Below are positions 1 through 47,863 of a DNA stretch of 47,863 nucleotides, piece by piece. Numbering within the stretch: the stretch's first letter is position 1; each line of letters opens with the position of its first letter. The notes beneath the pieces were generated by a model, which worked only from the letters and a program-made list of their open reading frames with translations, was not told the DNA's origin and did not search any database. Source of the DNA: Desulfonatronospira sp. (GTDB lineage Bacteria > Desulfobacterota > Desulfovibrionia > Desulfovibrionales > Desulfonatronovibrionaceae); assembly GCA_003551155.1 (NCBI GenBank), contig PUMA01000180.1:1-47863 (forward strand), written 5' to 3'. Both the position numbers and the translations under genes were made by a program.

Positions 1-114
1 ACGTTTGATGTGGAGCTTATTGCCCCCATAGCCATGGATCCAGGTCTTCGGTTCGCCATTCGTGAGGGTGGCCGGACCGTGGGTGCTGGCGTGGTCTCAG
101 AAATAGTGGAGTAG
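1..114 (+). CDS. tuf: Elongation factor Tu, C-terminal end (partial)
   Basis: Only the last 37 codons are present; the gene starts upstream of the window. The reading frame runs from base 1 to the TAG at 112-114. It encodes the conserved end of EF-Tu domain III, including the stretch [15 protein letters not shown], which is nearly invariant in bacterial EF-Tu. EF-Tu delivers aminoacyl-tRNA to the ribosome as a GTP complex. It sits only 4 bp before rpsJ, the usual str-S10 junction, so the ribosomal genes that follow may be read from the tuf transcript. Confidence 0.95.
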
Positions 115-118
115 AATT

Positions 119-436
119 ATGACTGCAATGAACAGTGAGAGAATCAGAATAAAACTTAAGGCTTATGATTATCGCATCCTGGACAAGGCTGTAGCCGAAA
201 TAGTAGACTCAGCCAAAAATACCGGAGCAGGAATTGCCGGGCCTATTCCGTTACCTACCAGGATACACAAATACACGGTGAACAGATCTGTTCATGTGGA
301 CAAAAAATCCAGAGAGCAGTTTGAAATGCGGGTACATAAGCGCCTGCTGGATATTATGGAGCCTACCCAGCAGACTGTGGATGCGTTGGGAAAGCTAAAT
401 CTGCCTGCAGGTGTTGATGTTGAGATTAAATTGTAG
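119..436 (+). CDS. rpsJ: 30S ribosomal protein S10 (NusE)
   Basis: The 105-residue product matches the length of S10 (about 103). It carries the conserved segments [15 protein letters not shown] near the N-terminus and [17 protein letters not shown] in the middle. S10 is a 30S head protein and, as NusE, also joins the transcription antitermination complex. The ATG at 119 is preferred over the in-frame ATG at 128 because GGAG at 108-111 lies 7 bases before it. It is the first gene of the S10 cluster and is followed 11 bp later by rplC. Confidence 0.97.
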
Positions 437-447
437 ACGAGGAAGCC

Positions 448-1080
448 ATGAAACGCAAAATCGGACTTTTAGGCAAAAAGCTGGGCATGACCAGCGTATT
501 TAGTGATGACGGAAGATTTATTCCGGTCACAGTGATCCAGGCTGGTCCATGTCCGGTCATTCATAAAAAGGATGAATCAAGAGACGGCTATTCAGCTGTT
601 CAGATCGGTTTTGATCCTGTGCCGGGTCACAAATTGAACAGGCCTTCCCGGGGGCATCAATCCAAGGCGGGCAAGGGGTATTTCCGCAAGCTTATCGAGT
701 TCAGTCCTGATAATCCGGATGAGTTTGAATTCGGGCAGGAATTAAAAGTAGATATGTTTCAGCCAGGGGACAAGATCAAATTGACAGGCACCTCCAAGGG
801 CAAGGGATTTGCAGGGGTTATGAAGCGCTGGAATTTCAGGGGACTGCCAAGAACCCACGGGCATGAAAAGGTGCACAGATCGCCCGGAGCTATCGGCCAG
901 TGTGCAGATCCCAGCAAGGTCTTCAAGGGTAAAAAAATGCCCGGTCGAATGGGCAACAGGACAGTATCCTACAAAAACGCGGAAGTTATCTCCGTGCGGG
1001 CCAAGGAAAATGTAATTCTGGTCAAGGGACAGGTTCCCGGACCCAAGAATGGCATAGTTATCCTGCGTAAACAGGATTAA
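448..1080 (+). CDS. rplC: 50S ribosomal protein L3
   Basis: A 210-residue protein with the L3 signature [15 protein letters not shown] in the second third, followed by a glycine- and basic-rich loop ([18 protein letters not shown]) that reaches toward the peptidyl transferase centre. L3 is an early 50S assembly protein. The start ATGAAACGC is preceded by GAGGAAG. The gene sits between rpsJ and rplD in the standard S10 order. Confidence 0.97.
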
Positions 1081-1089
1081 GAGGTTTGT

Positions 1090-1710
1090 ATGATCAGTGT
1101 AAAGGTATTATCGCAGGATAACCAGGAAGTAGGTGAGATCGGACTCCAGGAAAACGTTTTTTCCGTGAGTGTCAAGCCTGAAGTACTGCATCTGGCGGTG
1201 CGGGCCCACAGAGCCGCTGAACGTTCCGGTAGTGCATCGGTAAAAAACAGAGCAAGCATATCCGGAGGAGGTAGAAAGCCTTGGAGACAGAAGGGGACAG
1301 GCAGAGCCAGGACCGGGTCCGGTCGGTCACCCCTCTGGAGGGGAGGAGCCGTAATCCACGGGCCAGCACCCAGGGATTTTTCCATCAAGCTGAACAAGAA
1401 GGTCCGCAGATTGGCGCTGAAAATGGCCCTGAGCGCCAAGTATGCACAAAACAGGCTGCTGGTTGTGGATAACTTGGATCTGCCGGAAATTCGCACCAAG
1501 GATTTTATCAATTTCAAGAGCAAGCTGGGTTTGAAAAAACCCTTGATTGTTACTTCTGAACCATGTAACAACCTTGAGCTTTCTGCGAGGAATGTTCCCG
1601 GGGTCGAGGTGGTAACCCAAACCAGCATAAATGTTTACGAGATCCTGAAGCATCGTGAACTGATCATGGACAAACAGGCAGTGGAAAAACTGCAGGAAAG
1701 GTTGAGCTAG
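1090..1710 (+). CDS. rplD: 50S ribosomal protein L4
   Basis: A 206-residue protein of normal L4 length. The extended loop that lines the nascent-chain exit tunnel is visible (GGGRKPWRQKGTGRARTGS, roughly residues 58-76, followed by PLWRGG). In Escherichia coli L4 represses its own operon through the S10 leader. The promoter-proximal leader lies outside this window, so that control cannot be judged. It starts 9 bp after rplC and ends 1 bp before rplW. Confidence 0.97.
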   Translation: MISVKVLSQDNQEVGEIGLQENVFSVSVKPEVLHLAVRAHRAAERSGSASVKNRASISGGGRKPWRQKGTGRARTGSGRSPLWRGGAVIHGPAPRDFSIKLNKKVRRLALKMALSAKYAQNRLLVVDNLDLPEIRTKDFINFKSKLGLKKPLIVTSEPCNNLELSARNVPGVEVVTQTSINVYEILKHRELIMDKQAVEKLQERLS

Positions 1711-1711
1711 T

Positions 1712-2002
1712 ATGCACAACACACAGATATTAATCCGCCCTCTGGTTTCTGAAAAATCCAATCATTTGAAGGAATTTCAGAACAAGGTGGCTTTTGTGGT
1801 TCACCCCAGGGCCAATAAGCTTGAGATCAAGAAGGCGGTGGAGTCCATATTTAATGTGAGCGTTGACAAGGTGAATATTGTCCGGCGCAATTCTCTGCAG
1901 AGAAAGCGATTCGGCCGGGTCAGCGGCAGGATTCCGGGATACAGGAAGGCTTATATTACGCTGTCTCCCGGGGATAAGATAGAATTTTTCGAAGGGGTAT
2001 AG
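1712..2002 (+). CDS. rplW: 50S ribosomal protein L23
   Basis: A 96-residue protein opening with the conserved IRPLVSEKS motif and containing the basic segment RRNSLQRKRFGR expected in the C-terminal half. L23 sits at the tunnel exit, where trigger factor and SRP dock. It starts 1 bp after the rplD stop, consistent with translational coupling. Confidence 0.96.
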   Translation: MHNTQILIRPLVSEKSNHLKEFQNKVAFVVHPRANKLEIKKAVESIFNVSVDKVNIVRRNSLQRKRFGRVSGRIPGYRKAYITLSPGDKIEFFEGV

Positions 2003-2006
2003 ATAA

Positions 2007-2834
2007 ATGGCCATCAAGAAGCTCAAGCCCACTTCTCCAGGCAGGCGGTTCCAGACCGTATCAGAATTCAGCGAAATAACCAGCTCTGTCCCGGAAAAGT
2101 CTTTGATTCAGGGTCTGGCCAGGAAAAGTGGACGAAACAATTATGGGCGCATCACCTCCCGAAGGCGAGGCGGGGGCAACAAGCGCAGATACAGGCTGAT
2201 TGACTTCAAGAGGGACAAGTATGATGTGCCGGCCAAGGTGGTCTCCATAGAGTATGATCCCAATCGTAGTGCCAGGATTGCACTGCTTTCATATCTGGAT
2301 GGTGAAAAAAGGTATATTCTTGCTCCGGTGGGTTTGCAGGTCGGGGATACAGTTCAGGCCGGTGAAAGCGTTGATATTCAGCCAGGCAATGCGCTTCCTC
2401 TGACCAGGATGCCAGTTGGAACCATTATCCATAACATTGAGCTTACTCCCGGCCGGGGAGGGCAAATGGCCAGGTCTGCTGGAACTTACGCACAGCTGGT
2501 GGCCAAAGAAAGCAAATATGCCCTGATAAAGCTGCCTTCTGGGGAGGTACGCAAGGTTCTTTCAGCAAACAGGGCCAGTGTTGGCCAGGTTGGCAACGTG
2601 GAGCACGAAAATATTTCCATTGGCAAGGCCGGACGAAATCGCTGGCTTGGAAGGCGCCCCAATGTAAGGGGTGTGGCCATGAACCCCGTGGATCACCCTT
2701 TGGGTGGAGGAGAAGGCAAAAGTTCCGGAGGCAGGCATCCAGTGTCTCCCTGGGGTTGGCCGACTAAGGGGTATAAAACCAGAAGCAGGAAAAAGCCTTC
2801 AGACAGGCTTATAGTAAACAGACGCAGCAAATAG
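2007..2834 (+). CDS. rplB: 50S ribosomal protein L2
   Basis: A 275-residue protein of typical length. It has the N-terminal [16 protein letters not shown] segment and the highly conserved C-terminal tract around [20 protein letters not shown]. That tract contains the histidine long linked to peptidyl-transferase-centre function. L2 is a primary 23S rRNA binder. It starts 4 bp after rplW. Confidence 0.98.
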
Positions 2835-2847
2835 CAGGAGTGAGACC

Positions 2848-3132
2848 ATGCCCAGATCAGTAAAAAAAGGTCCTTTTGTGGATGATCATCTGCTGCAAAA
2901 GGTGCAGCAGGCCCAGGAGACCAAAAGCAAGAAGGTGATCAAGACCTGGTCCAGAAGATCAACCATTACTCCTGAAATGGTTGGACTGACCTTTGCTGTG
3001 CACAACGGTAAAAAGTTTATCCCTGTTTATGCCACTGAGAATATGGTTGGACACAAAATGGGCGAGTTTGCCCCTACCCGGACCTTTTACAGCCACGCCG
3101 GGGACCGCAAGAGTCAGGCCAAACGAAAATAA
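2848..3132 (+). CDS. rpsS: 30S ribosomal protein S19
   Basis: A 94-residue protein beginning with the diagnostic [15 protein letters not shown] and containing [15 protein letters not shown] and the [13 protein letters not shown] core. S19 lies in the 30S head and forms a complex with S13. The ATG follows CAGGAGTGAG at a normal distance. It lies between rplB and rplV as expected. Confidence 0.98.
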
Positions 3133-3148
3133 CGGATACAGGTAAAAG

Positions 3149-3481
3149 ATGGAAGCCAGAGCAATATCCAGATACAACAGAATCTCGCCGCAAAAAGTGC
3201 GCCTTGTGGGGAGTAATGTCCAGGGAAAACCCTTGGAGGATGCCATCAACATTCTCAACTATACTCCTAAAAAGGCGGCCAGGCTGATCAAGAAAGTTCT
3301 CAGTTCCGCCCTGGCCAATGCCCAGCAGAACTACAGTCTTGACTTGGACAGCCTGTACGTGAAGCAAATTCTTGTTGATGAGGGGCCCACCTTGAAAAGG
3401 ATAAAGCCCAGGGCAATGGGAAGAGCCAACCGGATTTTTAAAAGAACCAGTCATGTCACTGTAATTGTTGACGAATTATAG
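3149..3481 (+). CDS. rplV: 50S ribosomal protein L22
   Basis: A 110-residue protein with the L22 pattern [15 protein letters not shown] near the N-terminus and a C-terminal beta-hairpin segment ([15 protein letters not shown]) that extends into the exit tunnel, the site of macrolide-resistance mutations in other bacteria. Length is normal for the family (about 110). It ends 11 bp before the TTG start of rpsC. Confidence 0.97.
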
Positions 3482-3492
3482 GAGGGAGAGTC

Positions 3493-4128
3493 TTGGGTCA
3501 AAAGGTACATCCTTACGGGTTTCGGGTAGGCTATAACAAGAACTGGCTTTCCAGATGGTTCAGCAAGACCAGCTATCCCGAGTATATTATTAAAGACAGA
3601 AAGCTGCGGGAATTCTTGAAATCCAAGCTGTACCATGCCGGTATCTCCCGTATTGAACTTGAAAGGGCAGCAGACAAGGTTCGGATAATCATACATACTT
3701 CGAGGCCGGGCATTGTCATAGGGCGCAAAGGTTCAGAAATTGAAAAATTGCGTCACGACCTGAAAAAGAAGTTCAACAATGAATTTTCCATAGAAGTAAA
3801 TGAGGTCAGGCGGCCGGAAACAGACGCCCAGCTCGTGGCTGAAAATATTGCCCTGCAGCTTGAAAGAAGGGTGGCCTTTCGCAGGGCCATGAAAAGATCT
3901 ATAAGCCTGGCCTTGAAATTTGGTGCTCAGGGCATAAAGATTTCCTGTGCAGGCCGCTTGGGGGGGGCCGAGATTGCCCGAACTGAATGGCTGCGCGAGG
4001 GTCGTGTGCCTCTGCATACTTTGCGTGCAGACATAGATTACGGTTTTGCCATTGCCAGGACTACATACGGGATTATCGGAGTCAAGGTCTGGATCTATAA
4101 GGGCGATATATTAAACGAGGTAAGATAG
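3493..4128 (+). CDS. rpsC: 30S ribosomal protein S3
   Basis: A 211-residue protein starting [13 protein letters not shown], the standard S3 N-terminus. It contains a KH RNA-binding domain with the GxxG loop in [10 protein letters not shown] (about residues 77-86) and the C-terminal [14 protein letters not shown] motif. The start is TTG at 3493, chosen because it gives the canonical N-terminus and follows GGAGGGAG at 3481-3488. S3 lies at the mRNA entry channel. Length is near the E. coli protein (about 230), slightly shorter at the C-terminus. Confidence 0.97.
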
Positions 4129-4130
4129 TC

Positions 4131-4541
4131 ATGCTCAGTCCAAAAAAGGTCAGGTTCAGAAAACAGCAAAAGGGCCGGATAAAGGGAAAAGCAACCAGAG
4201 GAACAGAGGTCAGTTTCGGTGAGCTGGGCCTGAAGGCAGTGGAGCCCGGGAAAATAACCAACCAGCAGATAGAGTCCGCCCGTATCGCCATGATGAGACA
4301 TATTAAGCGCGGCGGAAAAGTTTATATCAGGATTTTTCCGGACAAGCCCATCACGGCAAAACCTGCTGAAACCAGGCAGGGAAAGGGAAAGGGTTCTCCG
4401 GTTGGATGGTGTGCTCCAGTTAAGCCGGGAAAAATCCTTTACGAAATCAGAGGAGTCAACCTTGAGCTGGCTAAGGAGGCTTTGCGCAGGGCATCCTACA
4501 AGCTTCCTCTAAAGACAGTGATTGTTGAAAAGGAGTGGTAG
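4131..4541 (+). CDS. rplP: 50S ribosomal protein L16
   Basis: A 136-residue protein with the family's standard start ([16 protein letters not shown]) and the conserved core [18 protein letters not shown]16 helps form the tRNA A-site and is needed for late 50S maturation. It begins 2 bp after rpsC, so it is probably translationally coupled. Confidence 0.97.
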
Positions 4542-4547
4542 CAGGGT

Positions 4548-4751
4548 ATGAAGACGGATGAGATACGCAAGCTTTCAAAAGCAGATATGCAGAAAAAACT
4601 GCAGGGGTTTAGGGAAGAGCTTTTTAACCTGAGATTTCAACATTCCACGGGACAGCTGGAAAACACCCAGAGAATTCCGCGGGTGAAAAAAAGTATCGCC
4701 AGAATATTGACTATACTCAAGGAGAAAGAGGCAGGAGCGGGCCATGAATAG
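4548..4751 (+). CDS. rpmC: 50S ribosomal protein L29
   Basis: A 67-residue, two-helix protein containing the typical [21 protein letters not shown] segment split over residues 22-42. L29 sits near the exit tunnel next to L23. Its 3' end overlaps the start of rpsQ by 8 bp, which suggests coupled translation. Confidence 0.95.
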
Positions 4752-5013
4752 CAAGTCCAGGACCCCGGGAAACAAGCGCAGGATGGTGGGTTTCGTTGTC
4801 AGCAGCAAGAATGACAAGACCATTGTGGTCAGGGTTGAAACTCTTATCAAACATCCTTTGCTCAAGAAATATATCAGGCGGAGAAAGAAATTCATGGCCC
4901 ATGATCCCAAAAATGAATCCCAGATGGGGGATAAGGTGCAGATAATTGAGCACCGTCCCCTAAGTGCCAGGAAGAGGTGGCATCTTAACAAGGTGTTGGA
5001 AAAGGCTGTATAA
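4744..5013 (+). CDS. rpsQ: 30S ribosomal protein S17
   Basis: An 89-residue OB-fold protein with the conserved [17 protein letters not shown] strand pair and the [15 protein letters not shown] segment. S17 is a primary 16S rRNA binder important for early 30S assembly. It is the last gene of the S10-type half of the cluster and is followed by an unusually long 137-bp gap. Confidence 0.97.
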
Positions 5014-5150
5014 ATTATACCAGCCTGGTGCCAGAAAGCACGGCAACCAGCAGCAGGTCAGCCATCAGACAGACAGTTCCCTTGATCCGCGAGCAAGCTG
5101 CCGGTGACAGATCCTGTACTCTGATGAAAAGATACAAGGTGGAATAGAAA
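5014..5150. other. rpsQ-rplN intergenic gap (S10/spc boundary)
   Basis: This 137-bp stretch has no plausible gene, whereas most neighbouring genes in the cluster are separated by less than 20 bp. It falls exactly at the point where E. coli splits the S10 and spc operons. Short inverted repeats (for example ACCAGCCTGGT near 5020) are visible. I could not find a clean sigma-70 promoter: TTGATC at 5082 and GATACA at 5131 are not correctly spaced. AAGGTGG at 5137-5143 is the rplN ribosome-binding site. Confidence 0.5.
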
Positions 5151-5519
5151 ATGATTCAAGTTCAGAGCAAGTTGGATGTTGCGGACAATTCCGGGGCCAA
5201 AAGCGTGGCCTGCATCAAGGTTCTGGGCGGAAGCAAACGCAGGTATGCTTCCATTGGAGATATTGTTGTTGTTTCCGTCAAGGATGCCATGCCCAGGGCC
5301 AAGGTCAAGAAAGGGGACATTTATAAGGCGGTCGTTGTGCGCACCAGAAAGGAGATTGGACGTCCCGATGGATCGCATATTCGTTTTGATAATAATTCGG
5401 CAGTCCTTCTCAACAAAAATATGGATCCCATTGGTACCCGGATATTCGGACCTGTAGCCAGGGAGTTGCGCGCCAGAAACTTTATGAAGATCGTATCTCT
5501 AGCCCCAGAGGTTCTGTAA
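5151..5519 (+). CDS. rplN: 50S ribosomal protein L14
   Basis: A 122-residue protein with the exact family length. It has the opening [17 protein letters not shown] and the [22 protein letters not shown] core. L14 forms part of an intersubunit bridge and is the site where RsfS binds. AAGGTGG sits 7 bases before the ATG. It ends 1 bp before rplX. Confidence 0.98.
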
Positions 5520-5520
5520 G

Positions 5521-5841
5521 ATGAAAAAGATGAAAATCAAGCAGAATGACAAGGTGATGATCATCTCTGGAAAAGATAAGACCAAGATTGGCAAGGTGCT
5601 TAAGATCTTCAAGGACAGGGATAAGGTGCTGGTTGAGGGGCTGAACAAGATCAAAAGGCATGTCAAGCCAAATCCCTACAAACAGGAGCAGGGCGGCATA
5701 AAGGATCAGGAAGCACCGGTGCATATTTCCAATCTGAGTTTGGTTTGCGACGCCTGCGCCAACCCGACCAAGCCCGGCTATCGACTGACTGAAGACGGAC
5801 AGAAGGTACGTTTCTGCAAAAAATGCGATGAAAATTTCTAG
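5521..5841 (+). CDS. rplX: 50S ribosomal protein L24, zinc-ribbon (C+) form
   Basis: A 106-residue protein with a KOW domain at the N-terminus ([19 protein letters not shown]). Near the C-terminus two CxxC pairs (C76/C79 and C99/C102) form a predicted zinc ribbon. L24 starts 50S assembly at the 5' end of 23S rRNA. The cysteine form is found in some bacterial lineages and absent in others. The rplE start codon follows 13 bp after its stop. Confidence 0.96.
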
Positions 5842-5854
5842 GAGTGACGGGATA

Positions 5855-6394
5855 ATGCTCAGGCTGGAACATTATTATAAAGAAGAGATATGCCCCAAGC
5901 TGCACAAGGAGTTCAATTACAAATCTCCCATGCAGATCCCTGGAGTGGAGAAAGTGACCCTGAATATGGGGCTGGGCGAAGGCAGTCAAAACAACAAGCT
6001 GATTCAGGACGCGGTTGAGGAATTGTCCCTGATTGCCGGTCAAAGAGCAGTGGTGACCAGGGCTAAAAAATCCATTGCCGCATTCAAGCTCAGGGAGGGC
6101 ATGCCTGTAGGCTGTACAGTAACCCTGAGAAGGGCTCGGATGTGGGCCTTTATGGACAAGCTTCTAAATGTTGCCCTGCCCAGAGTGCGCGACTTCCGTG
6201 GGCTGCCTGACAGAGGCATGGACGGACGAGGAAACTATACCTTGGGAATAAAGGAGCACACCATATTTCCGGAGATCAACCTGGACAAGGTGGACAGGAC
6301 CAAGGGCATGAATATTACTGTAGTAACATCGGCCAGGACCGACAAGGAAGGCAAGGCACTTCTGTCTTTGCTGGGCATGCCATTCAAAAAATAA
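5855..6394 (+). CDS. rplE: 50S ribosomal protein L5
   Basis: A 179-residue protein with the conserved [15 protein letters not shown] segment near residue 35 and the C-terminal [20 protein letters not shown] motif. L5 binds 5S rRNA and contacts P-site tRNA. The frame is open upstream to 5828 inside rplX, but ATG 5855 gives the canonical [10 protein letters not shown] start and has GGAG at 5841-5844. In E. coli S8 represses translation near this start; I see no obvious S8-like hairpin here. Confidence 0.96.
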
Positions 6395-6406
6395 GGAGGA
6401 CGGGTT

Positions 6407-6592
6407 TTGACTAGAAAGGCCTTGATGGTGAAAGCGCAGAGAAAGCCTAAATTTTCAGCGCGCAGGTATAATCGCTGTCCCTTATGCGGCAGACCCAGGT
6501 CTTTTTTGCGCCATTTCGGGATCTGCAGAATATGTTTCAGGAATATGTCTTTGGCCGGCGAGTTGCCGGGAGTAAGAAAATCAAGCTGGTAG
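6407..6592 (+). CDS. rpsN: 30S ribosomal protein S14, zinc-binding short form
   Basis: A 61-residue protein of the short 'type Z' S14 class. A zinc finger is formed by two CxxC pairs (C24/C27 and C40/C43, in [21 protein letters not shown]). The start is TTG at 6407, supported by AAGGAGGA at 6393-6400. S14 binds in the 30S head near S3 and S10. The first residues, [16 protein letters not shown], match this class. Confidence 0.96.
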
Positions 6593-6610
6593 ATTAGAGG
6601 GGAATAGTAC

Positions 6611-6994
6611 ATGTCCGTAGTAGATCCCATTGCCGACATGCTCACGCGGATAAGAAACGCGCATATGGCTTTGCATAAAGAAGTGCTGGTTCCTGCGAGC
6701 AAAAACAAGCTGGCCATTTTAAAAATAATGGCCGAGGAAGGCTTTATTAAGGATTTCCAGGCTGAAGAACGAAATATCCGGGTTGCACTGAAATATTCCG
6801 GAAGCAGACCTGTAATCAAGGGTCTGAGGAAGATAAGCAAGCCCGGCCGCAAAGTTTATGTTCCAGTGGATAAAATTCCGCTGGTCCGCAATGGCTTGGG
6901 TATGTGCATAATGTCCACATCCCGCGGGGTTATGCACGGGATTGAAGCCCGTAAGCAGAACCTGGGCGGAGAACTGATCTGCGAGATCTGGTAG
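6611..6994 (+). CDS. rpsH: 30S ribosomal protein S8
   Basis: A 127-residue protein beginning MSVVDPIADMLTRIRNA and ending with the standard GGELICEIW. The segment STSRGVMHGIEARK before the C-terminus is part of the 16S rRNA-binding domain. S8 binds the central 16S domain and is the spc operon repressor in E. coli. Whether it represses here is not visible. Confidence 0.97.
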   Translation: MSVVDPIADMLTRIRNAHMALHKEVLVPASKNKLAILKIMAEEGFIKDFQAEERNIRVALKYSGSRPVIKGLRKISKPGRKVYVPVDKIPLVRNGLGMCIMSTSRGVMHGIEARKQNLGGELICEIW

Positions 6995-7005
6995 GGAAGG
7001 TTGCA

Positions 7006-7542
7006 ATGTCACGTATTGGTATAGAGCCCATCAAGATACCTCAGGGCGTAGAAATCAGGCAGGATCAGGAACAGCTCCTGGTTAAAGGTCCCAAAGGCGA
7101 GCTGCGTGTACCCCTTGATCCGAAAGTACGGATCAATATTGAAGATCAGGTTCTGCGGGTGTCCAAGGTGGACAACAGCATCAAGGCCAGAGAACAGTGG
7201 GGCCTGCGCAGAACCCTGATCAATAATGCTGTCCAGGGTGTGCACAGTGGATTTCAAAAGACCCTGGACGTGGTAGGAGTGGGATACAAGGTTGATTTAC
7301 AGGACAGGACACTGGTTTTGAATGTGGGCTATTCCCACCCGGTACGCGTTGATCTGCCCAAGGGTGTTGAAGCCAGACTCGAAAAAAACAGGATAATTCT
7401 GGCAGGCATAGACAAACAGCTTGTCGGAGAAACAGCAGCCGTGATCAGGAGGGTCAGACCGCCTGAACCCTACAAGGGCAAGGGGATCAGGTATGAAAAT
7501 GAAGCGGTTAAACAGAAGGCCGGAAAATCCGGTAAAAAATAA
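7006..7542 (+). CDS. rplF: 50S ribosomal protein L6
   Basis: A 178-residue two-domain protein of normal length, starting MSRIGIEPIKIPQGVE and ending with the conserved RPPEPYKGKGIRYENE segment. L6 lies near the sarcin-ricin loop and is needed for elongation-factor binding. It starts 11 bp after rpsH and ends 11 bp before rplR. Confidence 0.97.
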   Translation: MSRIGIEPIKIPQGVEIRQDQEQLLVKGPKGELRVPLDPKVRINIEDQVLRVSKVDNSIKAREQWGLRRTLINNAVQGVHSGFQKTLDVVGVGYKVDLQDRTLVLNVGYSHPVRVDLPKGVEARLEKNRIILAGIDKQLVGETAAVIRRVRPPEPYKGKGIRYENEAVKQKAGKSGKK

Positions 7543-7553
7543 CAGGTAGCAGC

Positions 7554-7904
7554 ATGAAATTGTCCAAGAATCACAGAAGAGCCAAACGCAAATTCCGTAT
7601 TCGAAAGAAGATAAGAGGCACCGCAGAGAAGCCAAGGCTTGTTGTGTTCAGGTCCAACAGGCATTTGTATGCCCAGATTGTTGACGATCAAGCCGCCCGA
7701 ACTCTGACGGCCTTTTCCTCGCTCAATCTGGAGGAAACCCCCAGGATCAATGTAGCGACCGCCAAGAGCATAGGAGAGCAATTGGCGAAGAAAGCACTGG
7801 AACTGAACATAACCAATGTTGTTTTTGACCGCAACGGCTACTACTTTCATGGGCGAGTAAAGGCCCTGGCTGATGGGGCTCGCTCCAGCGGGTTAAATTT
7901 TTAA
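7554..7904 (+). CDS. rplR: 50S ribosomal protein L18
   Basis: A 116-residue protein with the [20 protein letters not shown] core and the C-terminal [19 protein letters not shown], both diagnostic of L18. With L5 it carries 5S rRNA into the 50S subunit. It is followed 11 bp later by rpsE. Confidence 0.97.
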
Positions 7905-7915
7905 GGGGGAATTTC

Positions 7916-8410
7916 ATGCAGCATAACGACTTGGAACTTATAGAAAAGATTGTTTATCTGAACCGAGTGGCCAAGGTGGTCAAGGGAGGACGAAGGTTCA
8001 GGTTCAGCGCCCTGGTTATTGTTGGCGACGGCAACGGAACGCTGGGTTACGGTCTCGGGAAGGCCAACCAGGTACCTGAGGCGATACGCAAGGCTACGGA
8101 CAAGGCAAAAAAATCCATGCACAAGGTGGTGCTAAGCGGTTCAACCATACCATTTCAGGTCACAGGGACTTACGGTGCAGCCAGGGTTCTTCTTAAGCCT
8201 GCCAGTGAAGGAACCGGGATCATTGCCGGCGGGCCGGTGCGTGCAGCAATGGAAGCAGCCGGTGTAACTGATATCCTGACCAAAGCCATCGGGACCAACA
8301 ATCCCCACAATGTGGTCAAGGCCACCATTGAGGGGCTCAGGCAGCTGACAAGTCCGGAGCATGTATCCAGTTTGCGCGGGCAGAGCGTGGAATACGCAAC
8401 GGTTCGATAA
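7916..8410 (+). CDS. rpsE: 30S ribosomal protein S5
   Basis: A 164-residue protein. It has an N-terminal double-stranded-RNA-binding-like domain ([21 protein letters not shown]) and the conserved C-terminal stretch [19 protein letters not shown]5 helps control decoding accuracy and mRNA unwinding. The ATG at 7916 follows AAGGGGGAA closely. Confidence 0.97.
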
Positions 8411-8442
8411 AGCTGGATTTTCAGATAGCAGGAGAAAATGAA

Positions 8443-8610
8443 ATGAAGATCAGATTGAAAAAAAGCTTTATCGGGCTAAAGCCTGTTCAGAAAAAGACCC
8501 TTAAGGCTCTAGGTTTTAAAAGGCCTCAACAGGTCCTGGAGGTTCAGGATAATCCCAGTATTCAGGGCATGATTAAAAGAGTGCAAAGTTTTGTAGAGGT
8601 GATCAAATAA
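8443..8610 (+). CDS. rpmD: 50S ribosomal protein L30
   Basis: A small 55-residue gene: MKIRLKKSFIGLKPVQKKTL, then KALGFKRPQQVLEVQDNPSI, and a C-terminal half reading GMIKRVQSFVEVIK. This is the L30 ferredoxin-like fold in the position where L30 always sits, between S5 and L15. AGGAG at 8430-8434 is the ribosome-binding site. An earlier ATG at 8438 runs straight into a stop, so 8443 is the start. Its TAA overlaps the rplO ATG by one base. Confidence 0.95.
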   Translation: MKIRLKKSFIGLKPVQKKTLKALGFKRPQQVLEVQDNPSIQGMIKRVQSFVEVIK

Positions 8611-9056
8611 TGGAGCTGCATGAACTGAATCCTTTTCCTGAGGAAAGAAAGTCCAGAAAAAGGCTTGGCCGGGGGGAGTCCAGCGGAAAGGGGAAGACCA
8701 GCGGCAAAGGACATAAAGGACAGAAATCCCGGGCAGGGGCCAGGATCCCTGCCCAGTTCGAAGGCGGACAAATGCCTCTTGCCAGACGTCTGCCCAAAAG
8801 GGGATTTAAAAATGTTTTCAGAGAGGAATACTCTGTTATCAATCTTAAGAAGCTTGTCAGGCATTTCCCCGGGGCAAGCGAGATAAATCCGGAAGAAATC
8901 TACGCACGAGGGCTGGCCAAAAAACACAGTCCGGTAAAGATACTCGGTCATGGTGAAATAGATTTCCCGGTTAAAGTGACTGCGCACAAGTTCAGCGGGT
9001 CTGCTGCAGACAAGATAGTCAAGGCAGGCGGACAGATAAAAGCTCTGGAAGGATAA
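8610..9056 (+). CDS. rplO: 50S ribosomal protein L15
   Basis: A 148-residue protein with the glycine/lysine-rich N-terminal extension (RLGRGESSGKGKTSGKGHKG) that threads into 23S rRNA, and the FEGGQMPLARRLPKRGF motif. It starts on the last base of rpmD (TAATG), indicating tight coupling, and ends 4 bp before secY. Confidence 0.97.
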   Translation: MELHELNPFPEERKSRKRLGRGESSGKGKTSGKGHKGQKSRAGARIPAQFEGGQMPLARRLPKRGFKNVFREEYSVINLKKLVRHFPGASEINPEEIYARGLAKKHSPVKILGHGEIDFPVKVTAHKFSGSAADKIVKAGGQIKALEG

Positions 9057-9060
9057 CAGC

Positions 9061-10374
9061 TTGAAACAGCCGACGTCACCCGGAGGATCCGGTCTGAAGG
9101 ACCTGCGCAACAAGGTCCTTTTTACATTTTTTATTCTGGGAGTATACCGCATTGGTGTGCACATCCCGCTGCCAGGCATTGACGGCCAAGCTCTTTCCCA
9201 GTTTTTTGCAGGCGCTGAACACACTCTGTTCGGGCTCTTTGACATGTTTGCCGGAGGAGGTCTCAAGAACTTCTCCATTTTTGCCCTGGGCATCATGCCC
9301 TATATCTCTGCATCGATTATTATGCAGCTGTTGACCGTTGTCAGTCCCACCCTGTCCAGATGGAAAAAGGATGAGGGTGAGGCAGGACGCAAGAAGATAA
9401 CCCAGTGGACCAGATACGGCACAGTCATGATCACTCTGGTCCAGGGCATGGGCATATCCATAGGCCTGGAAACCATGACCAGTCCTGACGGGGCTCCGGT
9501 GGTAGTGGACCCGGGCTGGGCCTTTCGACTGACCACAGTATTCACCCTGACCGCAGGGACCATTTTCATTATGTGGCTTGGGGAAAGGATTACAGCCAGG
9601 GGACTTGGCAACGGGATTTCCCTGATTATTTTTGCCGGTATAGTTGCCGGACTCCCCGGAGCTCTGGTAAATGTCTACCAGCTCTTGACTGCCGGGGAAC
9701 TGACTCTGGTCATGGGACTGTTTGTCATGTCCATAGTGGTCGGGGTCTTGTTGTTTATTGTTTTTGTTGAACGTGGACAGAGAAGACTTCCCATTCATTA
9801 CGCCAAAAGAATGATGGGCCGGAAGATGTACGGAGGACAGACCAGCCATTTGCCGCTCAAACTTAATACTTCCGGAGTTATCCCGGCTATTTTTGCCTCG
9901 TCCATACTCATGTTTCCGGCAACCATAGCCAGCTTTTCTCAGGCTGGCTTCCTGGAGGTTGTGGCCAACAATCTCCAGCCTGACTCTTTGGTGTATAACC
10001 TGATATTTGTAGCCTTGATTATTTTCTTTTGTTTTTTCTATACTGCTATTATTTTTGATCCCAAGGACATAGCCGAAAATCTGAAAAAACAGGGCGGTTT
10101 TATCCCGGGTATCAGACCCGGTCTTAAGACCAAGGAATATATCGACTCTGTCCTTTCCAGGCTTACATTCAGCGGATCCATTTATCTGTCCCTGGTTTGT
10201 GTGCTTCCTGTATTCATGATCAAAGAATTCAACGTGCCCTTTTACTATGGTGGAACAGCTCTTTTAATCGTGGTCGTAGTGGCTATGGACACCATGTCCC
10301 AGTTTCAGTCTCACCTGATTTCCAGACATTATGAGGGGCTTATGACTAAAACAAGGATCAAGGGACGGCGTTAG
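9061..10374 (+). CDS. secY: Protein translocase subunit SecY
   Basis: A 437-residue integral membrane protein, the channel of the Sec translocon in the inner membrane. About ten hydrophobic segments are visible. Family motifs include GVYRIGVHIPLPGID after the first helix, FALGIMPYISASIIMQLL in the second, and the cytosolic loop GQRRLPIHYAKRMMG. The start is TTG at 9061, 4 bp after rplO and preceded by GGAAGGATAA. Its place after rplO is the standard end of the spc cluster. Confidence 0.97.
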   Translation: MKQPTSPGGSGLKDLRNKVLFTFFILGVYRIGVHIPLPGIDGQALSQFFAGAEHTLFGLFDMFAGGGLKNFSIFALGIMPYISASIIMQLLTVVSPTLSRWKKDEGEAGRKKITQWTRYGTVMITLVQGMGISIGLETMTSPDGAPVVVDPGWAFRLTTVFTLTAGTIFIMWLGERITARGLGNGISLIIFAGIVAGLPGALVNVYQLLTAGELTLVMGLFVMSIVVGVLLFIVFVERGQRRLPIHYAKRMMGRKMYGGQTSHLPLKLNTSGVIPAIFASSILMFPATIASFSQAGFLEVVANNLQPDSLVYNLIFVALIIFFCFFYTAIIFDPKDIAENLKKQGGFIPGIRPGLKTKEYIDSVLSRLTFSGSIYLSLVCVLPVFMIKEFNVPFYYGGTALLIVVVVAMDTMSQFQSHLISRHYEGLMTKTRIKGRR

Positions 10375-10377
10375 GGT

Positions 10378-11145
10378 TTGAAGAAGTTTAGGGGCATTTT
10401 TATTAAAAATGATTATGAAATCGGTCTTCTCAGGGAAGCTAACCAGATTGTGGCCCTCATCCTGGATGAGCTGGAAAAACTTATAAAGCCCGGAGCTTCC
10501 ACCATGGAACTGGAGGAGACTGCCAATGAGTTATGTGCCCATTACAAGGTCAAGCCCGCCTTCAAGGGATATCAGGGTTTTCCATACACCCTTTGCTGTT
10601 CTGTGAATGATGTAGTGGTGCACGGTTTCCCAACCCTGGAAAGGCTCAAGGCCGGGGATATACTGAGTATAGACATGGGGGTTCAGTACCGGGGTTTTTT
10701 TGGAGATTCCGCCAAGACATTTGCAGTGGGAGAAATTTCTCCTGAAGCCCGGATGCTCATGCAGGTGACTCTGGAGGCCCTGCACAAGGGAATCGAGCAG
10801 GCCAGGCCGGGCAATGATCTATATGAAATATCCGCGGCTATTGAAAACCATGCCAAAAGCCATGGTTGTTCAATAATAAAGCGTTTTGTGGGGCACGGCA
10901 TCGGTGCCAGTCTGCATGAAAAGCCGGAACTGCCCAACTTCGTTCCCAGCCGGATGTCTGGAACTCCCTTGAAAAAGGGTATGGTTCTGGCAATTGAACC
11001 CATGTTCTCTCTTGGTTCGGATCAGGTTCAGATTATGCCTGACAACTGGACAGCCAGAACAAAGGACGGGAGTCTGTCGGCTCATTTTGAGCATACCGTG
11101 GCCGTTACCAAGGATGGTCCGGATATTCTTAGCAGCTTGGAATAA
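10378..11145 (+). CDS. map: Type I methionine aminopeptidase
   Basis: A 255-residue metalloprotease that removes the initiator methionine after deformylation. The five metal ligands of the pita-bread fold are present (D99, D110, H173, E207, E238, in SIDMG, GDSAKTF, GHGIG, AIEPMF and FEHTVAV), as is the substrate histidine H82 in VVHGFP. It lacks the SH3-binding zinc extension of the eukaryotic enzyme. The start is TTG at 10378, 3 bp after secY. The secY-map-rpmJ order, with no adk or infA between, is seen in several deltaproteobacteria. Confidence 0.96.
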
Positions 11146-11165
11146 ATGCTTTGGGGGAATTGATC

Positions 11166-11279
11166 ATGAAAGTCAGACCATCAGTAAGGAAAATGTGCGC
11201 CAGATGCAAAGTGGTCAGACGTAAGCGGGTTCTCAGGATACTTTGCAGCAACCCGCGTCACAAACAAAGACAAGGATAG
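11166..11279 (+). CDS. rpmJ: 50S ribosomal protein L36
   Basis: A 37-residue protein, [20 protein letters not shown] followed by [17 protein letters not shown]. The zinc-binding set C11, C14, C27, H32 is intact, so this is the C+ form. L36 stabilises 23S rRNA near the GTPase-associated region. A GGGGG tract at 11152-11156 serves as a ribosome-binding site. It sits 20 bp after map and just before rpsM, its usual place. Confidence 0.95.
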
Positions 11280-11293
11280 CAGGTGGGGAAAGC

Positions 11294-11662
11294 ATGGCAC
11301 GTATTGCTGGAGTAGATCTGCCCAAGAAGAAGAAGATCGGCATTGCACTGACCTATATCTACGGTATAGGACGGGTTACTGCGCTTAAAATTCTGGATTC
11401 TTCCGGGGTGGACTGGACCAAGAAGACAGAGACCTTGACCGCGGATGAGGTCAACATTATCCGCAATGAACTGGAAAACAACTATAAAGTCGAGGGTGAT
11501 CTGAGAAGGGATGTGAGCGCCGACATCAAGCGTCTCATGGACATTGGATGTTATCGCGGATTCAGGCACCGCAGATCCATGCCTGTGCGCGGTCAGCGGA
11601 CTCATACCAATGCACGCGTCCGGAAAGGTCCAAAAAAGACAACCATAAAGAAAAAGAAATAA
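11294..11662 (+). CDS. rpsM: 30S ribosomal protein S13
   Basis: A 122-residue protein starting [20 protein letters not shown], with the helix-two-turn-helix region ([15 protein letters not shown]) and the basic tail [21 protein letters not shown]13 contacts P-site tRNA and the 50S subunit. The frame is open further upstream to 11243, but the ATG at 11294 gives the canonical start and follows AGGTGGGGAA. Confidence 0.97.
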
Positions 11663-11676
11663 ATCGGAGAGTATTA

Positions 11677-12066
11677 ATGGCAAAGCCCAAACGATCCAAG
11701 AAGAAAAAGGAAAAAAAGAATATCCCCACGGGTATTGTGCATATTAATGCCTCTTTCAACAATACCATGGTTACTATTACCGATCAGACAGGAAATGTTG
11801 TTGCCTGGTCCAGTTCAGGGATGGCAGGTTTCAAAGGATCAAGGAAAGGGACCCCGTTTGCCTCCCAGAAGGCTGCTGAAAATGCAGCCAAGCTTGCTCA
11901 GGAAAATGGAATGCGTACCGTGGGCATTCTGGTCAAAGGCCCAGGAGCAGGAAGGGAATCAGCCATGCGGGCCATCAATGCCTCGGGATTCAAGGTCACC
12001 TTTATCCGGGATATAACTCCCATCCCTCACAATGGATGCCGTCCGCCCAAAAGGCGCCGGGTATAA
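11677..12066 (+). CDS. rpsK: 30S ribosomal protein S11
   Basis: A 129-residue protein with a lysine-rich N-terminus ([15 protein letters not shown]), the core [19 protein letters not shown], and the C-terminal [18 protein letters not shown], which is nearly invariant in S11. S11 lines the 30S platform near the E site. ATG 11677 follows CGGAGAG; the frame is open upstream, but only within rpsM. Confidence 0.97.
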
Positions 12067-12081
12067 AAGGAGGTTTTCGAG

Positions 12082-12708
12082 TTGGCCAGATATACAGAAT
12101 CCAAATGCAGAATCTGTCGCAGGGAAGGGACCAAGCTTCTTTTGAAAGGTGATCGCTGCTATACAGACAAATGCGCTTTTGAACGCCGGGCTTATCCTCC
12201 CGGAGAACACGGGCGCTCCAGAAAAAAATCAAGTGATTATGCTCTTCAATTGCGGGAAAAGCAGAAGGTAAGACGCATGTACGGTCTGCTGGAAGGACAG
12301 TTCAAGCGCTATTTCGAGATTGCAGACGCCAGGAAGGGTGCTACCGGAACAAATCTTTTGGTAATGCTGGAACAAAGGCTGGACAATATAGTTTATCGCA
12401 TGGGCTTTGCAAACTCCAGATCTCAGGCCAGACAGTTGGTACGCCACGGCCATTTTCACTTGAATGGAAAAAGAGTAAACATTCCATCCATATTGGTTCG
12501 CCAGGGAGATACTGTCGGAGTGATTGAAAAGAGCAGAAAGATGCCTGTCATACAGGAGGCCCGTGACGTTCTGGCCAGGAGAGGGGCACCTGACTGGCTG
12601 GAAGTCAATGAGCAGGATTTCAAGGGCAGCGTTAAGGCTTTGCCCACACGGGAAGATATCACCTTCCCTATTAATGAACAGCTCATAGTCGAGCTGTATT
12701 CCAAGTAG
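12082..12708 (+). CDS. rpsD: 30S ribosomal protein S4, zinc-binding (C+) form
   Basis: A 208-residue protein. The N-terminal zinc knuckle uses C9, C12, C26 and C31, followed by the S4 RNA-binding domain ([20 protein letters not shown] and onward, about residues 96-160). S4 nucleates 30S assembly, affects accuracy and is the alpha-operon repressor in E. coli. The start is TTG at 12082 after AAGGAGG at 12067-12073. It is followed by a hairpin-bearing gap before rpoA. Confidence 0.97.
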
Positions 12709-12718
12709 CGGAAACTAT

Positions 12719-12750
12719 CGGTGCCCGGGTCATACCTGGTCCGGGTGCCG
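12719..12750 (+). promoter_or_regulatory. Hairpin between rpsD and rpoA (possible attenuator)
   Basis: The arms CGGTGCCCGG (12719-12728) and CCGGGTGCCG (12741-12750) pair over ten base pairs, two of them G-U, around a 12-base loop. The sequence after it, TTAAAATATATTTT, is AT-rich but not a pure T tract, so this is at best a weak or partial terminator. It could tune RNA polymerase alpha output relative to the ribosomal proteins, or act as an RNA-processing site. The pairing is seen; the role is inferred. Confidence 0.5.
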
Positions 12751-12781
12751 TTAAAATATATTTTCCAGTACAGGGGCTGAA

Positions 12782-13825
12782 ATGATTATTCAAGCTAATG
12801 AAAAACTGATCAACACCAGGAACTGGTCCACCCTTGTCAGGCCTGAACAGTTGGTCCGTGATGACAGATCTTCGAAATACTACGGCAAGTTCATTTGCGA
12901 ACCCCTGGAAAGAGGCTTCGGCACCACCCTGGGCAATGCTTTGCGCAGGGTGCTGCTTTCATCCCTGCAGGGTGCGGCAATAGTGGCCATCAGAATCGAG
13001 AACGCCCAGCATGAATTTACAACGATTCCAGGCGTTGTGGAGGATATCACGGACATTGTCCTGAACCTCAAACAGGTGCGCTTCAGCATGACCAGGGATG
13101 AACCGCAGCATCTGAAGCTAGCAGCCGGCCAAAAGGGACAGGTAACTGCCGGGGCTATTCAGACCAGCCAGAATGTTTCAGTGCTGAATCCAGAGCAGCA
13201 TATCGCTACCCTTACCGAGGATGTTGATCTGGTTATCGGCCTGCAGGTTCGTATGGGCAAGGGGTATGTGCCTTCGGAGCTGCACGAGGGTCTTGACGAT
13301 GAAATAGGTCTTATTGCCATGGACGCGACTTTTTCACCCATCCGCAAGGTTTCGTATGCAGTGGAGCAGGCCAGGGTGGGACAGATGACTAATTATGACA
13401 AGCTCATTCTGGAAATAAGCACGGACGGGTCTGTTCTGCCTGAGGATGCTCTGGCTTACAGCGCCAAAATTCTCAAGGACCAGCTGTCTGTCTTCATCAA
13501 TTTTGATGAAAGCCATACCGATGTGTCCACAGGCGATCCCATGGCTGATGATGAGCTGGATCCTAATCTCTTCAAGACCATTGAGGAGCTCGAACTCCCT
13601 GTGCGGGCCAGCAATTGCCTGCGCAACGCCGGTATAAGGCTGGTAGGTGAGTTGATCCAGAAATCCGAGAACGATCTTTTAAGGACAAAGAATTTCGGCA
13701 GAAAATCTCTGGAGGATATCCGGCGGGTAATCGAGAATATGGGATACGATTTTAACACTCCTATTGAACACTTCGATCAGAAATACCAGGAATGGCTTAA
13801 AAGGAAAGAAGAAGATGAGGCATAG
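12782..13825 (+). CDS. rpoA: DNA-directed RNA polymerase subunit alpha
   Basis: A 347-residue protein. The N-terminal assembly domain contains [19 protein letters not shown] (about residues 44-62). The C-terminal domain (about 265-325), with [20 protein letters not shown] and [13 protein letters not shown], binds UP elements and activators. Length is slightly above E. coli (329), owing to extra residues at the C-terminus. CAGGGG lies before the ATG. It overlaps rplQ by 11 bp. Confidence 0.98.
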
Positions 13826-14489
13826 GAAATCCGGCAGATCTCTCAGCAGGAATTGGGAACACCGTAAAGCCATGTTCAGAAATATGGCTAAATCTCTGGT
13901 TGTCCATGAAAGGATCAGGACCACCGTGCCCAAAGCCAGGGAATTGTCCAAGGTGGCGGACAGACTGATTACCCTGGCCCTTAGGGGCGATTTAAGTGCA
14001 AAAAGAGAAGCATACAGGGTGTTAGGCAACCACAAGCTGGTTAAAAGACTTTTTGATGAGATCGGCCCAAAGTTTGAGAGCGCCACAGGGGGCTATACCA
14101 GGGTGGTCAAGTTTGCCAAGCCCCGCAGGGGAGACGGTGCAGCACTGGCCTTGATCGAGTTCAGTTATAACACCGGCGCTGAACCTGAGGTAAAAAAGCC
14201 ATCAGACAAACCCCAGACAAAACAACTGCCCGGACAGACTCCTGTAGATCAGTCAAGGGTTCAAGAGTCAGAACAAAAGACTTCTACTGCCTCGGATTCC
14301 ATGTCTGCTGAGGAAAGGATCGAACAAAGTTCAGAAGAGAAAGTGGATGTCTCTTCCGAAAAGCCTTCTGAGCAGGCAGAAGCAAGAGATACGGAACAGA
14401 AAGCACCAGCTGCAGAAGATCCTCAAGCAAAAAAAGATACAGATACAGGGGAAGAATCTCCGGAAGACTCTGATCAGTCAAAAAAATAG
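13815..14489 (+). CDS. rplQ: 50S ribosomal protein L17 with long charged C-terminal tail
   Basis: The first 120 residues are a normal L17 ([20 protein letters not shown] to [14 protein letters not shown]). They are followed by about 104 residues of low-complexity sequence rich in Glu, Asp, Lys, Ser, Gln and Pro, with about 27 acidic and 15 basic residues. Most bacterial L17 proteins stop near residue 120. The tail looks disordered and has no motif I recognise. ATG 13815 overlaps the rpoA end by 11 bp; an upstream in-frame ATG at 13764 would extend into rpoA and is rejected. A strong terminator follows 8 bp after the stop. Confidence 0.93.
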
Positions 14490-14497
14490 ATTATCAC

Positions 14498-14521
14498 GGG
14501 GTCTTGCAGGACCCCTTTTTT
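14498..14521 (+). terminator. Rho-independent terminator of the ribosomal super-operon
   Basis: GGGGTC (14498-14503) and GACCCC (14510-14515) form a perfect six-pair stem, with one further T-G pair, around a short loop. Six T residues follow at 14516-14521. It lies 8 bp after rplQ and ends the long ribosomal transcription unit. Confidence 0.92.
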
Positions 14522-14635
14522 GCGAAAAAATATATTGATTTATCCTATAACCTTTATTTAATTAATTGATTAAAAATACGAGCTGGCCCATCGATTTATC
14601 CGTTCCTTGAATTTTTCTAACGATAAGAGGAACAA

Positions 14636-15616
14636 ATGGAGTTTAGAAAATTACAGGCCTTTTCCAAGGTTTACGAACTGCAGAGCTTTTCCCGGGCAGG
14701 ACAGGAGCTTTTTTTGTCCCAGCCTACTATCAGCACTCATATTTTGAGCCTGGAAGAGGAACTTCAGGTTAAGCTCTTTGACCGCATCGGGCGCAGAATA
14801 ATCCCTACCCGGGCCGGTGAAGTCCTTTATCAGAACACAAAGGATATATTCAGAATACTGGAAAGGGCCAGATCTGATATTCATGAACTGACCAATCAGG
14901 TAACCGGGACCGTGGTTATTGGCGGCAGCACAATTCCTTCCAATTATCTGCTGCCTTCTCTTTTGGCCTCTTTTAAGCAAAAGTTTCCTGATGTGTGTGT
15001 TGACATGCGTATCGGTGATTCCATTAAAATCAGCCAGGATGTATTGGCCGGAAATCTGGATTTTGGACTGGTTGGCGGTTATGCAGGACATTTTGATTTA
15101 GAGCACTCTTTGTTGCTGACTGATGAACTGCTGGCAGTTGCCTCCCCGGTCCTGGCACATAATTTCAAGAAAGGAATGCAGCCCAAAGATCTCCTTGAAG
15201 TGCCCTGGGTCATGCGGGAAAAGGGATCCGGAACCAGACAGGCCCTGGAAAAGGCCTTGCAGAAGCACACAATCGATATTTCCAGACTTCCTGTAAAGAC
15301 GCTGGTCCAGACTACTGAAGCCCTGGTGAGATGTGTCCTGGCTGGTGTGGGGATAGGTGTGACATCAAGGCTGGCAGTACATGAACACATTGGGAGCGGA
15401 GCACTGATTGAGGTGGATGTGGATAACTTGAGCATGCAGAGAGAGTTCTTCCTGATAAAGCACAGGCGAAGGACTTTGTTTTTATGCGCAGGTGTCCTGA
15501 TGCGGCATATTCAAAAATATATTGGAGATGGGGGGCTTGCTTCAGAAAAAGGACTGTTTTTATGCCGGAAGGGAACAGCTCAGCACTTTGTCCCTGGTCA
15601 GTGCACAGATCGATAA
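14636..15616 (+). CDS. LysR-family transcriptional regulator
   Basis: A 326-residue protein. The N-terminal winged helix-turn-helix (residues 1-60) has the pattern FSRAGQELFLSQPTISTHI followed by LEEELQVKLFDR. The C-terminal part is a periplasmic-binding-like effector domain (about 90-295). The N-terminal sequence and length are close to the CysL/YwbI-type LysR proteins, one group of which is annotated as selenium-metabolism associated. That assignment is a memory-based inference. About 25 extra residues follow the usual C-terminus. AGAGGAA precedes the ATG. It converges on the MobB-like gene, with 60 bp between stops. Confidence 0.88.
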   Translation: MEFRKLQAFSKVYELQSFSRAGQELFLSQPTISTHILSLEEELQVKLFDRIGRRIIPTRAGEVLYQNTKDIFRILERARSDIHELTNQVTGTVVIGGSTIPSNYLLPSLLASFKQKFPDVCVDMRIGDSIKISQDVLAGNLDFGLVGGYAGHFDLEHSLLLTDELLAVASPVLAHNFKKGMQPKDLLEVPWVMREKGSGTRQALEKALQKHTIDISRLPVKTLVQTTEALVRCVLAGVGIGVTSRLAVHEHIGSGALIEVDVDNLSMQREFFLIKHRRRTLFLCAGVLMRHIQKYIGDGGLASEKGLFLCRKGTAQHFVPGQCTDR

Positions 15617-15676
15617 AACTGTAACTGCTTTTTCACAGAACTCATTGCCGGGGGTATACCAAGCAGGAGTGTATAT

Positions 15677-16378
15677 CTAATCAATAGATATTTTGACTTT
15701 TCCAGGGGAATAACCCTTGAGCTCAGAGAGCATGCCCAGAATGGATTTGGAAATGATCCTCTCCACAAAAGGATTCATGGCCAGTTCCTGGTCGTTGACC
15801 ATGATTTTCATGTTGGAATTCAGAGCCTGACAGTCCCGGATTCTGGCTTTGCCTGCAACAATTTCCCGGGCCAGTTCCAGGCAGGTGTTTCTTCCGCAAG
15901 TGGAGCAGTCCAGCCCGGGCAGGGCAAATCCTCTGGACAGGACAATGTCGGCCAGATCGTCCACTCCGCTTGCATGAGGCAAATAGTGTGTTTTTATCTT
16001 GCCCCAGGTGGCCAGGGCCAGACCATTGTCCAAGGCTTCAGCATCAGACGGTTTCTTAAGAATCATTATTCGAGGCAGCCAGCCCAGATGCTTGCCGCCT
16101 TCCACCAGCAAAAACCTGGATTTAAGAAGAGGGATCAGATCCGGCAAATACCTTTTTTCGCTCCAGCAACACATTGTCTGTTCTGAACTCAGACCGATCA
16201 CTTCCCTGACTTGGCCGGTCATCCTGGATGTATCCGTGTTCTGAGCATCAAAACCGTGTTCGGAAAATTTGGCCGCTGCCACACTGACACCCCGGTTCTG
16301 GAGTTCTCTGGCCAGTTTGATCAGAAGGGCGGTTTTGCCGCTTTTCTTATAGCCTACTATAGACGAAGCCTGAATCAT
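15677..16378 (-). CDS. MobB-like P-loop GTPase with C-terminal Fe-S-type cysteine motif
   Basis: A 233-residue protein. The N-terminal domain is MobB-like (molybdopterin-guanine dinucleotide biosynthesis protein B): Walker A GYKKSGKT at residues 9-16 and LLVEGGK at about 90-96. A second region has cysteines C158, C161, C166 and C183 (CSTCGRNTC, then LELAREIVAGKARIRDC). This spacing resembles the 4Fe-4S motif of Pfam PF04060. A further C-terminal segment (residues 190-233) has no role I recognise. The start at 16378 gives MIQASSIVGYKKSGKT; the frame is open to 16456, but no ribosome-binding site supports the longer form. It probably helps mature molybdenum or tungsten cofactors for enzymes such as formate dehydrogenase. 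Confidence 0.8.
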   Translation of the reverse strand: MIQASSIVGYKKSGKTALLIKLARELQNRGVSVAAAKFSEHGFDAQNTDTSRMTGQVREVIGLSSEQTMCCWSEKRYLPDLIPLLKSRFLLVEGGKHLGWLPRIMILKKPSDAEALDNGLALATWGKIKTHYLPHASGVDDLADIVLSRGFALPGLDCSTCGRNTCLELAREIVAGKARIRDCQALNSNMKIMVNDQELAMNPFVERIISKSILGMLSELKGYSPGKVKISID

Positions 16379-16619
16379 TCCTATACTCTCCATGAAATTT
16401 TGACATTTAAAGCTACTTGTGCTTATTTGAATAGATTTACTGCCAACCTGAATCAAGTAACATCCGGGTCACTAAAAAAGCATATGAACCCCTGGAATGG
16501 GCCTGGATTTAAGGCGGTTTGCTGTCCGCACAGTATACAGGCTATTGTTGAATTACATCGACAAGAATGTTTACTCTCCCCTGACCAGGTTGTCCAGCCG
16601 GAGGATACAAAGATCTGAT
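16379..16619. other. Divergent intergenic region between the MobB-like gene and hisS
   Basis: These 241 bp separate two divergent genes and must hold at least the hisS promoter. No T-box-like conserved motif or strong hairpin was found. TTGAAT near 16549 with a weak -10 (TTTACT) is the only promoter-like pair I see, and it is not convincing. Confidence 0.4.
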
Positions 16620-17900
16620 ATGAGCAGAATCAGCAAGATCAAAGGCTTTTTTGATCTGTTTCCCCCAGAGAGTACTGTTTATGTATTTATGGAGGAAACA
16701 GCCAGGCAGATGTTTGCCAGATATGCCTACCAGGAAATAAAAATTCCTATTCTGGAACAGACTGAACTCTTTGCCCGTTCCATAGGCCTGGAAACTGACG
16801 TAGTTCAGAAGGAAATGTATACGTTTCAGGATCGAAAGGGCAGAAGTCTGACCATGCGTCCTGAAGCCACAGCCGGAGTTATCCGGGCCTATATTGACAG
16901 CCCGGCCTCTGGATCAGGAAATGTTAGCCGCTATTTTACCGCAGGGCCTATGTTTCGGTACGAAAGGCCTCAAAAGGGCAGAGCCCGACAGTTTCACCAG
17001 GTCAATGTGGAAATGCTGGGTGAGGATTCCGCTTTTGCTGACGGAGAGGTTCTGAGCATGCTCTGGAGTTACCTGCAGAATCTGGGTCTGCACAAACTGA
17101 ACATGCAGATAAACTCCCTGGGATGCGCCAAGTGTCGACCAAAGTTCGATGCCGGTCTCAGAAAATTCCTGGCCGGGCTGGATCAAAACAGTCTTTGCAC
17201 TGACTGTCAGCGCAGAGCAATGAGCAATCCCATGCGGGTCCTGGACTGCAAGTCCCAAGGATGCCGGGAAGTGGCTTCAAAAGCACCTCTTATCCTGGAC
17301 AGCCTGTGCACCGAGTGCCGGGTGCATTTCAGACATGTCCTGGAGATCCTTGAAAATTTCAATATTGACTATGAACTGAACCCTTATCTGGTACGGGGCC
17401 TGGATTACTATCAGAGAACAACCTTTGAGGTCATATCCGCAGACATCGGGGCTCAGTCAGCAGTCGCCGGTGGTGGTAGGTATGACGGACTGGTAAGGGA
17501 TCTTGGCGGACCTGATGTGCCGGGAATCGGTTTTGCATGCGGCATGGAAAGGCTGGCCCTTCTTCTTCAGAATATACAGGAAAGGCCTCTGGATTTTTAT
17601 CTGGCCGTTCTTCACCAGGATGCCATGGAAAAGGCTATGATCTTGACTCAGCGCCTGCGCGGCAAAGGCTTTCATGGGGAGATGGGCTTCCAGGTAAAAA
17701 GTATCAAGAGCCAGTTGCGTTCGGCCAACAAAAAAAACGTCAAGACCTGTCTGCTTATTGGCCTGGACGAATTAAAAGGAGGTCAGGTTCAGGTCAAGGA
17801 CATGTCCACCGGAGTGCAGAGGGCGGTGAGCCAGGAGGATGTAGAGCAGGCCTTGGGATTGAACCTCAAATCCAGGGCTGAAAATTTTGTTCATCATTAG
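16620..17900 (+). CDS. hisS: Histidyl-tRNA synthetase
   Basis: A 426-residue class II aminoacyl-tRNA synthetase of normal length. Motif 2 is FRYERPQKGRARQFHQ and motif 3 is GIGFACGMERLALL. The histidine-binding loop is LVRGLDYYQRTTFE, and the anticodon-binding domain follows at about 325-415. It charges tRNA-His in the cytoplasm. The frame is open from 16497, but ATG 16620 gives the standard MSRISKIKGFFDLFP start; GGAGG at 16600-16604 is somewhat distant (15 bases). It is followed 35 bp later by aspS. Confidence 0.95.
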   Translation: MSRISKIKGFFDLFPPESTVYVFMEETARQMFARYAYQEIKIPILEQTELFARSIGLETDVVQKEMYTFQDRKGRSLTMRPEATAGVIRAYIDSPASGSGNVSRYFTAGPMFRYERPQKGRARQFHQVNVEMLGEDSAFADGEVLSMLWSYLQNLGLHKLNMQINSLGCAKCRPKFDAGLRKFLAGLDQNSLCTDCQRRAMSNPMRVLDCKSQGCREVASKAPLILDSLCTECRVHFRHVLEILENFNIDYELNPYLVRGLDYYQRTTFEVISADIGAQSAVAGGGRYDGLVRDLGGPDVPGIGFACGMERLALLLQNIQERPLDFYLAVLHQDAMEKAMILTQRLRGKGFHGEMGFQVKSIKSQLRSANKKNVKTCLLIGLDELKGGQVQVKDMSTGVQRAVSQEDVEQALGLNLKSRAENFVHH

Positions 17901-17935
17901 ATTTGTAACCCTCAATTTCAACAGGATAATTGCAA

Positions 17936-19747
17936 ATGGATGACATTAAGAGCAGTTTGCAGATCCAGCCTCTGGGCTGGTGGGTCAGGTCAAATGGTTG
18001 CGGGGAATTGAACCTGGAGCATGAAGACCGCGAAGTTTGTCTGATGGGCTGGGTACAATACCGCCGGGATCATGGGGGGCTGATTTTTATCGACCTCAGA
18101 GACCGTGATGGACTTACCCAGGTGGTTTTCACCCCCGAGCTGAATGCCCAGGCCCTGGAAGAGGCTCATGCCCTGCGCAGCGAGTATGTTATTGCGGTCA
18201 GAGGGGTGGTGCGTCAAAGGCCGAAAGATATGGTCAACCCCAACCTCAGGACCGGGGACATTGAGGTGGCAGTCAGGGAATTCAAACTGCTGAACCGCTC
18301 TAAGACCCCCCCGTTTCTCATTGAGGACCGAGTGGAAGCAGCAGAAAATCTGCGTCTCAAATACAGGTATCTGGACCTGAGACGTCCGATTATGGCCAAA
18401 AATTTACTTCTGCGCAGCCAGGTGGTGCATGAGATCAGGGCCCATCTGCAAGCATCAGGTTTTGTTGAAGTGGAAACACCTGTGCTCACCAGGAGCACGC
18501 CTGAAGGTGCCAGGGATTTTTTGGTTCCCAGCAGGCTTTCCCCGGGCCATTTTTTCGCTCTGCCTCAATCTCCGCAGCTGTTCAAACAGCTTCTCATGTG
18601 TGCCGGGCTGGACCGCTACTACCAGGTAGTCAAATGCTTCCGGGATGAGGATCTGCGTGCTGACCGCCAGCCCGAGTTTACCCAGGTGGATATGGAGCTG
18701 TCTTTTGTGGAAGAAGAAGGGGTCATGTCCGAGGCTGAAAATATGATTGCCGGACTCTTTAAGGAGGTTCTCGGAGTACAGCTGGAAATCCCCTTTCTGC
18801 GCCTGAACTATGTCCAGGCAGTGGCAGATTACGGTCTTGACCGACCTGATGTGCGCTTTGATCTGAAACTCAAGGATGTTACGGATGTGGTGCGCAGATC
18901 CGGATTCAACCTGTTTGCAAAAGCCGAAATGGTCAAGGCAATGCGCGTTCCTGGTGGTGGGGAATTAAGCCGCAAGGAAATCGACGATTACACAAATTTT
19001 GTCAGTATTTACGGAGCCAAGGGACTGGCCTGGATCAAGGTCAAGGACAATGAATGGCAGTCTCCGATAGCCAAGTTCTTAAGCGATGCAGAGCGGTCCG
19101 ATCTGACCAGGGTTCTGAATCTGGAACCCGGTGATATTGTTTTCTTTCAGGCTGCCTCTCCTGAAGTAGTAAATAATTCTCTGGGATATCTGCGTCTCAA
19201 GCTGGCTCATAGATTCAAACTGATCCCGGAAAACACCTTCGCTCCCATCTGGATCATGGATTTTCCACTGCTTGAATGGGATGCGGACCAAAAGAGATGG
19301 AATGCCAGACACCATCCTTTTACTGCACCCAAGGATGGGCATATGGAGCTTCTGGAAAAAAATCCCGGCGAAGTTCTGGCCAGGGCATATGATATGGTCA
19401 TCAACGGTCAGGAGGTTGGAGGGGGATCTATTCGTATACATACCCGGGCAGATCAGGAGAGGATGTTTGCTGCTCTGGGTATTGACAAGCATGAGGCAGA
19501 AGATAAATTCGGATTTCTGCTCCAGGCTCTGGAGCAGGGAGCCCCACCCCATGGAGGCATAGCCTTTGGTCTGGACCGATTGATCATGCTTATGGCTGGT
19601 TGCTCTTCCATTCGCGATGTCATAGCTTTTCCCAAGACCCAGAAGGCTGCCTGCCTGACCACCGAGGCCCCGGCAGGTGTTGCCCCCAGACAGCTCAGGG
19701 AGCTGGGCATCCGCCTGCGGGAGCAGGAGAAAGTCCTGGATAATTAG
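17936..19747 (+). CDS. aspS: Aspartyl-tRNA synthetase
   Basis: A 603-residue bacterial-type class II synthetase. It has an N-terminal OB-fold anticodon domain (about 25-125), motif 1 around GFVEVETPVLTRSTPEGARD, motif 2 FRDEDLRADRQPEFTQVDME, a GAD insertion domain (about 300-400), and motif 3 GIAFGLDRLIMLMAG. ATG 17936 is preferred over the in-frame TTG at 17930 because CAGGA at 17922-17926 is then 9 bases away. Whether it charges tRNA-Asn as well (non-discriminating form) cannot be settled from this window alone. It ends 2 bp before def. Confidence 0.95.
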   Translation: MDDIKSSLQIQPLGWWVRSNGCGELNLEHEDREVCLMGWVQYRRDHGGLIFIDLRDRDGLTQVVFTPELNAQALEEAHALRSEYVIAVRGVVRQRPKDMVNPNLRTGDIEVAVREFKLLNRSKTPPFLIEDRVEAAENLRLKYRYLDLRRPIMAKNLLLRSQVVHEIRAHLQASGFVEVETPVLTRSTPEGARDFLVPSRLSPGHFFALPQSPQLFKQLLMCAGLDRYYQVVKCFRDEDLRADRQPEFTQVDMELSFVEEEGVMSEAENMIAGLFKEVLGVQLEIPFLRLNYVQAVADYGLDRPDVRFDLKLKDVTDVVRRSGFNLFAKAEMVKAMRVPGGGELSRKEIDDYTNFVSIYGAKGLAWIKVKDNEWQSPIAKFLSDAERSDLTRVLNLEPGDIVFFQAASPEVVNNSLGYLRLKLAHRFKLIPENTFAPIWIMDFPLLEWDADQKRWNARHHPFTAPKDGHMELLEKNPGEVLARAYDMVINGQEVGGGSIRIHTRADQERMFAALGIDKHEAEDKFGFLLQALEQGAPPHGGIAFGLDRLIMLMAGCSSIRDVIAFPKTQKAACLTTEAPAGVAPRQLRELGIRLREQEKVLDN

Positions 19748-19749
19748 CC

Positions 19750-20259
19750 ATGGCCAGAAAGATACTTACCTACCCCAACAGGATCCTGATGCAGAAGGCC
19801 AGACCAGTGGACACGATTAATTCTTTCATTCATGATTTGTCCCGGGACATGGCCAGGCTCATGTACGAAAACAGGGGGATTGGTCTGGCTGCTCCCCAGG
19901 TGGGCGAGAGCCTGCGCTTGGTTACAGTGGATTTAAGCGGTCCTGACAATCGGGAAGAACTGGTAACTTATGTGAATCCTGAGATCATCTGGTCCGAGGG
20001 CGAGATTAGCACGGAAGAGGGATGTCTGAGTGTAAAAGGATATCAGTCCAAGGTTACCCGGGCTGAAAAGATCATGATCAGGGCCCTGGACCTTGAGGGC
20101 CGTCAGGTGGAACAGGAAGGCCAGGGACTCTGGTCGGTCTGCCTGCAGCATGAGATTGATCATTTGAACGGTGTATTGTTTATTGACCATATAAGCCGGC
20201 TTAAAAGAGCCATATATGACAAGAAATTAAGCAAATGGCTGGCCAGGGAAAAAGAATAA
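19750..20259 (+). CDS. def: Peptide deformylase
   Basis: A 169-residue metalloenzyme that removes the formyl group from nascent N-terminal methionine. All three motifs are present: GIGLAAPQ (residues 43-50), EEGCLS with metal ligand C92, and QHEIDH with H134 and H138 and the catalytic E135. It is paired with fmt, the enzyme that adds the formyl group, and overlaps it by 25 bp. It starts 2 bp after aspS. Confidence 0.96.
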   Translation: MARKILTYPNRILMQKARPVDTINSFIHDLSRDMARLMYENRGIGLAAPQVGESLRLVTVDLSGPDNREELVTYVNPEIIWSEGEISTEEGCLSVKGYQSKVTRAEKIMIRALDLEGRQVEQEGQGLWSVCLQHEIDHLNGVLFIDHISRLKRAIYDKKLSKWLAREKE

Positions 20260-21191
20260 TCTTCATGGGCACACCCGTGTTTGCCCGGACAATACTTGAG
20301 CACTTGCTGAACTGGCGTAAAGGCATGGTTGTGGGAGTATATACACAGCCTGACCGTCCCAGCGGGAGAGGACGCGTGCTTGTTTCTTCCCCGGTCAAGG
20401 AGCTCGCCCTGCATCATGATCTTCCAGTTTTCCAGCCATCTGATTTCAAGTCCGGTGATGAACTGGAAAGGCTTGCCGCTCTTGAGCCTGACTATCTTGT
20501 GGTTGCCGCTTACGGCCTGATCCTGCCGGAAGATGTGTTAAGGACTGCCAGGGTAATGCCCCTCAATGTCCATGCCTCTCTACTGCCCCGCTACCGCGGT
20601 GCCGCACCCATACAAAGAGCCATTATAAACGGCGAGAGACAGACTGGAATCAGCATAATGAAGCTCACCCAGGGCATGGATGAAGGCCCGGTTCTGATGG
20701 CCCGGTCCCTGGATATTGAGGACAATGACACCTCCATGAGCCTGCACGACAAGCTGGCAAGCCTAGGAGGAGAACTGCTGGTGCAGGTACTGGACAGTCT
20801 GGAGCAGGGCCTGATTGTTCCCAGGGAGCAGGATCATTCAAGAGCCGTGTACGCACCCAAGCTGACCAAGGAAGAAGGTCTGATCCATTGGGGTCGTCCA
20901 GCCCTGGAGGTGCATAACCGGATCAGGGGGATGTTTCCCTGGCCCGGGGCTTATTTTGACTGGATCCAGCCCGGCGGCAGGACTTTGAGAATAAAGGTTT
21001 CCCCGGGAAAGATCGGGGGTGACAAACCCGGAGGAATGTCACCCGGCACCATAACCGGGGTGAAGAACGGATATCTGGGTATTGCATGTCAGGATAAAAT
21101 TTATCTCATACCCAGGGTACAGCCTGAAAGCGGCAAGGAAATGAGTGCCCAGAGCTTTTATTGCGGCTTTTTGCAGAAATGCAAAGAGTAA
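20235..21191 (+). CDS. fmt: Methionyl-tRNA formyltransferase
   Basis: A 318-residue enzyme that formylates initiator Met-tRNA using 10-formyl-tetrahydrofolate. The catalytic domain shows IIFMGTPVFA at the N-terminus and the signature NVHASLLPRYRGAAPIQRA followed by GISIMKLTQGMDEGPVL. A C-terminal OB-like domain follows (about 210-310). ATG 20235 lies inside def, giving a 25-bp overlap. The next in-frame Met would remove the N-terminal strand, so the early start is kept even though no strong Shine-Dalgarno sequence is seen. Confidence 0.94.
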   Translation: MAGQGKRIIFMGTPVFARTILEHLLNWRKGMVVGVYTQPDRPSGRGRVLVSSPVKELALHHDLPVFQPSDFKSGDELERLAALEPDYLVVAAYGLILPEDVLRTARVMPLNVHASLLPRYRGAAPIQRAIINGERQTGISIMKLTQGMDEGPVLMARSLDIEDNDTSMSLHDKLASLGGELLVQVLDSLEQGLIVPREQDHSRAVYAPKLTKEEGLIHWGRPALEVHNRIRGMFPWPGAYFDWIQPGGRTLRIKVSPGKIGGDKPGGMSPGTITGVKNGYLGIACQDKIYLIPRVQPESGKEMSAQSFYCGFLQKCKE

Positions 21192-21227
21192 TGCTTCGTT
21201 ACAGTTCCATTAGAATCTGTTTGCCAC

Positions 21228-22040
21228 ATGTCCAACAACACTCAGAACTTTCTGGAAAAAGAGATCCAGGATTCTATTGAAGCCAGAAAAAGGCTGTTCA
21301 TAGGGCTTATAATCGGGACTTCGATCTCCGTGTGCCTGGGGCTGCTTCTCATCTGGTATATTCCTTATGTGGGCCTGGACAACATTCACCCCTGGGCACC
21401 CTGGATTCTGGGCACTGCAATTGCCCTTGTCATAGCCTTTATTTTCTGGGCTTCCCTGGGACTGGTCCTGAATATTCTCCTTAAGAGGCCGGTTTTATTC
21501 TCTCAGAAGCTTCGGGGAATTAGCATCAAGTTCTTTTTGCCCCTGATGACAATCATGGGAATGCTTTTGCGTATTCCCAAGCAGAAGATCAGGGCCTCAT
21601 TCATCAAGGTAAACAATGAACTGGTCCTGTCCGAGAACCGCAGATATCCCCCGGAAAAGGTTCTCATGCTCATGCCCCATTGTCTTCAGAACAGTCTGTG
21701 CAGCCGCAGATTGACCTATAATGTGTATAACTGCAAAAGATGCGGTGAGTGCAGTATTGCCGGGCTTCTGGATCTCAGTGACGAGTACGGGGTGCATATG
21801 GCTATTGCCACCGGCGGTACCATAGCCCGCAGAATTGTGGTCAATATCCGGCCCCGGCTTATAGTAGCCGTGGCCTGTGAGCGGGATCTGTCCAGCGGGA
21901 TCCAGGATGCCTATCCAATTCCTGTTTACGGCGTTCTCAATGAACGGCCCAGGGGGCCTTGCCTGGACACTCAGGTGGCTCAGGACCATGTTCGCCTGGC
22001 CCTGGACAAGTTTGTCCAGAAGCTTCATGTGAGAGATTGA
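21228..22040 (+). CDS. DUF116 family membrane protein
   Basis: A 270-residue protein with two predicted membrane helices (about residues 23-45 and 57-83) followed by a soluble domain. The soluble domain has seven cysteines (152, 158, 169, 172, 175, 217, 245), including the cluster NCKRCGEC. The sequence matches the DUF116 family, whose function I do not know. The cysteine spacing suggests a metal or Fe-S site (inference). It sits between fmt and rsmB, a placement that recurs in sulfate-reducing deltaproteobacteria and hints at a link to translation or rRNA modification. No good ribosome-binding site is seen before the ATG. Confidence 0.85.
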   Translation: MSNNTQNFLEKEIQDSIEARKRLFIGLIIGTSISVCLGLLLIWYIPYVGLDNIHPWAPWILGTAIALVIAFIFWASLGLVLNILLKRPVLFSQKLRGISIKFFLPLMTIMGMLLRIPKQKIRASFIKVNNELVLSENRRYPPEKVLMLMPHCLQNSLCSRRLTYNVYNCKRCGECSIAGLLDLSDEYGVHMAIATGGTIARRIVVNIRPRLIVAVACERDLSSGIQDAYPIPVYGVLNERPRGPCLDTQVAQDHVRLALDKFVQKLHVRD

Positions 22041-22120
22041 GCAGTTTGTGTCCCAGGGGCGTGTCTTGCAGCAGCTGGTTTATGCAGCAAAAATGTCCAG
22101 GATGCAGATCATAAAAGACA

Positions 22121-23371
22121 ATGTCCCTCAATCCAGAACCCCGCAGTACAGCCCTGGAGGTGGTCAGCACAAGTCTCAAGCCAGGCCGGGATCTACAGAT
22201 GGTCCTGGACCAGGCGCTGGATACGGTGCCGGATTCCAGGAACAGGGCCCTGATTACAGAACTGGCATACGGATACCTGCGCTACAAGGGCCGTCTTGAT
22301 TTCGTGGTCGATTTTTTCTTGAGCACCCCGGGCAGGCTGCCGGCAAAGGCCAGGAACCTTCTGGGCCTGGCCGCGTACGAGCTTCATTTTCTGGACCGTG
22401 TACCTGATTACGCCACAGTATCCAGAGCAGTGGACCTGGCCCGTAAGAACTTCGGCCCGGGAATGTCCAGGCTGGTCAACGCCGTGCTGCGCAAAGTCCC
22501 GGGCGTGGACGTGGATGATCCCGGTTTTTTTCAAAAAGACAATCCCGGACGGATGCTTTTCTGGTCCAGGTATTACTCCTGTCCACATTGGCTGGTAAAG
22601 ATGTGGATGCAGGATTTTGGACAGGACCTGACTCACGAGTATCTGCGTAGTAGCCTGCAAAAGCCGGCTACAGGAATCAGGCTGGCCCCGGGGATGGAAG
22701 ACCTTGAGCTGGACAGTACATGGGTGGTGCAGAGAATGGGCCCTTCCGTCCTGCTCCGGGACAACTATCCGGGTCTGGATGATCTGGAGAAGCAAAAACT
22801 GGTCTTCAGGCAGAGTTTTGCCGGGCAGAAGGCGCTTTGGGAGCTGGGGTTAAAGCAGTGGACTTCGCCGGTGTGGGATATGTGCGCCGGGCGGGGTGGC
22901 AAGTCCCTGCTCATGAGCACGGCTGGACTCTCGGTCTGGGCCTCTGATCCTGACAAGGGCAGGCTTGAGGGACTTGCCGGCCTGGTTCGGGGGCAGGGTC
23001 AGTGCATGCAGGTATTTGCGGCCCTGGGACAGAAGCCTCCCCTGAAGAAGAGGCCAAAAACCATCCTGGTGGATGCCCCGTGCTCAGGCCTTGGGGTCCT
23101 GGGCCGCCGGCCGGACACCAAGTGGAAACGCACCCCCGGGGACGTCAGGTATTTATCCGGGGTGCAGAAGGAGCTGCTTGCATCTGCTGCCCGGGTCCTG
23201 CCGCCGGACGGAGAGATCGTCTATCTCACCTGCACCCTGAGCCGGGCCGAGAACGAAAGGCAGGTGGAGGAGTTTCTCCTGTCGCATAGGGATTTTGAGC
23301 AGCTTCATACCTACATAACCCCGGTGGAAGAAGAACTGGGGGAGTTCTTCTTCGGCGTCCGCCTGGGATGA
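22121..23371 (+). CDS. rsmB: 16S rRNA (cytosine-967-C5)-methyltransferase RsmB
   Basis: A 416-residue protein. It has an N-terminal NusB-like domain (about 5-140) and a C-terminal SAM-dependent m5C methyltransferase domain. Both active-site cysteines are present: C321 in DAPCSGLG (motif IV) and C371 in YLTCTLS (motif VI). The SAM loop reads WDMCAGRGGKS where most family members have CAAPGGK, a mild deviation. The enzyme modifies 16S rRNA position 967 (E. coli numbering). It closes the aspS-def-fmt-DUF116-rsmB block. Confidence 0.93.
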   Translation: MSLNPEPRSTALEVVSTSLKPGRDLQMVLDQALDTVPDSRNRALITELAYGYLRYKGRLDFVVDFFLSTPGRLPAKARNLLGLAAYELHFLDRVPDYATVSRAVDLARKNFGPGMSRLVNAVLRKVPGVDVDDPGFFQKDNPGRMLFWSRYYSCPHWLVKMWMQDFGQDLTHEYLRSSLQKPATGIRLAPGMEDLELDSTWVVQRMGPSVLLRDNYPGLDDLEKQKLVFRQSFAGQKALWELGLKQWTSPVWDMCAGRGGKSLLMSTAGLSVWASDPDKGRLEGLAGLVRGQGQCMQVFAALGQKPPLKKRPKTILVDAPCSGLGVLGRRPDTKWKRTPGDVRYLSGVQKELLASAARVLPPDGEIVYLTCTLSRAENERQVEEFLLSHRDFEQLHTYITPVEEELGEFFFGVRLG

Positions 23372-23643
23372 TCCTCGTGCAGGCTTTAAGACCGGTCTAA
23401 GGTGAAATGGTCCAGGTGGCATTTTAAGATGAAAGCCGGGCAGGCGGCTTGAGCATGACACCGGCACATTATTGACCGCTTTCAGGGAAACTTGGGGAAA
23501 AGTTGAGTGTGCAGCCCTGATGACTACCGAGTTAGCCGGGCTCCCCATGTGTCAGGATAGATGTCCTGCAAAAGGCCAGGCTGGAATGTGCTGCCTAAAG
23601 ACATGGTACGCCTTGAATATATTATCGAAAAAATATATGGACT
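23372..23643. other. Convergent intergenic region rsmB / yhaN
   Basis: These 272 bp lie between the stop of rsmB (+) and the stop of yhaN (-). A ten-base palindrome AGACCGGTCT occurs at 23389-23398. I see no T-tract terminator. Small open frames here lack ribosome-binding sites and homology. Confidence 0.4.
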
Positions 23644-26600
23644 TCACAATTCATGAACCTGGAGGCGCCTGGGGTCCAGGTTTTTTCGGGCCAAATCCAC
23701 GAGGTGGCGGTGATGGGTGAAAAAGATGATCTGGGTTTTGCAGGCCAGCCCGGCCAGCAGGGACAGGGTGCGTCCGGCCCTGCGGTCGTCGAAGTGCACC
23801 AGGATATCGTCTACAGTAAAAGGAAACGGCGGGTTGTGTTCCAGGTAGTGGTTGAGTCCGGCCAGACGCAGGGCAAGAAAAAGCTGGTCTCTGGAGCCGT
23901 CGCTGAGCTCCTCCATTCCCAGTCCGGTGCCGTCGGGTCTTTGGGCCTTGAGCACTGGATCGCCCCTTGAATCATAATCAGCATACACAGCACTAAGAGA
24001 ACCCATAGTTATGCTTTCCAGGTATTGACCGGCCATGTCCAGCACCGGACCCTGACTGGCCTTCCTGAAGTGCTCCATTTGAGCATCCAGAACGGTTTTG
24101 GACAGGCGCAGTTCCACGTACTTCAGCACTTCTTGTTCCAGCTCTGCACGTACTTCGTGGATCTGCTGCCTTATTTCAGCGGCCCTGGAGGTTCCATCCA
24201 TCTCCTGGAGTTCTTTTTCCAGTCCTGCTATGCGGGCAATGAATTGATCCCGGTCCTTTTCCAGCCGCTCTTTTTCCGCCTCCAGTTCCTCCAGCCCGGC
24301 CTGAAGTTCATGGACCTGGAATGAACCGGCTTGGGACATGAATTCCTGGAGGTCCTGTCCTCCGGCCAGATCCTGCAGGATGTCCTCAAGACGTTCGGCC
24401 TCGGCTGACAGATCCCGCTTGCGCTGGGACTTTTGCTCCAGCTCGGGCAGTTCATCCGGGTGCACTGCTCCGGCTTCGCGGCACAGGAGGTCAAGTTCTT
24501 TTTCCCGGGCTGCAATGCGCGAATTCAGCTCATCAAGGGCGGCTGCAGTCTGGCGCAGTTCTTTTTCCCTGAATTTTTTGCCGGCCAGTTTTTCCTGTTC
24601 CTGTTCCAGTTCTCTGCTGAGTACGGCCAGGACTTCACCAGCCGGGGTCTGCTCAAAGGTGCGGCCCAGTTGCCTGGCCAACTGGTCCACCCGCTCCTGA
24701 AAATCCTTTAGCCTTTCCCCCAGTTCGCTTCTTCTTTGTCCTAGACCCTGCAGTTTGCTCCAGGCAGTATAAATCTCCTGGCGAATCTCGATTTCTTCCT
24801 GAACGGTTTCCGGATCCCTTTCAGGGTTGAGTCCCATGGATTCCAGGGTTGTTTTCCATTTCTTCCGCCACCTGGACGCTTCTCTGAGGATTTGTCTTTG
24901 TTTGCGCGCTGCAGCACGCAAAGAATGATAAGCCCTGTCTGCTTCCTGCTGCAACAGTGCGCGTCTGGAGCCTGCCTGCCGGATTTCGTCCAAAATCTTT
25001 TCCATCATTTGGGCCAGGACCTGGACATCAGCGGGCCGGGGGTCTGAATAACCAGCCTGTTCCAGAGCCTGGAGTCCTTCGTTGAACAGGGCGTCCAAGC
25101 TGGCATGGGCTTTTTCCAGGACCCTTTCTTGTGTTTGTTTTTCCCCGGCCAGACGAATGATCTCCTGGACCCGGCCCAGCCATCCCTGCATTTCCCTGGG
25201 GGAGAGCGGATTGATACCGGCATTGGCCCACAATTCTTGCCACTTTTTTTCTCCTTCTTCTTCTTCCTGGCGGGCCTGCTCCAATTCCTGCCAGGCTGTA
25301 GACAGCTCCTGTTCCCCTGCCTGGATCTCTTCCCGCAGGGCCTTGCTCCGGGCCAGCTGACCGGATTTTTCCAGCATGATATCTGCTGTTTCATCCGCCA
25401 GGCGCATGCCGGCCTCGAACCCGGAAGCCAGATCAGTGCAACCGGTATTGTCCAGAAAGCTCTTTATCTCCGCCGAATCCTCCCGGTTTTCCAGCCAGGA
25501 TTTGCGCACCAGACGCCAGCCCTGATCCCGGAGGGCGCGCCGGTCATGCAGTGCTTCCGGACCGGGCAGAGGCTGTTCCTGGTCGAGTTTACGCAGGCTG
25601 TTTTTACGGTCTTCAATGGCCTGCTGGATCTCCCTGACCTCTCTGGACGCATTTTCATGCCTGCGTTGGGCCTGGGACAGCACCTCATCCATGCGGCTTA
25701 TGCTTTCAGGCAGGGGCAGGGGCAGGGACAGCAATTCCTGAGGATCTTTGCGCCACAGCCCCAGGGATTTGACCCTGCGTTCCAGATCCAGGCACAGGGT
25801 CTGAATATGTTCACGGGAGTTCCGGCTTTTTTCTTCCAGATCCGGGACAGCGGCCAGTCTTTTGCAGACAAGTTCCAGAAAGTCGATTTTGATGGGCCGG
25901 GGGAGCCGCTGTAGTTCTTTCCGGGCCTGGCGCATGTTTTTTGCCTGGTCCTGCATGGTCTCCCTGACCTGGGTATTTTGCTGGTCCAGAGCGCTTCGTT
26001 CCTTGATAAGTTCCTGGATCATCAGGTGGTGATTCTTGGTAACCGCCAGATTTTCAAGCTCCTCCATGCTGAAAACGCGTCCCAGAAGGGAGCTCTTTTC
26101 CCGGATCAAGCGCTGCACATCCAGTTCCTTGGTCCTGATGCGCTCCAGCTCTTCCCGTAACTGCCCAACCAGGGCTACTTCCCGCTGCAGGGTCTTGATG
26201 CGGGGTTCGAGCTCCAGCAGGGGGTAATGGATACTTATGTTTTGTAATTCATTCAAAATTTCCCGGCTGCGGTTCTCAAGCCTGGTGCGTTCCTGCAGGG
26301 CATGCCCCAAGTCGGCCCGTATCTCCATCCTGCGTTTGCTGAATTCCTGATTCAGCAGGAGCACGGATTCGAGTTCCTCCAATTGCCGCATCAGGTCCCG
26401 GCGTTTGGCCAGTATGGGCAGAGCCTGCATGTACCTGGAGTGTCTGGCATGTTCTGTGGCCGAATCCTTCAGCCTGACCTGGATTTTTGTTTTCTCCCTC
26501 TGTGCTTTGGTCAAATTTTCCTGCAACTCCCGCCACTGTCCAGGCCGGACGCAAGCCTGGCGTAGCTCTCTGTTCAACCGGTCCAGTTCATTTTTTTTCT

Positions 26601-27147
26601 GCATGATCAGGCTCTTGGGAGCCTGAGGCCGGAATAGGATGTCCATGTTGTCCTGCAGCTTGTTCTGCATCTCGCGCAAGTGCATTATGCCCGAGGCGGC
26701 AGCGAACAGGGTCCGGCCGAGATGTCCCCCGGAGCGGAGCAGATCGTTTCCGCCCAGGCGCAGGGTGTTGTGACTGATTCCAAAAAGGCTGGCAAACATT
26801 TCCTGATTCATTCCTGACATTATCCTGGTCATAAACCCGGGATCCACAGGCTGATTGGTTTCGTCCACCAGATCGTTCTTGCGCCTTTTCCAGCGGGTTA
26901 GTTCCAGGGTCTCTCCATCAGGAAGTACCAGCTGAACTCCCACTGCCAGATGTTTGTTCCGGTGCAGGAACGCGTCCGAAGATTTGTGCTCGAAGCCGAA
27001 GAAAAATCTGCTCAAGGCCCGCAGGGCGGTGCTCTTGCCGGCTTCATTGGGGCCGAAAACCAGGTGCAGCCTGTCCTCTGCATCCAGGACCAGCTCTTTA
27101 TTGGTAAAATGGCCGTAGGCTATGAGATTGAGCTTATTGATTTTCAC
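23644..27147 (-). CDS. yhaN: SMC/Rad50-like ATPase, YhaN family
   Basis: An 1167-residue ATPase. Residues 1-160 hold the N-terminal half of the ABC head (Walker A GPNEAGKST at 32-40). A very long Glu/Gln/Arg-rich coiled-coil region runs roughly from 170 to 1010. The C-terminal head carries the signature ELSDGSRDQLFLALRLA and a Walker B-like FTVDDILVHFDD. This architecture is that of YhaN (Pfam AAA_27), a Rad50/SbcC relative without the zinc-hook CxxC. It starts 15 bp after yhaO, so the two probably form a nuclease-ATPase complex acting on DNA ends or damaged DNA. The precise substrate is not known. Confidence 0.88.
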   Translation of the reverse strand: MKINKLNLIAYGHFTNKELVLDAEDRLHLVFGPNEAGKSTALRALSRFFFGFEHKSSDAFLHRNKHLAVGVQLVLPDGETLELTRWKRRKNDLVDETNQPVDPGFMTRIMSGMNQEMFASLFGISHNTLRLGGNDLLRSGGHLGRTLFAAASGIMHLREMQNKLQDNMDILFRPQAPKSLIMQKKNELDRLNRELRQACVRPGQWRELQENLTKAQREKTKIQVRLKDSATEHARHSRYMQALPILAKRRDLMRQLEELESVLLLNQEFSKRRMEIRADLGHALQERTRLENRSREILNELQNISIHYPLLELEPRIKTLQREVALVGQLREELERIRTKELDVQRLIREKSSLLGRVFSMEELENLAVTKNHHLMIQELIKERSALDQQNTQVRETMQDQAKNMRQARKELQRLPRPIKIDFLELVCKRLAAVPDLEEKSRNSREHIQTLCLDLERRVKSLGLWRKDPQELLSLPLPLPESISRMDEVLSQAQRRHENASREVREIQQAIEDRKNSLRKLDQEQPLPGPEALHDRRALRDQGWRLVRKSWLENREDSAEIKSFLDNTGCTDLASGFEAGMRLADETADIMLEKSGQLARSKALREEIQAGEQELSTAWQELEQARQEEEEGEKKWQELWANAGINPLSPREMQGWLGRVQEIIRLAGEKQTQERVLEKAHASLDALFNEGLQALEQAGYSDPRPADVQVLAQMMEKILDEIRQAGSRRALLQQEADRAYHSLRAAARKQRQILREASRWRKKWKTTLESMGLNPERDPETVQEEIEIRQEIYTAWSKLQGLGQRRSELGERLKDFQERVDQLARQLGRTFEQTPAGEVLAVLSRELEQEQEKLAGKKFREKELRQTAAALDELNSRIAAREKELDLLCREAGAVHPDELPELEQKSQRKRDLSAEAERLEDILQDLAGGQDLQEFMSQAGSFQVHELQAGLEELEAEKERLEKDRDQFIARIAGLEKELQEMDGTSRAAEIRQQIHEVRAELEQEVLKYVELRLSKTVLDAQMEHFRKASQGPVLDMAGQYLESITMGSLSAVYADYDSRGDPVLKAQRPDGTGLGMEELSDGSRDQLFLALRLAGLNHYLEHNPPFPFTVDDILVHFDDRRAGRTLSLLAGLACKTQIIFFTHHRHLVDLARKNLDPRRLQVHEL

Positions 27148-27162
27148 GTACTGGCTTCCGGA

Positions 27163-28431
27163 TTACGAATCTCCGCCGGGTTCATAGTCCCGGCTCATGA
27201 GGGCCATGAGAATGTTTTTGGATCGGTGCAGCAGTTCCCGCCTGGTATCTGCATCGGCAGGATCCGGCATGTGCGCGCCCGTACCGGCCAGTTTGGCCCT
27301 GAGGTCTGTAAAGTCTGGGTTCAGCTCTTCAAATGCTACGGAATCAAATTCCAGTCTTTCAAGATAGTTGATGAGTTCTCCCTGGGGGGTGTGGCCTTGC
27401 TTGAGTTCATCCCAGTCCAGGGCCAGAGTTGTGTGGTTGAGAATTTTTTCCACCCAGATGCGCTGCCAGGAAATATCCATGGCCATGTTCCGGATTTCAG
27501 CCTGCAGGCCGTCATAATCGTGAAACAACGGGGAATGGGTCGGGGTGGAGCCCAACAGCTTTATGCGCAGTGCCAGAAGTTTTTCCTGAGGCTGTTCGGC
27601 GAGTAAGTTTTTAAATTCCTGCTCCAAAGCTTCCAGAATGATATCCTGGCTGTCCAGGCCGGATATATCCAGCTCCAGGGTCTGCCACCGCAGAACATCC
27701 AATTCCACGCGCTCAAAATTTACCTGGCCTGAAGCATCCACATCCACCCGCATGCAGCCCTTGATACCTTGTTCGCGGATATGGCGGCCCTGGATGCATC
27801 CGCTGAAGATGACCAGAGGGTTGTCGTGAATAATTTCATGACGGTGAACGTGGCCCAGAGCCCAGTAGTCATAGCCCCGGGCCAGAAGATGCTTCAGTTC
27901 GCAGGGTGCGTATCTGCTGTGTCCCGGCCTACCGGTCAGGGAGGTATGCAGTAGACCGATGTTGAACATCCCAGGCACCGGATCCGGGTAGTCAAGCACC
28001 AGGTTATCCAGAACTGCTTCCCGGTCATAGCTTTGACCATGTATCGCCGCCCCAAGATCGGGCAGCTCCCACGTCTCAGGCCGGCTGGAGGAAAAGGTGT
28101 AAACATTGTCCGGCAGGTTCAGAGACTTGGTCATCCTGTTTTGGGCATCGTGGTTGCCCCGGATGAGCGCTACCCTGATTCCGGCCTGCCTGAGTCTGGC
28201 CATTTGCCCGGAAAAATGCAGAAGGGTCTGAAAATCCGGGCAATCCCCGTCGTAAATGTCTCCGGCTATGATCAACAAAGGGATGCCATGCTCCACAACA
28301 TATTCCACCAGGTTGGCCAGTGCTTTGCGGGTGGCCTCTCGTATTTCCCGGACCGGGGCCCCCTCGTACCGGCTCAGGCCGTGCAGGGGGCTATCCAGGT
28401 GTATGTCTGCGGAATGAATGAATTTAAGCAC
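27163..28431 (-). CDS. yhaO: SbcD/Mre11-like metallophosphoesterase, YhaO family
   Basis: A 422-residue protein. Its N-terminal calcineurin-like phosphoesterase domain has the metal-binding motifs D9-x-H11 (HSADIH), GDIYD (D58, D61), GNHD (93-95) and a later GHVH. The C-terminal 150 residues are a family-specific cap. It is homologous to YhaO and SbcD, the nuclease partners of YhaN and SbcC. The start is GTG at 28431, which places the conserved FIHSADIHL at the N-terminus. No Shine-Dalgarno sequence is visible before it. It lies 60 bp downstream of cobU on the same strand. Confidence 0.88.
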   Translation of the reverse strand: MLKFIHSADIHLDSPLHGLSRYEGAPVREIREATRKALANLVEYVVEHGIPLLIIAGDIYDGDCPDFQTLLHFSGQMARLRQAGIRVALIRGNHDAQNRMTKSLNLPDNVYTFSSSRPETWELPDLGAAIHGQSYDREAVLDNLVLDYPDPVPGMFNIGLLHTSLTGRPGHSRYAPCELKHLLARGYDYWALGHVHRHEIIHDNPLVIFSGCIQGRHIREQGIKGCMRVDVDASGQVNFERVELDVLRWQTLELDISGLDSQDIILEALEQEFKNLLAEQPQEKLLALRIKLLGSTPTHSPLFHDYDGLQAEIRNMAMDISWQRIWVEKILNHTTLALDWDELKQGHTPQGELINYLERLEFDSVAFEELNPDFTDLRAKLAGTGAHMPDPADADTRRELLHRSKNILMALMSRDYEPGGDS

Positions 28432-28491
28432 AATAAAAAATGTACTTTAAGAAGATTAAAGTTCAAGCCTGGTCATGGTGTAGGCCCGGGT

Positions 28492-29010
28492 CTACTTGAG
28501 TCTCATCGGTATACCGCTGACCACGAAGTAGGTTTCATGAGAAAGAGATGCCACCTGCTGATTGACCTGCCCCATGATATCTCTGTACCTGCGGGCATGA
28601 ACTTCCCTCGGTACCAGACCCATGCCAAGTTCATTGCTTACAAGTACTATGTCGCAGGGCGGAGATTCAAGGGCCTGGAGCAGATCCTGCAGCTGAATGC
28701 ACTCTTCCCTGTCTGTCAGCCTGTAGTGCATCAAATTGGCTACCCATACAGTAAGGCAGTCAATAATCACCACTTCAGTGCCGGGAAACAGTTCAAACAG
28801 GGTTCTACCCACTTCCAGCGGTTCTTCAATGGTCAGAAAACCTGGGCCGCGTTCTTCCTGGTGCTGGCGGATCCTTTCGCGCATTTCCCTGTCCATGGCT
28901 TCAGCAGTAGCTATGAAAACCTTTTTTTCGTATTCCCGGGTCAGTTGAAGGGCGAACCTGCTTTTTCCGCTTTTACAGCCGCCTGAAATGTAAATGACCT
29001 TGTTTTTCAT
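28492..29010 (-). CDS. cobU: Adenosylcobinamide kinase / adenosylcobinamide-phosphate guanylyltransferase
   Basis: A 172-residue bifunctional enzyme (CobU/CobP) that phosphorylates adenosylcobinamide and then attaches GMP, late in vitamin B12 nucleotide-loop assembly. Evidence is the P-loop GGCKSGKS (residues 10-17), the guanylylation-site histidine H50 in RIRQHQEER, and the conserved VVIIDCLTVWVANL and VSNELGMGLVP segments. No other cobalamin gene is nearby and no B12 riboswitch box was seen in the 194 bp upstream. It probably serves salvage or completes a pathway encoded elsewhere. Confidence 0.93.
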   Translation of the reverse strand: MKNKVIYISGGCKSGKSRFALQLTREYEKKVFIATAEAMDREMRERIRQHQEERGPGFLTIEEPLEVGRTLFELFPGTEVVIIDCLTVWVANLMHYRLTDREECIQLQDLLQALESPPCDIVLVSNELGMGLVPREVHARRYRDIMGQVNQQVASLSHETYFVVSGIPMRLK

Positions 29011-29204
29011 GGCCCTTTCTACCTGAGCATTTTGAGCGAGGCTTGATTTTACTTTACGGCATACTGATTTGGTGGATGCATTGCAGGAATTTATTCTTCT
29101 GCAGGCAGATTCTTGAGATTTCCAGGTGGTTGAAGGTCCTGCTTATTTTTGATTTCCTGAAAATAATGTCTGGATTATTCATGCCCCAACACTTACAGAG
29201 CAGG

Positions 29205-30926
29205 TTAACGGATATACCCCTGCTCTTCAAGAAACAAAAAAACCTCCTGGGCGGCTTCAGTAGGAGTCAAACTGGTGGTGTCTATTTTGAGCTCAGGCTG
29301 TTCCGGGGGTTCGTATGGATCGTAAATTCCTGTAACGCCTTTTATGATCCCGGCTCTGGCTTTGGCGTATATGCCTTTTCGGTCCCTTTGCTCGCATATC
29401 TCCAGGGGAGTGCTCATGTAGACCTCAATGAATCCTCCATGAGGAGCGACCATTTCTCTCGCTGTCTGCCTGGACCGGGCAAAAGGGGCGATGGGAGCAC
29501 ATAAGGCTATGCCCCTGTTCTTGGTGATTTCCGAGGCTACAAAGCCTATGCGCTGGACATTGAGATTGCGGTGCTTTCGGGAAAAATCCAGTTCACTGGA
29601 AAGATTCTTGCGCACAATGTCTCCATCCAGAAGAGTTACCGGGCGTTCTCGCATTTCCATGAATCTAACGTACAGAACCTTGGCCAGGGTTGATTTGCCT
29701 GCACCCGAAAGGCCGGTGATAAATACTGTAAAGCCCTGCTCATGACGCGGGGGATAGGCCTTTTTGAGCTCCAGGACCACACCTGGAAAGGAGAACCACT
29801 CAGGGATCTCCAGATCGAATTCCAGCCTCCGCCTCAGCTCTGCAGAGGAGATTTCCTTGACCTGCATGCCGGGGTCTACCTGATCCAGGGGAAAGTACTG
29901 GGCCTTATCCTCCACGTAGACCATTTTTTTCAGGGGGATCATTCTGATGTCGATTTCATCCTCAAGGGACTTGACCAGTTCCTGGGCGGCCCCCAAGGGA
30001 TAGAATCTTTCCTGGCTGTTGCCGGCAAAGGGATCACCGTGGTCTTCACTGACCATGTAGTGGGTGCAACCGTAATTGCGGCGGATAACTGCCTCCCACA
30101 GGGCCTGTCTGGGTCCGGCCAGGCGCCGTTCCAGGGGAAGCAGGCCAAGCTGAACCATGTTTTTGGGAAAATTTTTGATAAATTCCTGGTAGCAGCGGAC
30201 AAGGGTGAAATGGTCCAGGTCATTGGGCCCGGCCCGTCCTGCAACCGGGTGAATAAAAAGATTGGCCCCGGCCTCCCTGGCCCCGCGCAGGACCATCTCT
30301 CTGTGGGCGCAATGCAGGTGCCTTTCAGTCTGGAAGCCGGCCACATTGCGCCAGCCTCTCTGGGTAAAGACCCGGTGTGTTTCGGCCGGAGTGATGCGCA
30401 GTTCTGTAAAGTCGTAGTGCATGGGCAGATGCAGGCCTTCCAGTGTGCCGCTCACAAACCAGGCTTCTGTCTCATGAAAGAGCCTGTATACCCCTGGATG
30501 CCTGCGGGGATCATCGGTTCCGAACACAGCCAGGGCATGCCTTTGTCTGTCCTGCTGCCATACTTCCTTTACTGTGAGCACGGCCAGCATGAAGCCCTCT
30601 TCATCCCTGAGGGCCAGAGGCTGACCTGGTTCAAGCTTTTGGGCCGTATCCATGGATACATCCAGGGTTACTGGAATGGGCCAGACAGTGCCGTCGGATA
30701 GCCGCATATGGTTCAGCACTGATTCGTAATCTTCACGCTCCATATAGCCTGCCAGAGGATAAAAGGCCCGGTTCAGCAGAAGTTCAAGATCGCACATCTG
30801 CCTCTGGTTCAGGTCCAGTGAAAAGTGCCTGGTGGCCTCCTGTTTGAGACGCTCAATCCTGCGAAAGTGGACCAGAAGGTTCTCAGAATGAAGATTTTGT
30901 ATTTTCTCAGAGTTCATGTTAGCCAT
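29205..30926 (-). CDS. ATP sulfurylase-like / APS kinase fusion with altered sulfurylase active site
   Basis: A 573-residue fusion. It has a PUA-like domain (about 20-170), an ATP-sulfurylase-type nucleotidyltransferase domain (180-390) and an APS-kinase domain (397-573). The kinase P-loop GLSGAGKST (405-413), the LDGD motif and KGIYAKAR are intact. In the sulfurylase part the catalytic QTRN motif reads QTER (199-202) and the GRDHAG motif reads SEDHGD (293-298). Both arginines of canonical motifs are therefore glutamate, while HxxH (H205, H208) is kept. It may be inactive, structural, or specific for another anion. The frame is open to 30983; I chose ATG 30926, but 30917 is also possible. Confidence 0.82.
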   Translation of the reverse strand: MANMNSEKIQNLHSENLLVHFRRIERLKQEATRHFSLDLNQRQMCDLELLLNRAFYPLAGYMEREDYESVLNHMRLSDGTVWPIPVTLDVSMDTAQKLEPGQPLALRDEEGFMLAVLTVKEVWQQDRQRHALAVFGTDDPRRHPGVYRLFHETEAWFVSGTLEGLHLPMHYDFTELRITPAETHRVFTQRGWRNVAGFQTERHLHCAHREMVLRGAREAGANLFIHPVAGRAGPNDLDHFTLVRCYQEFIKNFPKNMVQLGLLPLERRLAGPRQALWEAVIRRNYGCTHYMVSEDHGDPFAGNSQERFYPLGAAQELVKSLEDEIDIRMIPLKKMVYVEDKAQYFPLDQVDPGMQVKEISSAELRRRLEFDLEIPEWFSFPGVVLELKKAYPPRHEQGFTVFITGLSGAGKSTLAKVLYVRFMEMRERPVTLLDGDIVRKNLSSELDFSRKHRNLNVQRIGFVASEITKNRGIALCAPIAPFARSRQTAREMVAPHGGFIEVYMSTPLEICEQRDRKGIYAKARAGIIKGVTGIYDPYEPPEQPELKIDTTSLTPTEAAQEVFLFLEEQGYIR

Positions 30927-31103
30927 ATGGTAAATTGGACTTGGGTACTTGCACATGTATACCATAGCATGAAAAATGTCCAATAACCGCCGGGTTAGAA
31001 TGCTTTTTTTTCAGCCTTTGCAGCGAGTTAATGCCTGTCAGCTCGATACGTTATCCCATGCTTTATTTTATATGACTGCGAATCCTGAGAAAAAAAATAC
31101 AGG

Positions 31104-31147
31104 CAAAAACAAAAATTCCCCCGCACCGGCATTCCGGGCGGGGGAAT
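31104..31147 (-). terminator. Strong intrinsic terminator of pilA
   Basis: On the - strand a perfect ten-pair stem is formed by ATTCCCCCGC (31115-31124 on +) and GCGGGGGAAT (31138-31147), with an inner CCGG/CCGG stem. The - strand then continues with T5-G-T5. It starts 56 bp after the pilA stop and is one of the clearest hairpins in the window, as expected for a highly expressed pilin message. Confidence 0.92.
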
Positions 31148-31203
31148 ACTTAGAAGGGCAGCAGGCATTGATCTGTGCAGAGAAAAGTCAACAGTTCAGG
31201 CTG

Positions 31204-31599
31204 TTAAACTTCATCATCCTCAAAGCAGGAAATCCTTCTGCCTTCCTCAATATCGCAGTCTACACTGAGATTGGAGACCCCACCGTATGCAGTTATCCCT
31301 TCGAATTCAAGAGACGGGTCGCCCTCTGCATCAAAGGTGAATCCTGCAGTGCCGGCATCAACATCCAGTATATTTTCTGCTACACAGTCATAACCATTTT
31401 CCAGGTTTCCGGCACTCCACTCGGCAAAGGCCTCGCTCATGCAGGTCCGCATATCCGCCTCCAGAGAGCCTATTGCCGCATTCACGCGGTACTTGCCGTA
31501 CTGGGGAATAGCTATGGCAGCCAGAATTCCGATGATGGCCACTACGATCAGCAGTTCGATCAAGGTAAAGCCATGTGTCCTGGTTTTGAAAAGACTCAT
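31204..31599 (-). CDS. pilA: Type IV major pilin-like protein PilA
   Basis: A 131-residue prepilin. A ten-residue positively charged leader ends in Gly10, then comes the class III signal FTLIELLIVVAIIGILAAIA with Glu at +5 of the mature protein. PilD would cleave after Gly10 and methylate Phe1. The short globular domain has four cysteines (two likely disulfides), and the C-terminus is acidic. Size and sequence are typical of a major pilin (type IVa). AAGGAGG lies 6-7 bases before the ATG, an excellent ribosome-binding site. It is divergent from the minor pilin operon that follows. Confidence 0.93.
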   Translation of the reverse strand: MSLFKTRTHGFTLIELLIVVAIIGILAAIAIPQYGKYRVNAAIGSLEADMRTCMSEAFAEWSAGNLENGYDCVAENILDVDAGTAGFTFDAEGDPSLEFEGITAYGGVSNLSVDCDIEEGRRISCFEDDEV

Positions 31600-31981
31600 A
31601 ACTGCCTCCTTTTTTAAAATTTGGACAAGCTTTAATTCCTGGAGATGACCAAAACCTCTGCTGATGAAGATGATTATGCCTGCGCCTCAAAGAAGTGCCC
31701 TGGTAAACAAAAAATACGGACGGCTTGATTTCAATCCCCGTGCATTGTTGCCATTTATCATTATAAATTTTAAATATAGCTTAAATTAAAAAAAAGATTT
31801 TTCCCTGGCAATAAAAAATTTTGGCTCCTCAACGCAACGTGTGGATTTTATATCCACTTAAAAATTAAGAGCCGTATCCAGAACCCCGGAGCTGGAAAGA
31901 TATAGTATAGTGCCATAACAATTCCACAGCATACGTCGAAGAGCCAAAATTTTTTGAATCCTATCTGCCTGATCAGATGCC
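31600..31981. other. Divergent intergenic region pilA / minor pilin operon
   Basis: A 382-bp, AT-rich region without a plausible gene. It contains a perfect 15-bp inverted repeat pair (31813-31827 and 31941-31955). A small hairpin GTGGAT/ATCCAC (31841-31857) and the palindrome CTTAA-AAA-TTAAG (31857-31869) lie between the arms. No RpoN (-24/-12) site with correct spacing was found, although pilA genes often use sigma-54. Promoters for both directions must lie here. Confidence 0.55.
31813..31955. repeat. Perfect 15-bp inverted repeats flanking 113 bp
   Basis: AAAAAATTTTGGCTC at 31813-31827 is the exact reverse complement of GAGCCAAAATTTTTT at 31941-31955. They enclose 113 bp that carries two smaller hairpins. 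No target-site duplication is evident at the outer ends. This may be a small non-autonomous element or paired binding sites of a DNA-looping protein. It was found only once in the window. Confidence 0.6.
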
Positions 31982-32428
31982 ATGAAGCAGGATCAAAAAA
32001 CACTCACCCGCACCAGATCAATGGGCCTGACATTTATGGAACTGCTGGTAGTTCTGTTTCTCATCTCTATCCTTGTCAGCATGAGCATCCATCATATAAA
32101 TGCAGATGACTACCGGCTCCGGCAGGAGGCGAGAAACCTGCGTTCCACATTGTCTGATGCTCGGATGGAGGCCATCAGGACCAATGAAACCGCTTCAGTC
32201 AGACTGTGGACCGACAGATACGAAAACAGACATGGTTCAGTAGTCCTGATTTCAGAAAGAGGGTTTCAACTGACTTTTTCTGGTGGAGGAGCATTGCCCC
32301 AGGGAGGCTATACTGTCAGCTTTTCTCCGCTGGGCACAGCCCCAAACAGTCATTATCATTTAAGAGATTCTTCAGGAAACAGAATCAGTATAAGAATTAA
32401 TCCTGCGGGCAGTATATGGCTGGAGTAA
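31982..32428 (+). CDS. Minor pseudopilin, GspH/FimT-like
   Basis: A 148-residue prepilin-like protein. A 15-residue leader ends in Gly15, followed by LTFMELLVVLFLISILVSMSI with Glu at mature position 5. The soluble part (about 35-148) has the general size and pattern of GspH/FimT (Pfam PF12019): early RLRQEARNLRSTLSDARMEAIRTN and a C-terminal beta region. It probably primes the type IV pilus or sits in its tip. It is the first gene of a four-gene minor pilin operon and overlaps the next by 13 bp. Confidence 0.85.
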   Translation: MKQDQKTLTRTRSMGLTFMELLVVLFLISILVSMSIHHINADDYRLRQEARNLRSTLSDARMEAIRTNETASVRLWTDRYENRHGSVVLISERGFQLTFSGGGALPQGGYTVSFSPLGTAPNSHYHLRDSSGNRISIRINPAGSIWLE

Positions 32429-33399
32429 GTTGGACTGGAGATAAAAAAGGACTGACCCTGGTAGAGATTCTCATTGCCTTGGCGGCCATATCGATCATCT
32501 CCGCCGGGATGGTTGCTGCCTTTATCTCGCACAACAGGATGTCAGCGGCTGAGGAGGCCAGGATAAAGGTGCAGATGAACCTCAGAGTTGCCGTGGACAG
32601 GCTGAAGAATGTTCTGCGCCATGCCGGCTTAGGATGTTATGATTCATTTGATGATGACCGGACTATGTCCGGAGTTGATCCAGATAATGGGACCATTGAG
32701 ATTTCTTCGTTTATATCCCACGTTGAAAGGCATGATATTCCCGGGACGGATATGAAGAGTGATTCATTGATCTTGACCTACGGATTTAAGAAGATCGGCA
32801 GTGTTTCAGAGGTCCTTGAGAAAGACCGGATCATGCTGGACAGGGATCCAAGTCCGTCAGTCACTGCTGGAGGAGAGTTCAAGAGATACCTGTCCTTTTT
32901 CCCCAGCCTGCAAGGCAACAGGTATTTTCAGGTTAAAACAGTCAATGGCAGAGAGGTTTCTTTTTTTGAAGACCTGGCTGGAGTCATGTCCGGCAACAAG
33001 GTCTTCATGGTTTCGCCTGTCCGCATAAAGATATCCCAAAGCAGTGAAGAATCACTCCTGTTTCTGCAGAATTTTGCATACGGCTCTTCTCTTTACTGGA
33101 TCATTGCAGAAGGAATCGAGCATATCCGTTTTCAGTATTACACCGAGGATCATGGCTGGCAGGATGACCCGGGAAAGGATTCTTTGCAGGACATCCGCAA
33201 GATAAGATTCTGGGTTCTTGGAAAAAGCAGTAACCCAGTCAGGGCTCATGAAACACAGACTCTTGAAATAAGGGATCAACAGAACCAGGAAGTCGTGTAC
33301 CGGGCCGGACCATTTGATGATGGCCATGTGCGCATGGTCAGTACGGGAACGGTGTATTTGCGCAATGCATTTTTTACAAACAGGGCAGGACAGAAATAG
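32416..33399 (+). CDS. pilW: Minor pilin PilW-like
   Basis: A 327-residue protein with a prepilin signal after Gly12 (LTLVEILIALAAISIISAGM, Glu at +5) and a large C-terminal domain typical of PilW, a type IV pilus assembly protein. It overlaps the upstream pseudopilin by 13 bp and is followed 1 bp later by pilV, so these are co-translated. PilW and its partners are thought to form a tip complex that starts pilus assembly. Confidence 0.83.
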   Translation: MAGVSWTGDKKGLTLVEILIALAAISIISAGMVAAFISHNRMSAAEEARIKVQMNLRVAVDRLKNVLRHAGLGCYDSFDDDRTMSGVDPDNGTIEISSFISHVERHDIPGTDMKSDSLILTYGFKKIGSVSEVLEKDRIMLDRDPSPSVTAGGEFKRYLSFFPSLQGNRYFQVKTVNGREVSFFEDLAGVMSGNKVFMVSPVRIKISQSSEESLLFLQNFAYGSSLYWIIAEGIEHIRFQYYTEDHGWQDDPGKDSLQDIRKIRFWVLGKSSNPVRAHETQTLEIRDQQNQEVVYRAGPFDDGHVRMVSTGTVYLRNAFFTNRAGQK

Positions 33400-33400
33400 A

Positions 33401-33826
33401 ATGCTGTTTAATCCGAAAGCTTCCAGAAACCAAAAGAGCGGCTTTACCCTGGTTGAAGTACTCATAGCTGCGCTTATTCTGCTTATTGCTGTTGCAGGCT
33501 GGATGGGCGCCCAGCAGAGTTCGATCCTGAACCGCGGTCAGAGCCGGACCATGACTGTGGCTGCTGAACTGGCTCAGTCCATGATGGAAGAACTGTCCTC
33601 CAATCCCGCTGCAGCTTGTAAAGGTCAGTCTTCATGTACTGGTGGCGCTGTCATGCATATTGGTGGTCGCGAATATTTGATTGATTGGGACATATCCGGA
33701 TCTTCACCCGCGGTTGAGGATTCTGATTCCTGGGAGGCGCGTGGGCTGGGGATCATTAAGGTCAGGGTCACATGGGAGTACAGAGGTGACCTGGAAGTGA
33801 GCCTGAGCAGGGTGTTTGTGAATTAA
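33401..33826 (+). CDS. pilV: Minor pilin PilV-like
   Basis: A 141-residue prepilin with signal after Gly14 (FTLVEVLIAALILLIAVAGW, Glu at +5), the pattern of PilV (type IV pilus modification protein). The segment AELAQSMMEELSSNPAAAC matches the region after the helix in PilV relatives. The frame is open to 33314 within pilW, but ATG 33401 is preferred, directly after the pilW stop. Its TAA lies 18 bp before the next gene. Confidence 0.85.
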   Translation: MLFNPKASRNQKSGFTLVEVLIAALILLIAVAGWMGAQQSSILNRGQSRTMTVAAELAQSMMEELSSNPAAACKGQSSCTGGAVMHIGGREYLIDWDISGSSPAVEDSDSWEARGLGIIKVRVTWEYRGDLEVSLSRVFVN

Positions 33827-33844
33827 CCGGAAGGAATTCATGAC

Positions 33845-35068
33845 ATGTTTGTCAGGACATGGCGGAATCATAAAAAAGATCATGGTGCAGCCCTGATCAT
33901 GGCTTTGCTGCTCATGTTGATAGCAAGCATAATTGTTGCAGGTCTTGCCATTGATTCGGATCTAGACCTGAGAATTGCCCGTAACCTGCAACTTAAGAAT
34001 CAGGCCCTTAACAATGCTGAAACAGGCATCGCCCTAACTTCAAAGATTCTCAGAAGAGCTGTCATGGACAGATTCAAAAATGAACTGGCCGCAGAAGAAC
34101 CAGGCATGATAGGTGTAGGCCATTACCAATTACAGCTATACAAAAATCTTCAAGATATCTATACTCAGGGAGGAAAAGCAGAAATCTTTCGGGAGGGGGT
34201 AAAGCTGGCCTCGGTGAATATTGTCAGTCGCAAACATCCGGATAGAGATGCACGGTGGTTTGAGTTGGACGCCGTGGGAAGAGAAAAGACCGCGGAACAA
34301 AAAGTGGTGGTTGTGATGAAGGAAAAGGACTCTTCCATGCAGCTTAAATCACCTTTTTGTCTTTTTAATGGATCTCCCGGCCTGACTTTCAGAGACAGCA
34401 GCTTTGTGAGCGGGCGGAATTATTCTGTCCCGGAAGATTTCATGTGTGCAGGTGCCGGATGCAGCCCTCAGGACTATTATTCTGCCGGTGGCGCAGCCTC
34501 TCCGATTTACTTCCATAACCATGTAGAAAAGGAAAACATTGTCCTTGAAGATGACTCTGCAGCAATAGATGGTTACAGCTACGACAGGCTTGTGGAAATA
34601 ATCGGCCAGAGTAAGCTTGATAGCGCCGACTGGGAGAATAAATCAGAACTCTATGCATACCTGGCTGATAATGTATATGCAGGGCATATTCCTAATACTT
34701 TGGGTACAAGAGAACAGCCTGGAATCAATGTAATCAAAGGCACTGATGTTGAAGATGTCAATGGCTCCGGGATTCTGATCCTTAAAAACGGTGCCAGAAT
34801 TACCGGCAATATGCATTTTGAAGGGCTGTTGATGGTCCAAGCGGATGCCGGTCAGGATCTTGTCCTGTTTTCAGGAGGAAACAATACAATATATGGAGCA
34901 GTTGTTGTCCTGGGTGAAGAAGTTCCCGTAATCCTTGAAGGAAGTCCTTATGTGGAACTGTCTTCAACTCCAAGCATTGTTTTCAGCCGCGAAGGATTGA
35001 TTGCAGCAATGATCGCCATTAATAAAGATGCCCCTCTTGACAGGCTCTCATGGAGAACCGGCTTTTAA
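33845..35068 (+). CDS. pilX: PilX-like pilus assembly protein
   Basis: A 407-residue protein. Its N-terminus, KDHGAALIMALLLMLIASII, fits the PilX family (related to the GspK-type N-terminus), a hydrophobic anchor lacking the classic GFTLIE motif. The rest is a large soluble domain, and the C-terminal ~120 residues show repeated beta-like hydrophobic patterns (ARITGNMHFEGLLMV, NTIYGAVVVLGEE). PilX minor pilins are usually shorter, near 200 residues, so this C-terminal part is an extension. ATG 33845 follows CGGAAGGAATT. It ends the minor pilin operon; no pilY1 or pilE follows. Confidence 0.75.
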   Translation: MFVRTWRNHKKDHGAALIMALLLMLIASIIVAGLAIDSDLDLRIARNLQLKNQALNNAETGIALTSKILRRAVMDRFKNELAAEEPGMIGVGHYQLQLYKNLQDIYTQGGKAEIFREGVKLASVNIVSRKHPDRDARWFELDAVGREKTAEQKVVVVMKEKDSSMQLKSPFCLFNGSPGLTFRDSSFVSGRNYSVPEDFMCAGAGCSPQDYYSAGGAASPIYFHNHVEKENIVLEDDSAAIDGYSYDRLVEIIGQSKLDSADWENKSELYAYLADNVYAGHIPNTLGTREQPGINVIKGTDVEDVNGSGILILKNGARITGNMHFEGLLMVQADAGQDLVLFSGGNNTIYGAVVVLGEEVPVILEGSPYVELSSTPSIVFSREGLIAAMIAINKDAPLDRLSWRTGF

Positions 35069-35318
35069 AAAAGCTGTCCGGGATATTGTTCCGGGCTGCA
35101 AAGATTGCCCCCTCTTGCCGCCAGGCTGATGTTCCTGTAGAATAGTTTCCCCAGGATGTCCGGAAGCTTTAAGATACAGCAAACCTGTACCGCACATTTT
35201 TGTACGTCCGGTTCAAATGTTTTCAGATAGGAAATGGGAACGGTATCAGGGATAGCGTTTCAGGAATGGCCGGCTGAAAAATGGCATTATTTATGTTCCG
35301 GCAGTTGGGTGTGACTCC
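35069..35318. other. Intergenic region pilX-ruvX
   Basis: These 250 bp contain no convincing gene or RNA. An imperfect hairpin (GCTGTCCGG with CCGGGCTGC, near 35072-35100) just after the pilX stop could slow transcription, but it lacks a T tract. A promoter for ruvX-mltG is expected but not identified. Confidence 0.4.
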
Positions 35319-35750
35319 ATGCGTTATCTGGGCATTGATTTCGGATTGAAAAGAGTCGGGCTGGCTGTTACCGACCCGTCCGGGAAATTGGCTTTTCCTT
35401 TGAAGACCATTTATCGAACCACCAGAGAGAGGTTTTTTGAGGAGCTTTTAAGGATTATCGAAACAGAAGGTATTCAGGCCATTGTTCTAGGCATGCCCCT
35501 GGGGCTGGAAGGAGGCGCAACCCTGACTGCCAGGCAGGTGGAAAATTTTCGTCAGAGCCTTCTGCGCAGTACAGGTCTGCCTGTACATTTGGTAAACGAG
35601 GCCTTAACCTCTTTTGAAGGAAAAAAGATCCTTAGGCAGCATAAGGTGCTGGTACAAAAGCAAAGGCAGGCCCTGGATCAGTTGGCTGCAGTGCTTATTC
35701 TGGAAACCTTTTTGGCTCAGAAGGATGCGGAGCAGGCGGAAAAAAAATGA
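35319..35750 (+). CDS. ruvX: Holliday junction resolvase-like RuvX (YqgF)
   Basis: A 143-residue RNase H-fold protein. Family motifs are YLGIDFGLKRVGLAVTD at the N-terminus (first catalytic Asp), VLGMPLGLEGG in the middle, NEALTSFEG and the C-terminal DQLAAVLILE. RuvX (YqgF) acts in pre-16S rRNA 5' end processing and has been linked to Holliday junction resolution. Its stop overlaps the mltG start by 4 bp (ATGA). Confidence 0.93.
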   Translation: MRYLGIDFGLKRVGLAVTDPSGKLAFPLKTIYRTTRERFFEELLRIIETEGIQAIVLGMPLGLEGGATLTARQVENFRQSLLRSTGLPVHLVNEALTSFEGKKILRQHKVLVQKQRQALDQLAAVLILETFLAQKDAEQAEKK

Positions 35751-36754
35751 GCTGGAAAAAGGCGTTATTGTTTTCTTTGGTTCTGATATTGGCAGGAGCG
35801 CTTTTTGGCGGGGGTTATTTTTACTATCTGGCTGTTGCCCCTCAGGGGACTGATAGCCGAAAGGAAATCGTGCGTATTAGTCCCGGACAAAGCTTCAAAA
35901 ACACCACTGCTCAGCTTGAGGAGCAGGGAGTTATCAGGAAGGGCTGGGTCTTTTACTTCTGGGGCAGGATTACTGGTCAGGCTATCAGGGTGCAGGCCGG
36001 CCATTTTCAAGTGGATGCTGCCTGGTCAGTAGAGAAAATTTTAAAGCACCTCAGTTCCGGCAGGGAAGTGCTTTACCGGCTGCAGATTCCTGAAGGACTG
36101 ACCTGGTGGGAGATCGGTCGCATTCTGGAAGAAAGAGAGCTTGTAGATTTTTATGAGTTCAGGAATCTGGTGCATGACCAGGAATTTTTGGCCCAGCATG
36201 GTATTCATGCCACAAGTGCCGAGGGCTTTCTGTTTCCGGAAACCTATTTGTTATCTCCCAGCAGGGATCTGGGGGCGGAGAGGCTGATTGGGATAATGAT
36301 CAATCAGTTTTGGAAATCTACGGGGGATCTATGGAATGGTATGTCTTTTGAGCAGATATACGACACGGTTAACCTGGGTTCACTCATAGAAAAGGAGACA
36401 GGAAAGGCGCACGAAAGAAGAAAGGTATCAGGAGTATTTCATAATCGGCTGGACAGCAACATGCTTCTGCAGTGCGATCCAACAGTTATTTACGGGCTGG
36501 GAGAGGGTTTTGAGGGCCGTCTTCGCCGCAGTCATCTGGATGACCGTGAAAACCATTACAACACCTATCGGTTCAGGGGATTTCCTCCCACCCCAATATG
36601 TTCTCCCGGAAGAGCCTCTATACAGGCTGCTCTGGACCCTCAGGATCATAACTATTATTATTTTGTTTCCAGAAACGACGGCTCGCATCAGTTCAGCAAA
36701 ACATTACAGGAACACAACCGGGCTGTTTACCAGTACCAGATCAGGGTTCGCTGA
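35747..36754 (+). CDS. mltG: Endolytic murein transglycosylase MltG
   Basis: A 335-residue inner-membrane protein. It has one N-terminal helix (about residues 5-29), a LysM-like segment (about 40-110) and the YceG/MltG catalytic domain (about 110-330). The catalytic Glu215 sits in GSLIEKET, and the conserved YNTYRFRGFPPTPICSPG tract follows. It cuts nascent glycan strands at the membrane and helps set glycan length. It is coupled to ruvX (ATGA overlap). Its stop lies 3 bp from the convergent receiver gene. Confidence 0.95.
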   Translation: MSWKKALLFSLVLILAGALFGGGYFYYLAVAPQGTDSRKEIVRISPGQSFKNTTAQLEEQGVIRKGWVFYFWGRITGQAIRVQAGHFQVDAAWSVEKILKHLSSGREVLYRLQIPEGLTWWEIGRILEERELVDFYEFRNLVHDQEFLAQHGIHATSAEGFLFPETYLLSPSRDLGAERLIGIMINQFWKSTGDLWNGMSFEQIYDTVNLGSLIEKETGKAHERRKVSGVFHNRLDSNMLLQCDPTVIYGLGEGFEGRLRRSHLDDRENHYNTYRFRGFPPTPICSPGRASIQAALDPQDHNYYYFVSRNDGSHQFSKTLQEHNRAVYQYQIRVR

Positions 36755-36757
36755 ATA

Positions 36758-37120
36758 TTAATGTTTACCCAGAATGGTTTTGACCTTTTCCAGAAGCTCG
36801 GTCAGGTCCACGGATTTGACAACATAATAATCCGCAGCAATGGATTTGAGTTCGTGCTGGAAGCTGTCGTATGCTGTACACAGAATAACCGGAAGATTCT
36901 GGTCCCTTGATCTTATTTCCTGAAGCAGATCCAGTCCTGACTTGTCCTGCCCCAGTTTGATGTCCAGGACCACCAGGTCCGGATTTTCCTGGTCAAGAAT
37001 GGGCAGTATAGGTTCACTGCCGTCAGAGGTGACTACCTGGTAGCCGCTGTTTTCTAATTCTTCCTGATAAAGCATGCGGATGTGCAGCTCATCATCCACC
37101 ACTAAGATCTTTTTGTTCAT
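36758..37120 (-). CDS. Stand-alone response regulator receiver protein
   Basis: A 120-residue CheY-like receiver domain with no output domain. Acidic pocket D9/D10, phospho-acceptor D53 (VVLDIKLG), T82 (CTAYDS) and K102 (VVKSVD) are all in place. It could relay phosphoryl groups or bind a partner such as a motor or pilus protein; nothing nearby encodes a kinase. AAGGAGTTTTAA precedes the ATG on the - strand. It is divergent from the ttuB-like gene. Confidence 0.92.
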   Translation of the reverse strand: MNKKILVVDDELHIRMLYQEELENSGYQVVTSDGSEPILPILDQENPDLVVLDIKLGQDKSGLDLLQEIRSRDQNLPVILCTAYDSFQHELKSIAADYYVVKSVDLTELLEKVKTILGKH

Positions 37121-37261
37121 TTAAAACTCCTTGCATTCCGCCCGGCTCCAGGATCGATGTCTGACAAGGTCCGGGTCGACCTGAAGTATGGCAATCATCA
37201 GTCTTTGTTGTAAATAAAAAATATTATAAAAGAAATTTTAAAAAAATAAAAGAGTAAGAAT

Positions 37262-37456
37262 ATGCAAATCCTTCTTGAACCTGAAAACAAGGTGCTAACT
37301 CTTGACAGGGCCGGCAATGTTTGCACTCTTTTGTCCAGGCTGGGGATCAGGCCGGGCCAGGTACTGGTCATCCGCGACAGGGAACTGCTCACCCCGGACA
37401 GAAAACTAAATCCTGAAGATAAAATAACCATCAGAAAAATTGTTTCCAGAGGATAA
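37262..37456 (+). CDS. TtuB/MoaD/ThiS-like sulfur carrier
   Basis: A 64-residue ubiquitin-like protein with the layout of Thermus TtuB: MQILLEPENKVLTLDR, then VLVIRDRELLTPDRKL. It ends in ...IVSRG rather than the Gly-Gly that such carriers need for activation and thiocarboxylation. It is followed 2 bp later by a TtuA-like thiolase, and pairing of a carrier with its enzyme in one operon is the expected arrangement. The upstream 140 bp are AT-rich and hold no convincing promoter. Confidence 0.72.
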   Translation: MQILLEPENKVLTLDRAGNVCTLLSRLGIRPGQVLVIRDRELLTPDRKLNPEDKITIRKIVSRG

Positions 37457-37458
37457 CC

Positions 37459-38394
37459 ATGAAGTGTACAAGATGCCGGGCAAAAGCCGCTGTAGCTCTT
37501 CCCAGACACAATGCCGGCTTCTGTCCGGAGTGTTTTCTCGTTTTTTTCAGCAGACAGGTGGAAAAGGCCATCAAGGACAAAAAACTTTTCACCAATCAGG
37601 ACAGAATCCTTGTAGCCCTTAGCGGAGGCAAGGATTCCCTTGCTTTGGCCAGGGAACTGCAGAACATGGAGTATGATGTAACCGGTCTGCATATCGATCT
37701 GGCTATACCTGAATCTTCTGAACGGGCCAGGGGACACGTGATCCGCTTCTGCAGAGATTATCAAATCCCGTTGCATGTTATTGAACTGGAAAGGGAAGAT
37801 CTGCCCATCCCAAAGCTCAAAAAGTTCTTCAAACGCCCGGTCTGTTCGGTTTGCGGCCAGATCAAAAGATACTATTTCAACAGGTTTGCCCTGGAAAACA
37901 GTTTCAGTGTCCTGGCAACCGGGCATAATCTGGATGATGAGGCAGCCAGGCTGTTCTCCAATGTCTTAAGATGGGACACAGCTTACCTGGGAGATCAGGG
38001 GCCTTTGCTTCCAGATGAGCAGGGTTTTGTGCGCAAGGTCAAGCCACTGTACCGGTTGAGCGAGTTTGAAACAGCCAATTACAGTTTTTTATCCCGGATA
38101 GATTACAGTTTCACTCCCTGTCCTTACAGCAAAGGGGCCAGCTTCACCTTTTACAAGAAGATTCTGGACGAACTTGAACACCACCAGCCTGGTCGCAAGA
38201 TCAGCTTTTATGAGGGCTTTCTCAACCGGGCCAGGAATACCTTTGCCCGCCTGGACCAGGAACAGGGCAAAGAACCGGCACCCTGTTCCTGCTGCGGCTA
38301 TCCCACCACTACAGGGATCTGTGGAGTCTGCCGCATCAGGAAAACAATTTCTTCCAGGACAACAGCTTCTCAGCCTACCTTTTCCCGCACATAA
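37459..38394 (+). CDS. TtuA-like tRNA 2-thiolation enzyme
   Basis: A 311-residue PP-loop ATPase of the TtuA/Ncs6/TtcA group, which thiolates tRNA uridine (C2). Visible features are the N-terminal zinc knuckle (C3, C6, C22, C25), PP-loop SGGKDS (55-60), and catalytic or Fe-S cysteines C129, C132 (PVCSVC) and C221 (TPCPYSKG). A second C-terminal zinc site (276/279 and 288/291) follows. By analogy with Thermus it would modify U54 (s2T) with the carrier encoded just upstream; other positions (U34 or C32) are possible. Its last 25 bp overlap the convergent leuD. Confidence 0.85.
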
Positions 38395-38861
38395 TTGATA
38401 AGCCCTCCCCGGGCCAGAATATTGGCCATGAATTCCGGGACGGGCAGACTTCGGATGGTCTCCCCGGTGGAGTGGTTGATTATTTCACCGTCCAGTGCCC
38501 TGACTTCCAGCTGGTCCAGGCTGTTTATGGCCTTTACCCTGTCTCCCACTTCCAGAAGTACCAGGCCCATATTGAAACCGTTGCGGTAAAATATCCTTGC
38601 GAAACTGTGAGCTATTACCACGGATATGCCTGCGCCCAGAATGGCAATGGGAGCATGTTCTCTGGAAGATCCGCACCCGAAGTTTTTACCTCCCACAAGG
38701 ATGTCACCCCGGTTTATCCGTTTTATCCAGTCTTGCTTCAGCCCGGACATGCAGTGCCGGCCCAGCTCTAAAGGATCAGTGGTAACCAGATATCTGGCCG
38801 GGATAATGGCATCGGTATCTACATGATCCCCAACCTTGTGGGCTCTGCCCTGAAAGTGCAT
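38370..38861 (-). CDS. leuD: 3-Isopropylmalate dehydratase small subunit
   Basis: A 163-residue protein that, with LeuC, isomerises 2- to 3-isopropylmalate in leucine synthesis. Conserved segments are [15 protein letters not shown] near the start and [20 protein letters not shown]. The start at 38861 gives [11 protein letters not shown] and is close to the family length of about 163-168. The frame continues upstream into leuC, but that part is out of register with leuC and is rejected. In-frame ATGs at 38885 and 38882 would add eight or seven residues and cannot be excluded. It lies 20 bp after leuC and its 3' end overlaps the convergent TtuA-like gene by 25 bp. Confidence 0.94.
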
Positions 38862-38881
38862 GCTTGTTTTTTGCTCCTGCA

Positions 38882-40141
38882 TCATATGCGCTCCGGATGA
38901 ATGATCCGCCCGGCAACAGCCGTGGCTGCAGCCACGTAGGGCGATCCCAGATAGACTTCGCTGTCCAGGCTGCCCATGCGGCCTTTGAAATTTCTGTTGG
39001 TCGTGGCCAGACATTTTTCCCCTCCAGCAAGGATGCCCATATGGCCCCCCAGGCACGGCCCGCAAGTGGGAGGACCGATGATTGCCCCCGCCCTCATGAA
39101 TATCTCCAGCAGCCCCTCTTCCAATGCCTGGGCGTATATTTTGGGGGTGGCAGGCAGGACTATGAAACGCACTCCTTTGTCCACTTTGTGCTCTCTGATA
39201 ATCTGGGCAGCCTGCCTGAGGTCCGAAATGCGGCCGTTGGTGCAGGAACCCAGGACCACCTGGTCCACCCGGATTTCTTTCAGCTCATCAACTGCCTTGA
39301 CATTGTCCGGAAGGTGAGGACAGGCCACCTGGGGAGGCATCCCGCTCACGTCCATGTCCATCAGTAAACAGTATGCAGCATCATGGTCCGGCTGCAGAGT
39401 GTTTAGGTCATTCCGGCCGTGGGTTCGGCAATAATCCAGGGTAATCACGTCTACAGGGAAAAGCCCTGCTTTTGCTCCGGCCTCTATGGCCATGTTGGCC
39501 ATGGTCATTCTTGCTTCAGCATCAAGTCTATCCAGCACAGGGCCTGAGAATTCCAGGGCTTTGTACAGGGCACCGTCTACCTTGATTCTGCCGATAAGGT
39601 TCAGAATCAGATCCTTGGCCGTGATGTATGGGCCAAGCTCTCCAGTGATCCTCACCTTGATGCTTTCCGGTACCTTGAACCATGTCTCTCCCAGGGCCAT
39701 AGCAGCAGCTATATCCGTGCTGCCCATGCCCGTGGCAAAGGCTCCCAGGCCTCCGTACGTGCAGGTGTGGCTGTCTGCACCTACTACTATGTCCCCGGGT
39801 CCCACCAGACCAAGTTCAGGAAGCAGAGCGTGCTCAACCCCGCTGGTGCCGCCCTCGTAGTAATGGGTGATACCCATTTCCCGGGCGAACAAGCGTACTT
39901 TTTTTACCTGTTCCGCAGAGGCAATATCCTTGTTGGGGGTAAAGTGATCACATACCAGGGCTATCTTGCCGGGATCGAATACTTTTTTGGCTCCCATTTT
40001 GCGGAATGAGTCAATGGACAGAGGCGCGGTGATGTCGTTGGCCAGCACCAGGCTCACCCGGCAGGGAATGATCTGTCCGGGTCCTCTTAATATCTCAGGA
40101 CTGTGCCTTTGCAGTATTTTTTCAGCCAGGTTCTTTCCCAC
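38882..40141 (-). CDS. leuC: 3-Isopropylmalate dehydratase large subunit
   Basis: A 419-residue aconitase-superfamily protein of the shorter LeuC class that works with a separate small subunit. It has the 4Fe-4S ligands C300 (GSCTNGR), C360 and C363 (PTCGPCLGG), and the [18 protein letters not shown] motif. The start is GTG at 40141, preceded by AAGGAGAG on the - strand. It lies 35 bp downstream of leuA in a leuA-leuC-leuD operon. Confidence 0.95.
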
Positions 40142-40176
40142 AGTGATGATCTCTCCTTGCTGCTACAAGTTCTGAG

Positions 40177-41721
40177 TTAAGGAATATTTCGGCTCTGTTC
40201 CGTCTTGGGATCAGTCTCCTTTTTGGCCAGGCGGTTCAGGGCGTTGATATAGGCCTTGGCACTGGCCACGATCACATCAGGATCCGCCGCCCGACCAACG
40301 GAAGTAATGCCGTTGTCCTCCAGTTTGACCGTGACCTCACCCTGGGCGTCAGCTCCCCCGGTAATGGCACTGACCGAATAACGCAGAAGTCTGGGGTTTC
40401 TTTCCACCAGCCGGTCTATGGTATTGAAAACGGCATCAATGGCGCCAACCCCGAAATCGGACAGCAGCTTTTCCTCGCCCAGGACCTCCATTTTCAGGGC
40501 AGCTGTTGGTATGGCCATGTTTCCAGACATGGAACTCAGATAAATAAGCTTGAACTTGTCCGGAATGCGGTAGACTTCCTCCAGGACCACAGCCTCAACA
40601 TCTTCCATGTAGATCTGCTTTTTTCTGTCCGCCAGATTTTTAACCGCCTCAGACACCTGGGCCAATTGTTCCGGTGTCAGGTGATAACCAAGCTCTTCCA
40701 GCTTCTTGTTCAGGGCATGTCTGCCTGAATGCTTGCCTATGACAATATCGCTGCCCGCCTTGCCTATGCTGGCCGGGGTCATGATTTCATATGTCTGGCG
40801 GTTTTTGAGCATCCCGGCCTGGTGAATGCCTGATTCGTGGGCAAAGGCATTTCCTCCAATTATGGGTTTATAGGGCGGAATGGGCTGGCCGATGATCATG
40901 GACAGAAGCCGGTTGGATGGATAAATCTGTTCAGTTATTACGTTTGTTTCCAGATTATAGAAATCCTTGCGCACATTCAGAGCCATGACCAGCTCTTCCA
41001 GGGCGGCATTGCCCGCCCGTTCGCCAATGCCGCTCAGAGTGACTTCAGCCTGCCTGGCCCCGGCCCTCAAAGCGGCCAGGGTATTGGCTACTCCCAGGCC
41101 AAGATCGTTGTGGCAGTGCACGCTGAACACGGCTTTTTCGCTGTCAGGGACATTTTCCAGCAGGTAGCGGATGAGTTCAGCAAATTCCTGGGGCTGGGCA
41201 TAGCCCACTGTATCAGGAATATTGATTACTCTGGCCCCCGCTGAGATAGCCTTGTGGATCACCTTGGCCAGAAATTCAGGCTCGGACCTGGAGGCGTCCT
41301 CTGCGGAGAATTCCACATTGGGGCAAAGGCCTCTGGCATAGGTGACTGCTTCGTGGGCGATCTCCAGCACCTGATCCCTGGTTTTGTTGAGCTTGTATTT
41401 CATGTGGATGTCCGAGGTGGCCAGAAATGTATGCAGTCTGGGCTGGGCAGCTCTTTTAACCGCATCCCAGGCCTTGTCCATGTCTTGTTTTACTGCCCGG
41501 CACAGCCCGGCAACCTCGCAATCCTTAACCGTTGCTGATATCTCGGCGACAGCTTCCAGGTCACCACTGCTGGCCGCGGGGAATCCGGCTTCAATAACGT
41601 CTACTCCCAGCCTTTCCAATTGCCTGGCCAGACGTACCTTTTCCCCGGCATTCATGGTTGCTCCGGGAGACTGCTCGCCATCGCGCAAAGTAGTATCAAA
41701 AATATAGACCTTATCAGACAT
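40177..41721 (-). CDS. leuA: 2-Isopropylmalate synthase
   Basis: A 514-residue enzyme that condenses acetyl-CoA with 2-oxoisovalerate, the first committed step to leucine. Catalytic TIM-barrel motifs are [12 protein letters not shown] (residues 9-20), [15 protein letters not shown] and [12 protein letters not shown]. The C-terminal LeuA dimer domain (about 375-500), with [15 protein letters not shown], binds leucine for feedback inhibition. ATG 41721 follows AGGAGAG; an open frame extends to 41964 but has no support. Its promoter is probably in the gap before pssA. Confidence 0.95.
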
Positions 41722-41759
41722 TTTTCTCTCCTGATTATTGTATTTCGAACCTGAACTGC

Positions 41760-41765
41760 ATATTA
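41760..41765 (-). promoter_or_regulatory. Possible -10 element of the leu operon
   Basis: On the - strand TAATAT lies about 40 bases upstream of the leuA ATG. No good -35 is found at the standard distance, so this is only a weak candidate for a leu operon promoter after the pssA terminator-like hairpin. Confidence 0.25.
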
Positions 41766-41840
41766 CAGGCCAGACAAAAAGTCCATGATCCAGGCAAGGT
41801 GAAAACAGGACAGGGAACTGAATCCTGAAATCACAGCCTG

Positions 41841-41859
41841 AAAAAATCCCTGGGATTTT
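41841..41859 (-). terminator. Terminator-like hairpin after pssA
   Basis: On the - strand AAAATCCC and GGGATTTT form inverted arms, followed by further T residues (TTTTTT). The stem is short and AT-rich with a tiny loop (three bases if the innermost C-G pair is left open). It may separate psd-pssA from leuACD, or be only partially effective. Confidence 0.5.
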
Positions 41860-41875
41860 GTGAGTTGTTGAACTG

Positions 41876-42643
41876 TTACGGGAACTCCTTTCGGGGGTCC
41901 CGTAGACTGGAAGGTTTGCGCAGGCGCAGGTAAACATAGGTATATACCGGCCCTGAAATGACATAGGTCATGAAGATGAGAAAAATTATGAACTTGGGTT
42001 CGGAAGCCACCAGAACAAAAAGCATGATGGCTGTTACCGTGGATGAAAAGGGGTGCAGCCTTACCATCTCCAGTTCTTTAAAGGAAGCGTATTTAACTTT
42101 GCTGATCATGAGCAGACTGAGCATGAAAGTCAATGCTATAGTGGCCGTGGGCATTATATTTAAAGCGACCGCCTCGGGCATGTATCCAGAGAATAGGACC
42201 AGTGTGGCCAAAGTGCAGGCTGCCGCTGGAATGGGCAAACCTACAAAGAATTTTTTGGGCAGGTTCTTGGCCTGCAGATTAAACCTGGCAAGCCTCAGGG
42301 CTCCGCAGGCCATAAACAGAAAGGGCACTGCCAGACCCAACTGGCCGAATTCATGGGTCTGCCAGAGATAGACCAGTACTGCCGGACAGACTCCAAAGGA
42401 GACCAGATCTGACAGGGAGTCGAACTGTATACCGAAATCCGAGGCTGACTTGGTGAGTCTGGCGATTTTTCCGTCCAGACCGTCAAATACACAGGCAGCC
42501 AGGATAGCCAGGGCGCTCAGGTCGAACCGGGCCTCAATGGCCCACACAATGCCCAGGAAACCTGAGAAAAGGGCTGCAGTGGTCAAAAGGTTGGGCAGGA
42601 TGTAGAATCCTTTATGTCTGGGTCCTGATGAATCCTGGGTCAT
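41876..42643 (-). CDS. pssA: CDP-diacylglycerol-serine O-phosphatidyltransferase
   Basis: A 255-residue integral membrane enzyme that makes phosphatidylserine. The CDP-alcohol phosphotransferase signature DG(x2)AR(x8)G(x3)D(x3)D is intact in DGLDGKIARLTKSASDFGIQ and the FDSLSD that follows. Several hydrophobic helices cover the rest. Its start overlaps psd by 4 bp, and psd decarboxylates its product. Confidence 0.95.
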   Translation of the reverse strand: MTQDSSGPRHKGFYILPNLLTTAALFSGFLGIVWAIEARFDLSALAILAACVFDGLDGKIARLTKSASDFGIQFDSLSDLVSFGVCPAVLVYLWQTHEFGQLGLAVPFLFMACGALRLARFNLQAKNLPKKFFVGLPIPAAACTLATLVLFSGYMPEAVALNIMPTATIALTFMLSLLMISKVKYASFKELEMVRLHPFSSTVTAIMLFVLVASEPKFIIFLIFMTYVISGPVYTYVYLRLRKPSSLRDPRKEFP

Positions 42644-43296
42644 GACATATCGGCCGGTTTTTTGCGGGCAATGATCGTCTGCCCGGCAATGGTTTTTTCT
42701 CCTGTATTTATCACACTTTTATAGTCCCGGGGAAGATAAAGGTCAACCCTGGATCCCAGTTTGATCAGGCCGAATCTTTGTCCCCGGGAGAGGACATCGC
42801 CTTTTTCGGCCAGGCAGACGATCCTGCGGGCCAGGAATCCGGCAATCTGGACCACTGTCCAGGATCTTGCTTCCTGGTCCACGATATCCAGGGCACACCT
42901 TTCATTGTTTCTGGAGGCCTTATCCAGGGAGGCGTTAAAAAACCTGCCCGGATAGTACTTAATGGCCCTGACTGTTCCTGATACGGGTAACCTGTTCACG
43001 TGCACATTGAACACATTCATGAAGATGCATACAGCTGTTTTTTCTTCGCCGGTAAAAGGATCGTTCATGACCTGAACAAGGACTACCCGCCCGTCAGCCG
43101 GGGCCACGGCCACATCCGCATCATCCGGGATGACTCTTTCCGGGTCCCGGAAAAAGTTCAGGGCCAGAGCAAAGACAACGAGTCCCATAAGGGCTGCCCA
43201 TGCCCAGCCCAGCAGGGCAAAGACCAGTGTCGCCAGGGCGGTAAGAGATATGATGTTCAGTCCTTCAGGACGAATGTGAAATCCTGGATCATGCAT
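42640..43296 (-). CDS. psd: Phosphatidylserine decarboxylase proenzyme
   Basis: A 218-residue short-type Psd. One or two N-terminal membrane segments (about 13-48) are followed by the catalytic domain. The self-cleavage site is IKLGSRVDLYLP, with cleavage predicted between Gly181 and Ser182 to give the pyruvoyl group. It turns phosphatidylserine into phosphatidylethanolamine. It is coupled to pssA by a 4-bp overlap. Confidence 0.93.
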   Translation of the reverse strand: MHDPGFHIRPEGLNIISLTALATLVFALLGWAWAALMGLVVFALALNFFRDPERVIPDDADVAVAPADGRVVLVQVMNDPFTGEEKTAVCIFMNVFNVHVNRLPVSGTVRAIKYYPGRFFNASLDKASRNNERCALDIVDQEARSWTVVQIAGFLARRIVCLAEKGDVLSRGQRFGLIKLGSRVDLYLPRDYKSVINTGEKTIAGQTIIARKKPADMS

Positions 43297-43313
43297 GATG
43301 CTGAATCCTGATG

Positions 43314-43757
43314 CTAAGTTTTAATTGTATAAGTCTCCGGTGACACTGACTGTTGCAGCTTATCGCCCAGGGCTTCCATCTCGGGTCCATGATCCGTTCC
43401 TGTCAGATGCAGAATGCCGTGTCCCAGCAGGAGAATAAAATGATCAAAGGGCTGCTGTCCGTAAAGCACAGCTTCTCTACTCAGGGCCTGTACATTGATA
43501 AATATCTCTCCAAGTAATCCTGTTTCCTTGCGGAATGAGTCGGGAAAAGCCAGGACATTGGCAGGTCCGGTACATGAAAGGAATCTTCTGTTTAAATTGT
43601 CCATGGCGGAATCCGAATTAAAAATAATATTTAATCCATAATGTTCCAGACCCAGGCTTTTGAGCATTTCTACAGCAATATTTTCCGTCTCTCTGCGGCT
43701 TAAAACCAAGGCAGGCAAAAGGGGAGAACTGAAGAATGCTCTCACGTACTGCCCCAT
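43314..43757 (-). CDS. ybeY: Endoribonuclease YbeY
   Basis: A 147-residue metalloprotein. The zinc motif is HGILHLTGTDH (H113, H117, H123), the expected HGxLHLxGxDH. The upstream NVLAFPDSF replaces the usual DVLSFP. YbeY acts in 16S rRNA maturation and ribosome quality control. It starts 3 bp after phoH, its usual partner (ybeZ-ybeY). Confidence 0.93.
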   Translation of the reverse strand: MGQYVRAFFSSPLLPALVLSRRETENIAVEMLKSLGLEHYGLNIIFNSDSAMDNLNRRFLSCTGPANVLAFPDSFRKETGLLGEIFINVQALSREAVLYGQQPFDHFILLLGHGILHLTGTDHGPEMEALGDKLQQSVSPETYTIKT

Positions 43758-43760
43758 TAT

Positions 43761-44780
43761 TCAGGTATCCTGTTCAGGATCGGTCAGTTGATTCCTGTCC
43801 ATTTGCCTTTGAATTTTTCTATGGTCAAAATATTCATAGGCCTTGATGATTCTGGCTACCAGGCTGTGACGAATGACATCATGTTCATTAAAGTAGATAA
43901 ACCTGACCCCTTCTATCTGATCCAGTACTTCCCGGCTTTGAATGAGTCCGGAAACAGCTGCTCCGGGCAGATCTATCTGGGTAATGTCCCCGGTGACCAC
44001 TGCTTTGGAACCAAGTCCCATGCGGGTCAAAAACATTTTCATCTGTTCAGGGGTGGTGTTCTGTGCTTCATCCAGGATAATAAAGGATTCGTTAAGGGTC
44101 CGGCCGCGCATGAAGGCCAAAGGAGCCACCTCGATCATTCCACTTTCCAGAAGTTCCTGGACTTTTCCGAATTCCAGCATATCATGCAGGGCATCATACA
44201 GTGGCCTCAGGTAAGGATTGACCTTTTCCAGCATGTCTCCGGGCAAGAAGCCCAGTTTCTCCCCGGCCTCCACAGCCGGCCTGGCCAGGACGATCCGCTT
44301 GACCATTCTCTGCATAAGATAGGAGATGGCTACGGCTACGGCAAGATAAGTCTTGCCGGTCCCGGCCGGGCCTATGCCGAAAACCAGGTCCTTTTCCTTG
44401 ATGGCCTGTAGATATTGTCTCTGGGTGGAGCTTTTGGGGGCAATGGTTTTCTTGCTGGATACAATGAATACTTCTTTCTTGAAAATTCTTTTGAGGTCAG
44501 CATCCTTGTCCTGGCTCAAAATTCTTACGGCCGCCTCTACATCTTCAGGATAGACCTTGTATCCGGACTCGATCAGGGCGTAAATCTGAAGCAGGCAGCT
44601 TCTGGCCAGTTCAAGACTGTCCTGTTCCCGGCTGTTAATGGTTATACTGCTTCCCCGGTTTTCAATCACCACCCCGGTCCTGGAATGAATGGTCTCCAGG
44701 TTTCGCCCCTGGGGCCCGCATAGTTCCTGGACGTATGCAGAGTTGCTGAATTGCAGGTGTTCAGTCAGGTTTTCGTTCAT
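43761..44780 (-). CDS. ybeZ: PhoH-like ATPase (YbeZ)
   Basis: A 339-residue P-loop ATPase. An N-terminal KH-like region (about 15-70) is followed by Walker A GPAGTGKT (137-144) and Walker B IILDEAQ (to 240). Further conserved segments are RPAVEAGEKLGFLPGD and TGDITQIDLP. It is thought to work with YbeY in RNA metabolism. The start at 44780 is chosen because AAGGATGAAA places AAGG about six bases upstream; the frame is open to 44846. Confidence 0.93.
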   Translation of the reverse strand: MNENLTEHLQFSNSAYVQELCGPQGRNLETIHSRTGVVIENRGSSITINSREQDSLELARSCLLQIYALIESGYKVYPEDVEAAVRILSQDKDADLKRIFKKEVFIVSSKKTIAPKSSTQRQYLQAIKEKDLVFGIGPAGTGKTYLAVAVAISYLMQRMVKRIVLARPAVEAGEKLGFLPGDMLEKVNPYLRPLYDALHDMLEFGKVQELLESGMIEVAPLAFMRGRTLNESFIILDEAQNTTPEQMKMFLTRMGLGSKAVVTGDITQIDLPGAAVSGLIQSREVLDQIEGVRFIYFNEHDVIRHSLVARIIKAYEYFDHRKIQRQMDRNQLTDPEQDT

Positions 44781-44922
44781 TTTCATCCTTGCAATAGCTG
44801 TTGACCACCTGCCAGGACTTTTGGATGTTGAGCCCTGGCTCATCATAGGTTATTATTGAATAAATTTCTTCCATACAGGATCAAGTCCTGAGCCTGTTCC
44901 AAGGTCTCACTGCTTTTTTTGC

Positions 44923-44983
44923 GCCTGGAGTCAGGCAGGAATCTTAATCTTTTTATACCTTATCCCGCCTAAACACAAGCGGG
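44923..44983 (+). promoter_or_regulatory. Paired hairpins upstream of the GDT1-like gene
   Basis: Two small stems are visible: GCCTG/CAGGC (44923-44936) and CCCGC/GCGGG (44964-44983). They lie 23-70 bases before the start of a UPF0016/GDT1-type transporter. They could belong to a leader RNA. The conserved yybP-ykoY manganese riboswitch core was looked for and not recognised. Confidence 0.3.
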
Positions 44984-45005
44984 TGAAAAGTCTGTGGAGC
45001 AAATC

Positions 45006-45278
45006 ATGGACATGAAACTCCTTTTGACAACTTTCGGAATCATTTTTCTGGCGGAACTGGGGGATAAAACCCAGTTCGGAGCGGTAATGCTCGCTGCCCA
45101 GACCCAGAAGCCCTGGACAGTCTTTGCTGGAGCTTCTCTGGCCCTTGTAAGCACAACCCTGCTGGCGGTCATTTTTGCTTCCTTTATTGCCAGCTATCTT
45201 CCGGCGGAAATTATCAAGAAAGCGGCCGCCTTGGGCTTCATGGTCATAGGGCTGCTCATATTTCTGGACATGATATGA
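45006..45278 (+). CDS. Half-size UPF0016/GDT1 family transporter
   Basis: A 90-residue membrane protein with three hydrophobic stretches and the family motif ELGDKTQ (residues 17-23). Full-length family members (about 190-220 residues; TMEM165/Gdt1/MneA) carry two such repeats. This gene has one and no second repeat follows, so a homodimer or a partner elsewhere is needed. The family exchanges Mn2+ or Ca2+. ATG 45006 is chosen over the upstream GTG 44994 because GGAG at 44996-44999 is six bases away. Confidence 0.85.
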   Translation: MDMKLLLTTFGIIFLAELGDKTQFGAVMLAAQTQKPWTVFAGASLALVSTTLLAVIFASFIASYLPAEIIKKAAALGFMVIGLLIFLDMI

Positions 45279-45315
45279 CCAGGCCCGGCCAATCATCCAG
45301 CCAGAGGCTGCTTAC

Positions 45316-47607
45316 GTGAATTTTAATATTATTAAAGTTCTTTTGGCGCTTATCCCGGTCTTGCTGTTGAACACTCCTTTGGTTCAAGCCGGTGATGAAC
45401 CCTGGTATCTAGAGGCAGACAGGCTGGAAGTGGACCAGGACAAAAATCTGTTGGAGGCTTTCGGCAATGTTCATCTGTGGCGTTTGAACGACTATGTACA
45501 GGCGGAGTATGCCAGATTGTATACTGATACCAACTGGGTTTATCTGCGCGGCAATATCCGGGCCGAATTTGAAGGGGATTCCATTACTGGAGAAGAGGCT
45601 GAGCTGGATATTGACAGCCATGTGGGGTGGATCAAGGACGGTCAGGTTTTCATGGCTGAACACAACGTGTATTTTACCGGCAGGCGTCTGGAAAAAACAG
45701 GACCCCATACCTATACTTTTGAGCAGGGCGTCATGACTTCCTGCGACGACCGTCCGGCCCCGTGGTCCATCAAATCCAGCCGGGGCGAAATAACCGTTGA
45801 AGGTTATGCCAGGCTCTGGCATCCTAGGTTCAGGATAAAAGACAGACCTGTTCTGTATTCGCCTTACATGATAGCCCCGGTCAAGACCGAGCGTCAGAGC
45901 GGATTCCTTTTTCCTGATATTGGCTATGGTTCTGAATACGGTGTGAATGTAAATGTTCCCTATTACTGGGTTATAGATGATCAGCGGGACATGACATTTT
46001 ATGCCAATTATTATTCTGACCGGGGCCTCATGGCCGGAACTGAGTACAGGCATACTCCGGGTCTTTACAGCAAGGGGCTCTGGCGGGCTGACTGGCTCAG
46101 GGACCGCGAGATTCACGATGAAGACAATGTGCCGGAACGGCTGTTCAGAGAATATCGTGGTCAAGAGCTGTTCAGATCCAACCGGGACAGGTACTGGATA
46201 AGGGGCAAGTATGACGGTTATGACCCGGCTACAGGCTGGACCTACAAGGCGGATGTTGATCTGGTTTCGGATCAAAATTATCTGATGGAATTCAAGTCCG
46301 GACAGTCAGGGTTTTATGCCAGCAGGGACGAGTTCGAAAGCAGGTTCGGCCGGGACATCCAGGACAGGAACCGGCTTATCAGGACCAATATATTCAGCGC
46401 CGCCCGCAACTGGGGCCGGTGGGGTCTGAATGCACGTCTGGTCTACTCGGATCACCTGGCATACAAGAATGATAACCTGCCTCGCAGTAAGAACCCTACT
46501 CTGCAGAGGCTGCCGGAAACTAACCTTGATCTTTACCGCACCTCCCTGGGAAACTCCCCTTTTGAGCTGGAGTCCGCCAATCAGGCCGTGTATTTTTGGC
46601 GGAAGTACGGAACCACTGCCGGCAGAGTTGATGTCCATCCCAGGCTGAGCCTGCCTTTGAGAGCAGGATGGGGCAGGATCACTCCCAGAGTGGGCTGGAG
46701 ACAGACCGGCTATATGGTGGATAGTTTTCAGGCTGATCCGGCGGAACGGGACACAGACAACCGCCTCCAGACCAGGGGAATCTATGATTTCAATCTGAGC
46801 GCTGACTCGGAACTGTTCCGTATTTTTGACATGGGCAGGCCGCTCGATCCAGGCGTCGATCCTGTGGGAAGTTCTGCCTGGACCGGACTCAGGCACACTA
46901 TTGTTCCCGAGGTTGAGTTCGATTATATTCCGGAAAAGGATCAGGAAAAATATCCTCAATTTGATTCAATAGACCGTATAGCTCCCAGAGAGGAGTTGAC
47001 CTATACCCTGAGCAACTATTTTACCCGCAGGCAGGAAAGGATTGTTGAGGCTGCAGATGATGAGGGTCCCAGGCTCAGGCGGGACTACCGAGATTTTTTG
47101 CAGCTCAAGCTTGAGCAGTCCTATGACTTCCGTGAAGCCAGGCGCAGAGACAGGCTTAATGAATATGAGCGCAGGCCTTTTTCCGATCTCATGGCTCAGG
47201 TACGCTTCAATCCCAATCAGTACGTTACCCTGCGCAATAAGACCTGGTACTCCTTTTATGAAAACATGATAACAGAACATGAGCATACATTGACCCTGAC
47301 TTGGCCGGATAAAGTGAGCACCTGGTTCAGCCTGGATTTTCTTGACCAAATTGATGAGTACAAGCGCAGAATCGTTGACAAGACCAGTATTATGGAGCTG
47401 GGAGCGGACCTGGATTTTATACGCAACTGGCATCTGGGTCTTTTGTATCGAAGAGATCTGGAGGAGTCTGTTGATCTGAAAAGAGAGCTGCGCATCAAGT
47501 ACCGGCACCAGTGCTACAGTCTGGAATTCGCAGTCAGGGAAACGGATTATGATCACAGCTTTGAGATCCGGATCAATCTGCTCAATCTGGGAGAATGGGG
47601 CATATAA
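45316..47607 (+). CDS. lptD: LPS-assembly protein LptD
   Basis: A 763-residue outer-membrane protein. It has a signal peptide (about 1-25, ending TPLVQA), an N-terminal OstA/LptA-like periplasmic domain (about 30-140), and a large C-terminal beta-barrel with alternating hydrophobic strands. LptD with LptE inserts LPS into the outer membrane, indicating a Gram-negative cell. The early segment GGDEPWYLEADRLEVD is partly typical, and a Cys is seen in VMTSCDDRPAPW, a usual disulfide site. The start is GTG at 45316. It is followed 3 bp later by mutL. Confidence 0.93.
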   Translation: MNFNIIKVLLALIPVLLLNTPLVQAGDEPWYLEADRLEVDQDKNLLEAFGNVHLWRLNDYVQAEYARLYTDTNWVYLRGNIRAEFEGDSITGEEAELDIDSHVGWIKDGQVFMAEHNVYFTGRRLEKTGPHTYTFEQGVMTSCDDRPAPWSIKSSRGEITVEGYARLWHPRFRIKDRPVLYSPYMIAPVKTERQSGFLFPDIGYGSEYGVNVNVPYYWVIDDQRDMTFYANYYSDRGLMAGTEYRHTPGLYSKGLWRADWLRDREIHDEDNVPERLFREYRGQELFRSNRDRYWIRGKYDGYDPATGWTYKADVDLVSDQNYLMEFKSGQSGFYASRDEFESRFGRDIQDRNRLIRTNIFSAARNWGRWGLNARLVYSDHLAYKNDNLPRSKNPTLQRLPETNLDLYRTSLGNSPFELESANQAVYFWRKYGTTAGRVDVHPRLSLPLRAGWGRITPRVGWRQTGYMVDSFQADPAERDTDNRLQTRGIYDFNLSADSELFRIFDMGRPLDPGVDPVGSSAWTGLRHTIVPEVEFDYIPEKDQEKYPQFDSIDRIAPREELTYTLSNYFTRRQERIVEAADDEGPRLRRDYRDFLQLKLEQSYDFREARRRDRLNEYERRPFSDLMAQVRFNPNQYVTLRNKTWYSFYENMITEHEHTLTLTWPDKVSTWFSLDFLDQIDEYKRRIVDKTSIMELGADLDFIRNWHLGLLYRRDLEESVDLKRELRIKYRHQCYSLEFAVRETDYDHSFEIRINLLNLGEWGI

Positions 47608-47610
47608 GCT

Positions 47611-47863
47611 TTGGGCAGAATAAGAATTCTTCCTCCTGGTCTGCAGAACCAGATAGCTGCCGGAGAAGTGGTGGAGAGGCCGGCCAGCGTGGTCAAGGAA
47701 CTCATGGAGAACAGCCTTGACGCCGGGGCCAGCAGTGTAAAGGTGCGCCTGGAAAAGGGCGGCCAGGTCCTGATTGAGGTGGTGGACGACGGGGAGGGCA
47801 TGGAGCCTGATGAAATAGCCCTGGCGGTTACCCGGCATGCCACCAGCAAGATATCCAGTCTAG
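47611..47863 (+). CDS. mutL: DNA mismatch repair protein MutL, N-terminal part (partial)
   Basis: 84 codons of MutL are present before the window ends. The GHKL ATPase motifs are visible: [27 protein letters not shown] with the catalytic Glu just upstream, DDGEGM, and TRHATSKI. The start is TTG at 47611 ([19 protein letters not shown]), preceded by GGGG at 47597-47600. MutL couples MutS mismatch recognition to strand removal. Confidence 0.95.

Follow-up and report, generated by a model that had tools for sequence, protein, structure and literature searches.

The Sat–CysC fusion (ATP sulfurylase joined to APS kinase) encoded on the reverse strand of the window, the whole 47,863-nucleotide stretch of DNA that was analysed, is very probably a two-domain APS kinase, supplied with APS by the dissimilatory Sat of its genome and making PAPS for sulfation, its own dead Sat domain being kept as a scaffold. 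The residue losses, the kinase motifs, the second intact Sat, the pattern across the clade and the purifying selection on the Sat core are read from sequence; absence of sulfurylase activity, activity of the kinase, a role in oligomer formation and the use of PAPS are inferred. The source is a 2.0 Mb draft genome; its closest relatives with names are MAGs of Desulfonatronospira (81–89% identity in the fusion protein), placed in the order Desulfovibrionales, an order of sulfate reducers. The fusion gene, its domains and motifs, and its downstream neighbour are located as follows.

29205..30926, reverse strand: Sat–CysC fusion gene, an open reading frame of 573 residues from the ATG at 30926
30432..30878, reverse strand: PUA-like domain (PF14306, Pfam 1.5e-43), N-terminal in the Sat half
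29760..30404, reverse strand: ATP-sulfurylase catalytic domain (PF01747, Pfam 1.2e-63), with a degraded active site
30321..30332, reverse strand: QTER replacing QTRN (residues 199–202), the sulfate- and phosphate-contact loop; from ungapped alignment and translation
30303..30314, reverse strand: HCAH, the retained HxxH (residues 205–208), with Cys206 invariant in the clade; from translation
30219..30239, reverse strand: GRAGPND replacing the GxxKxxD substrate-closing loop, with the Lys lost; from translation and clade columns
30039..30050, reverse strand: SEDH replacing GRDH (residues 293–296); from ungapped alignment and translation
29832..29849, reverse strand: SSAELR replacing SGTxxR (residues 360–365), with Arg365 retained and Gly361 replaced by a Ser that is invariant in the clade; from translation and clade columns
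29280..29738, reverse strand: APS kinase domain (PF01583, Pfam 6e-55), with all motifs intact
29688–29714, reverse strand: kinase P-loop GLSGAGKST, intact on translation
29619–29627, reverse strand: kinase DGD, intact on translation
28492..29010, reverse strand: CobU/CobP-type adenosylcobinamide kinase (NF004469, 171 bits, above cut-off), downstream of the fusion

An alternative TTG start at 30983 would lengthen the fusion by 19 residues, to 592. Its surroundings in the window, comprising cobU, sbcCD-like genes and type IV pilin-like genes, are housekeeping in character, and the CobU/CobP-type neighbour probably has no functional link to it. The gene immediately downstream of the fusion belongs to cobalamin synthesis in the window and apparently also in genome G005, where it is precorrin methyltransferase-like (L134, named by eye); this shared position is possibly due to chance.

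The sulfurylase motifs were placed by phmmer alignments to the ATP sulfurylases of Penicillium chrysogenum (1i2d), Aquifex (2gks) and yeast (1j70), in which the QTER and SEDH letters fall gap-free on QTRN-PMHRAH and GRDH; translation of the exact coordinates 30303–30332 on the reverse strand gives QTERHLHCAH. Where an intact site reads QTRN/HxxH/GRDH, that of the window protein reads QTER/HCAH/SEDH. The residues lost are Arg201, Asn202 and Arg294, equivalent to R197, N198 and R290 of yeast, with both arginines replaced by Glu and the Asn by Arg. Retained are the HxxH histidines, Gln199, Thr200, His296 and Arg365. The original prediction had described these same substitutions and the preserved HxxH, and both descriptions are borne out by the translation and the ungapped alignments. 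A misalignment or a second QTRN within the fusion is ruled out, the residues being unshifted against yeast and Aquifex and the protein containing no other QTRN. Because the orthologues L004 and L005, from separate genomes and with 81–82% identity, also read QTER...SQDH, QTER is neither a product of chance nor a sequencing error.

The exact Glu and Arg letters vary within the window protein's clade, position 202 being R, K, E, Q, A or D and position 294 being E, Q, D, P, G or A. Common to the clade is the loss of positive charge at the motif positions, rather than the gain of particular letters. Across the pocket loops, intact proteins have a mean net charge of +5.1 and clade members one of −0.7; that of the window protein is −1. 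In the Sat of A. vinosum, the sulfate and α-phosphate of APS are contacted by Q199, R201 and N202, PPi by N202, H205, H208 and R365, and the ribose by the GRD loop (PMC3779200); in human PAPSS1, docking has R421 and R522 holding the sulfate, and both histidines of HxxH are indispensable (PMC11697783). Judged by these residue roles, part of the PPi/ATP site is kept in the window protein and the charge is reversed at the sulfate position. The N-terminal Sat domain would thus keep its fold and be unable to bind sulfate/APS and ATP productively, because Arg201, Asn202, Arg294 and the loop lysine are lost and the pocket is net negative.

Annotation models lead to another reading, in which the fusion continues to act as a bifunctional PAPS synthetase whose sulfurylase is slow or altered. 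The NCBIfam model NF004040, named bifunctional sulfate adenylyltransferase/adenylylsulfate kinase, matches over the full length at 844.9 bits, well over its cut-off of 669, and the retained residues listed above would suit residual activity. Such a reading is nevertheless very unlikely, as both sulfate-binding arginines are Glu in a net-negative pocket, the sulfate adenylyltransferase model TIGR00339 falls just under its cut-off (319.4 against 322.95), and such changes are tolerated by none of the stand-alone Sats that were checked.

The APS kinase domain, which had been predicted to be intact, carries its P-loop and DGD and scores above the cut-off of TIGR00455 (173.8 against 138.7), and the kinase motifs are invariant across the compared clade while the sulfurylase residues vary. 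Mean entropies of the Sat and kinase parts are 0.83 and 0.82 in intact proteins, compared with 1.05 and 0.59 in the window protein's clade. Among columns conserved in intact proteins, 29 of 92 in the Sat core are lost in the clade, compared with 8 of 71 for the kinase (p = 0.0024); within the Sat core, these losses are not significantly concentrated in the pocket loops relative to the remainder (p = 0.16). The C-terminal CysC domain would accordingly be the working half, expected to phosphorylate APS to PAPS.

Orthologues with comparable loss of the sulfurylase site are present in the genus, the family and the order, and extend over many families, so that the description of the window gene as an isolated copy was wrong. 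In an even draw of 345 genomes from the phylum, NF004040-type fusions were matched in 32 genomes, 29 of them over the cut-off, and at least one of seven key sulfurylase residues is lost in 48 of the 67 proteins compared. Intact fusions also occur in a second class of the phylum, and in Rhodobacterales and Serratia plasmids.

Several variants were seen alongside these. Fusions of family f74 (L041, L042 and L044–L046) have QTRN and GRDH intact and HxxH changed to HxxQ, with two further Sat genes per genome, and look like an early stage of decay. Most of the otherwise intact fusions among L038–L040 and L098–L109 have GRNH or GRHH for GRDH, the fusion being the only Sat in most of these genomes; going by these letters, the Asp of GRD seems dispensable. 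A broken copy in genome G057 (L029, contig C29) contains 11 in-frame stops, which may be an assembly problem, the assembly being 43% complete. A degraded fusion on plasmid p1 of Desulfolutivibrio sulfodismutans (L115; QEAT, HEGH) lies near O-antigen sugar genes, and its record is named as adenylyl-sulfate kinase only.

In the tree, the degraded fusions of sulfate reducers group together in a single clade (support 90, not starred), which divides into two sub-clades with different lesions. In sub-clade A, H204 is lost in 13 of 14 proteins and R290 survives in 5, whereas in sub-clade B, which includes the window protein, N198, G289 and R290 are lost in all 32 and H204 is kept in 31. A single loss marked by one shared lesion was rejected as the simple story. 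With no lesion common to A and B, the pattern implies an intact ancestor and at least two inactivations, unless residues were regained. The fusions of G172 and Thiobacillus denitrificans appear to be further separate losses, the latter with an unsure placement, on a long branch outside the clade at an unsupported fork.

A search for a canonical Sat elsewhere in the genome had been proposed, and one is present: a second Sat with QTRN-VPHVGH and GRDH adjoins aprB, and an ORF of 118 residues that matched no NCBIfam model (L002:2320–2676) lies between the two. Stand-alone Sats are intact in all 28 cases checked in fusion-bearing genomes, as is that of the window genome itself. No second Sat was found in five draft genomes with degraded fusions (G002, G003, G006, G039 and G049), probably as a result of assembly gaps. 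The Sat sited with aprB would supply APS, and we propose that this supply relaxed selection on the sulfurylase site of the fusion, which then decayed.

The state of the fusion follows the presence of AprB. Among tree rows with known genomes, 41 fusions are degraded and none intact where AprB is present, and 12 are intact and 3 degraded where it is absent. Every AprB-positive genome examined that carries a fusion has a degraded one. All 15 intact fusions of the phylum are in AprB-less genomes (the same AprB search matches strongly in other genomes), and the fusion is the sole Sat in 14 of these 15. The three degraded fusions without AprB belong to two incomplete MAGs and to G172, which has another intact Sat. 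A naive Fisher test of degraded fusion against AprB gives 8e-10 on rows that are related by descent, and the tree holds only 1–2 independent pairs, with no phylogeny-aware significance. The AprB link is therefore a strong pattern with weak phylogenetic replication, and is phylogenetically confounded.

Purifying selection acts on the degraded Sat core no less strongly than on the kinase. Compared with L004 and L005, dN/dS of the window gene is 0.049 and 0.038 in the Sat core and 0.064 and 0.066 in the kinase; synonymous sites are near saturation in these comparisons, and the closer pairs L004/L005 and L007/L009 agree. The PUA-like domain evolves faster than the rest, with dN/dS of about 0.05–0.26. 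These values bear on the reading of the fusion as a pseudogene or decaying relic, to which the eroded active site and the many stops of the G057 copy could point. That reading is the least probable of those considered, given that the window gene has an open frame throughout, dN/dS is low in both halves, the kinase motifs are invariant and the protein is conserved in many families.

Structure modelling, proposed earlier as a check, yielded a confident fusion fold: the AlphaFold2 model has a mean pLDDT of 89.7 and a pTM of 0.80, and residues 233–235 of the substrate loop are its only internal stretch with pLDDT below 50. Its top PDB matches in Foldseek are 1i2d (the closest, TM 0.87), 2gks and 3cr8 (E 1e-51). 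Loss of catalysis with retention of the fold fits a scaffold. The Sat fold would most likely form the oligomer and keep the kinase correctly arranged for activity. Such a role is reported for an Entamoeba homologue, whose kcat fell about 100-fold when the dead Sat-like domain was deleted, with a caveat by the authors on protein stability, and 21- to 60-fold in single interface mutants (PMC13213808).

The same selection could instead reflect a re-purposed Sat pocket, with HxxH and the new invariant residues H184, C206 and S361 forming a ligand site, for example one that senses APS, PAPS or AMP and so modulates the kinase, or one for transferase chemistry on another substrate. All 23 clade members keep H205 and H208 while R201, N202 and R294 drift, the newly fixed letters comprise H184, C206, M211 and S361, and in P. 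chrysogenum the dead domain of a Sat–kinase fusion serves as an allosteric site (PMC13213808). This is unlikely, however: the lost positions show no convergence on new letters (entropy 1.4–2.5 bits), the model shows little order in the substrate loop, the sister sub-clade A has instead lost the second His and so shares no new chemistry, and structural needs alone would explain the purifying selection. The suggestion that the domain acts on a different nucleotidyltransferase substrate has little support, positions 201, 202 and 294 drifting as described, and HxxH with the few new invariant residues leaves it a small opening. A more specific form, judged slightly less probable again, is that in the Desulfovibrionales-centred clade the negative former sulfurylase pocket, with its invariant HxxH and Cys206, senses APS, PAPS, AMP or another nucleotide and thereby controls diversion of dissimilatory APS to PAPS.

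An inactive Sat domain fused to an APS kinase has close parallels. The T. denitrificans protein 3cr8 resembles the window protein in fold, domain order, intact kinase and degraded Sat site, and its genome holds a second Sat, as the window genome does. Its lesions differ: the site reads QARQ and GGEH, and the Asn, the GRD arginine and the second histidine of HxxH are gone while the first Arg remains, whereas the window protein keeps HxxH and has Glu for both arginines. Since T. denitrificans falls outside the clade in the tree, its loss is probably separate. Going by a title cited in PMC13213808, 3cr8 is known as the T. denitrificans two-domain ‘hexameric APS kinase’. The Entamoeba histolytica APS kinase likewise has an inactive Sat-like domain N-terminal to a working kinase (PMC13213808), the arrangement proposed here; its substrate loop is deleted and a linker covers the pocket, whereas the window protein keeps the loop length, loses the Lys and is poorly ordered there in the model. 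Aquifex aeolicus 2gks and the intact NF004040 fusions share architecture and family with the window protein but retain the QTRN/HxxH/GRDH that is degraded in it. P. chrysogenum ATP sulfurylase (1i2d), the closest PDB fold with the same fusion order, is the mirror case, its kinase-like domain being dead and regulatory and its sulfurylase alive. The varied residue loss across the clade, the conserved kinase, the intact Sat elsewhere and the 3cr8 precedent together favour the first option of the original prediction, a dead or structural sulfurylase domain joined to what would be a functional APS kinase.

Sulfation is the likely use of the PAPS, by analogy with the gene contexts of relatives; sulfotransferases would consume it and CysQ would clear the resulting PAP. 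In G045, G040 and G036, as in two genomes whose fusion is intact, cysQ is the immediate neighbour of the fusion. Two sulfotransferase-like genes lie about 11 kb from the fusion of G040, on the same strand, and the fusion, TauE, a sulfotransferase and cysQ are consecutive on a Serratia plasmid. At least one of PF13469 and PF00685 is matched in 9 of 11 relatives searched, the exceptions being G046 and G002 (for which only PF00685 was tried). Recurrent neighbours besides cysQ are mainly generic two-component regulators. A role in sulfated polymer synthesis, as first suggested, is thus plausible from the relatives, but the window's own draft genome gave no match to PF13469 or PF00685, and no cysQ was found beside its fusion. 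Use of PAPS for assimilatory reduction was considered and rejected, there being no clear PAPS reductase; a CysH-like protein on contig C69 of the same genome (L129:1426–2100), also found in relatives, is below all curated cut-offs and has the CC...CxxC pattern of APS reductases.

APS kinases with a dead Sat domain are already known from T. denitrificans and Entamoeba. New here are the breadth of such proteins under a misleading ‘bifunctional’ label, a lesion set in which HxxH is kept, and their link with a dissimilatory source of APS. Annotation pipelines name these fusions bifunctional sulfate adenylyltransferases, although the sulfurylase site is lost in most, so that ‘Sat’ gene counts in sulfate reducers come out too high and sulfate activation is misplaced in metabolic models. 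The degraded fusions form a natural series for asking how an inactive enzyme domain still serves the partner it is fused to, and turn the single-structure curiosity of T. denitrificans into a testable rule, by which dissimilatory Sat and Apr would supply the APS, the fused sulfurylase site would die and the fold would stay.
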